Below, in pieces: positions 1-39,179 of a stretch of 39,179 nucleotides of DNA. The notes below the pieces were generated by a model that was not told the DNA's origin, did not search any database, and saw only the letters and a list, made by a program, of their open reading frames with translations. Source of the DNA: an uncultured bacterium (GTDB lineage Bacteria; Armatimonadota; HRBIN16); assembly GCA_938027655.1 (NCBI GenBank), contig CALJAP010000077.1, forward strand, positions 1 through 39,179, written 5' to 3'. Every line of letters starts with the position of its first letter. Position 1 is the stretch's first letter. A program made the translations under genes and the position numbers.

Positions 1-366
1 GCACGCGACGCAGGCTCCAACCGTACAGAACTTGGTGCCGGGCGTTACCGGCAGGAACCATCCGCGCGGCAGGAAGGTCGCGATCACATCTGCCAGCGAC
101 ACGCCCGCTTCACACCGCACCACGCCGGTTGTCTCGTCGAAGGCGAGGAAGCGGTCCAGGCGTTCCATCAGGATGACCCCACCCTCGCTGTTAAGCGCGG
201 CGTCGCCGTACGCTCGCCCCAGCCCGCGCGGCAGGAAGCCGTTGGGTTCCTCCTGCTGAAGCGTGACCGCGACCTCCTTTACCCTCTCAGGGCGATAGAG
301 GTGACACACGGCGCGCGGATAACGCCCCCAGCCGGTTATCTCTTTTTGGAAAAGTGAGTCTGGCAT
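1..366 (-). CDS. FAD-linked oxidase, D-arabinono-1,4-lactone oxidase / DprE1-like (partial, N-terminal part)
   Basis: The minus-strand frame from an ATG at 366 runs off the left edge after 122 codons, so only the N-terminus is seen. It contains the FAD-binding PCMH-type pattern: ITGWGRYP near residue 10, a Y-R-P-E-R-V-K-E-V segment, PRGLGRAYGDAALN (flavin pyrophosphate loop), and further on TPGTKFCTVGACVA, matching the 'PGT..VTVGGAIA' segment of this family. Known members oxidise sugar lactones or, as DprE1, decaprenyl-phosphoribose. The substrate cannot be told from this part. No strong ribosome binding site is visible before the ATG. The family is clear, the exact enzyme is not. Confidence 0.8.
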   Translation of the reverse strand, partial: MPDSLFQKEITGWGRYPRAVCHLYRPERVKEVAVTLQQEEPNGFLPRGLGRAYGDAALNSEGGVILMERLDRFLAFDETTGVVRCEAGVSLADVIATFLPRGWFLPVTPGTKFCTVGACVAC

Positions 367-460
367 CAAGTGCTGTACTTCGTCACGAGAGGGAAGTTAC
401 CCTTTTTGCGGGGGAAAGGAAGCAGACCTCACACGAAGGTGCGGGAGCGTGGAGAGGTGG

Positions 461-1273
461 CTATCGCACCCCTTTCTCTTTCAGTACTCCATCCATCCAC
501 GCTTTGTCCTCCTCGCTGAGCGCGGCGGGTGGGTCTGCTGCATAGTTCAACACCATGCCATATCTTCCCTGCTGATACACCTGGTTCAGCACCGCTTGCA
601 GGTCTACCACGACGTCAGGGTCACCTTCCAGCAGGGGCACAATGACGCGGGGCAGACGTTCCTGCAGGGAGACCAACCAGACCCAGGCGTTGCCCTCACT
701 CCAGCCGCCTTTATGCAGACAGACCACATAGTCCCATTTCTTATGCCCTTCCAGCGCAGGGCGCGGAGCGAACACGGTGTGTTCCCCGTAGTGGAGCAAG
801 TCAATCTCCATCAGGTGCGTGGTGCTGTGTATCAGTTCGCGCTGCTTTTCCAGATACAGCTCGCGCCCGTGTGCGCCGGGCGTCTTGTTAGCAGGGCTGA
901 GCAGTTCGATAACGGTGACCAGCTGGCGTTCCCCGCCTTTCAGACGAAAAATCTGCAGGAAAGCTTCGCGCACGGGGAAAGGCTGAATCTCTATTCTGAG
1001 GGGAGGGTCGGCAAGAGCTGCCCCACCGGCTGCGCCTCTTTCCACAGAAAGGGGACTCCGCACAGGGCGGGATACCGTCACGTCGGGCGTGATAATACGC
1101 AGGGTGTCGGGTCTTTCCACATACACGCGCTCGTCGATATCCGCCATGTAACCCTCCGGCAGGGACGGCGCGATGGCATCAGCCAGATAGGTGACAAAGC
1201 GGTGATGCACCCCCGGCCAGAGCTGCAGGTCCTCTAGATACGGGTTCATGCCCGGAAATGGGTTATCTCTCAT
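461..1273 (-). CDS. DUF4058 family protein
   Basis: A 270-residue protein with the DUF4058 hallmarks: N-terminal FPGMNPYLED, then W-P-G-V-H-H-R-F, a central TVIELLSPANK with G-R-E-L-Y-L-E-K-Q, then HLMEIDLL, and a C-terminal PLLEGDPDVVVDLQ segment followed by Y-x-x-x-x-Y and N-Y-A-A-D-P-P. The family is common in cyanobacteria, planctomycetes and Armatimonadota and has no established biochemical role; the V-I-E-L-x-S-x-x-N-K core recalls PD-(D/E)XK-like folds, which is only inference. No signal peptide or membrane segment. It has its own candidate -10 (1291-1296), giving a leader of roughly ten bases, and lies 30 bp downstream of the kinase gene, so it could also be the last gene of that operon. 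Confidence 0.9.
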   Translation of the reverse strand: MRDNPFPGMNPYLEDLQLWPGVHHRFVTYLADAIAPSLPEGYMADIDERVYVERPDTLRIITPDVTVSRPVRSPLSVERGAAGGAALADPPLRIEIQPFPVREAFLQIFRLKGGERQLVTVIELLSPANKTPGAHGRELYLEKQRELIHSTTHLMEIDLLHYGEHTVFAPRPALEGHKKWDYVVCLHKGGWSEGNAWVWLVSLQERLPRVIVPLLEGDPDVVVDLQAVLNQVYQQGRYGMVLNYAADPPAALSEEDKAWMDGVLKEKGVR

Positions 1274-1290
1274 GTCCGTTCACCAGCACT

Positions 1291-1296
1291 ATTATA
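1291..1296 (-). promoter_or_regulatory. Candidate -10 box for the DUF4058 gene
   Basis: A perfect TATAAT on the minus strand lies about 18 bases before the ATG at 1273, implying a very short leader. No convincing -35 is seen 16-18 bases upstream, so this is only a candidate. Confidence 0.4.
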
Positions 1297-1303
1297 CTCT
1301 TCG

Positions 1304-2935
1304 TTACATGATGGAAGTAATCACTCCTGACAAACTCAGGGAGAGGCCCACCAGAATCCACGCCCACCATTTCCATCGGCGCGTACTGAACAGCTGGAGA
1401 AACAGCACCGTTCCCATCACGGTCAGCAGGTCGACTGCTACCTTGCCTTGCGGGTGGTTCTGCGGTTCGCCCAGCACGCCCAGATAGGTGCCCGTTGCCG
1501 ATAAGCCGGTGAGTGTGAGCAAGAGGGCCGCCATTCGCTCGCCGGAGCGCAGCTCCGCCCCGATGGCGATAAGCGTTAACATTGCACCCAGCAGACCGGC
1601 AAGTTCCAGACCGATAGGCATCCAGTGCGACCACCCGTTGGAGCCGAGCAGCACGGTGAATAACGGTATCAGGCAAGTGACAAACAGAGGGACATACCAG
1701 TACGACACCTGCCGGAACTGCGGGCGAGGGGGAAGCACCTCGAGTTTGACAGGAATGCTGATGCGGTTTTCGCCGTTCACGAACTGCACCACATCGGACA
1801 GCGTACCCTGTGCCGAAACCATCCCCGTATCGGCGGTCAGGGTGACCACCTGTTGTTTGCGCTGAAGCACGGTGGGATGCACATACAGCCAGCCGGGTTG
1901 GGAGACCAGTCGCGCATCCAGCGGCTTCCTGTTGACCGAACGCACCACTACCTTTGCCACACATCGTTCGCCCTGACGCACCGGACCGAAAGAGACCTGC
2001 TGCGGCTCCACTTTCGCAACCGCTGAGCGTGGGCTTTCGGGAGCGGGACGCGGAGCGGACCTCTGCTTCTGCTGCACCCCATACGCCTCGGCGGAGACCA
2101 CCGCGAGCGTCTCGTCACCCGCATCAGGCAACATCACCTGCACACGGCGCAGTGCCTGCGCGAACTCACCGGCTGTGGGATAGCGGTCCTCTTTGCGTTT
2201 CGCTAGCGCACGGTCGATCACCGTCTGCAACGCGGGTGGCGCATCGGGCACAAACTGCCGTAGAGGAGGCGGCTCCTGCTTCTGTACCGCCTCCTGCCAC
2301 GAGAAGGGGTTCTTGGGGTTGGCAGCGTTGAAGGGGCGTTGACCGGTCACCATCTCGTAGAGGGTCACACCTACCGCCCACAGGTCGGAACGGTGGTCGG
2401 AGCGCTCTTCCTCCTCGAAATCCTCGGGCGCCATGTACACATACGTGCCCGCGCCCCCGGCATAGGAGCCTGTGCCCAGAATAGTTGCCAGCCCGAAATC
2501 CACCAGTTTGACCGCGCCGTCTTTGCGTATCAGGATGTTGCCCGGCTTAATGTCGCGGTGGATGGTATGATTACGGTGAGCGTAGTCCAGCGCGTCCAGC
2601 ACCTGAGTGGCGATATCCAGTGCCTGACGGATAGGCAGCTTCCCCTGCTGGCGCAGCAGTTCCTGCAGATTGACGCCGGGTACATATTCCATCGCAATAA
2701 GGATTTTGCCATCTACCCGGTCCACGCTGTGCACGCGCACGATGTTGGGATGGTTCAGGCGGTCCAACAGGCGAGCCTCTTCCAGGAAACGCTCCATGTC
2801 GCCCGCCTGCACGTTGATTTCCTTCAGGGCAACCTGCTTGCGCAATAGGGAATCCCATGCGAGGTACACGATGCCCGTTGCGCCGTAGCCCAGTACGTCC
2901 ACCCGCTCATATTTACCGATGGGGCTGAGTGCCAT
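1304..2935 (-). CDS. Serine/threonine protein kinase with beta-rich linker and C-terminal membrane domain
   Basis: A 543-residue PknB-type kinase. Visible motifs are the glycine loop GYGATG (16-21), catalytic Lys38 in VALKEI, Glu53 of helix C, the catalytic loop HRDIKPGN (126-133), DFG (146-148) and APE (169-171), so the kinase should be active. A Pro/Ser-rich linker (about 290-310) is followed by a beta-rich segment (about 308-400) resembling immunoglobulin-like sandwiches, then about five hydrophobic helices (412-541). This differs from the usual single-helix plus PASTA design; the sandwich precedes all the helices, so it should be cytoplasmic. A ribosome binding site (GGAAGG) sits 8 bases before the ATG. 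The start overlaps the end of the PP2C gene by 23 bp, so kinase and phosphatase are probably made together and act on shared targets, possibly the FHA protein. Confidence 0.93.
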   Translation of the reverse strand: MALSPIGKYERVDVLGYGATGIVYLAWDSLLRKQVALKEINVQAGDMERFLEEARLLDRLNHPNIVRVHSVDRVDGKILIAMEYVPGVNLQELLRQQGKLPIRQALDIATQVLDALDYAHRNHTIHRDIKPGNILIRKDGAVKLVDFGLATILGTGSYAGGAGTYVYMAPEDFEEEERSDHRSDLWAVGVTLYEMVTGQRPFNAANPKNPFSWQEAVQKQEPPPLRQFVPDAPPALQTVIDRALAKRKEDRYPTAGEFAQALRRVQVMLPDAGDETLAVVSAEAYGVQQKQRSAPRPAPESPRSAVAKVEPQQVSFGPVRQGERCVAKVVVRSVNRKPLDARLVSQPGWLYVHPTVLQRKQQVVTLTADTGMVSAQGTLSDVVQFVNGENRISIPVKLEVLPPRPQFRQVSYWYVPLFVTCLIPLFTVLLGSNGWSHWMPIGLELAGLLGAMLTLIAIGAELRSGERMAALLLTLTGLSATGTYLGVLGEPQNHPQGKVAVDLLTVMGTVLFLQLFSTRRWKWWAWILVGLSLSLSGVITSIM

Positions 2936-4361
2936 CGTTCATCCCTTCCGGTATTGCGCGAAAGACGGTCAGTTTACCCGCATCTATCACGTACACCGAG
3001 CCGTCTGGCGCCAGCGCCAGCGCAGCCGGACGTTTGAGCTTGCCTTCGCCGATGGTTCCCAAAAGTGTGCCATCCGGTCGGTATTTAAGGATATGTTTGG
3101 CAGCGCGGTCGCTCACGTAGAAGTTGCCCTGCGAGTCGGTAGCGAAATAGACCATGTCCGGTTTGATTTCAGCATTCGCCGCCGCGCTGAACGGTGTGCC
3201 GGATACTGTGAGTATCTTCCCCTCCGGCGAGATGCAGAGTATCCTGCCCTGCTCGCTCATCGCGTAAATCTTGCCCTGCGGGTCGACGACCAGCGGCGCA
3301 CCGCGTAGCGGTTTATTTAGCAACACCTGTGGCTGCTCCGCGTAACGCACGCTTGCCAGGTCGACAATGGGAGGAGGCGGTGGCAGCTGAGGCGCAGGCT
3401 TCGGCTTTCTGATGGAGGTAATTGCCCCCAGTACGCTCGCTATCACCAGCACCCCCACCGCGCCCAGTACTATCTGTCGGAGCGAGACTCGCCGTGCCAG
3501 ACGAGCTATTCGGCGCAGAGGGTCACGGGCGGTTGGCAATTCGGAGACCGTTTGCAGCTCTTCCTCATCGTCATACCGGGCAGCGACCTCGCGCATATCC
3601 GCTGCCAGCAACACCGTGATGTTATCCTGCCCGCCCTGCGCATTGGCGGCGTCCACAAGGCTGCGACAGGCTCGGTCGGGGTCGTAACGGTGCTTGTGCA
3701 GCAGTCGTGCAATCTCTTCCTCCCACACCATGTTCGTCAACCCATCGGTGCAGAGCATCAGCATGTCGCCGGGTTCCATCTCTGCCGAGATAATATCGGG
3801 GGTGTAGTCGGCGTTCGTGCCCACAGCGCGGGTCAGCATGTGTCGAAAGCGGCTGTGTCGAGCCTGCTCGATGCTCATTCCTCCTGCACGCACCTGCTCG
3901 GCGACGAAGGTATGGTCTTCCGTCAGGGGGTGCAACTGCTCGCCTCGCAAGATATAGGCACGGCTGTCGCCTACGCTGGCTACCCACACCTCCATGTCTT
4001 TTACCAGCGCGATGACGAGGGTAGTGCCCATGCCTTCGTATTCGGGGTGTTCTTCGGCGCGTTGCTGGATAGAGATGTGCGCGGCTTCTACCGCGAAACG
4101 CAGCAGGGCGGAGGCATCGGCATACGCTACGTTGTTGAGTATCGCCTGCGACGCTGCCTCCACCGCCGCGCGACTGGCGACCTCTCCGGCGTTGCGACCG
4201 CCCATACCATCGGCGACAATGAGCGCGAGGTCAAAAACTCCGCGCAGCTGCGTCGCCTCCAGTATAGCGTAGCTGTCCTCGTTGTGTGCTCGCACTTTGC
4301 CTACATCCGTTGCGGCGGCTATCTGCCAGAGAGGTTTCTTTCCTGTCATCAGACCTGCCAT
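2913..4361 (-). CDS. PP2C-family protein phosphatase with TM helix and C-terminal NHL-like beta-propeller segment
   Basis: A 482-residue protein from the ATG at 4361, chosen because GGAG lies 7 bases upstream; an in-frame ATG at 4349 is the alternative. The PP2C domain (about 10-255) shows the family motifs DVGKVRAHNED (19-29), ADGMGG (50-55), GDSRAYILR (131-139), CTDG (204-207) and GGQDN (243-247), which supply the metal-binding aspartates. One hydrophobic helix (about 295-315) and a proline-rich stretch (320-332) follow. The last 150 residues carry repeats of the type 'D-x-x-G-x-x-Y-V-x-D', typical of NHL or SMP-30-like propellers, probably exposed outside the membrane. It is likely the phosphatase partner of the overlapping kinase. 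The blade number is small, so it may be a partial propeller or may need to dimerise. Confidence 0.92.
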   Translation of the reverse strand: MAGLMTGKKPLWQIAAATDVGKVRAHNEDSYAILEATQLRGVFDLALIVADGMGGRNAGEVASRAAVEAASQAILNNVAYADASALLRFAVEAAHISIQQRAEEHPEYEGMGTTLVIALVKDMEVWVASVGDSRAYILRGEQLHPLTEDHTFVAEQVRAGGMSIEQARHSRFRHMLTRAVGTNADYTPDIISAEMEPGDMLMLCTDGLTNMVWEEEIARLLHKHRYDPDRACRSLVDAANAQGGQDNITVLLAADMREVAARYDDEEELQTVSELPTARDPLRRIARLARRVSLRQIVLGAVGVLVIASVLGAITSIRKPKPAPQLPPPPPIVDLASVRYAEQPQVLLNKPLRGAPLVVDPQGKIYAMSEQGRILCISPEGKILTVSGTPFSAAANAEIKPDMVYFATDSQGNFYVSDRAAKHILKYRPDGTLLGTIGEGKLKRPAALALAPDGSVYVIDAGKLTVFRAIPEGMNDGTQPHR

Positions 4362-4365
4362 TCTG

Positions 4366-4464
4366 TTACTCCACATCCTGTCTGATAGTCCACGCCACAT
4401 ACAGCACAAATAGCACCAGCGCAGCCAGCAATACAAACCGAAGTAGCCCAGCCAGAACGTTCAT
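4366..4464 (-). CDS. Small single-helix membrane protein (32 aa) between FHA and PP2C genes
   Basis: A 32-codon frame begins at an ATG that overlaps the FHA stop codon (TAATG) and ends 4 bases before the PP2C start. The product begins MNVLAGLLRFVLLAALV and ends in W-T-I-R-Q-D-V-E; about residues 4-25 form one hydrophobic helix with an arginine at position 9 and a charged tail. Tight packing on both sides, with AAGGAG before its own start and GGAG at its end serving the PP2C gene, argues that it is translated. No family is recognised. It may be a membrane partner of the kinase/phosphatase module. The alternative is a chance frame in a short spacer. Confidence 0.6.
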   Translation of the reverse strand: MNVLAGLLRFVLLAALVLFVLYVAWTIRQDVE

Positions 4465-5609
4465 TATGGCTCCTTAATGTCAAAGCGTAATGTGGTGTTG
4501 CCCACCCGAATGATGTCGCCCGAGTGTAGCCCCAGCGGTTTGTGCGGGGAGAGACGGCTATCGTTCACAGCAGTACCCGACGCACTGCCCAGGTCTTCTA
4601 TGCACCACTGTTTACCGTCCCAGCGGACGACCGCATGGCGCATCGCCACCTCTGATTCCTCCAGAACGATATCCGCCGTCAGCGCACGCCCGATTAACGC
4701 CTCGCTGGGCAGGGGGACCACATCCTGCTGCGGGGTGTCCGGGTGCAGGGTCAAAAAGGCAGGTGGACGCGACGAGATGGCTTCTGCAACGGGTGCTTCG
4801 CGCTTTTCGGCAGGCGGTTCGGTGTACTCAAAAACCAGCACCGTCTTGCCCATGCGGATACGATCGCCCGATCGCAGCACCTTGTTGTCCACCCGTTGTT
4901 CGTTCACGTACAGCCCATTGGTGCTCTGGAGGTCATAAATGACGTAGTTTCCCGCTACCGCATCCCACTCGATACGAGCGTGTCGGCGCGAAACCTGCCG
5001 GTCGGCCTCCAGCACTAGGTCACAGCCTGCGTTGCGCGAGCGTCCGATGATGACCGGTCGGCTTGCCAGAGGGAACAGAAGTTTTCCGTCCTCGCTTCTC
5101 AGCGCCGCTCGCGAGGCAGCCCCGGACGCCACATCAGTGGTGGAAGCAACAGGCGTGCTGGCGACGTTGGTGGCTTCTTCGACCGGCGTGAACCCCAGCG
5201 AGGGAGGTGTCACAGGCAACGGCACAGAGGGGTCGAACCGGGCGGTGATGCGCAGTGCCTGTCGGAGGGCGTTTGCAGGGGCTACAGGCTGCGCCACTAC
5301 CTCGCAGAGAATGCCTCCGCGCAGGCGGTAGCCCTCCTGTTGCAGCTCCTGCCACAGCGCGTCCGCCAGGTCTTGCGGTTGCAAGAAGGTGAGGTACGCT
5401 TCTTGCTCCTCCGGGTTCTGCAGGGCGATTTCCAGCTTGTAGCGGTTTGGCACGTACAGTTCGCCGTCCAGCCCTTCGATGCAGTGTTCTTCCGCCGCCA
5501 TGACCAGCCGACGTAACACCTCGCGCGGGTGCAGCTCGCCTCCTGTGCCGAAAAGCCCCTCGTACCAGTTTCCGAACAGCGTGTTGATGCGCTCGAACAG
5601 GTTGCGCAC
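4464..5609 (-). CDS. FhaA-like protein: DUF3662 N-terminal domain plus two FHA domains
   Basis: A 381-residue protein from a GTG at 5609; the frame is open further upstream, but that part runs antisense to the M20 gene and lacks a start with a ribosome binding site, whereas GGAAGGTGAGAGG precedes this GTG. Residues 1-125 match the DUF3662 domain of actinobacterial FhaA (short amphipathic start, then V-P-N-x-Y and L-x-x-x-D). A Ser/Thr/Ala-rich linker (126-172) leads to FHA1 (about 174-262; IGRS, SRRH, STNG) and FHA2 (about 284-377; IGRA, MRHAVV, SASGTAVN). FHA domains bind phosphothreonine, so this is a probable substrate or adaptor of the kinase encoded two genes downstream. Having two FHA domains is unusual compared with single-FHA FhaA. 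Confidence 0.92.
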   Translation of the reverse strand: MRNLFERINTLFGNWYEGLFGTGGELHPREVLRRLVMAAEEHCIEGLDGELYVPNRYKLEIALQNPEEQEAYLTFLQPQDLADALWQELQQEGYRLRGGILCEVVAQPVAPANALRQALRITARFDPSVPLPVTPPSLGFTPVEEATNVASTPVASTTDVASGAASRAALRSEDGKLLFPLASRPVIIGRSRNAGCDLVLEADRQVSRRHARIEWDAVAGNYVIYDLQSTNGLYVNEQRVDNKVLRSGDRIRMGKTVLVFEYTEPPAEKREAPVAEAISSRPPAFLTLHPDTPQQDVVPLPSEALIGRALTADIVLEESEVAMRHAVVRWDGKQWCIEDLGSASGTAVNDSRLSPHKPLGLHSGDIIRVGNTTLRFDIKEP

Positions 5610-5643
5610 GTGCCTCTCACCTTCCTGCGATACACTGCCTTTG

Positions 5644-5672
5644 ATTATATCCCGCGTTGCGTGTGGCGTCAA
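5644..5672 (-). promoter_or_regulatory. Strong sigma70-type promoter for the FHA/PP2C/kinase operon
   Basis: On the minus strand, TTGACG (5667-5672) is separated by 17 bases from a perfect TATAAT (5644-5649). Transcription would start near 5637, about 28 bases before the GTG of the FHA gene. It is the closest match to consensus in the window. Confidence 0.8.
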
Positions 5673-5745
5673 CCTCTGCGGTACCACAAGGTTTTCGGAT
5701 GTTTTGCGTTGAAAAAGGGATTGGATGGCAACGAGGGGGCAACGC

Positions 5746-6912
5746 ATGAACGAGATACCTCGACGCATTCTGCGGCTGCAAGAGGAGTTAATCGCTCTGC
5801 GCCACGACCTGCACGCCCATCCCGAGCTGGGCTTCGAGGAACAGCGCACGGCGGGCGTTGTGGCAGGTTGGCTGAGGAGGCACGGGCTGGAAGTGCGTGC
5901 AGGGGTCGCGGGCACCGGTGTGGTGGGCACTCTGCGCGGGGAGGCGGGTGCGGGTGCTGTGGTTGGCTTTCGCGCCGACATGGACGCTTTACCTATCGAG
6001 GAACAGAGCGACCTGCCTTACCGTTCGCAGCACCTCGGCAAGATGCACGCCTGCGGGCATGACGGGCACACCACCATCCTGCTGGGCGCGGCGGCGGTGC
6101 TGGCTGAGCTGCGCACGCAGCTGCGCGGGACAGTGCGCTTCTATTTCCAGCCGGCGGAGGAGGGCGTTTCGGGCGCGAAGGCGATGCTGGCAGAGGGTAT
6201 CCTGCAGGAAATGCCTCCCCGATGGGTGGTGGCGCTACACGGACGACCCGGACTGCCGCTGGGGAGTGTGGGCGTTCGTGCAGGCGCGATGATGGCATCG
6301 GCAGACACGTTCGACGTCTGGCTACAAGGCAGGGGCGGGCACGCCGCACTGCCGCACCTCACCAACGACCCGATTGTGGCTGGGGCGCAGCTGGTGCAAG
6401 CGATGCAGACGCTAGTGAGCCGCGAAAGCGCGCCTTCCGACCCCATCGTGCTGAGTGTGACGCAGTTCCACGCCGGTAATACCTACAATGTGTTGCCACA
6501 GGAAGCGCGTTTGGCGGGAACGGTGCGCTGTCTGCGCGAAGAGACACGGGGCAGGGTGAGAGAGCGCGTGGGGCAACTGGTGAGCGCGACCGCTCAGGTG
6601 TGGCATCTGGACGGGCGATTCGAGTGGTATGAGGGCGCGCCTGTTTTGTGGAACGACGAGAAGGTTGCCGCACGGATAGCGCAGGTGGCGGAAGAGGCTT
6701 TCGGTAAAGAGAGGGTAATACGGCTCGAGTATCCGCTGATGGGCGCAGAGGATTTTGCCCACTTTGCGCAGGCGGTTCCGTCGGCGATGTTTTTCCTCGG
6801 GCTGGGCGAGGTTGCGGACTGGCACACCGCCTGTTTTGATTTCCCTGACGAGGCGATTGCGCCGGGGGTGGAAATGTTCGTGCGGCTTGCGCTAGCGGAA
6901 TCGAGGACATAA
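5746..6912 (+). CDS. M20 family amidohydrolase (N-acyl amino acid / hippurate hydrolase type)
   Basis: A 388-residue cytoplasmic metallo-amidohydrolase of the M20D group. Motifs: LRHDLHAHPELGFEE near the start, FRADMDALPIEE, HACGHDGHTT (cysteine and histidine metal ligands), FQPAEEG with the catalytic/ligand glutamates, the lid domain with GRGGHAALPH, and the final MGAEDFAHFAQAVP. Such enzymes remove acyl groups from amino acids or act on indole conjugates; the substrate is not readable. The start at 5746 is preferred because GAGGGGG lies about 6 bases upstream; an ATG at 5725 is also in frame. A perfect hairpin follows the stop codon. The gene stands alone, divergent from the FHA operon. Confidence 0.93.
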   Translation: MNEIPRRILRLQEELIALRHDLHAHPELGFEEQRTAGVVAGWLRRHGLEVRAGVAGTGVVGTLRGEAGAGAVVGFRADMDALPIEEQSDLPYRSQHLGKMHACGHDGHTTILLGAAAVLAELRTQLRGTVRFYFQPAEEGVSGAKAMLAEGILQEMPPRWVVALHGRPGLPLGSVGVRAGAMMASADTFDVWLQGRGGHAALPHLTNDPIVAGAQLVQAMQTLVSRESAPSDPIVLSVTQFHAGNTYNVLPQEARLAGTVRCLREETRGRVRERVGQLVSATAQVWHLDGRFEWYEGAPVLWNDEKVAARIAQVAEEAFGKERVIRLEYPLMGAEDFAHFAQAVPSAMFFLGLGEVADWHTACFDFPDEAIAPGVEMFVRLALAESRT

Positions 6913-6940
6913 GGGCAGGGCGGCTCTGCCGCCCTGCCCT
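6912..6940 (+). terminator. Perfect hairpin after the amidohydrolase gene
   Basis: Arms AGGGCAGGGCGGC (6912-6924) and its exact complement (6928-6940) enclose a three-base loop, starting in the stop codon of the amidohydrolase. There is no T-tract, so it may halt transcription inefficiently or only protect the transcript end. Confidence 0.55.
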
Positions 6941-7005
6941 CCGCGCAGATGAACCGCTTTGGCATCCCTCCTCTCCGATGCCTCTGGTGTCCTTCGCCAG
7001 CCAAG

Positions 7006-7089
7006 TTAGAGGTATGCGCCCTCGCGTATCATGAGTATCACCAGTGCAATTGCCGCGATGGCCACACAGAGCGCAATAACGGACGACAT
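7006..7089 (-). CDS. Putative 27-residue single-helix membrane peptide
   Basis: A minus-strand frame from ATG 7089 to a TAA at 7006 encodes 27 residues beginning MSSVIALCVAIAAIALV and ending M-I-R-E-G-A-Y-L. GAGGTG lies about 7 bases before the ATG. Nearly the whole product is a hydrophobic helix with a short charged tail, like many bacterial single-pass microproteins. No family is recognised. Its layout resembles the small membrane gene at 4366-4464. Coding is supported only by the ribosome binding site and composition, so it remains tentative. The flanking bases 7090-7267 hold nothing else that I recognise. Confidence 0.4.
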   Translation of the reverse strand: MSSVIALCVAIAAIALVILMIREGAYL

Positions 7090-7267
7090 CTCGCCACACC
7101 TCGCTTCCGCATGCTAATAGGGTGAAAAGGGTACTCCTTGGGCATTCGCGCGTTCGTCTTCATAGAGGTCTTTCCACCGGAAGCGGCAGGTTGCTCCTGC
7201 ACATCCTGCGAGGTGCGCCGAAAACCGCGAAGGATACTGACGGTAAATTGCGCAGATGCCTGTTCAC

Positions 7268-8740
7268 CTAATCCGGACGTTTCGCCCTCTTCAGCTGCTC
7301 TGCCAGCGGGGAGCGCTTGTAGAACTCATCCAGCGGGTAGCAGCCGGAGGGCAACCCGTTGCGTGGAGCGGTAGTGCAGTCACTGAAGGTGCGGCACAGG
7401 CGTTTGGTCTGCAGAGGTTTGCCTTCCAGCACGTCGCGCGGTAGCTCGGGGTACGCCAGCATCATGCGCCCCAAGCCCGCAAAATCCGTCCATCCCTCCC
7501 GCACTGCCGCCTGCGCCACGTGCGGGATGTACTCTTGCAGGTAGGTATACGCCGTGCCCACGAACACCAGCTCCGGGAACAGGCTTTTCAAGGTATGTAC
7601 TGCCCACATCTGTCGTGCCACCCCTACCAGCGGGTCTTCGGGAGGCTGGTAGCCGTCGGAGGGTGGATACAGAGCGGGACGCTGGATATGCGGGTTGTAG
7701 TACGGACTGCCTGCGGAGAGATTCACCAGCCAGATGTCCAGTTCCCGCAGCAGGGCGAGAAAAGCGGCGGGTTCGGTCAAGTCGGGTTCCGTCGGGTTGT
7801 GCGGGTTCACTCCAAAACCCCAGCGGTAGGGAAGCAGGTGCTCGTGTGGCTCCGGCACGCCGACCCCTGGTTTGCCCGGACGAGATGTAGCGGGGTCCGG
7901 GCGGAACGGTATCATGTCGTACGCGGAAAGTCGCACCCCGATGCGCAGACCCGGCGCCTCGGCACGAATCCCCTGCACCACCTCGCGCAGGAAGCGGGTG
8001 CGGTTTTCGAAACTGCCGCCATAGTCGCCTTCGCGCACATGTGCGCTGAGGAACTCGTGCCCCAGATAGCCGTGGCAGTGCTTGATGTCCACGAAATGGA
8101 AGCCGATTTGCCATGCCAGCTTCGCCGCGCGGATGAACGAGTCGATAATCTGTCGAACCTCGCCATCGGTCAGGACAGGGTAGTCATCGGGCAGGTTCAG
8201 ACGCCTGTCCAGAATGGGGTGGCGGTACAGGATGCGCGGTTCGGGCTTGTCCTTCGGACGACTGTAACGACCGGAATGGGTTAGCTGTAAGCCGACGACC
8301 AGCCCGTCGGTGGAGCCGACCGCTTTGCGGTGCTCTTGGACCAGCGCCTCGCGCAGGCGGGCGAGGTCATCGCGCGTCTGTTCGTTCAGCACCAGCTGGT
8401 TGGGGTTCGCCCTGCCGTCGTCCTGCACCGCTACCGCCTCACCGCCCCAGACCAGTTTCGCCCCGCTGCTGCCGAATCGTCGCCACCGACGAAAGGTGAG
8501 GTCGGAAGGTCTGCCGTCGCGCGTGCCGTCCCACCCTTCCATTGGCTGTACTGCAAAGCGGTTGCCACTAGTTAATCCGTCCACCGTCAACGGCTGTGCG
8601 AGGGGCGAGGCATCTCCCGACAGCACCTGTCGGTCACAGGGGATGCGTAGATTTAGACGTTGCAGCGCACCGATGAACTCATCGACGCTCTTTATGGCTG
8701 CCAGCTTGACGTATTCGCTCATGAGAAAAATATTCGGCAT
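7268..8740 (-). CDS. NADH:flavin oxidoreductase, Old Yellow Enzyme family
   Basis: A roughly 490-residue flavoenzyme with an OYE-type TIM barrel. Visible signatures: [14 protein letters not shown] near the start of the barrel, [21 protein letters not shown] (the conserved HxGR that contacts the FMN), [18 protein letters not shown] (family position 'H..HGYL..QFLS'), F-E-N-R-T-R-F, R-I-G-V-R-L-S, and at the C-terminus [19 protein letters not shown] where the phosphate-binding glycines lie. A cysteine pair near the end (LCRTFSDC) could bind a cluster, as in 2,4-dienoyl-CoA reductase-type relatives, but the four-cysteine set is not complete. The start is uncertain: ATG 8740 or 8722, neither with a clear ribosome binding site. 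The substrate is unknown. Confidence 0.88.
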
Positions 8741-8914
8741 GAGAGGCGAAAAATCCCCCTGTCGCTGCGGGAAAGAGGGGACTCTTCCGATACCCAGACG
8801 CCGCACCGGTTAAGGCAGATGCTGCCGAACTTGTTTGCTGGAGAGCAAATAGCGCAGGGATTACACCTCCGTCGGCGAATAAAGTTGCGAACACCATTTA
8901 AGGAGTATGTAGCG

Positions 8915-10219
8915 ATGGATGAGTTCGTTCTGCTACGTCGGCACCTTTTGAAAGGGATTGGTTCACTAGCGGCGTTCGCTACTCTGGCGGAGGGAATCGG
9001 AACAAGCATGGCATACGCAGGCACACAGTCCGCGCAGCAAGAGGGCGCGTTGAATGTGCGCGACTTCGGCGCGAGAGGCGATGGCAAAAGCGACGATACC
9101 GAAGCCATCCAGAAAGCGATAGACGCCGCGCACGCGATGGGCGGGAACATCGTCTTTATTCCACGAGGCGACTACCTGGTTGCGGGCACGCTGGAAGTGC
9201 GCGAACACGTGGTGCTGGAAGGGGTGTTTCGTGGGCCCACGTACGGCTCGCAAAACAAGGGTAGCACCCTGCTGGCTGTCGCCGGTAAGGGGCAGTCGGA
9301 CGGTACACCTTTCATCACCCTGCGGCAGAACGCTACCCTGCACGGCATTACCATCTTCTACCCCGAGCAGGTGCAGAAAGACCCGCCCGTTCCTTACCCC
9401 TGGACGGTTCGCGGCATCGGTGATAACTGCACGCTGGTAGATGTGTTGCTAGTCAATCCTTATCAGGGCATAGACTTCGGTACGTTCCCGGCAGGCAGGC
9501 ACTTCATCCGCAACGTGGGGATGCAGGCGCTGTATCGTGGGCTGTATATCGACAAGTGCTTTGACATCGGCAGGGTGGAGAACCTGCATATCTGGCCCTT
9601 CTGGGAGGTGTGGCAGACCCCCCTCAAGCAGTTTACCGAACGCGAAGGCATCGCCTTTATCATCGGGCGCACCGACTGGGAGTATATGAGCAACTGCTTC
9701 TGTATCGGCTACAAAATCGGTTTCCAGTTTATCCGCACCGAAGCAGGCTCACCCAATGTGGTGCTTACTCAATGTGGTTCAGACGTCGGACCTACCGCAG
9801 TGCGCGTGGAAAGCGTGCAGGAACACGCAGGCGTCTCGTTCGTAAACGGACAGTTTATGGCAGGCATCGAAATCGAGGAAACTAACGCGGGACCGGTGAA
9901 GTTCACCGCCTGCGGTTTCTGGGGAGTGGAAACCACCGAAAGCCACGCAGTGCTCAAGGGCAAAGGGCATACTTTCTTTAACGGCTGTCACTTCAACGGC
10001 TGGGACAGGAAGAGAACGGGCGCGCCTTGCATCGACGCGCGGCGCGGCGGTGTCACCGTCATCGGCTGCGACTTCATGGATGCGGGCAAGACGCATATCC
10101 GGCTGGGTTCAGACATTGACGCCGCGCTGGTGACCGGCAACCGGTTTCGCGGGCAGGAAGGTATTCTGAACGAGGCGGGCGGTAAGGCGCAGCTGGGGAT
10201 GAACGTGGTAACGCCATAG
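8915..10219 (+). CDS. Tat-exported pectate lyase superfamily (Pectate_lyase_3) beta-helix protein
   Basis: A 434-residue protein from the ATG at 8915, preceded by AAGGAG 9 bases upstream. The N-terminus has a twin-arginine motif LRRHLLKG, a hydrophobic stretch and an A-Y-A cleavage-like site near residue 35, so it is probably exported folded by Tat. The mature part opens with VRDFGARGDGKSDDTEAIQKAI, the classic start of Pectate_lyase_3/GH55-like right-handed beta-helices, followed by turns rich in G, N and V. Such proteins cleave or bind polysaccharides; the substrate is not evident. It starts about 175 bases from the divergent flavin oxidoreductase gene. A repeat element begins just after its stop codon. 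Confidence 0.87.
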   Translation: MDEFVLLRRHLLKGIGSLAAFATLAEGIGTSMAYAGTQSAQQEGALNVRDFGARGDGKSDDTEAIQKAIDAAHAMGGNIVFIPRGDYLVAGTLEVREHVVLEGVFRGPTYGSQNKGSTLLAVAGKGQSDGTPFITLRQNATLHGITIFYPEQVQKDPPVPYPWTVRGIGDNCTLVDVLLVNPYQGIDFGTFPAGRHFIRNVGMQALYRGLYIDKCFDIGRVENLHIWPFWEVWQTPLKQFTEREGIAFIIGRTDWEYMSNCFCIGYKIGFQFIRTEAGSPNVVLTQCGSDVGPTAVRVESVQEHAGVSFVNGQFMAGIEIEETNAGPVKFTACGFWGVETTESHAVLKGKGHTFFNGCHFNGWDRKRTGAPCIDARRGGVTVIGCDFMDAGKTHIRLGSDIDAALVTGNRFRGQEGILNEAGGKAQLGMNVVTP

Positions 10220-10221
10220 TA

Positions 10222-10409
10222 GTTCGCCACATAGGATTATTTGGATATGAGCCGAACGGTTGTGCTTGCCTGGCATTGTGAGCAAAGCGAAGCATCCCGT
10301 GTTAACGACACGCTGAGATGCTTCGCTATCGCTCAGCATGACATAATGGACTGAAAAAAACAGTCTCCCCACATTGATGAACTTCGAAAAATAGTCGCAT
10401 GTGGCGAAC
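10222..10409. repeat. Repeat copy A bounded by 11-bp perfect inverted repeats (MITE-like)
   Basis: GTTCGCCACAT (10222-10232) and its exact complement (10399-10409) bound a 188-bp gene-free block. Inside, from 10235, is a copy of the dispersed composite repeat (GATTATTTG head, then a TGAGC segment, then long imperfect inverted arms built on GCGAAGCATC and GATGCTTCGCT ending near 10344). A small GACTG/CAGTC hairpin with an A-rich loop follows near 10350. No clear target-site duplication is visible. It fills the gap between the pectate-lyase-like gene and panD. Confidence 0.65.
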
Positions 10410-10414
10410 TCGTA

Positions 10415-10762
10415 CTACAGACATTTGACAAATCGATTGTTTTCATCCACCAGGATAATGCGCGGTGTTATCGGCTCGTCGGTCAGGGCGAAGGCGGCGA
10501 TAATCACCTTCTGCCCAACCGATACCTTCAACGCTGCTGCGCCGTTGATACAGATAACCCCACTGCCCGGCTCGCCGGCGATGGCGTAGGTTTCGAACCG
10601 CTCGCCGTTGGTCAGGTTCCACACGTGCACGAGCTCGCCGGGCAGCAGGTGTACGCGCTCCATCAAGTCCGCATCGATGGTGATGCTGCCGATGTAATCC
10701 ACATTCGCTTCGGTAATGGTGGCGCGGTGGATTTTGCTTTTCAGCACCTGCCGCAGCACCAT
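10415..10762 (-). CDS. panD: Aspartate 1-decarboxylase
   Basis: A 115-residue pyruvoyl enzyme that makes beta-alanine from aspartate for pantothenate and CoA. The self-cleavage site is the Gly25-Ser26 bond in DYIGSITID, giving the serine-derived pyruvoyl group. Other conserved parts are LKSKIHRATITEAN, the N-G-x-R/E-F-E-T-Y-x-I segment, GSGVICINGAAA and the VGQKVIIAAFA strand. Length is close to the usual 115-130. The ATG lies only 3 bases after the ccmF stop codon, so panD appears to be the last gene of the cytochrome c maturation operon, a link with no known metabolic reason. Confidence 0.96.
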   Translation of the reverse strand: MVLRQVLKSKIHRATITEANVDYIGSITIDADLMERVHLLPGELVHVWNLTNGERFETYAIAGEPGSGVICINGAAALKVSVGQKVIIAAFALTDEPITPRIILVDENNRFVKCL

Positions 10763-10765
10763 GCG

Positions 10766-13108
10766 CTAATGCCCCCCTGTGACGCCCGGAGCCGGTTTCG
10801 TGCGGGCTTTGGGCTGTTTGCCCGCCGCTACCGGTGCTGTGGACGGTTGCTGTTGTTCCTGCTGGAGCTCGGCGAAACGCCGACGCATGGCTATCCCCCC
10901 GCCCAGCATCATGATGATTGTGCCCAGCCAGACGAGGTTAATGAGCGGCTTGACCTTCACCTCCACCGGCACGATCACATGGTCGGGCATGGTGGTTTGC
11001 CCCGGCATGCCGAAGAAGTGAAGGATTACCGCGCGTTCGTTGGCATTGATTTCATCGGCAAAGATAGCCACTTCGCCGCCGCCGGGTAGCTTGGCGGGTT
11101 TCCAGCCTTTGCCGAACACCGCAATGGGAACCAGCTCCGTTTTTCTTCCCTTATATTCTACATCAAGCACTGCGCCGATGCTCATGTCGGCTGCGCCCAT
11201 CGCGCCCTGAATTTGGAAACTCTTGAAGTGAATGGTATAGTCACCCATTTTTTTGGTTTCGCCGCGGCGGATGGGTAGCGTTTTGCCCGGATCCTGCATC
11301 CGCTCGATGACGCCCCCGCCGTCGCTGCCGATGGCGATATACATGTCGTACAGCGCGTGCTTGTAGATGTGCGGCTCGGCAACGCGGCGCGGTTGCATCG
11401 GGTTGTGGGTGTCAAAATAGTAGACGGGACGTGCCTCAAAGCCTTTGTCGCCCTTCAAGCTTTCGAATTTGAGCCGTACCGCGTTGTCTTTGCCCAGCTC
11501 CTCATCGGGGTGTGTCATCCCTGCATAGCTGACCTTAAAGCCAAACATCTGGGCGGTCATGCCGTTGGTCAGCACCGCTTCCGTCTTTTGCTCGTAGAAC
11601 GTACTCGCTGCCGCGCCCAGCAACACCAGCCCCACGCCCACATGCGTCAGGTAGCCCCCCAGGCTCATCGGACTGCGCTTCGCCAGACGCCATACGAGAA
11701 TGGCGTTCGACAGGATGGTGAACGTCGCCAGCAGCATCAGGAAGAAGACGCCCACAGCCACAGGCAGCCTCATGAAGTACGAGACGAGAGCGACCACCAG
11801 CCCGATGACCAGCGTGGCGTACCAGGGCGCGGAGATACGCTGGACGAACACGTCGGTATTGTCCACCTTGCGCCAGCTCAGGAACGGAACCAGCCCTAGT
11901 AGCAACAGCATCAGGTAGGCGAAGGGCGCATTGGCAAGGTGGTAGTAGCGGATTTCCACGCTACTGCTCTGTTTGGCGATAAGCAGAGAGATGATGGGCA
12001 TAGACGCTCCGATAAGCGTCAATCCCGCAATCACCACCAGCGCGATGATGCCTAGCGAGAACGCTAGGTCGCGCGACAGAACACCTTCAGCGGTCTGCTT
12101 TGCAGGGATACTGCGCAGGCGGAACAGCCATAGTCCCAGCCCGCCGACGGTGTAAGTGAGTAGCATGGCGACCACCAGCCCCAGCGCACCTTTCGCCAGT
12201 GCGTCAAAGGCGTGTACCGAGGATTCGGCGAGGGCGCCGCTGCGCGTCATGTAGGTTCCGTAGAAAAACAGGGGAGCACCCAGCAGTGCCAGCAGCAGGT
12301 TGGAGCGGTGCAGTCCGCCGCGATTGCGTTGCACTACCAGCCCATGCATCAGCCCCGTGATGACCAGCCACGGCACCAGCGCGGAGTTTTCCACCGGGTC
12401 CCATCCCCAGAAGCCACCCCAACCGAGCGTCACGTATGCCCAGTAGCCACCCAGTATCAACCCTGCGCCCAGCGTTACCCAGCACAAGATAACAAAGGGC
12501 ATGGCAATCTGCGCCCAGCCATCCCAGTCCTTGCGCAACAGCGCGGCGATGGCGATGGAGAAGGGGATTGCCAGTGAAGCGAAGCCGATGAAGATGGTAG
12601 GCGGGTGTATCGCCATCCAGTAGTTCTGCAGGAGGGGATTCAGCCCCATGCCCTCTGGAGGCACCTCGCTGGGGGGATACAGCAGGAACGGCGACTGTTT
12701 GGTGAGAATCGCCATCAGGAAGGCGAGGACACTGCTATACACTGCCATTGTCAGCGGTTCGTATCGTTGCAGGCGGCGAATGAGCAGTAAGCCCAGCAAC
12801 GCCGTCCAGAACGCCCACAGCAGGAAACTACCTTCCTGCCCTGCCCAGGCGGAAGAGAGCTTGTAGTACCAGGGCAGGTCGCTGGAGCTGAAGTTAGCCA
12901 CATACACCACCTGAAAATCGCTGCGCAGACACAGCGCGACTAGGATGCCAAATGACGCCACCGCGCTGAAGGCCGCCAGCGCGTAAGCCCGCCTTGCCCA
13001 CAGAAGCCAGCGTTCCTGTTTGGTGGCAAGCGCGAACAACACCGTCGCCGCGATGGCACTTGCTGCGCCGAGATAAATGATGAGACGTCCCCATTCTGCT
13101 GCGTTCAT
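10766..13108 (-). CDS. ccmF: Cytochrome c maturation heme lyase subunit CcmF
   Basis: A 780-residue polytopic membrane protein that transfers heme from CcmE to apocytochrome c outside the cytoplasmic membrane. The heme-handling WWD motif is seen as GWGGFWGWDPVENSALVPW, flanked by conserved histidines (NYWMAIHPPTIFIGF; LVITGLMHG). About 14 hydrophobic segments cover residues 1-500, followed by a large extracytoplasmic domain (about 505-735) and a last helix near 737-755. It is longer than the 640-660 typical of proteobacteria. The C-terminus is basic and proline-rich. Its ATG overlaps the stop codon of ccmE by 4 bases. Without CcmH in the operon, it may act alone as the lyase. Confidence 0.96.
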   Translation of the reverse strand: MNAAEWGRLIIYLGAASAIAATVLFALATKQERWLLWARRAYALAAFSAVASFGILVALCLRSDFQVVYVANFSSSDLPWYYKLSSAWAGQEGSFLLWAFWTALLGLLLIRRLQRYEPLTMAVYSSVLAFLMAILTKQSPFLLYPPSEVPPEGMGLNPLLQNYWMAIHPPTIFIGFASLAIPFSIAIAALLRKDWDGWAQIAMPFVILCWVTLGAGLILGGYWAYVTLGWGGFWGWDPVENSALVPWLVITGLMHGLVVQRNRGGLHRSNLLLALLGAPLFFYGTYMTRSGALAESSVHAFDALAKGALGLVVAMLLTYTVGGLGLWLFRLRSIPAKQTAEGVLSRDLAFSLGIIALVVIAGLTLIGASMPIISLLIAKQSSSVEIRYYHLANAPFAYLMLLLLGLVPFLSWRKVDNTDVFVQRISAPWYATLVIGLVVALVSYFMRLPVAVGVFFLMLLATFTILSNAILVWRLAKRSPMSLGGYLTHVGVGLVLLGAAASTFYEQKTEAVLTNGMTAQMFGFKVSYAGMTHPDEELGKDNAVRLKFESLKGDKGFEARPVYYFDTHNPMQPRRVAEPHIYKHALYDMYIAIGSDGGGVIERMQDPGKTLPIRRGETKKMGDYTIHFKSFQIQGAMGAADMSIGAVLDVEYKGRKTELVPIAVFGKGWKPAKLPGGGEVAIFADEINANERAVILHFFGMPGQTTMPDHVIVPVEVKVKPLINLVWLGTIIMMLGGGIAMRRRFAELQQEQQQPSTAPVAAGKQPKARTKPAPGVTGGH

Positions 13109-13497
13109 TGTGAACTCTCCTGATACTCCTGCATCTGCTTACCCTGATACTTGGATGGGCACTTGTACAGGATTTTTTCTGCGATGAACACACCGCCTTG
13201 CATCTGTCCGATAGCCACGATCTCTGTGGCTTGTTCCACATTGCCCTGCGCCAGCTTGGGGTGCACGACGGGCAAGCGGTCGCCCTGAGCGTCTTCTATG
13301 GTAAATCGGGTCTCCCTCTGCACAGCGTCCATCTTCAGGGAACCCGCTACCAGTTTTCCTTTCACCTGCACTTTGCCGCTGCTCTGACGCGCCTGCGCTA
13401 CCGAGACATACGGCACGATGGTTTGGATCATCGCGCTTCCTGCGATGAAAAGCCCCAGCGCGATAAACCCCATAGCGAAAAGGTAAGCCTTTTTCAC
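13105..13497 (-). CDS. ccmE: Periplasmic heme chaperone CcmE, cysteine (CxxxY) type
   Basis: A 130-residue protein from a GTG at 13497 with AGGAGG 7 bases upstream. One N-terminal helix (about 5-25) anchors an OB-fold domain (KVQVKGKLV, TRFTIEDAQG, VVHPKLAQG, VAIGQMQGGVFIAEKIL). Where classical CcmE has the heme-binding histidine of H-x-x-x-Y, this protein has Cys113-Pro-Ser-Lys-Tyr117, the CxxxY form described from archaea and some bacteria whose System I lacks CcmH. The operon here also lacks ccmH, consistent with that variant. The short tail after the motif is rich in Gln and Glu. It overlaps the small ccmD-like gene by 4 bases. Confidence 0.93.
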   Translation of the reverse strand: MKKAYLFAMGFIALGLFIAGSAMIQTIVPYVSVAQARQSSGKVQVKGKLVAGSLKMDAVQRETRFTIEDAQGDRLPVVHPKLAQGNVEQATEIVAIGQMQGGVFIAEKILYKCPSKYQGKQMQEYQESSQ

Positions 13498-13622
13498 CGA
13501 CGCGCCTCCTCTTCCAGACGTTTTTCCAGTGCTCGCAAGCGCATGTCCAGCCAGAACAGGTATCCGAATATCCCTGCCCATATCAGCAGGGGGGTAATCA
13601 TGTAGGTAACCAGTGGGTTCAT
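13494..13622 (-). CDS. ccmD: CcmD-like small membrane protein
   Basis: A 42-residue frame beginning MNPLVTYMITPLLIWAG, with one hydrophobic helix (about 7-25) and a charged, coiled-coil-prone tail (LRALEKRLEEEARR). Its ATG overlaps the ccmC stop (ATGA) and its TGA overlaps the ccmE GTG, so it is locked between ccmC and ccmE exactly where ccmD sits in other genomes. CcmD helps release holo-CcmE from the CcmABC complex. Sequence conservation in this family is low; the call rests on position, size and topology. Confidence 0.8.
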   Translation of the reverse strand: MNPLVTYMITPLLIWAGIFGYLFWLDMRLRALEKRLEEEARR

Positions 13623-14320
13623 TGTATCTCTCCTGCCAGTGTCGCTTCAGCAATGGCGTCACGGTGGTACTGCTGGCGCAGGCGCGCCTCCGCCAGTTCC
13701 ACCTGCAACCTCAGACGAAACATCCAGACGAAAACCGCCAGTAGCCCCGCGAAGAAGCTCCACAGGGTGATGCGGTAGCTTGCGTCCAGCCCAGAGCGAG
13801 AAAAGAGCGTGTTCGTCGGGTGCAGCGACTCCACGATTCGGGGTAATATCCAGATGAGAAAAACCATAGCGGGAAAAGCGAGCAGGGCGTACGCTGCGGA
13901 AAGACGGGCACGCTTGCTCTTTTCCTCCACTGCTCCGCGCAGCACAAAGTATGCCGCGTACACCAGCATCAGCATCACAATAGATGTCTCGCGCGGGTCC
14001 CAGTTCCAGGCACTGCCCCACTGTTCCATGGCGAACAGCGAGCCGGTCACCGTTGCCAGCACCGCGAAGAGCATTCCCAGCTCCGCCGCGGCGTTCGCCT
14101 TCGCATCGGTCAACGGGTGTCGTGAGCGCAGATAGAGCCAGGAATAGGCGGCGTTCACGAGAAATGCGACGAAGGTCAGTATCGCGCAGGGCACATGAAA
14201 CACCACAATACGCGCGGCTTCAGGACTGCGAAAGCCCTGAGCGGGCGGAAGCCATAAAAAGGCGGCAACTATCGCCCCAGCGGTCCAGATACCTGTCAGT
14301 ATCTTGCCTGTTGTGCTCAT
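13619..14320 (-). CDS. ccmC: Heme transfer protein CcmC
   Basis: A 233-residue membrane protein with about six helices. The WWD-type motif reads GSAWNWDPRETS (position of the usual W-G-T-x-W-x-W-D-x-R), with conserved histidines before it (VVFHVP) and after it (ESLHPTNT). It presents heme to CcmE on the outer face of the cytoplasmic membrane. The ATG at 14320 is preferred over an in-frame GTG at 14326 because GGAG lies about 9 bases upstream. The gene lies 2 bases after ccmB and overlaps ccmD. The C-terminus is a charged helix (LRLQVELAEARLRQQ) longer than usual. Confidence 0.95.
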   Translation of the reverse strand: MSTTGKILTGIWTAGAIVAAFLWLPPAQGFRSPEAARIVVFHVPCAILTFVAFLVNAAYSWLYLRSRHPLTDAKANAAAELGMLFAVLATVTGSLFAMEQWGSAWNWDPRETSIVMLMLVYAAYFVLRGAVEEKSKRARLSAAYALLAFPAMVFLIWILPRIVESLHPTNTLFSRSGLDASYRITLWSFFAGLLAVFVWMFRLRLQVELAEARLRQQYHRDAIAEATLAGEIQ

Positions 14321-14322
14321 CC

Positions 14323-15009
14323 TCACTCGCTCCAGATGTGCTCGAACACCAGTAGAGACGCAGGCACAATCACCAGAATAAACCCCAGCAGCACCTGCAG
14401 GTCACCGGTCGCCACACGCCATGCTCCCTCGCTGAGCCATGCCGCTTTCGTGCCGTGAATCGCCACCAGCAAAGGAGGTAGCGCCACCGGAAACGATAAC
14501 ACGCCGAACAGCGCCCCCCGTGTGGTGGCTTTCGCCACAATCGCGCCAACCGCTGTGGTGGCGCATGCCAGCGCAGTGCTACCCAGCATGACCACCGTGA
14601 GGAACAGGCTGGCGCTTCGCACCGGCACCTCCAGCAACAACAGGTACAGCGGCACCGTCACCACACACAAACCCCACATTAACACCGTATTAAACGCCAG
14701 CTTTCCCACAAACACTCCCACCGGCGACACCGCCAGCCTCAGGGAGTCCGCTGTGCGCGTCTCCTCCTCCATGACAAATACGCGCGACAAACCCGCCACC
14801 GCTGCGAAGAAAACCACCACCCAGAGCAGAGCGGCTTTCACTTCGGCAGGCACGCCCGACGGGGGCGCCAGCGCAAACCCCGACGCCACCACCGATGTGA
14901 CCGCAAACAGCACCACCGCGCCCAGCGCCACCCGCGTGCGCAGCTCCAGTAGCCAGTCCTTCGCGAAGACGGCAAGCGCTTCATGCACCCAGCTGGACGA
15001 GCGGTTCAC
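14323..15009 (-). CDS. ccmB: Heme exporter/ABC transporter membrane subunit CcmB
   Basis: A 228-residue protein with six hydrophobic segments and the family motif region VFVMEEETRTADSLRLAVSP, where CcmB proteins have the 'E.(E)..G.L..L..SP' loop. It pairs with the ATPase CcmA in the complex that frees CcmE from CcmC. The start is taken as the GTG at 15009, which overlaps the end of ccmA by 29 bp; an in-frame GTG at 14988 is possible. Gene order ccmA-ccmB-ccmC is the standard one. Confidence 0.93.
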   Translation of the reverse strand: MNRSSSWVHEALAVFAKDWLLELRTRVALGAVVLFAVTSVVASGFALAPPSGVPAEVKAALLWVVVFFAAVAGLSRVFVMEEETRTADSLRLAVSPVGVFVGKLAFNTVLMWGLCVVTVPLYLLLLEVPVRSASLFLTVVMLGSTALACATTAVGAIVAKATTRGALFGVLSFPVALPPLLVAIHGTKAAWLSEGAWRVATGDLQVLLGFILVIVPASLLVFEHIWSE

Positions 15010-15601
15010 CGTAGCCCAGCTCCCGGGTGTCGTTTGTGGCGATGATAACGATGCCATGTTGTGCCTGCTCTCTGACCGTTTCGCGAATGAACTCCATTCC
15101 TGCCTCGTCCAGATTGCTACCCGGTTCATCGAGCAGCAGCACCGGCGGGCTATGCACCAGTGCGGTCAGCAGTTTGAGCCGTTGCACCATGCCGGTGGAG
15201 AAAGAGGCGAGCGGGTCATGCGCTCGCGCACGCAGTTTCACCCTCTCCAGCCATTGCAGCAGGTCACTATCTCGCACCGGCAACCCTCGTGCCCTGGCGA
15301 AAAAACGCAAGTTCTCCAGAGCGGTCAGCGGGCGATACAGGGCGATGTCGGGCGCGACCATGCCCACCGCCTGCCGCCTCTGGTGCGCTGTCAACCGTTG
15401 CCCATTGTGAAGGTACAGCACCTCGCCCTCTGTGGGCGTTAGTAGCCCCGCAACGATGCGGAGCAGAGTGCTCTTCCCGCTGCCGTTTGGTCCCAGTATC
15501 GTCCATGCTCCGGGCGCGGTGACCGTTGCCGATATGTCCCGCAGCACCACGTGCTCGTCGAAGACCTTGCTTATCCGCCGGAGCTCGATTTGCCAGTTCA
15601 T
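14981..15601 (-). CDS. ccmA: Heme exporter ABC ATPase CcmA
   Basis: A 206-residue ATP-binding subunit: Walker A GPNGSGKST (37-45), Q-loop region at A-V-G-M-V-A-P-D, signature FSTGMVQRL (133-142, with T for the usual second S and M for the usual Q-Q pattern, as common in CcmA), Walker B VLLLDEPGSNLD (154-165) and the switch position near T-N-D-T-R. A GGAGA ribosome binding site lies 5 bases before the ATG at 15601. It is the first gene of the ccmABCDEF-panD operon. A candidate -10 box lies 16 bases upstream. Confidence 0.95.
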   Translation of the reverse strand: MNWQIELRRISKVFDEHVVLRDISATVTAPGAWTILGPNGSGKSTLLRIVAGLLTPTEGEVLYLHNGQRLTAHQRRQAVGMVAPDIALYRPLTALENLRFFARARGLPVRDSDLLQWLERVKLRARAHDPLASFSTGMVQRLKLLTALVHSPPVLLLDEPGSNLDEAGMEFIRETVREQAQHGIVIIATNDTRELGYGEPLVQLGA

Positions 15602-15616
15602 CGCTTCTCCAAGCAA

Positions 15617-15622
15617 AGTATA
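15617..15622 (-). promoter_or_regulatory. Candidate -10 box for the ccm operon
   Basis: TATACT on the minus strand lies about 15 bases before the ccmA ATG, implying a leader of roughly ten bases. The -35 region is poor, so the call is weak. Confidence 0.35.
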
Positions 15623-15637
15623 CCCGAAAAAGCACGC

Positions 15638-15941
15638 TTACACCAGAGCTGGCTCGCATGTATCGACAGTAGGCGATTGGGCAATGTGCTCTACCTCCTC
15701 TGGGGCGAAAATAGAAATCTCCGCGATGATGTGGGTGCTTGCGCCCCTCCCATTTCTCGCGGATGCGCTTGACCTCACAGCCATACTCCTCCTCGAGCTT
15801 CTTTTTGAGTAGCAGCTCCGTAATAGAGCCCATCACGTAGCCCTGTGCATTGGGGCTGAGCCTCAACGCCTCGTAAAAAATTTCGACGGTGGTCTTGAAC
15901 GCCGTCTTCACAAAACGGCTTAGTTTCTCGAAAACGTTCAT
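15638..15941 (-). pseudogene. Broken or frameshifted gene remnant, possibly restriction-endonuclease-like
   Basis: From an ATG at 15941 with AGAGGA 8 bases upstream, a protein-like frame gives an amphipathic start (MNVFEKLSRFVKTAFK), SPNAQGYVMGSITELLLKKK, YGCEVKRIREKWEG and H-H-R-G-D-F-Y. It then loses coding character and runs on into ccmA. In the +1 frame coding character resumes (THIIAEISIFAPEEVEHIAQ) to a TAA at 15638. This suggests one gene with a frameshift or internal loss near 15720-15745. The 'E-L-L-L-K ... R-I-x-E-K-W-E-G ... G-D-F-Y' pattern resembles PD-(D/E)XK nucleases such as BsaWI-type enzymes, but that is a weak, memory-based guess. A sequencing error is the alternative. Confidence 0.45.
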
Positions 15942-16088
15942 CTTGAGTTTCCTCTTGGCGAAACACGGGCACATGTCTGCACGCGAAGTTTTGAATAAGG
16001 TACAGCTTCTCGCCCGTTTGCCTGAACGCAGGATGTGTGAGGGTTGCAGGCTAACGTCTTGGATCCTCCACATGCCCGCTCAGTATAT

Positions 16089-17270
16089 CTAATGTATCCT
16101 CACTCCTTTTGCAAACGCCTCGTACAGCGCGTTCAGTCTCTCAGTAGGTACTGCTCCCCTGGCGAAGATGGTGCGGTAACGGAACGTTATCTGACCACCT
16201 GCGGGAACGGTGATGCTGCCGTCCACGTTCGGGTTGTTCTGGAAGTCATGCCAGCCGAACGGGTTTGCGGCAAACAGTCCATAGTCGCGTACGTGCCAGT
16301 AGGTAGGATGGTGTGGATTGTTGGGATGATCGAACACCGAGATGCTGTAGACCTCGCCACCGACATCGCCGCTATAGGTACACCAGACGGCGCGTGTGCC
16401 CCATGCTTCCTTGTCTCGCTTGCCTGCTGCGGTCAGGATGGCTCCCTTGCCACGATTCAGCTCCATGCTGGACGGGATGCGGATGCCAAACGTTCCCTCT
16501 TTGGTATCCCCAAAGCGCACCGGCTGCTCACCTGCGCGGATGGTGACGGTGAAGTCGATGATACGCAGGTCGTCCATGTCGTATACGTGCACATCCCGCG
16601 TGTCGGTACATACCAGCTGTCCTTGCGGGGTGCGCCATTCGTTGCGCGTGGTGATAAACGTACCCAAACGTCCACCGGAGATGTCCGAGAACTCGCGGTG
16701 CACGATGCGCCCTTTTTGCCCTGTCTCGGTCCAGAAGTCCACGCCGTTTACATCGCCATGCGTAAACCAGAAAGAGCGTTGGTGGGGATGGTCGGTGGAC
16801 TCGCCTTCGCGCTGTTCCATCGGGTAGGCGCGGGTCATGGGAACGCCAGTCTGAGCGTGGATGGGGTAGAGATAGGGTTTGGTAGCGCCGGAGAAGACGT
16901 AGCGGGTCACCAGCTTCCCGTCGCGGGTGATTTCAAGGGCGTTTGCCTTTAGCTGCGCCTGCCAACGCAGGGGAGCGGAAGGAGCTCTGCCCGCCTCCAC
17001 CAGATACTCCCGCTTGCCTCCGGGGTGTATCCACAGCAGCTGGCGTACGCCTCTGTCCATGAGCCGGATATCGCACGGCACCTCGGCGCGCTCTGGCAGC
17101 AGCAGCAAACGCACTGCGTCGGTTTTCACCGTGGCGGGTAGACTCACTGCAACAAGGGTGGGCGCATGTCCCTCCGTTTGTACGCTGAGGCGGATTGTGG
17201 TCTCCGCCCCCGGCGCAGCAGCGCAGGCAATGCACAGCGCCAGACAACCGGCAAACACAGCGAACCGCAT
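16089..17270 (-). CDS. Secreted DUF6807 (PmoA-like) family protein
   Basis: A 393-residue protein with a cleavable signal peptide (MRFAVFAGCLALCIACAAAPGA). The family signature is the stretch around P-M-E-Q-R-E-G-E-S-T-D-H-P-H-Q-R-S-F-W-F, followed by HGDVNGVDFW; later parts include GTFGIRI, Y-S-I-S-V-F-D-H-P-N-N-P-H-H-P-T-Y-W-H-V-R-D and a C-terminal 'I-T-F-R-Y-R'. DUF6807, once named 'methane oxygenase PmoA', is unrelated to methane oxidation and is frequent near sugar-degradation genes in Planctomycetes and Bacteroidota; its activity is not established. GGGAGG lies before the ATG. No operon partner is evident. Confidence 0.9.
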   Translation of the reverse strand: MRFAVFAGCLALCIACAAAPGAETTIRLSVQTEGHAPTLVAVSLPATVKTDAVRLLLLPERAEVPCDIRLMDRGVRQLLWIHPGGKREYLVEAGRAPSAPLRWQAQLKANALEITRDGKLVTRYVFSGATKPYLYPIHAQTGVPMTRAYPMEQREGESTDHPHQRSFWFTHGDVNGVDFWTETGQKGRIVHREFSDISGGRLGTFITTRNEWRTPQGQLVCTDTRDVHVYDMDDLRIIDFTVTIRAGEQPVRFGDTKEGTFGIRIPSSMELNRGKGAILTAAGKRDKEAWGTRAVWCTYSGDVGGEVYSISVFDHPNNPHHPTYWHVRDYGLFAANPFGWHDFQNNPNVDGSITVPAGGQITFRYRTIFARGAVPTERLNALYEAFAKGVRIH

Positions 17271-17289
17271 TGTGTTCCCTCCCTCTTCT

Positions 17290-17400
17290 TTTTGTCCTGC
17301 TGAGCGTCAGCGAAGCATCTTATCCTGTTGTTACCGAGATTCTTCGCTTCGCTCAGAATAACAGCAGGCGAAACTGCTCTGCTCACGCACAAATAATCAT
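17290..17400 (-). repeat. Dispersed composite repeat, copy B
   Basis: Read on the minus strand, the block opens with GATTATTTG, then GTGAGC, CTGTTATTCTGAGCGAAGCG, and ends in a complementary arm (GATGCTTCGCTGACGCTCAG, on the minus strand of about 17293-17320). The two arms can fold into a long imperfect hairpin. It fills the gap between the DUF6807 gene and the barrel protein gene. Confidence 0.75.
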
Positions 17401-17413
17401 GCTTGGCAGACCA

Positions 17414-18061
17414 CTAGAACTCCAGCGTGTATCCCGCGCTGAAGAACAGCTGGTTGCGCAGGATGCCCGCCTGCAGACGCAGGGAATTGTCGTGGCTGTA
17501 GCGCAAACCGCCGTTCAGATTGTCCCCATCGTATTCCAGTATCACACGCCAGTGGGTACCCAGAACACCTTCTGCACCACCGATAATCTTCTCCCGGAAC
17601 AGACCTGTGCCGTAACCTGCATGCAGGATAACCTGCGACACCGTATCTTCTACATCTGGCGGAACCTTTGCCCGCGTCGTGACCATAATGTAGCCCGTCC
17701 GCTCCACCGCCTTCGCGATGTCTATCACCCCCACGCCAATTTTCAGGTTCTCGAAGCCGGTTGGAATAAACTGTGCTTTGGCGTTGGCGATGGTGCGGTT
17801 GTCCGCATCGTCGCGGTCCAGATAGGAAACGCCTACTTCTACAAAGTTCGCAATACCTGCATTCACTGCGACGGTGCTCAGGTCGCGCCCGAAGTGTGTA
17901 CCTATCTGGAACTTCCGAGCGGTCAGCACATCGGCGGTCGGCACGCTGAACAAGCCGGTGGGACCGACGATGGTGCCGCTGCGTGAAGGCAAGACGGTGC
18001 TTTGTGCCAGAGCAGGCAGTGCGCACACAGCATAGACGGCAAGAGCAACAATCTTCTTCAT
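17414..18061 (-). CDS. YjbH-like outer-membrane beta-barrel-type protein
   Basis: A 215-residue protein from an ATG with GAGGAGG 7 bases upstream. The signal peptide (MKKIVALAVYAVCALPALAQ) is followed by a start typical of exopolysaccharide-associated YjbH and related porin-like proteins (TGLFSVPTADVLTARKFQIG). The rest alternates polar and hydrophobic residues (FVEVGVSYLDRD, LKIGVGVIDI, WRVILEYDGDNLNGGLRYS) and ends in an aromatic strand (FFSAGYTLEF) with C-terminal Phe, as expected for insertion by the Bam machinery. It is much shorter than E. coli YjbH (about 700) and would form a small barrel. It is divergent from the lipid A/LPS operon, which fits an outer-membrane role. Confidence 0.75.
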   Translation of the reverse strand: MKKIVALAVYAVCALPALAQSTVLPSRSGTIVGPTGLFSVPTADVLTARKFQIGTHFGRDLSTVAVNAGIANFVEVGVSYLDRDDADNRTIANAKAQFIPTGFENLKIGVGVIDIAKAVERTGYIMVTTRAKVPPDVEDTVSQVILHAGYGTGLFREKIIGGAEGVLGTHWRVILEYDGDNLNGGLRYSHDNSLRLQAGILRNQLFFSAGYTLEF

Positions 18062-18131
18062 GATAAACCCTCCTCGTCTTGAAATGCAGTTGGGCTTCTC
18101 TTCGCCACAGGCGCTCCGAACTCCTCTACTC

Positions 18132-18163
18132 TTGCCGTTTCGCCTCGGCAGGGGTATTATAAT
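18132..18163 (+). promoter_or_regulatory. Promoter of the LPS operon, implying a leaderless or very short leader
   Basis: TTGCCG (18132-18137), a 17-base spacer and TATTAT (18155-18160), overlapping a perfect TATAAT (18158-18163). Transcription should begin at about 18167-18171, essentially at the ATG at 18171. Confidence 0.6.
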
Positions 18164-18170
18164 AGCCAGA

Positions 18171-19166
18171 ATGGACGGGGGAAACGGACGACAAGCAAAA
18201 GCGGGCGAAGACGCACCCGTGAAGAGTACAGCGCGAAGGCAAGTCGGTCTTCTCAAGCGGTTGAGCGGCTTTGCCGGACGCATTGCTTTGCTGGGATTGC
18301 ACCATCTGGCGAAGCGCGTGCCTCTGCCCTTGCTGTACAGGGTGGGTGAGTGGCTGGGGAGGCTGGCATATCGGCTATCGCGCCGGTATCGCACGGTTGC
18401 CGAGCGTAACCTGCAGATGGCGTACGGTGACCAGTGGACGAGGCAGCAGCGTCAGCAGATGGTGCGACAGGTCTTTATCCACTTTGCTAAATCGCTAATG
18501 GAGTTTCTGGTCGGGGATGGTTTGTCATCGGACGATTTGCGCCGCATGGTGAGGCTGGTGGGAGAGGAGCACCTGCAGTGGTGCTTACAGCAAGGTAAGG
18601 GCACGCTGGTTATCACCGCACACTACGGTAACTGGGAGATAGCCGCACGCTATCTGACACAGTGCAAAGGCTATGTGCTGAACGTGGTGGCACGTGACGC
18701 CGATGATACCGCGACCACCGTGCTGGTCAACCGCATTCGTGAGCAGGGAGGCTATCGCGTGATTCCCAGGGGTCAAGCAGCGCGAGCGGTTCTGCAGGCG
18801 CTGAAGCGCAACGAACTGGTAGCTCTGCTGCCCGACCAGAACGCCGGCGACCTGTTCGTGCCGTTTTTCGGGAGGTTGGCGGGTACGGTGGCGGGCCCAG
18901 CACTGCTCGCCCTGCGCAGCGGCGCACCCCTGTTGCCAGTATTCTGTACGCGCCAGCCGGACAACACCTACCTGTTCGAGATACTGCCTCCCCTTGTGGT
19001 GCAACCATCAGGGAGCAAGGAGCGCGATGTGACCGAGACCATGACGCGACTCAATGCGATCATCGAGCAGCAGATACGCAAGCACCCATCGCAGTGGTTG
19101 TGGTTGCATAATCGTTGGAAAACGCGCCCGCCGGAGGAGGTCTATGCGCCAAGCACCGCAGATTGA
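18171..19166 (+). CDS. LpxL/HtrB-family lysophospholipid (lipid A) acyltransferase
   Basis: A 331-residue membrane-associated acyltransferase. The catalytic HX4D/E-type motif is seen as TAHYGNWE, with upstream F-x-x-x-K-S-L-M-E-F and downstream LLPDQNAG and GPALLALRSGAPLLPVF, all typical of late lipid A acyltransferases, and a WLWLHNRWKTRP end. Basic residues and a hydrophobic stretch at the N-terminus should place it on the inner membrane. The ATG at 18171 falls at the predicted transcription start and lacks a ribosome binding site; a GTG at 18219 is an alternative. It overlaps the next gene by 23 bp, forming an operon with two heptosyltransferases, so it probably adds secondary acyl chains to lipid A. 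Confidence 0.92.
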   Translation: MDGGNGRQAKAGEDAPVKSTARRQVGLLKRLSGFAGRIALLGLHHLAKRVPLPLLYRVGEWLGRLAYRLSRRYRTVAERNLQMAYGDQWTRQQRQQMVRQVFIHFAKSLMEFLVGDGLSSDDLRRMVRLVGEEHLQWCLQQGKGTLVITAHYGNWEIAARYLTQCKGYVLNVVARDADDTATTVLVNRIREQGGYRVIPRGQAARAVLQALKRNELVALLPDQNAGDLFVPFFGRLAGTVAGPALLALRSGAPLLPVFCTRQPDNTYLFEILPPLVVQPSGSKERDVTETMTRLNAIIEQQIRKHPSQWLWLHNRWKTRPPEEVYAPSTAD

Positions 19167-20226
19167 CATGCAGCGTATCGAACGGGTGGCTATCGTGAAG
19201 CTGAGTTCTATCGGTGACGTGGTACATGCTTTGCCTGTGTCCGCTGCCCTCAAGCGCAGTTTTCCCCACTTGCAAATCACCTGGATTACCGAAGAGCGTT
19301 GCGCGGAGATGGTTACCGGCAACCCCACCCTGCACGAGGTGCTTGCCATTCCCGGCAAGGCGTGGCGTCGTGGGGTATGGCATCCGCATACGTGGCAGGA
19401 GGCGCGGCGGGTGGTGAGCCTGTTGCGCTCGCGTCGCTTCCAGCTGGCGATAGACCTGCAGGGCTTGCTGAAGAGTGCGGTGGTGGCGTGGCTGACCGGT
19501 GCGCCGGTACGTATCGGCTATCACTGGCAGCGCGAAGGAGCATGGCTGTTCAACCGGGTGGTACCCAAAGAGCCAACCAGTGTGCATGTGGTGCAGGAGT
19601 ATCTAGACGTCGCGCGCTATTTAGGCGCAGAGACGGAACCGGTGGAGTTTCCGCTGTTCATCCCGCCGGAGGCGGAAGAGAGAGTCTGTCGCCTGCTGGA
19701 AGAGCAGGGTATCTCTCCGGCGGAGGGCTTTATCTCCATCAACCCGTCTGCTGGTCAGCCTTTCAAGCGCTGGCGAACCGAACGCTGGGCGGAACTCATC
19801 ACGCTCATCGACCGCCAGTATCGTTTACCGGTGGTTCTAGTGGGAGGCAAGGCAGACCGTCCGCTCGCGGAGGACATTCGCGCCCGAACCTCTGCGCCTT
19901 TCGTGGATATGGTAGGCAAGACCAATCTGAAGGAGCTGGCTGCCATCCTGCGCCGGAGCGTGTTGCACCTGTGCGGGGATACCGGCTCCGCGCATATTTC
20001 GGTCGCGCTGGGCAAACCGGTTATCGGGCTGTACGGTCCCACCAATCACCTGCGCACCTCACCCTACGGGCAAGAGCACCGGATGATCACCCACAAACAC
20101 GAATGCCCTATCTGCAATGGTGGAAACCCGCGTCGTGAGCATTCGGACTGTATGGACATGATTACGGTTTCAGAAGTGATGCAAATGCTGGAGCGCACTC
20201 TGCTGGAGGTGACCACCCATGTCTGA
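19144..20226 (+). CDS. Glycosyltransferase family 9 (ADP-heptose:LPS heptosyltransferase-like), first copy
   Basis: A 360-residue GT-B fold enzyme. N-terminal VAIVKLSSIGDVVHALPV is the GT9 acceptor-side signature. Then come W-I-T-E-E-R, IDLQGLLKSA, INPSAGQPFKRWRTERWAEL and, in the nucleotide-sugar half, VLVGGKADR, DMVGKTNLKELAAILRR and LHLCGDTGSAHISVALGKPVIGLYGPT (the conserved D-T-G-x-x-H). It resembles heptosyltransferase I/WaaC. The C-terminal Cys-rich piece (HECPICNGGNPRREHSDCMD) is also typical of the family. A GGAGG ribosome binding site precedes the ATG at 19144. It overlaps both neighbours, so all three are co-translated for LPS inner-core assembly. Confidence 0.92.
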   Translation: MRQAPQIDMQRIERVAIVKLSSIGDVVHALPVSAALKRSFPHLQITWITEERCAEMVTGNPTLHEVLAIPGKAWRRGVWHPHTWQEARRVVSLLRSRRFQLAIDLQGLLKSAVVAWLTGAPVRIGYHWQREGAWLFNRVVPKEPTSVHVVQEYLDVARYLGAETEPVEFPLFIPPEAEERVCRLLEEQGISPAEGFISINPSAGQPFKRWRTERWAELITLIDRQYRLPVVLVGGKADRPLAEDIRARTSAPFVDMVGKTNLKELAAILRRSVLHLCGDTGSAHISVALGKPVIGLYGPTNHLRTSPYGQEHRMITHKHECPICNGGNPRREHSDCMDMITVSEVMQMLERTLLEVTTHV

Positions 20227-21271
20227 CCCTAAACGTATCCTGATTGTGACCAAGTCCCGCTACCTGGGCGACACGATCGTCGCGGTTCCCGCGATGCGTG
20301 CGCTGGCGGCGCGCTACCCGCAGGCGCACGTGACGTTGCTCTCCAACCCGGCGGCGGGGGAGCTGCTGCGCGGCTGTCCCTACGTGCAGGAATATCTAGC
20401 GCGTCCGGTCACGGCACGTCGCCGGGTGGACCTGGAAATGTGGCGCGTACTGCGCCGGAAGGGCTACGACATGGCGGTGCTGTTCAACCGTTCGCTCAGT
20501 AGCGCGGTGCTGGCGTTCATGGCGCGGATACCCCAGCGTGTGGGATTCGATACCGAAGGCAGAGGTTTCCTGCTGACACAGCGCGTGTCGTACGAGCCAC
20601 CCAAGCATGAGATTCTGCATCTGCTGGACGTGGCCGAGGCGTGTGGCGCACCGGCGCAGGGCACACACATGGAGCTGTGGGTAACACCAGAAGAGCGGGA
20701 GGCGATTCGCGACCGCCTGGGCAAGGAGGGAATCGACTTGAACGCGCCGATACTCCTGGTGCAACCCGGCTCGAACGACGCCTACGTCAAACGCTGGCGC
20801 ACCGAGGGCTTCATCTGGGTGGCACAGCAACTGCAGAAAGAGTACGGTTTTCAGGTGGTGCTGTTAGGCGCGAGCAACGAGCAGGATGTGGCGGAACAGG
20901 TGGCGTCATCGTTCAAAGACGGCGCGCTGAACATGGTGGGGCGTACTAGCCTGCGCGAGGCGCTGGCGTTGATAGCAGAGGTAGACCTGCTCCTCGGCAA
21001 CGATACGGGCATGATGCACGCAGCGGTGGCTCTGGGTACGCCGACGGTGGCGATCTTCGCGCCGCATAAGTTCCAGCGATGGGCGCATAACCACGATTGT
21101 CACCGCGCGTTGACGGTGCCGCTGCCCGAAGGAGCGCGACCCACACCGGAGCTGATACACCAGCACCTGTACGCAGTGAAAGAGGAGGAGGTTCTCCAGG
21201 CGACGCACGAGGTGCTGAAGGTGAAGCCGCCGCGTTCCGTCCATGACAGACCTCACCACTCAGATAGCTGA
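20219..21271 (+). CDS. Glycosyltransferase family 9 (heptosyltransferase-like), second copy
   Basis: A 350-residue GT9 paralogue of the preceding gene: ILIVTKSRYLGDTIVAVPAM at the N-terminus, N-R-S-L-S-S-A, VQPGSNDAYVKRWRTEGF, VVLLGASNEQD, NMVGRTSLREALALIAEVD and LLGNDTGMMHAAVALGTPTVAIF with the conserved D-T-G-x-x-H. It is closer to heptosyltransferase II (WaaF) in general layout. It overlaps the first copy by 8 bases. Having two GT9 enzymes beside a lipid A acyltransferase supports a heptose-containing inner core. The tail (about 25 residues) is hydrophilic and probably flexible. Confidence 0.92.
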   Translation: MSDPKRILIVTKSRYLGDTIVAVPAMRALAARYPQAHVTLLSNPAAGELLRGCPYVQEYLARPVTARRRVDLEMWRVLRRKGYDMAVLFNRSLSSAVLAFMARIPQRVGFDTEGRGFLLTQRVSYEPPKHEILHLLDVAEACGAPAQGTHMELWVTPEEREAIRDRLGKEGIDLNAPILLVQPGSNDAYVKRWRTEGFIWVAQQLQKEYGFQVVLLGASNEQDVAEQVASSFKDGALNMVGRTSLREALALIAEVDLLLGNDTGMMHAAVALGTPTVAIFAPHKFQRWAHNHDCHRALTVPLPEGARPTPELIHQHLYAVKEEEVLQATHEVLKVKPPRSVHDRPHHSDS

Positions 21272-21424
21272 GGTGATTTTGAAAACGCTGACAGATTGCT
21301 CTGTTGGTGTGGGCGATGAGCCTGCAGGAGGGTGCTGCTGCAACTGGGCGTGGTTTCGGTTGGGGACCGCGCTGGCGTGGGGGTTAAAAGGCGGCGTCAA
21401 GAGGGAGCATCTTGCCCGCCGTTG

Positions 21425-21433
21425 TGTTATAAT
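21425..21433 (+). promoter_or_regulatory. Extended -10 promoter (TGTTATAAT)
   Basis: A TGn extension directly precedes a perfect TATAAT (21428-21433). No good -35 is seen, as expected for extended -10 promoters. The start would be near 21440, over 1.2 kb before the phosphohexomutase gene and about 260 bases before the antitoxin. Confidence 0.6.
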
Positions 21434-21548
21434 AGCGACGAGTGTTGAGGAAGCGAGGCGCCTTGCCCGCGATGGCGTGTCACAGGATGTGGCGCGTGTT
21501 CGTCGTGTAGAATGGCATGGCAGGTTGTCGAGCGGCAGTTGAATCTAG

Positions 21549-21597
21549 GAGGATACGCGCCGTGAGCTGGCGGAGTTGAAGTTGGGTGAAGGTGTCT
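21549..21597 (+). repeat. 49-bp direct repeat, copy 1 (left of toxin-antitoxin pair)
   Basis: Matches 22481-22529 at 48 of 49 positions. The single difference (T at 21568 against C) falls in the right arm of a CGCCG/CGGCG hairpin and turns a G-C pair into G-U, so the fold is kept. Confidence 0.9.
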
Positions 21598-21701
21598 TGC
21601 GTGTCCCATGCTGCCGTTAGCACGCCCTTTGCAAATGAAACTCGTAACAAAAAACGGCGTTGAAGCGGGTAAAATCAGCAACGGATAGAAGGAGTGGGGA
21701 T

Positions 21702-21953
21702 ATGGCTCTCCGGCAGATTACGATTGAGATACCAGACAAGATTCTTCTTGCGGAAAAGACGGACGCCGAGTCTTTCGGGCGTGAAATTCGCATGTTGGCG
21801 GCTGTCAAGCTGTACGAGATGGGGCGGCTTTCCTCTGGGCGAGCCGCTGAACTTGCGGGAATGTCCAGAGTTGAGTTTTTACTCAGTTTGAATCGCTATA
21901 AGGTTTTCCCGCTTGCGGCGGAACTTGATGATTTAGAAAACGCCTATGCTTAA
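21702..21953 (+). CDS. UPF0175-family antitoxin
   Basis: An 83-residue protein with GGAG 7 bases before the ATG. It opens with an I-T-I-E-I-P strand, then a long helix (F-G-R-E-I-R-M-L-A-A-V-K-L-Y) and the DNA-binding-like helix-turn-helix GRLSSGRAAELAGMSRVEFL, all typical of UPF0175 proteins, which are the usual antitoxin partners of DUF3368 PIN-like toxins. The C-terminal acidic tail (AAELDDLENAYA) probably covers the toxin. It overlaps the toxin gene by 8 bases. Base composition is lower in GC than the neighbours, which suggests recent transfer. Confidence 0.88.
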   Translation: MALRQITIEIPDKILLAEKTDAESFGREIRMLAAVKLYEMGRLSSGRAAELAGMSRVEFLLSLNRYKVFPLAAELDDLENAYA

Positions 21954-22431
21954 AGCCGTCAGCAATACTTCGCCACTTCTTTATCTTTATCGCATCGGCG
22001 GTATAGAGTGGCTTCCCCGGCTATTCGATGAAATTTGTATTCCGGAAACAGTCAAAAATGAACTGCAGACAGGCAGAAATAAAGGTTATGACGTCCCCAA
22101 TCCCGATGATTATTCATGGCTGAAAGTCGTCAATCCGAAATCTACTCCATCCGAATGGCTTGCTTTAGATTTGGGTGCAGGCGAAATTGCAGTGATGGCT
22201 TTGGCGTTAGAAAACCCGGATAGGGTTATTCTACTGGATGACATGCTTGCTCGTCGAACCGCGCAAGCGGCGGGTTTGCAAGTTTGGGGAACTTTAAAGG
22301 TTTTACTGGAAGCGAAATCTCACGGCATCATCGAGAAAGTAGAGCCGCACGTGTCGAAGTTGGGCGATTCGGGCATGTGGATTTCCGCTAAAATCAAAAG
22401 ACGTATTCTCAAACTGGCAGGCGAGTCTTAA
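21946..22431 (+). CDS. DUF3368 PIN-like toxin
   Basis: A 161-residue protein of the DUF3368 family: AVSNTSPLLYLYRIG at the start, IPETVKNEL, LDLGAGEIAVMALALE and VILLDDMLARRTAQAAGL, then VWGTLKVLLEAKSHGII. These correspond to the acidic positions of PIN ribonucleases, except that the first aspartate (usual S-D-T-S) is asparagine (S-N-T-S), a change seen in other DUF3368 members. It is the toxin of the pair with the upstream UPF0175 gene and may cleave RNA. Codon use is clearly AT-richer (AAA, TTT, GAA) than the surrounding genes, and the cassette interrupts the leader of the next gene. Confidence 0.88.
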   Translation: MLKAVSNTSPLLYLYRIGGIEWLPRLFDEICIPETVKNELQTGRNKGYDVPNPDDYSWLKVVNPKSTPSEWLALDLGAGEIAVMALALENPDRVILLDDMLARRTAQAAGLQVWGTLKVLLEAKSHGIIEKVEPHVSKLGDSGMWISAKIKRRILKLAGES

Positions 22432-22480
22432 GGTCAAAAGCGTGCTAACACCGTTTGCAGCAGACAGAGGCTGCACCACT

Positions 22481-22529
22481 GAGGATACGCGCCGTGAGCC
22501 GGCGGAGTTGAAGTTGGGTGAAGGTGTCT
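22481..22529 (+). repeat. 49-bp direct repeat, copy 2 (right of toxin-antitoxin pair)
   Basis: Second copy of the element at 21549-21597, containing CGCCG-TGAGC-CGGCG (perfect 5-bp stem) and a GGTGT that can pair with ACACC at 22545-22549. It ends about 110 bases before the phosphohexomutase start. The stretch 22432-22638 holds this copy and no gene. Confidence 0.9.
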
Positions 22530-22638
22530 CGCCTATTGCATGCTAACACCTGCCATCGGCGGAGGCAATAAAAGGTGTAGATGACCGTGATCGACGAACG
22601 AGGTCCTTTTGCACGTTGCACAGGAGGTAAGATAAACA

Positions 22639-24054
22639 GTGAACGTCTCTATCAAATTCGGTACCGACGGATGGCGCGCGGTCATGGCGCGCGAGTTCAC
22701 CTTTGACAACGTGGCTATCGTGGCACAGGCGATTGCCAACTATGTGAAGGAGCAGGGGCACGCCGAGCGCGGTGTGGTCATCGGCTACGATGCGCGCCTG
22801 CTCTCTGACCTCTTCGCCGACCTGATTGCGGACGTGTTGACCGCCAACGGTATCCCCGCGCTGGTCACCGACCGCGACACGCCGACGCCCGTCACCGTGT
22901 ACACCGTCCGCGCGCGGGGGCTCGCTGGCGCGGTGATGCTGACTGCCTCGCACAATCCGCCTCAGTACAACGGCATCAAGTTCATCCCCGAAACTTGCCA
23001 TCCTGCCCTGCCGGAAACAACCGACGCCATCGAGGAGCAAATCGCGTACTGCCTAAAGCATCCCGAATCGGTGAAGCGCGACGGGAACGCCTCCCTGAAG
23101 CAAACGATAGACCCGCGCCCCGATTACTTCGCGCACCTGCACGGGCTGCTGGACACGCGCGCGCTGGCGGGACTGAAGGTAGTGTTCGACCCGCTCTACG
23201 CGACAGGGCGCGACTATGTGGATGGCTTTTTGCGCGAGGTGGGTGCGCAGGTAGAAACGGTCAAAGGCGAGCGCAACCCCGCTTTTGGCGGCTCCCTGCC
23301 CGACCCCAACCCGCAGAACTTGCGCCTGTTGAGCGAGCGGGTGAGAGAGACGGGAGCGCACCTCGGACTGGCAACGGATGGCGATGCGGATCGGTTTGGC
23401 GTGGTGGACTCGGACGGCGAGATGGTCACCGCCAACCAGGTGATTGTGTTGACGCTGTGGTATCTGCTGCGCAAGATGAAGCCCGAAAGCGGGCACGCGG
23501 TGCGCACGGTGGCGACCACCCACCAGATAGACGCCCTAGCCCGCTGCTACGGCAACATCACGGTGCACGAAACGCCCGTCGGTTTCAAGTGGGTGGGCAG
23601 CACAATGGCGCGGACGGGCGCGCTGGTGGGTGGCGAGGAGAGCGGCGGTCTGAGCATTGCGGGGCACATCCCGGAGAAGGACGGCATTCTCGCCGACCTG
23701 CTGATGGCGGAGATGGTGGCAAAGGAAGGCATGACGCTGAAGCAGGCTCTGGCACAGGTGGCGCAACAGACGGGGGAGTACCGCACCCAGCGCATCGACC
23801 TGCATGTGAGCGAGTCGGTCAAGGGCGAATTGATGCGCCGTTTCCGCGAGCAACCGCCGAATAACCTGAACGGGCTGCACGTGGTGGGTACGAACCTGAT
23901 AGACGGTGTGAAACTGCTGCTGGAGGGAGGCGCCTGGGTACTGGTGCGTCCTTCGGGCACGGAGCCGTTGATTCGCTGTTACATCGAGGCGCACGACGAG
24001 GTGGCGCTGAACGGATTGAAGGAGGCAATGCAGGAGCTGGTGGAGGCGGGGTAA
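22639..24054 (+). CDS. Phosphoglucomutase/phosphomannomutase family protein (alpha-D-phosphohexomutase)
   Basis: A 471-residue enzyme from a GTG preceded by AGGAGG (11 bases away). Signatures in order: KFGTDGWRAVM, the catalytic phosphoserine loop TASHNPPQYNGIKF (Ser104), the metal loop ATDGDADRFGVVD, the sugar loop VGGEESGGLSI and the phosphate loop RPSGTEPLIRCY. It interconverts hexose 1- and 6-phosphates; glucose, mannose or glucosamine cannot be distinguished here. It probably feeds nucleotide sugars to the LPS or envelope pathways nearby. The long upstream region with a duplicated structured element suggests regulation at the RNA level. Confidence 0.94.
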   Translation: MNVSIKFGTDGWRAVMAREFTFDNVAIVAQAIANYVKEQGHAERGVVIGYDARLLSDLFADLIADVLTANGIPALVTDRDTPTPVTVYTVRARGLAGAVMLTASHNPPQYNGIKFIPETCHPALPETTDAIEEQIAYCLKHPESVKRDGNASLKQTIDPRPDYFAHLHGLLDTRALAGLKVVFDPLYATGRDYVDGFLREVGAQVETVKGERNPAFGGSLPDPNPQNLRLLSERVRETGAHLGLATDGDADRFGVVDSDGEMVTANQVIVLTLWYLLRKMKPESGHAVRTVATTHQIDALARCYGNITVHETPVGFKWVGSTMARTGALVGGEESGGLSIAGHIPEKDGILADLLMAEMVAKEGMTLKQALAQVAQQTGEYRTQRIDLHVSESVKGELMRRFREQPPNNLNGLHVVGTNLIDGVKLLLEGGAWVLVRPSGTEPLIRCYIEAHDEVALNGLKEAMQELVEAG

Positions 24055-24073
24055 CGCTTTGTCAAACCTCAAT

Positions 24074-24187
24074 AGATATGCATGTTGTGCACGAAGGCAT
24101 GTTTCAGCCTATTTTGTCATGCTGAGCGTTAGCGAAGCATCTCAGGGTGGCGATATAACGAGATTCTTCGCTTCGCTCAGAATGATA
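24074..24187 (+). repeat. Dispersed composite repeat, copy D
   Basis: Contains TTGTGCAC, CTATTTTGTCATGCTGAGCG, then TTAGCGAAGCATCTC, a 16-base loop and the complementary arm GAGATTCTTCGCTTCGCTCA ending near 24187. It lies between two convergent genes and could act as a two-way terminator. Confidence 0.75.
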
Positions 24188-24207
24188 GGTCTCTTGCCAA
24201 GCCGCGT

Positions 24208-26277
24208 TCACTGTATCCCCAAGTAGCCGTCTACGCGCCAGCTCGCACCGCCGGGTGTTTGCAATTGGATCGGCGTGCCCTGTGGGTTTAACGCCAGCAA
24301 CCGCTTTCGCCCGTCTGGCAGAGCTATCCGCGAGGCAAAGGCGGCGCCGTCTGGAGCGGCAGATAGTATCTCCGCCTGCAGCTGCCTACCCTTCAGGCTC
24401 AACGCCCATACCGCGCGCAGGGTGTTGCCCGTTCTGCGCAACACAAGCACCGGAACGCGGTCTTGCGAGTGTTTGCCCACCCCCAGCGCGGTAATCAGCT
24501 CAAAGGGGGCATCGCTTGCCAGCGTTGCGGTAAGGGTGTTGCCCCCGCTCTGGCGAATGCTCAGGGTAATGGCTCCTTTCACCGGTCGAATAGTTGGCTC
24601 GCTCAGGTAGCTGTAGCCGCGTTTGGCAGGAGGCTGCCATTTTGTGCCCTCGGGCAGGTGCTCCCACGAACCCTGCAGGTGAAAGGCGATATCCAGAAGA
24701 TGCTCCCCCTCGCACCGCACCGAGTCCAGCACGACGATAACCTCCTCGCTGAGCAGGGCGACCGCACGCACGAATCGCACATCAGGATAGATGGCTCCCG
24801 CGCTGGCTACCACGAAGTCCACGCCGTTTGTGCTGCCGAATTGCAGGCATTTGCCTTCGGTGGGCTGCTGGTCACCCTCGTCCATCACCAGCGTATTGTG
24901 CGCCAGAGTGGTGCGGTACCAGTTTGCATGAATGGGCACCCCATACCGCGCCATGCCCGGGTCGGAAGCGACCGGTGCGCCTGCGGCGTGTATCTCCAGA
25001 TGCAGCTTATCAGGGTGTCCGTGTCCTCCGCCGTGCCGACCGTATTTCAGGCAGAGCCACGTGGCTTTTTCTCCGCGCCCTTTCGCCAGAATCGCATAGC
25101 CCGAGGTGGGGTAGTTTGTGCTGCGCCATCTCGCTGCCGTCGGCTTCGGAAGGGCTTCCACACCGAACCAAAGCGCGTAGTCGTTCTCGCGATTGCTTGC
25201 CGCAAGCAGCTGCAGGTAGAGAGGGTTCTTGTAGCGGGCGTATGCGAGCTCATAGGCGGGCGCCTGCGCACGCAAGTTGACCTCTGTGCTGTCGTTGAAC
25301 GCCGGCAGCAACAGGCTGGGGCTGGCAAAGCGGAACGGAGCGTCGTACATGCGCTTCAGCTCCTCGCCGTAGAGGTCTATTCCGCAGTTTCGCGCCGCTT
25401 CGGTCAGGTGCCACAGGGAGGATAGCGTATAAAAGTGGTAACCCCATGCGCCTTCCCACCACATGCCGTCGGCAGTGACGCCTTTGCGCAGTTGCGTCCA
25501 GTAGCCACGCTCCGGGTGGTGGATAGCCTGTTGAATCAGCTCCTCTTCTTCCAGCAACAGCCCCACCAGCCCCACCGCGCTGTTTTTCCAGCACTGGATG
25601 TTGTGCACGCCCAGCTGGTGAGGTAATATCACCTCGCGGGCGGCAGGCAGAAAGAGCTTGTGAGCCAGCAGGTCGCGGTTGGGCGGGGAGAGGGTTTGCC
25701 AAATCAGGTCCACCCCTTGCGCCATCGGCATCAGCCACACCGCTTCGTCAAGGGTTTGTGGACCCACCCTGCCACCGCCGACCCGTGCTTCGCCACGAAT
25801 GGTATGCAGGGGATAAGAGGCGTAGCGTTCGGCATACTGCAGGGCAATCTCCGCCGCTTTGCGGGCGTAGCGCGCGTTGCCGGTCACCTGGTAGAGGACG
25901 CCCAGGTCGCGCACGCGGTTTGCCAGCATCCCATGCACGTTCATGATAACGCAGCCATCGTAGTCCTGTTCAGGGCGGTTGGGGTCACTGCGGAAACGCC
26001 TGTTGTCCACCGGGCAGATGTGTTCCCATTGCCATTCGCCGATGCGCTCGCCCGTTCGCAGCGCAGCACCGTGTTCCGGGCAGGCATAGTAGTGGTACCA
26101 GTTTCCGCCTCGTGGTGGCAAGGTGACCGACTCCTTCAACCATTCCTCGCCGTTTTGCAACAGGACGCGCCACCGCTTCTGTGCCCATTCACAGCGTTCC
26201 ACACGCGCTTTCAACGCCTCGATACCCTGCCGCCCAAAAAGCAAGCGGGGATGCTCCGGCAACGATGGAATGCTCAT
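24208..26277 (-). CDS. Heparinase II/III-like / alginate-lyase-type polysaccharide lyase
   Basis: A 689-residue protein with GAGGAGG upstream of the ATG. The N-terminal half is an (alpha/alpha) toroid: W-L-M-P-M-A-Q-G-V-D-L, VHNIQCWKNSAVGL (catalytic-region Asn/His of this fold) and DGMWWEGAWGYHFYTLSSLW with the conserved Glu-Gly and Tyr. The C-terminal half is the beta-sheet domain of heparinase II/III: LCLKYGRHGGGHGHPDKLHLEIH, DPGMARYGVPIHANWYRTTLAHNTLVMD. These fit PL15/PL17/PL21-type lyases acting on uronic-acid polymers. No signal peptide is visible, so it is probably cytoplasmic and acts on imported oligosaccharides, or the start is further upstream. The substrate is unknown. Confidence 0.88.
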   Translation of the reverse strand: MSIPSLPEHPRLLFGRQGIEALKARVERCEWAQKRWRVLLQNGEEWLKESVTLPPRGGNWYHYYACPEHGAALRTGERIGEWQWEHICPVDNRRFRSDPNRPEQDYDGCVIMNVHGMLANRVRDLGVLYQVTGNARYARKAAEIALQYAERYASYPLHTIRGEARVGGGRVGPQTLDEAVWLMPMAQGVDLIWQTLSPPNRDLLAHKLFLPAAREVILPHQLGVHNIQCWKNSAVGLVGLLLEEEELIQQAIHHPERGYWTQLRKGVTADGMWWEGAWGYHFYTLSSLWHLTEAARNCGIDLYGEELKRMYDAPFRFASPSLLLPAFNDSTEVNLRAQAPAYELAYARYKNPLYLQLLAASNRENDYALWFGVEALPKPTAARWRSTNYPTSGYAILAKGRGEKATWLCLKYGRHGGGHGHPDKLHLEIHAAGAPVASDPGMARYGVPIHANWYRTTLAHNTLVMDEGDQQPTEGKCLQFGSTNGVDFVVASAGAIYPDVRFVRAVALLSEEVIVVLDSVRCEGEHLLDIAFHLQGSWEHLPEGTKWQPPAKRGYSYLSEPTIRPVKGAITLSIRQSGGNTLTATLASDAPFELITALGVGKHSQDRVPVLVLRRTGNTLRAVWALSLKGRQLQAEILSAAPDGAAFASRIALPDGRKRLLALNPQGTPIQLQTPGGASWRVDGYLGIQ

Positions 26278-26350
26278 ACACGCTCCCTCCTCAACCGTTT
26301 TTCAAGGCGTACTTCGGTATAGAGGGGAAACTTCCTATGCCGCTGCTTAA

Positions 26351-26461
26351 TGTAGCCCCCACTGTAGCCGCAGGCTTTAGCCTGCGTCAATTAATGTAGC
26401 CCCCATTGTAGCCGCAGGCTTTAGCCTGCGTCAATTAACGTAGCCCCAATGTAGCCTGCGC
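26351..26461. repeat. Tandem 44-bp palindromic repeat (2.5 units)
   Basis: Two units (26351-26394, 26395-26438) differ at one base, and a third is truncated (26439-26461). Each carries the palindrome GCAGGCT-TTA-AGCCTGC-type core and a TGTAGCCCCC start. The array fills most of the space (26278-26467) between the lyase gene and the end of the desaturase gene. Confidence 0.9.
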
Positions 26462-26467
26462 ACACGG

Positions 26468-27514
26468 TTATAGCACAACCTGCCCTTCCACCTTTCGCAG
26501 GCGCAACAGCCGCGCGGCGTCACGGAAGCCCACCAGATGCTTGCGCTGCTCATCGTACAGGTGCAGGTCGGCGAAAGCGGCATGGACAGCGTCCCTCAGG
26601 GTGAGAGTAGGCGCCATCTGCAATGCAGGCACATCCCGATACGCTTTTTCCAGTAAGTAGTTCGGGATACGCGGCGCGAGGTGGTGGACGTGATGGAAGC
26701 CGATATTGCCCGTTAGCCACTGCAGCACACGTGGAAGGCGCAGATAGGATGCTCCTTCCAGCCCAGCCCGCAGGAACTCCCAGCGCGGGTCACGCTCCCA
26801 GTAGCTATCTTCAAACTGGTGCTGCACGTAGAAGAGAAACAGTCCCACTGCACTCGCCACGTACTGGACAGGTAGATACACCAGCCACACCGCCTTCCAG
26901 CCGAACAGCAGGACGATGGCGGCGATGTACAGCGCGATGCCCAGATTGGTGAGCATCACGCTTCGAAACAGGACGGACTTCCTCCGCGAGATACCCATCG
27001 GTATCCGGTAGCCCACCATGAAGACAACAAAGGGGCCCAACAGATACATCGCCAGCGGATGCCGAAAGATGCGATATCGCAGGCGCTGCCGGGGTGTTGC
27101 GTCCAGATACTCCTGCAAGGTCATCGTGTACACGTCGCCCACGCCACGTTTATCCAGATTGCTGCTCGTGGAGTGATGGATGGCGTGTGTATACTGCCAC
27201 GCCGCGTAGGGTACCATCGTCAAGATACTGCACGCGAAGCCCAGCGCGTTATTGGCAAGGCGATGGGGGAAGAAAGAGCCATGTCCGGCGTCGTGTTGCA
27301 GGATGAAGATGCGCACCAGAAACAACCCTGCCAGCACGTTGAGGGGAACGCTCCACGCCCAGTGGTGTTCCAGAACGCGAGCCGACAGGTAAATGAGCAG
27401 AAAGAAGGGGAGAAAGGTGGTGGCTATCTGCAAGATACTGCGCCAAACAATCGGTCGGGTATAGGGTTTTAACTGCATCCCCAGCTGCTTAAGGTAGTTC
27501 GGACTCGTTTGCAT
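26468..27514 (-). CDS. Membrane fatty acid desaturase
   Basis: A 348-residue integral membrane di-iron enzyme. The three histidine boxes are HDAGH (74-78), HAIHH (110-114) and HHVHH (274-278), separated by pairs of membrane helices, matching acyl-lipid (omega-6/delta-12-type) desaturases. It introduces double bonds into membrane fatty acids using oxygen, which indicates at least microaerobic life. GGCGGAG lies before the ATG and a TTGCAT-N18-TACACT promoter lies 39 bases upstream. It is divergent from ilvD and not in an operon. Confidence 0.92.
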   Translation of the reverse strand: MQTSPNYLKQLGMQLKPYTRPIVWRSILQIATTFLPFFLLIYLSARVLEHHWAWSVPLNVLAGLFLVRIFILQHDAGHGSFFPHRLANNALGFACSILTMVPYAAWQYTHAIHHSTSSNLDKRGVGDVYTMTLQEYLDATPRQRLRYRIFRHPLAMYLLGPFVVFMVGYRIPMGISRRKSVLFRSVMLTNLGIALYIAAIVLLFGWKAVWLVYLPVQYVASAVGLFLFYVQHQFEDSYWERDPRWEFLRAGLEGASYLRLPRVLQWLTGNIGFHHVHHLAPRIPNYLLEKAYRDVPALQMAPTLTLRDAVHAAFADLHLYDEQRKHLVGFRDAARLLRLRKVEGQVVL

Positions 27515-27552
27515 ACTCTCCGCCTGATAGGTTGTGCGCCCGAAGGCTCCTT

Positions 27553-27582
27553 AGTGTAGCATATTCCGGCGGTCAGATGCAA
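27553..27582 (-). promoter_or_regulatory. Candidate promoter for the desaturase gene
   Basis: TTGCAT (27577-27582) and TACACT (27553-27558) on the minus strand with an 18-base spacer; expected start near 27546, about 32 bases before the ATG. Confidence 0.5.
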
Positions 27583-27661
27583 GCCATATGGGACTACGCT
27601 AATCCTGCCCGAATATGGTATCCTGTATCTACACCAACCCTGAGAGTTATGAGGTGACCTG

Positions 27662-29347
27662 ATGCGCAGCGACATCATCAAAAAAGGTTTTGAGCGTGCG
27701 CCACATCGTTCTCTGTTGAAGGCGACGGGCGTGCGCGACGAGGATATGGACAAGCCCTTCATCGCGGTGTGCAACTCCTTCGTGGAGATTGTGCCGGGGC
27801 ATGTGCACCTGAACAAGGTGGGCGAAATCGTCAAGCAGGCGATACGCGAGGCGGGCGGTGTGCCCTTCGAGTTCAACACCATCGGAGTAGACGATGGCAT
27901 CGCGATGGGGCATGCGGGCATGAAGTACTCCCTGCCCAGCCGCGAGCTGATTGCGGACGCAGTGGAGACGATGGTACGGGCACACTGCTTCGACGGTATG
28001 ATTTGCATCCCCAACTGCGACAAGATTGTGCCCGGTATGTTGATGGCGGCGATGCGCGTGAACATTCCCACCGTGTTCGTTTCGGGCGGACCGATGGCGG
28101 CGGGCAAGACACCCGACGGCAGGGTAGTAGACCTCATTTCGGTCTTCGAGGGCGTGGGCGCATACAAAGCGGGACATATCGACGAAAGCCAGCTGAAGGT
28201 GCTGGAGGATTTCGGGTGCCCGACCTGCGGTTCCTGTTCGGGCATGTTTACCGCCAACTCCATGAACTGTCTGTGTGAGGCGCTGGGCATGGCTCTGCCC
28301 GGCAACGGAACGGTGCTGGCGGGCACAAAGGACAACCTCAATCCCGCGCGGGTGGAGCTGTTCCGCAAGGCGGCGTTTGCGCTGATGGAGCTCGTCCGGC
28401 GCGACATCAAGCCTCGTGACATCGTGACGCGCGAAAGCATCGACAACGCTTTTGTGCTGGATATGGCGATGGGCGGTTCCACCAACACCCTGCTGCACAC
28501 GCTCGCCATTGCGCACGAGGCGGGCATCGACTACGACCTGAACCGCATCAACGCGCTTTCCAAGCGCACGCCGAACATCTGCAAGGTCGCGCCCAGCAGT
28601 CACTACCACATCGAGGACGTGGACAGAGCAGGGGGCATCAGCGCGATACTGAAGGAGCTGACGCGGGTGGACGGGTTACTGCATCTGGACCGCCTGACCG
28701 TGACGGGCAAGACGCTGGGCGAGAACATCGCCGATGCGCGTATCCTCGACCCCGACTGCATCCGTCCTATCGAGAGGGCGTACTCGCAGAGCGGCGGGCT
28801 GACGGTGCTGTTCGGCAACCTCGCGCCGGAAGGAGCGGTGGTCAAGACCGCCGGTGTCGACCCGAAGATGCTGGTGTTCGAGGGACCTGCCGTCATTTTC
28901 GAGAGTCAGGAGGAGGCGTGCGAAGGCATCCTGAACGGCAAAGTGAAGCCGGGCGATGTGGTGGTTATCCGCTACGAGGGTCCCAAAGGCGGTCCCGGCA
29001 TGCAGGAGATGCTCGCGCCTACCAGCTACATCATGGGGCAGGGGTTAGGCGACAAGGTGGCATTGATTACCGACGGACGCTTTTCTGGGGGCACACGCGG
29101 CGCATGCATCGGGCACGTCTCGCCGGAGGCAGCGGAGGGTGGACCCATCGGCTTACTGCAGCCGGGCGATGTCATCTCTATCAACATCCCCGAAGGGCGT
29201 CTGGAAGTCAGGCTGAGCGACGAGGAGCTGAACCGCCGTCGTCAGGGATGGAAACCGCTGAAGCGCGATATCCCTGAAGGCTGGCTACGCCGTTACGCGG
29301 CGATGGCAACCAGCGCGAGCACCGGCGCGGTGTTAAGGATACCGTGA
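27662..29347 (+). CDS. ilvD: Dihydroxy-acid dehydratase
   Basis: A 561-residue Fe-S enzyme of valine, leucine and isoleucine synthesis, converting 2,3-dihydroxy acids to 2-keto acids. Cluster cysteines are visible in [17 protein letters not shown] and [18 protein letters not shown]; further signatures are [29 protein letters not shown] and [22 protein letters not shown]. Length is typical. GAGGTG precedes the ATG by about 6 bases. It stands alone rather than with other ilv genes. A perfect hairpin lies downstream. Confidence 0.98.
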
Positions 29348-29373
29348 CATTTACCGAACACCATGCATGGGGT

Positions 29374-29403
29374 GTAGGGGCAGACACACAGGTCTGCCCC
29401 TAC
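29374..29403 (+). repeat. Perfect 12-bp inverted repeat between ilvD and the DUF2227 gene
   Basis: GTAGGGGCAGAC (29374-29385) and its exact complement (29392-29403) with a 6-base loop. It lies between converging genes, so it may end transcription from both sides, and it looks like a dispersed palindrome rather than a classic T-tailed terminator. Confidence 0.7.
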
Positions 29404-29404
29404 G

Positions 29405-29920
29405 CTACATTGTCCTCTTAACCCATGTCGTCAATCCATCCGTCAGAGAGTGTACCACGCCGCCTGCGATTAAGCCGACCAGCGCGGACTGCGCCCAGGT
29501 GACGTGAGATTGCAGGCTCAGGCGCAGCTCCCTTTCCAGCGCGCGCAGTATCTCCGACTGGTTAATGGGCACAATCCACAGGTCAATAGCGTTCATGCCC
29601 AGCCTCAACAGTAGGTACAGCATGAAGAAGAAGTAGAGTGCGCGTAACAGCGGACCCAACAGCCAGCTGTGTGACAGCCAGTGGCGATGGGGGATCAGTA
29701 TCTGGTAAGGTAGCCAGAAGAAGCGGAACGCCCCCCACCGACGGTAGGCACGAGAGTTCACGTCCAGGTCGGGTGATAGTGCCAGCCCCGAGAACAGATA
29801 CGCACCAATGCCTACACCCACCGACGCCCAGTCGGGCGAGGGATGCATCCGGGCGATAACCGGCACCGAGGCTGCAGCGGTCAAAATGGTAATCGCGTCG
29901 TGCACCCGTCCGGAAGGCAT
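29405..29920 (-). CDS. DUF2227 family putative metal-binding membrane protein
   Basis: A 171-residue protein opening with MPSGRVHDAITI, then LSPDLDVNSRAYRRWGAFRFFWLPYQ, HRHWLSHSWLLGPLLR and, near the end, GLIAGGVVHSLTDGL. The His and Asp residues spread between hydrophobic helices are the DUF2227 pattern, related to the YdjM-like/metal-dependent hydrolase membrane proteins. No reaction is established. The ATG lies 2 bases after the rpoD stop codon, so it is probably translated from the dnaG-rpoD transcript. About four hydrophobic segments are seen. Confidence 0.88.
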   Translation of the reverse strand: MPSGRVHDAITILTAAASVPVIARMHPSPDWASVGVGIGAYLFSGLALSPDLDVNSRAYRRWGAFRFFWLPYQILIPHRHWLSHSWLLGPLLRALYFFFMLYLLLRLGMNAIDLWIVPINQSEILRALERELRLSLQSHVTWAQSALVGLIAGGVVHSLTDGLTTWVKRTM

Positions 29921-29922
29921 CC

Positions 29923-31046
<1,124 letters not shown>

Positions 31047-31050
<4 letters not shown>

Positions 31051-32855
31051 TCCCTTCGGTCGCGTCGCGCGTCGGAGTGCAGTTCATTGAGTAGCCTTTG
31101 GTACTCTTGATAGTTCACGCTATCTGGCGAGAAATCCTGCGCCAGCTGTGCAGAAATTTGCACCTGTCTCGAACGTTTGTGCCATCGCTTCAGGAAGCAT
31201 GCCGAATCGCGCAATACCTGCTCGTTCAACGGCTCTTCCAGCGACAGCCGTGTGGAGACCACCTCTCGCAGGCGCGGGTCGCTTAGCGCAGAAAGCAACG
31301 ACGGGAGATGCAGTTCCATACCCGCGTCCCACGCACGCCGTACCAACTCAAAAAATCGTTGAGCGGCTTCACTGACCATATCGCTTGCCTGAGCGATTTG
31401 CAAAACCAGCGTCCGCCACTCCTCTGAGATTATACCTCGCAGAAGGGCACTTTCTGCACGCACTACTCCAGACGGAAGCTGTTCGCCCACTTCTGCGATG
31501 GGAGCAGAATCCGGCGCGATTCGCCTGTTTTTCTTTTCCACTTCTTTATAACGCAAGAATCGTTCCACTTCCCGCCGAATCTGCGCCTCGGGTATACTGG
31601 GATTTGTAAAATAGGCGGGATGGAGCGGTGCCAGCTGCGTGATGTAGCCATCCCGCTCGATCTCCGAGGGGATCGCCGCCAGTATGGGAATGGCGGATTT
31701 CAGTACTTTGATTCTACCCTCTGCCGTGCTGGTATCGTACCGCCGGTAGAGGTCGTCCAGCAGGAACGCGGGCAGAGGCTGCGCTTTGTCCAGACACTCC
31801 TGCAAGGCGCGTGCGCCCAGCCGGCGCAACAGGCTGTCCGGGTCCTCACCGTCCGGCAGACGCGCGATAAGAACTTCTATCTCGTGTTGCTGCAACACCT
31901 CCGCAGCGCGCTTTGCCGCCTCCACACCCGCGCTGTCTGAATCGTAAACCACAATGACGCGCGACACGAGGCGCGAAAGGATGCCTATCTGTTCGTCCGT
32001 CAGGGCAGTGCCCATGGTGGCGATTGCATGGGTGAACCCTGCCTGGTGTGCTGCGACCACATCCATATAGCCCTCTAACAGCAGGGCGGTGCGTTCAGTC
32101 ATCATGCGCTCTTTCGCCAGATGCAGGGCATAGATGGTGCGGCTCTTGCGGAACAGGGGCGTTTCAGGGCTGTTCAGGTACTTGGGCTGAGCGTCGCCCA
32201 TCGCCCGTCCCCCAAAGGCGATAACGCGCCCCTGCCTGTCCCAGATGGGGAACATCAGTCGGTCCCGGAAGCGGTCGTAGTATTCGCCGTTCTCGCCCTG
32301 CACAACCAGCCCTGCTTCCGCCGCGATGGTCAACGGTATCTTTTTCGCCCGGATGAGGTTGGTGAGCGTGGACCAGTCAGGCGGGGCGTAGCCGATGCCA
32401 AAGCGTTCCTGCGTTTCGGCAGTGACAGCACGCTGTTGCAGTACGCGCTGGGGCAGGGGATAGCGTTTGAGCATGTCGCGGAAGAACTGCGCGGCGGTCT
32501 GGTTTACCTGCAGTATCTGCTCCCGGCGGTCTTTCTGTTCCTGAGTGGAGCCTGCGCCTGCGGTACGGAACTCCAGCCCCAGTCGCTCAGCAAGCAGTCG
32601 GGCTGCGTCCAGAAAGGTGACGTTTTCGATGCGCATGATGAAGTCGAACACGTCACCGTATTGTCCACAGCCGAAGCACCGCCATCGCTGCAGCGAGGGG
32701 TTCACCGTAAAGGAAGGTGTCTTCTCGGCATGGAACGGGCATAAACCTTTGAAGTTTTTGCCTGTTCGCTTCAGCGCCACGTACTGCGAGACCACCTCTA
32801 CGATGTCGCTGCGCGCACGAATTTCGTCCAGGTCTGCACCGGCGCGTGATGCCAC
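31047..32855 (-). CDS. dnaG: DNA primase
   Basis: A 602-residue primase that lays RNA primers at the replication fork. The N-terminal CHC2 zinc finger reads [13 protein letters not shown]...CFGCG. The catalytic TOPRIM domain shows [17 protein letters not shown] (acidic residue) and [18 protein letters not shown] (metal-binding DxD). The last 150 residues are helical and would contact the helicase. Two GTG starts are possible: 32855, 9 bases after GGAGG, is preferred over 32861, which is only 3 bases away. It is followed directly by rpoD. Confidence 0.97.
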
Positions 32856-32886
32856 AGACACCTTCCTCCATCAGGCTGGCTCCTGA

Positions 32887-32907
32887 GTGCTCTCCGTAGC
32901 GGAGCAC
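32887..32907 (-). terminator. Hairpin after the collagen-like protein gene
   Basis: GTGCTC (32887-32892) and GAGCAC (32902-32907) can pair around a 9-base loop, or with CCG/CGG as an 8-bp bulged stem. It lies just downstream of the stop codon at 32920 and before dnaG. No T-tract, so it is only a weak candidate. Confidence 0.35.
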
Positions 32908-32919
32908 GTGCTGTCTCGG

Positions 32920-33930
32920 CTACTGCTCCATAGCCGCTACGATGATAGAGACCACCTTGTTATCGTAGAGCTGGAACGCCACGTGATGATTGGGATAGCT
33001 CACGTACAGGGTGGCTCCCATGCTCTGGTGTTCTTTGGGCCAGCCATACGCGGCAACAACCTTCTGATAGGTATCGCCGAGCTTGATGCCGCGCGAAGTG
33101 CGTGCCAGTCCGGATTTGTCCTCGTAGCCAACCGCCTTCGCCTGCACCACGTAGCCGTCCTTGTTCACCAGAAACTCGTAGATAACGCCGCCCGGTCGCT
33201 CGTAAATGAGGGTGGTCTCCTGTTCGTACATCATGCCGCCCGGTGTGGTGCGCAAGCCGATGGAAGGCAAGCCAACGCCTGCGGGAGTGCCTCCCATGCC
33301 TGCCATGGCGGGCATACCGGGCGTCGCCGGGGTACCGGGCATCGGGGGCATACCGGGGCGCATGGGAGCACCGATACCGCCGGGCAGACCGGGCAAACCG
33401 GGAGCACCTGCCATCGGTGCGCCCATCATTAGACCGCCCGCCACCATCGCCATGCCTTCTTCCTCAGCCAGTCCTCCGCCAAAGCTTGGGGCTCCACCGC
33501 CTCCCAGCGCACCGAACCTGCCTCCGGCTGCCCTAAAACCTCCCGCGGCGGCGCCAACGCCTGCCATCGGAGGCATTCCGCCATACGCACCATACGATGG
33601 CATCCCGGGAGTGGGCCCCGTGCCCATGTAGCCGGAAACACCGGGCATACCGGGCATACCGGGTGCGCCTGCCAGCCCCGCACGTCCGGGTGCGCCTGCC
33701 ATGCCCGCTATACCTGCCTGTGCGCCCGGCAGGTTATATGCTACCTGTCCCACTGTAACCTGCGTAGGGTTGCCAAATCGCGCCAGCACGGTTTGCACTT
33801 TGGACAACATGCGGACGCCCAGAAACTGGCGTTCGATGGCGTGCGCCGGGTTTACCCACCCGAGCAAGCAAGCAGTGAACACAATACCTGCCACTCCGCC
33901 TTTTCGGAGCAAGCCTGCCATGCTCTTCAT
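32920..33930 (-). CDS. Secreted protein with collagen-like Gly/Pro/Met-rich insertion in a duplicated SmpA/BamE-like domain
   Basis: A 336-residue protein from an ATG with GGAGG 7 bases upstream. A signal peptide (cut near H-A-I-E at 30-33) precedes a module (36-66) with FLGVRMLSKVQTVLARFGNP. From about 68 to 232 the chain is low-complexity, with Gly-X-Y runs such as GAPGMPGMPGVSG and GAPGLPGLPGGIGAP and many Met and Pro. The end (234-336) has ERPGGVIYEFLVNKDGYVVQ and a second LGDTYQKVVAAYGWP...VAFQLYDNKVVSIIV. The two 'LG...V...(F/Y)G.P' modules look like a duplicated BamE/SmpA fold, with the collagen-like part inserted in the first. Function is unknown; a cell-surface structural role is inference. 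Confidence 0.8.
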   Translation of the reverse strand: MKSMAGLLRKGGVAGIVFTACLLGWVNPAHAIERQFLGVRMLSKVQTVLARFGNPTQVTVGQVAYNLPGAQAGIAGMAGAPGRAGLAGAPGMPGMPGVSGYMGTGPTPGMPSYGAYGGMPPMAGVGAAAGGFRAAGGRFGALGGGGAPSFGGGLAEEEGMAMVAGGLMMGAPMAGAPGLPGLPGGIGAPMRPGMPPMPGTPATPGMPAMAGMGGTPAGVGLPSIGLRTTPGGMMYEQETTLIYERPGGVIYEFLVNKDGYVVQAKAVGYEDKSGLARTSRGIKLGDTYQKVVAAYGWPKEHQSMGATLYVSYPNHHVAFQLYDNKVVSIIVAAMEQ

Positions 33931-34041
33931 CTGGTTTCCTCCCCTTCGTTCTTCGTTTCGCACCGAGAGAGCTTACTGGTGTGCACTCTTCGGCAACGGT
34001 AAACGGTTTTCCTGCCTGCGACCGGTAACTGTTTCTTTTAT

Positions 34042-34071
34042 AGTGTACCGTTCGCCGATTGTTAGACGCAA
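34042..34071 (-). promoter_or_regulatory. Candidate promoter of the collagen-like protein gene
   Basis: TTGCGT (34066-34071) and TACACT (34042-34047) on the minus strand with an 18-base spacer, giving a leader of about 105 bases. It has the same spacing and -10 as the desaturase promoter. Confidence 0.5.
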
Positions 34072-34128
34072 CGGGTGCATTGAAGGTAACGGGGGCGCGG
34101 AAAATTATTCGGTTCGCTTACCGAATGA

Positions 34129-34157
34129 TTGCGGATTGCTGGTGAGAATGTTATACT
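34129..34157 (+). promoter_or_regulatory. Promoter of the Tat lipoprotein gene
   Basis: TTGCGG (34129-34134), a 17-base spacer ending in an extended TGT, then TATACT (34152-34157). Start expected near 34164, leaving a leader of about 67 bases. Confidence 0.65.
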
Positions 34158-34230
34158 ATCACGGTATCACTCTGGCAGAGGTGGTACAGAACGCACGGGC
34201 AAAAGCAATCGCCCTTGGGGGTCGGAAAAG

Positions 34231-34872
34231 ATGAAAACGACGCGAAGGCAGTTTCTGCGTTTATCTTTTCTCCTCGCCCCCGCCCTTGCCGGGTGTGGTG
34301 GGGCAGACAACCCCTATTATCAGCCTCCGCAACCGGATTTCTGGTTGACAGGAAGCGAAGAGCAAATCGCAGAGCAGACCCGAATGGCTGTCCAGTTCGC
34401 CGTGAACAGCCGGCAGAGGGTTCGTCCTGTCACTCTCGGGGCTGCGGGGCAGATTTTCCGAATCGAACCCACCGAGAAAGCAAATGTTATCAGGCTCTCC
34501 CGATGGGCGGCAGGAAAGACGGATCAAGTCGCCATCCGCTGGGCGCTGGACGGTATGAGCTTTGACAACCGACAGGGCGTTCGCCTCAGCTCGAGAGGGA
34601 TTACAGACTGGGTCCGCTGGGGAGTGAAAGCCATCGTTTTGCTTTTGATCGTGTGGCTGGGGGCAAGTGTGGCGAAGTTCATCATGGCAGCGATAGCCAC
34701 TGTCGCCTTCTACCTGCTTTTAGCCGCTATTCTGGTAACCGCAGTGGGAATAGCCCTCGAATTGATAAAACTCACAGGGCTAACCTGGGACGACGTGACG
34801 GCGTTTGTGCAGACGACCGTTACCGCGGTGGTCAACCTCCTGAGGGAGGTGGTAAACTCTGTCTCTCCTTAG
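34231..34872 (+). CDS. Tat-exported lipoprotein with C-terminal membrane helices
   Basis: A 213-residue protein starting MKTTRRQFLRLSFLL. The twin-arginine motif TRRQFLRL and the lipobox LAGC (Cys22) predict Tat export and lipid attachment. The segment 25-125 (YYQPPQPDFWLTGSEEQIAEQ; then PVTLGAAGQIFRIEP and VAIRWALDGMSFD) is likely extracytoplasmic and beta-rich. Two hydrophobic helices (about 134-152 and 158-180) and an amphipathic end follow. A lipoprotein that also has membrane helices is unusual. GGAAAAG lies directly before the ATG. No family is recognised. It is monocistronic and divergent from the collagen-like gene. Confidence 0.65.
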   Translation: MKTTRRQFLRLSFLLAPALAGCGGADNPYYQPPQPDFWLTGSEEQIAEQTRMAVQFAVNSRQRVRPVTLGAAGQIFRIEPTEKANVIRLSRWAAGKTDQVAIRWALDGMSFDNRQGVRLSSRGITDWVRWGVKAIVLLLIVWLGASVAKFIMAAIATVAFYLLLAAILVTAVGIALELIKLTGLTWDDVTAFVQTTVTAVVNLLREVVNSVSP

Positions 34873-34890
34873 TACCACCCCGCCCCGCGT

Positions 34891-34940
34891 GATTATTTGC
34901 ATGGTGAGCGAAGCCGTTCCGCGTGCCTGTTACGCTGAAT
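34891..34940 (+). repeat. Dispersed composite repeat, copy C (head half only)
   Basis: GATTATTTG (34891-34899), then GTGAGCGAAGCCGTTCCGCG and TGTTACGCTGA, aligning with the heads of copies A and B. The complementary arm is missing, so this copy is truncated. Confidence 0.6.
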
Positions 34941-34945
34941 GCCGC

Positions 34946-34963
34946 CGCAACCTGCAGGTTGCG
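34946..34963. repeat. Perfect 18-bp palindrome
   Basis: CGCAACCTGCAGGTTGCG reads the same on both strands. It sits in the 150-bp gap before the steA promoter and could be an operator or the remains of a palindromic repeat. Confidence 0.6.
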
Positions 34964-34990
34964 TGCCTTTGGCGCAATTACTAACACGGC

Positions 34991-35019
34991 TTGACTTTTT
35001 GTGCCATTTCCGTTACTAA
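34991..35019 (+). promoter_or_regulatory. Promoter of the steA operon, implying a leaderless mRNA
   Basis: TTGACT (34991-34996), 17-base spacer, TACTAA (35014-35019). The start should fall at about 35025-35027, coinciding with the GTG at 35026, and no ribosome binding site is present upstream. Confidence 0.65.
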
Positions 35020-35025
35020 TGTAGT

Positions 35026-36195
35026 GTGTCACGTACTACCACCCACATACAACGTGCTACCTCGATCATTCAGGGTGCTGCTCGTTTTGACCGGCGGACG
35101 AAACGGCTGGTGCAACGGCTGCACGCAGGCGATATCGCCATTATCGACCACCCCGATCTGGACGGTGTGGCGGCAGAGGCTCTGGCGGCGCAGCGGGTAA
35201 CAGCGGTTATCAACCTCTCTCCCTTTATCACAGGACGGTATCCCAGCTCGGGAGCCAGTATCCTGCTGCGTGCGGGCATCCCGCTGTATGAGTGCCACGA
35301 CGCTCATCTGGCGGAGGTTGTGCAGGAGGGAGACGCCGCTACCATCACGGGCAACACCCTGTGCTTGAGCCGATTGCCGGATGCCTCTTTCTCGCTGGAA
35401 CCTCTGAACGAAGAGCGCATTCAGCAGTTGCTCTTGCTTGCCCAGCAACGGTTGAAGGGCGAACTGCGCGCTTTCGCACAGAACACACTGGAGTACTTGC
35501 AGGAAGAAAGCGACGCTTTGCTGGATGTGCTGGAGGTGCCGGAAATCAGTACGTCGATAGCGGGACGCCATGCGGTGGTGGTGGTTCGTGGCGAGCGGTT
35601 CAAACAAGACCTTATCGCTATCCGCAACTACCTGCGCGAGATGCGCCCGGTGTTGATTGGGGTAGACGGGGGGGCAGACGCTCTGCTGGAGATGGGGTTG
35701 AAGCCCCACATCATTGTGGGCGATATGGACAGCGTGAGCGACAGGGCGTTGCGATGCGGTGCAGAGTTGATAGTGCATCAATACACGAGCGCAGAGCGCA
35801 CCTCGCCCGGTCTGGAGCGAGTGCAGCGGCTGGGGCTACCGCACACGGTGTGGCGCGCGCCCGGCACCAGCGAAGATATCGCCATGTTGCTGGCGTACGA
35901 GAAAGGCGCACAACTCATCGTAGCAGTGGGCACGCACTTCAGCCTGCTGGAGTTTCTGGAGAAAGGGCGACGGGGCATGTCCAGCACTTTTCTGACACGT
36001 CTGCGCGTGGGGGATAGGCTGGTGGACGCCAAGGGGGTAAGCCGACTCTATCCCCGGCGGTTCGCCTGGCGCGAGTTCGGCTGGCTGTTCGTGGCGGCGA
36101 TGATGCCGGTGGTGGTGGCGTTTCTGCTGTCACCGGTGGGGCGCGACCTCGTTCGCCTGCTGTATGTGTGGCTACGTCTACGTCTGCACTTTTAG
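35026..36195 (+). CDS. steA: SteA-like putative cytokinetic ring protein (thiamin pyrophosphokinase-like fold)
   Basis: A 389-residue protein matching actinobacterial SteA: GDIAIIDHPDLDGVAAEAL, ITGRYPSSGASILLRAGI, then the thiamin-pyrophosphokinase-like core LIGVDGGADALLEMGLKPHIIVGDMDSVSD, GTSEDIAMLLAYEKGA, IVAVGTHFSLLEFLEKGRRGMSSTFLTRLRVGDRLVDAKGVSRLY, and a C-terminal hydrophobic helix (about 352-372). In Corynebacterium SteA and SteB form a membrane complex that activates peptidoglycan hydrolysis at daughter-cell separation. Here the same gene pair occurs in an apparently diderm genome. It starts at a GTG that falls at the predicted transcription start. The next gene begins 14 bases after the stop. 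Confidence 0.9.
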   Translation: MSRTTTHIQRATSIIQGAARFDRRTKRLVQRLHAGDIAIIDHPDLDGVAAEALAAQRVTAVINLSPFITGRYPSSGASILLRAGIPLYECHDAHLAEVVQEGDAATITGNTLCLSRLPDASFSLEPLNEERIQQLLLLAQQRLKGELRAFAQNTLEYLQEESDALLDVLEVPEISTSIAGRHAVVVVRGERFKQDLIAIRNYLREMRPVLIGVDGGADALLEMGLKPHIIVGDMDSVSDRALRCGAELIVHQYTSAERTSPGLERVQRLGLPHTVWRAPGTSEDIAMLLAYEKGAQLIVAVGTHFSLLEFLEKGRRGMSSTFLTRLRVGDRLVDAKGVSRLYPRRFAWREFGWLFVAAMMPVVVAFLLSPVGRDLVRLLYVWLRLRLHF

Positions 36196-36209
36196 GGAGA
36201 AGGCACGGC

Positions 36210-37076
36210 ATGTTTGCAGACCTACGCTACCATCTGGTGAGCCTGGCGGCGGTGTTCCTTGCGCTGGCAGTGGGAATGCTTGTCGGAGGGCTGTTTTTGA
36301 ACACCGCGCCGACCGAAACGCAGCAACGGCTGATCCGGCGCATTCAGGAAGACCTTGCCCGTATCACCGCCGAGAGCGACCGCAACCGACGCGACTTCGA
36401 GCGCATGGAGCAGGCGTTGAGGGAGCTGGTGCCTCGTCTGGTCAAGCAACGGCTGAAAGCACGCCGGGTAGCGGTGGTGCAGACGGGCGACGACGATCGC
36501 GCGCTGGCAGATACGCTGAAAGCACTGCGCGACGCCGGCGCGGAAACCGCATCGGTCACGGTGGTGACCAATCGCTGGCTGGAGATGAACGACGAAGAGA
36601 GAGCACGCCTTATCCGCAGGCTGCGCACCCTCAAGCCAAACCTGCCGGAAGATTTCAGCGCGGTGGTCAAAGCGCTGGCGAACGGAGTGGCGCTATACGG
36701 TTACGACCGGGCGGTGGAGATACTGCATCGCGAAGGGCTGGTACGCGCTTCGGGCGATTACACGTTGCCCTGTCGCTATGTGGTAATCGTGGGAGGCAGC
36801 GCCGCCCCCGAAAGCACTCGTGCGGCGGAGGTTGACCGCCCGCTCATCCGGCAGTGGCAGGCAGTGGGCATCGAGGTAGTGGCGGTGGAGCGGCGCGATT
36901 GCGCCGGTTCACATGTGTCGGTGTATCGGGAGACAGACGTTCCCAGTGTAGACTGTATCGACACCGCGCTGGGACAACTATCGCTGCCCTTCCTGTTCGG
37001 TGCGGAGAGCGCGGCGTATGGAGTGAAAGAGAGCGCGGAGCGGGTTATTCCCGACACGCTTCTGGAGACGAAATGA
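36210..37076 (+). CDS. steB: SteB/MctB-like copper transporter family (DUF3186) protein
   Basis: A 288-residue protein from an ATG after GGGAGAAGG. A single N-terminal helix (LRYHLVSLAAVFLALAVGML) is followed by a coiled coil (about 35-80) and an extracytoplasmic alpha/beta domain with AVVQTGDDDRALADTL, VVIVGGSAAPES and VAVERRDCAGSHVSVY, ending near D-C-I-D-T-A-L-G-Q. This is the MctB/SteB family; 'copper transporter' is a misleading name for most members. It partners SteA in cell separation. It overlaps the next gene (ATGA). Confidence 0.88.
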   Translation: MFADLRYHLVSLAAVFLALAVGMLVGGLFLNTAPTETQQRLIRRIQEDLARITAESDRNRRDFERMEQALRELVPRLVKQRLKARRVAVVQTGDDDRALADTLKALRDAGAETASVTVVTNRWLEMNDEERARLIRRLRTLKPNLPEDFSAVVKALANGVALYGYDRAVEILHREGLVRASGDYTLPCRYVVIVGGSAAPESTRAAEVDRPLIRQWQAVGIEVVAVERRDCAGSHVSVYRETDVPSVDCIDTALGQLSLPFLFGAESAAYGVKESAERVIPDTLLETK

Positions 37077-37771
37077 AGCGTGTGTTTGCGGTGGTGCCGG
37101 CGCATAACGAGGCGCAGACGGTGGCAGAAACGGTGCGCGCGCTGCTGGCATTGCCTGCGCAGGTGGTGGTGGTTGCCGATGCGTGCGCAGATGACTCCGC
37201 CGAACGCGCCAGCGAAGCAGGGGCAACGGTTCTGGTGCGGAGTGGGCGAGGGGACAAGGCGCGCGCGCTGGCAAAAGGCTTGCAGTGGGTGGCGCAGCAA
37301 CAGCCGTCCGACGACGACGTGGTGCTGCTGGTGGATGCCGACGTGGGAGCCAGCGCGGGTGAGGTGGCTCCCCTGCTGGAGGCGGTGCGCCGCGGCGAGG
37401 CAGATATGGCTATTGGCGTCTTGCCTCCGGCGGGGCGACAGGGCGGTTTCGGGCTGGTGGTGCGGTTCGCGCGGTGGGTGCTGTTGCGCCGGACGGGCAG
37501 GCGATTCCGCGCTCCTTTGAGCGGTCAGCGGGCGATACGATGGCGCACGCTTCAACAGCTGAGCGCACTGGCGGGCGGCTTTGGGGTAGAGGTGGGGATG
37601 AGCGTTGACCTGATGCGTCTGGGCGCACGGGTGCAGGAGATCGATGTGCGCATGACACATCGGCACACAGGTAGAAGCTGGCGAGGCTTCCTGCACCGGG
37701 CGCGGCAGGGCTGGCACGTTTTGCTTGCCGGTGCAGGGCGAAGGCAGGTGAAGCTATGGACGCACGAGTGA
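37073..37771 (+). CDS. Glycosyltransferase family 2 protein
   Basis: A 232-residue GT-A enzyme starting MKRVFAVVPAHNEAQTVAETV with the nucleotide-binding strand, V-V-A-D-A-C-A-D-D-S and the metal-binding LLVDADVGA. A short C-terminal part (LSGQRAIRW, FGVEVGMSVDLMRLG, M-T-H-R-H-T-G-R) completes the fold without membrane helices. GGAG precedes the ATG, which overlaps the steB stop. GT2 members next to steAB are probably involved in making an envelope glycan or glycolipid; donor and acceptor are unknown. The next gene overlaps by 16 bases. Confidence 0.9.
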   Translation: MKRVFAVVPAHNEAQTVAETVRALLALPAQVVVVADACADDSAERASEAGATVLVRSGRGDKARALAKGLQWVAQQQPSDDDVVLLVDADVGASAGEVAPLLEAVRRGEADMAIGVLPPAGRQGGFGLVVRFARWVLLRRTGRRFRAPLSGQRAIRWRTLQQLSALAGGFGVEVGMSVDLMRLGARVQEIDVRMTHRHTGRSWRGFLHRARQGWHVLLAGAGRRQVKLWTHE

Positions 37772-38595
37772 TACCGATTGTGTTGTTTGTCTCTGCGCCG
37801 TTCGTGGTGCTACTGGGCGGTATTGCGCTCTTCCCCAAACTGTGCCGTCGCTGGGGATGGCTGAAGCAGAACTACCGCGGGGCGGTCGTGCCATGCAGTT
37901 ATGGGGTCATCTGGTGGGCGTTCTGCACGGTGCTGTACGCGGAGCTGGCATGGGTGTCTGCTCCGGAGACGCGCCCGCTGTCGCTGGCGTTTCTGGTGGC
38001 GGCGTTTGGCTTCGGACTGTTGGGCTTGATAGACGACCGGTGGGGCGACTCTGCCTCCAAAGGTTTGCACGGTCACGTGAGAGCTCTACGGCAGGGCAGG
38101 ATAACGACGGGGCTGCTGAAGGCGGTGGGGGGATTGGCGGTGTCGCTGGTTGCCGCGTGGCTGTTGCAGGGCGGATGGGCGACGTTGCTCGGCGGTGTGA
38201 CCGTTGCGCTGATGGCGAACGCGATAAACCTGCTGGACATGCGCCCGGGCAGGGCGGTATCGGTGTTTTTGGTGTTATCGGCGATGGTGGTGTTCTACTT
38301 ACTGCTGAGCCAGCAGGCGTTGACGGCGGCGATGCTGGGTTTCCTGATGGCGGCGGCGCTGTTACTGCGTCGGCACGATGCGGGTGGGGGCGCGATGATG
38401 GGCGATGTGGGTTCCAACTTGCTGGGCGGGGTGCTGGGCGTGTCGCTGGTGGCAGGTGTGCCGCTGTGGGCGCAGGCGGTGGTGCTGGCGTTGCTGGTGG
38501 CGCTGCATGTGGCGGCGGAGCGCGTTTCCCTGAGCCGGTGGATCGAGGATACCCCCTGGGCGCGCCAGCTGGACCGGATGACGGGGGTGAGGTAG
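37756..38595 (+). CDS. MraY/WecA-like polyprenyl-phosphate sugar-1-phosphate transferase (GT4 family)
   Basis: A 279-residue polytopic membrane protein with about 9-10 helices. Signature loops of the UDP-HexNAc:polyprenol-P transferase family are GLLGLIDDRWGD (the aspartate pair that binds magnesium), ANAINLLDMRPGRA (N-x-x-N-x-x-D type) and GGGAMMGDVGSNLLGGVLGV (nucleotide loop). The HIHH-like loop of MraY/WecA is not seen and the protein is shorter than MraY (about 320-360), so it may be a divergent member. As the last gene of the steA operon, it could start the lipid-linked glycan that the GT2 enzyme extends; this is inference. Confidence 0.85.
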   Translation: MDARVIPIVLFVSAPFVVLLGGIALFPKLCRRWGWLKQNYRGAVVPCSYGVIWWAFCTVLYAELAWVSAPETRPLSLAFLVAAFGFGLLGLIDDRWGDSASKGLHGHVRALRQGRITTGLLKAVGGLAVSLVAAWLLQGGWATLLGGVTVALMANAINLLDMRPGRAVSVFLVLSAMVVFYLLLSQQALTAAMLGFLMAAALLLRRHDAGGGAMMGDVGSNLLGGVLGVSLVAGVPLWAQAVVLALLVALHVAAERVSLSRWIEDTPWARQLDRMTGVR

Positions 38596-38678
38596 CGCCT
38601 AGCCCCTATGTCCAAATCAGGGAGAGACCAGAGCAGGCTGGTTGCGTCTGTCGGGGAACGGCTTAACCTCTCCCCCGT

Positions 38679-38701
38679 CCCCTCTCCTACGAGGAGAGGG
38701 G
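38679..38701 (+). repeat. Perfect hairpin, 9-bp stem (CCCCTCTCC)
   Basis: CCCCTCTCC (38679-38687) and its complement (38693-38701) with a 5-base loop, 84 bases after the GT4 gene; may end the steA operon transcript, though no T-tract follows. Confidence 0.6.
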
Positions 38702-38757
38702 AGCCTCGATTCGAACACCTCGTTCCTTCGCACAGAAGAGAACTCTCGAATGGGACG

Positions 38758-38782
38758 CCCCCTTCCCTCGTAGGGAAGGGGG
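38758..38782 (+). repeat. Perfect hairpin, 11-bp stem (CCCCCTTCCCT)
   Basis: CCCCCTTCCCT (38758-38768) and its complement (38772-38782) with a 3-base loop. It is similar in build to the hairpin at 38679, and the two look like members of one repeat family. Confidence 0.6.
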
Positions 38783-38958
38783 TTGGGGGATAGGTTGAAT
38801 ACACCTTTCCCGACCCTTCGCGAATGGTGATGATAGGTGCGGCTAATTTGTCAAGATTCATCAGCTGGCGGCTACAGCAGTTCTTCGCACCTCGGTGGGA
38901 AGGTTCCGACTGCCCGTTACTCCGAGCGCAAGCGAAGGGGGTCGCTCTCTCATTACGC

Positions 38959-39006
38959 GGAGACGCCTCGCTAACACTCAGCATGACAAAATAGAGTGCA
39001 CAATAG
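38959..39006 (-). repeat. Dispersed composite repeat, copy E (truncated)
   Basis: Read on the minus strand: TTGTGCAC, CTATTTTGTCATGCTGAG, GTTAGCGAGGCGTCTC, close to copy D. It ends 11 bases from the first CRISPR repeat. Confidence 0.65.
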
Positions 39007-39017
39007 CCTTTATCGTC

Positions 39018-39179
39018 GTTTCAATCCCTTATAGGTAGGCTCGTAACTGCACCTGTGTGGACAGCTCGCCTTCCAGCTGTCGTGTTTCAATCCCTTATAG
39101 GTAGGCTCGTAACTCGAGGACGCCGGAGAGATCTCCGGCGTCCCGGTGGTTGTTTCAATCCCTTATAGGTAGGCTCGTA
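39018..39179 (-). CRISPR. CRISPR array edge: three 30-nt repeats (last cut by the window) and two spacers
   Basis: Identical 30-bp repeats begin at 39018, 39084 and 39152 (the third has 28 bases inside the window). The repeat starts GTTTCAATCCC and ends GGCTCGTAAC. Spacers are 36 bp (39048-39083) and 38 bp (39114-39151). The complement of the repeat ends in ATTGAAAC, the usual 5' handle of crRNAs in type I-B/III-like systems, so the array is probably transcribed on the minus strand from a leader to the right. The end seen here would then be the old, leader-distal end. No cas genes are in the window. Spacer 2 is a palindrome. Confidence 0.95.

Follow-up and report, generated by a model that had tools for sequence, protein, structure and literature searches.

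Separation defects are the phenotype of SteA and SteB in C. glutamicum, and of steA in mycobacteria (PMC6705760, PMC12338722, PMC12977500), and the pair has been called largely restricted to Actinobacteria (PMC12977500). What, then, are these genes doing beside two glycosyltransferase genes in a member of the Chthonomonadia (Armatimonadota) whose genome carries genes for lipid A? We analysed a window of 39,179 nt (the whole stretch of DNA under study), in which steA, steB, a GT2 gene and a GT4 gene touch or overlap on the forward strand at 35026-38595 (Table 1). LPS enzymes had been claimed for this genome and were found: the window holds one lipid A acyltransferase gene and two GT9 heptosyltransferase-family genes, and LpxC is encoded elsewhere in the host genome.

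Table 1. The four genes of the locus, with positions in the window and profile matches
Product	Position	Strand	Profile match
SteA	35026..36195	+	NF040608 468 bits, PF12555 50 bits, TPK_catalytic 33 bits
SteB (MctB family)	36210..37076	+	PF11382 142.7 bits
GT2 (glycosyltransferase family 2)	37073..37771	+	PF00535 54.7 bits
GT4 (compact MraY/WecA/DPAGT1-fold membrane transferase)	37756..38595	+	PF00953 37.3 bits

The four genes are real, and their identities and order are plain from the sequence. The initial annotation had described a four-gene operon with overlapping or nearly touching members; order and spacing are as it stated, and profile matches identify all four products. SteB likely starts at ATG 36210 (MFADLRYHLVSLAAVFLALAVG) rather than at GTG 36168, which makes the gap between SteA and SteB 14 nt; SteB and GT2 overlap by 4 nt and GT2 and GT4 by 16 nt. 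Of 80 named loci retrieved by the GT4 motif alone, 62 by our count keep this four-gene order, so the grouping is not due to chance. GT2 and GT4 are fused as a single ORF at L041, L045, L061 and L199 and at the actinobacterial L175, and some Actinomycetota loci have no GT2.

Co-inheritance is observed in three phyla. The initial annotation depended on the transferase and GT2 genes being neither absent nor distant from steAB in relatives, and a survey of co-occurrence bore it out for SteA and GT4 in all three. Among 201 Armatimonadota genomes both proteins are encoded by 100, neither by 94, and 7 are discordant; the corresponding counts are 74, 96 and 8 in Actinomycetota, and 118, 58 and 3 in the phylum that contains Desulforamulus (Fisher p 1e-40 to 1e-48, values that do not correct for phylogeny). 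Contig ends or divergent paralogues explain most of the discordances: among those opened singly, G482, G511, G159, G501 and G162 come down to a contig edge or a gap, and G164, G312 and G331 have divergent GT4 paralogues that lack the motif. GT4 was not found in four genomes with an intact SteA (G030, G096, G139 and G358), likely because of incomplete assembly. SteB tracks the other two in the two phyla in which it was searched for, where all three are present in 98 and 116 genomes. We had considered SteB dispensable and SteA-GT2-GT4 the core, as many loci have no SteB between SteA and GT2, but we dropped this idea once a search of the whole genomes located SteB at another site in almost every one of them.

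Joint retention of this kind could in principle reflect descent alone, with SteAB and the two transferases serving separate functions and held together merely as a shared ancestral operon. The SteA tree is indeed largely vertical across the three phyla, and the gene order is both ancient and stable. Against this, the set is kept even where it is scattered: SteA and GT4 are unlinked yet both retained in 32 Armatimonadota genomes (for example, the closed genomes G059 and G084), and at least 16 genomes in the Desulforamulus phylum encode SteB apart from SteA. Moreover, SteA and GT4 are jointly missing from members of f5, f13 and f14 that have relatives with both. We regard inheritance alone as an improbable explanation.

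The SteA encoded here matches the NCBIfam equivalog NF040608 over its full length (468.4 bits, cut-off 150, residues 15-385) and also matches crystal structures 9hmy and 9hmz, both of SteA-like proteins. It is laid out as a flexible N-terminal domain, a TPK-like nucleotide-pocket domain (VDGGAD ... GDMDS ... GTSEDIA) and a C-terminal TM helix; this is the only TM-like stretch (349-373), it follows the predicted cytosolic core, and PF12555 is the SteA-like_C family. SteB exceeds the Pfam MctB cut-off of 25.6 bits and is predicted to have one N-terminal TM helix (TM-like stretch 5-34) followed by an exported domain. Published work describes a pocket in SteA that resembles a nucleotide site and found that GDP or UDP stabilises CgSteA and that ADP and triphosphates do not, while the nucleotide response of MtSteA gave no clear answer (PMC12977500). 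CgSteA, the source of the binding data, belongs to a GT4-less clade.

Might SteA itself be an enzyme, diphosphokinase-like or nucleotide-processing? SteA, GT2 and GT4 would then be successive enzymes of a glycan pathway, SteB would serve them as scaffold or as exported partner, and hydrolase control in Mycobacteriales would be a secondary role. The TPK-type motifs DGGAD, GDxDS and SEDxA are near-invariant in the SteA of GT4-bearing genomes, the Pfam TPK_catalytic profile is matched, and there is a weak sequence match to 8sd5, a 6-hydroxymethyl-7,8-dihydropterin pyrophosphokinase. By sequence, however, only a single lobe can be recognised of the two that make up a TPK-type site, and published SteA is membrane-anchored and SteB-bound with no activity reported. 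On this evidence a catalytic SteA is unlikely.

The two transferases share folds with known enzymes but carry motifs of their own. GT2 shares the fold and nucleotide-sugar site of GpgS/MpgS, dolichyl-phosphate mannose synthase (DPMS), ArnC, AglJ and PpgS, as judged from structure and profile, with its DxD lying within DADVG. It differs from these GT2-type or related enzymes in a C-terminal motif of its own (HR.TGR..GF.HR..Q; HRHTGR..GFLHR..Q in the window) and in falling below all equivalog cut-offs (AglJ 82.8/325, GpgS 49.8/262 and PpgS 43.5/370 bits). Foldseek on a fused GT2-GT4 homologue (fusion model pTM 0.89) matched the GT2 part to GpgS, DPMS and ArnC, which are UDP- or GDP-sugar enzymes. 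GT4 is a polytopic membrane protein that exceeds the PF00953 cut-off of 27 bits and has a profile match to MraY; in an AF2 model (pLDDT 93.5) its only Foldseek matches above noise were DPAGT1 and MraY. Like MraY, WecA and DPAGT1 it retains DD (93-94), NxxN (155/158) and GD (216-217), together with K122 and D161, and the catalytic-type residues are invariant across aligned members. Unlike them it is short (279 aa), has NLLDxRPGRA where MraY/WecA have NxxNLxDGxDGL, and carries an invariant GxxGH and a near-invariant TTG. The histidine loop reported missing from this short transferase (HHH / HxH in MraY/WecA) is absent from all aligned members of the subfamily. Given its MraY/DPAGT1 fold and retained residues, GT4 may well be an enzyme that transfers a phosphosugar to polyprenyl phosphate.

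Alternatively, the module could be a glycopolymer pathway of the wall-polymer or S-layer-glycan type, in which SteAB would be an assembly factor for export or ligation machinery and not a division factor. The best GT2 profile match is AglJ, and some Actinomycetota loci have further genes between SteAB and GT4, for MurJ, GT1-type transferases, a PMT_2 protein and a polytopic protein whose N-terminal domain is exported. These intervening genes also count in favour of the explanation that we prefer below. The four genes stand alone, however, at most loci of Bacillota and Armatimonadota, and the published phenotypes cited above are defects of cell separation. We consider this reading improbable.

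SteA and SteB of the window are full-length homologues of the RipA-regulating pair of C. glutamicum and M. tuberculosis, adjacent on the same strand and with the same TM layout. In contrast to that pair, the window set continues with GT2 and GT4, its SteA keeps the TPK-like residues, and the SteB loop that matches the mycobacterial RipA-docking loop (MtSteB residues 139-153) is shorter by 12 residues, although the loop alignment is uncertain in the wider set. Nor was a RipA-like hydrolase found among the NlpC/P60 proteins of the host genome, to which the search was limited; unlike RipA with its coiled coil, the three such proteins have LysM/SH3-like N-termini (judged by eye). Mycobacteriales-type genomes have no GT4, a longer docking loop in SteB, and a SteA lacking many otherwise invariant residues. 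In all five of them and in G173, the latter a very long branch in the SteA tree, 10-17 of 28 chosen conserved residues are lost, compared with 0-4 in the other 133. GT4 absence thus accompanies a diverged SteA, an association that comprises two independent events only (the independent-pairs test had two pairs and no power). Erosion specific to the pocket was considered and rejected: conserved positions are lost at similar rates within the TPK-motif segments (12/31) and elsewhere (12/38; p 0.62), so the divergence may be a general relaxation of constraint.

The distribution of the set also bears on how it should be viewed. The adjacency of SteAB and spo0A reported in Clostridia (PMC12977500) involves the same genes, and we confirmed the order spoIVB-spo0A-steA in C. 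difficile and found spo0A upstream in Halothermothrix. The spo0A section of that paper does not mention GT2 or GT4, and 'glycosyl' occurs nowhere in it. No description of the four-gene set came up in literature searches, limited to papers free of subscription, that paired SteA with glycosyltransferases or combined MctB, thiamine pyrophosphokinase and spo0A. The restriction of SteAB to Actinobacteria is not borne out by the genome surveys. Of the suggestion that this is an envelope-glycan and division system uncharacterised in diderms, the uncharacterised set is supported and the diderm-specificity is not: the set is also present in monoderm Clostridia, Tumebacillus and many Actinomycetota, and so is not restricted to diderms. 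The unusual arrangement looks to be the SteAB-only form of Corynebacterium and Mycobacterium, not the four-gene set.

Our preferred explanation, to which we give an even chance, is that SteA, SteB, GT2 and GT4 form one co-inherited envelope system, which couples the synthesis of a polyprenyl-linked glycan to remodelling of the septal wall and of which mycobacterial SteAB is a reduced version. GT2, using nucleotide sugars and having the GpgS/DPMS/ArnC fold, would act with GT4 to produce a polyprenyl-linked sugar or phosphosugar at the membrane's inner face. A SteA dimer, cytosolic apart from its one-helix anchor, would read this pathway through its TPK-like pocket, which probably binds a nucleotide diphosphate or donor released or used by the transferases. 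The state would be relayed through the SteA and SteB membrane helices to exported SteB, which would then license local wall remodelling at daughter-cell separation. Mycobacteriales would have lost the transferases and many constrained SteA residues and gained the RipA-docking loop in SteB, leaving a regulator of RipA alone. The substrates, the direction of signalling, the septal site and the polarity of loss in Mycobacteriales are elements that we infer. We propose that the four-gene set is older than mycobacterial SteAB. More tentatively, and at somewhat less than even chances, Armatimonadota, Bacillota and Actinomycetota may share an ancient polyprenyl-glycan system in which SteA is the subunit that reads nucleotides or catalyses, with GT4 a new MraY-fold subfamily whose lipid-linked intermediate gates septal wall splitting; SteAB-RipA of the tuberculosis bacteria would be a reduced descendant without the pathway that it once monitored.

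The near-obligate transferase partner directs the hunt for a SteA ligand to hosts whose pocket is intact, and there to what GT2 and GT4 make, be it nucleotide-sugar or lipid-linked. If our explanation is correct, a separation system thought to be actinobacterial spans several phyla, LPS diderms included, and GT4 adds a new subfamily to the MraY fold. The conserved set, found in bacteria with one membrane or two, further suggests a coupling of cell separation to the making of an envelope sugar-lipid, with the well-studied bacteria as the exception.

Profile matches for all four genes confirmed the locus that the initial annotation had placed at 35026-38595 on the + strand: SteA, SteB, a family 2 glycosyltransferase (GT2) and a compact membrane transferase of the MraY/WecA/DPAGT1 fold (GT4). 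The first ORF start of SteB (GTG 36168) overlaps SteA; ATG 36210 fits the family N-terminus MIDxRYHxxSLVAVFLALAxG, and with the start placed there 14 nt separate the two genes. The overlaps are 4 nt for SteB/GT2 and 16 nt for GT2/GT4, so that the genes do overlap or nearly touch, as first described. The host is an armatimonadote and, by gene content, an LPS diderm; of the LPS enzymes previously noted, the window carries a lipid A acyltransferase gene and two genes of family GT9, and another contig carries LpxC.

Features of the window and of other loci (L numbers)
Feature	Location	Strand	Match or remark
SteA	window 35026-36195	+	curated equivalog NF040608, 468 bits, whole length
SteB	window 36210-37076	+	Pfam MctB, 142.7 bits
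GT2	window 37073-37771	+	PF00535
GT4	window 37756-38595	+	PF00953, 37.3 bits (cut-off 27)
Putative lipoprotein or Tat-type exported protein (MKTTRRQFLRLSFLLAPALAGCGG)	window 34231-34872		directly upstream of steA; no Pfam match, no homologue in other loci examined
Protein with long Gly/Pro/Met-rich collagen-like low-complexity stretch	window 32920-33963	-	no Pfam match
Cytochrome c maturation genes ccmF, ccmE, ccmC-like, ccmB	window 10766-15129	-	in an LPS-diderm armatimonadote
Apparent CRISPR array start	window 39017-39179		three GTTTCAATCCCTTATAGGTAGGCTCGTAAC-type repeat copies plus spacers; runs off window end
~750-aa protein	L166 7313-9547		
~750-aa protein	L167 9128-11425		
~750-aa protein	L173 3182-5500		
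~750-aa protein	L095, L168, L165, L085, L136		
MurJ-family flippase gene	L173 5497-7128		between SteAB and GT4; actinobacterial locus

The proposed system would have been undermined had the transferase genes been absent or distant from steAB in relatives. Instead, most loci (about one representative per family) keep the four genes together and in this order, and SteA and GT4 co-occur in three phyla. Among 201 Armatimonadota genomes, with SteA counted as present when over its cut-off, both were found in 100, neither in 94, SteA alone in five and GT4 alone in two. The corresponding counts were 74, 96, 6 and 2 for 178 Actinomycetota, and 118, 58, 2 and 1 for 179 genomes from the Desulforamulus phylum. 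SteA, SteB and GT4 were all present in 98/201 Armatimonadota and 116/179 Desulforamulus-phylum genomes, with partial sets in nine and five, respectively. Of the 100 Armatimonadota genomes with both, 68 have GT4 on the strand of SteA and no more than 8 kb downstream of it; the other 32 retain both genes although these are unlinked or sit on separate contigs. Fisher p values (1e-40 to 1e-48) are descriptive only, being uncorrected for shared ancestry. SteA and GT4 are, however, absent together within three families (f5, f13, f14) whose other members have both, and the association is therefore not a single clade effect. Scanning 84,980 species genomes for the GT4 motif NLLD[LVM]RP[GS]RA gave at least 594 places; by our own count, the four genes stand in order at 62 of the best 80 of these, including Clostridioides difficile, Peptostreptococcus, Desulforamulus, Syntrophomonas, Tumebacillus and Halothermothrix, a member of the diderm Halanaerobiales. 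In one record titled Armatimonadetes (L102, HOT.MB2.58), spoIVB precedes steA, an arrangement shared with Clostridia; the record is likely misnamed or misbinned.

Five discordant genomes (G482, G511, G159, G501, G162) are accounted for by contig ends or sequence gaps, and in three more (G164, G312, G331) GT4 is a divergent paralogue that lacks the motif. An intact SteA without a GT4 found remains in G096, G139, G030 (80% complete) and G358, whose nearest relatives carry GT4 ~9 kb away, past the G358 contig end. SteA likewise stands alone in five Mycobacteriales-type Actinomycetota, three of which have the locus on 5-6 Mb contigs, and in the armatimonadote G173; these complete the SteA-only genomes. 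One Mycobacteriales-type SteA (L158) is close to SteA structure 9hmy.

SteA has a pocket similar to the thiamine pyrophosphokinase nucleotide site, and GDP or UDP stabilises CgSteA (PMC12977500). In 133 SteA sequences, a set that excludes the Mycobacteriales-type clade and G173, the corresponding residues (V213-D218, G232-S236, G280-D284, H304, K313, G317-M318) are almost invariant. The six excluded proteins, all from GT4-less genomes, no longer keep the conserved residue at 10-17 of the 28 positions chosen, requiring two changes on the SteA tree. Decay specific to the pocket is not supported, since conserved residues were lost at a similar rate there and elsewhere (12/31 versus 12/38); the claim is thus that SteA in these GT4-less genomes has lost constraint generally. 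We infer loss in Mycobacteriales because the full set is widely spread and the Mycobacteriales-type clade is nested within Actinomycetota.

GT4 (279 aa) lacks the HHH loop, as the initial annotation had it, and the loop is likewise missing across the 78 members compared. Little or no variation is seen among them at DD93-94, K122, N155, N158, D161, R163-P164-x-R166, G216-D217, G106-H107 and T117-T118-G119; this conservation, including the superfamily acidic residues, is as expected of an active enzyme. A 20-member profile matched only MraY in the PDB, and the AlphaFold2 model (pLDDT 93.5, pTM 0.90) had no match above noise other than DPAGT1 and MraY (TM ~0.6). Although it keeps those acidic residues, GT4 is neither MraY nor WecA. 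GT2 and GT4 are fused into a single polypeptide in Armatimonadota (L041, L045, L061, L199) and in Actinomycetota (L175). A model of the fusion reached pTM 0.89, with relative domain placement supported by only four fused rows. In Actinomycetota, GT4 often adjoins a ~750-aa protein without Pfam match, comprising an exported N-terminal part, alkaline-phosphatase-like by eye, and ~10 C-terminal TM helices; it is possibly an envelope phosphotransferase.

By fold GT2 is near GpgS, MpgS, dolichyl-phosphate mannose synthase and ArnC, and it scored below all cut-offs of the equivalog profiles. Because GT2-type enzymes of this fold release UDP and GDP, we propose that SteA may read the transferase pathway.

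In C. glutamicum and M. tuberculosis, SteAB is a transmembrane complex positioning the hydrolase RipA (PMC6705760, PMC12977500), and a preprint reports that mycobacterial SteA also acts via MtrB without SteB (PMC12338722). Compared with mycobacterial SteB, the window SteB is ~12 residues shorter in the stretch corresponding to the RipA-docking loop, and none of the NlpC/P60 proteins seen in the window's own genome is RipA-like. SteAB has been called largely restricted to Actinobacteria, plus some Clostridia beside spo0A, in a 2026 study that nowhere mentions the transferases (PMC12977500). The idea of an uncharacterised envelope-glycan and division set is upheld, but the set is widespread and no peculiarity of diderms. 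The regular partner of SteAB is a new subfamily of MraY-fold transferase, and the model organisms are outliers for the SteAB arrangement.
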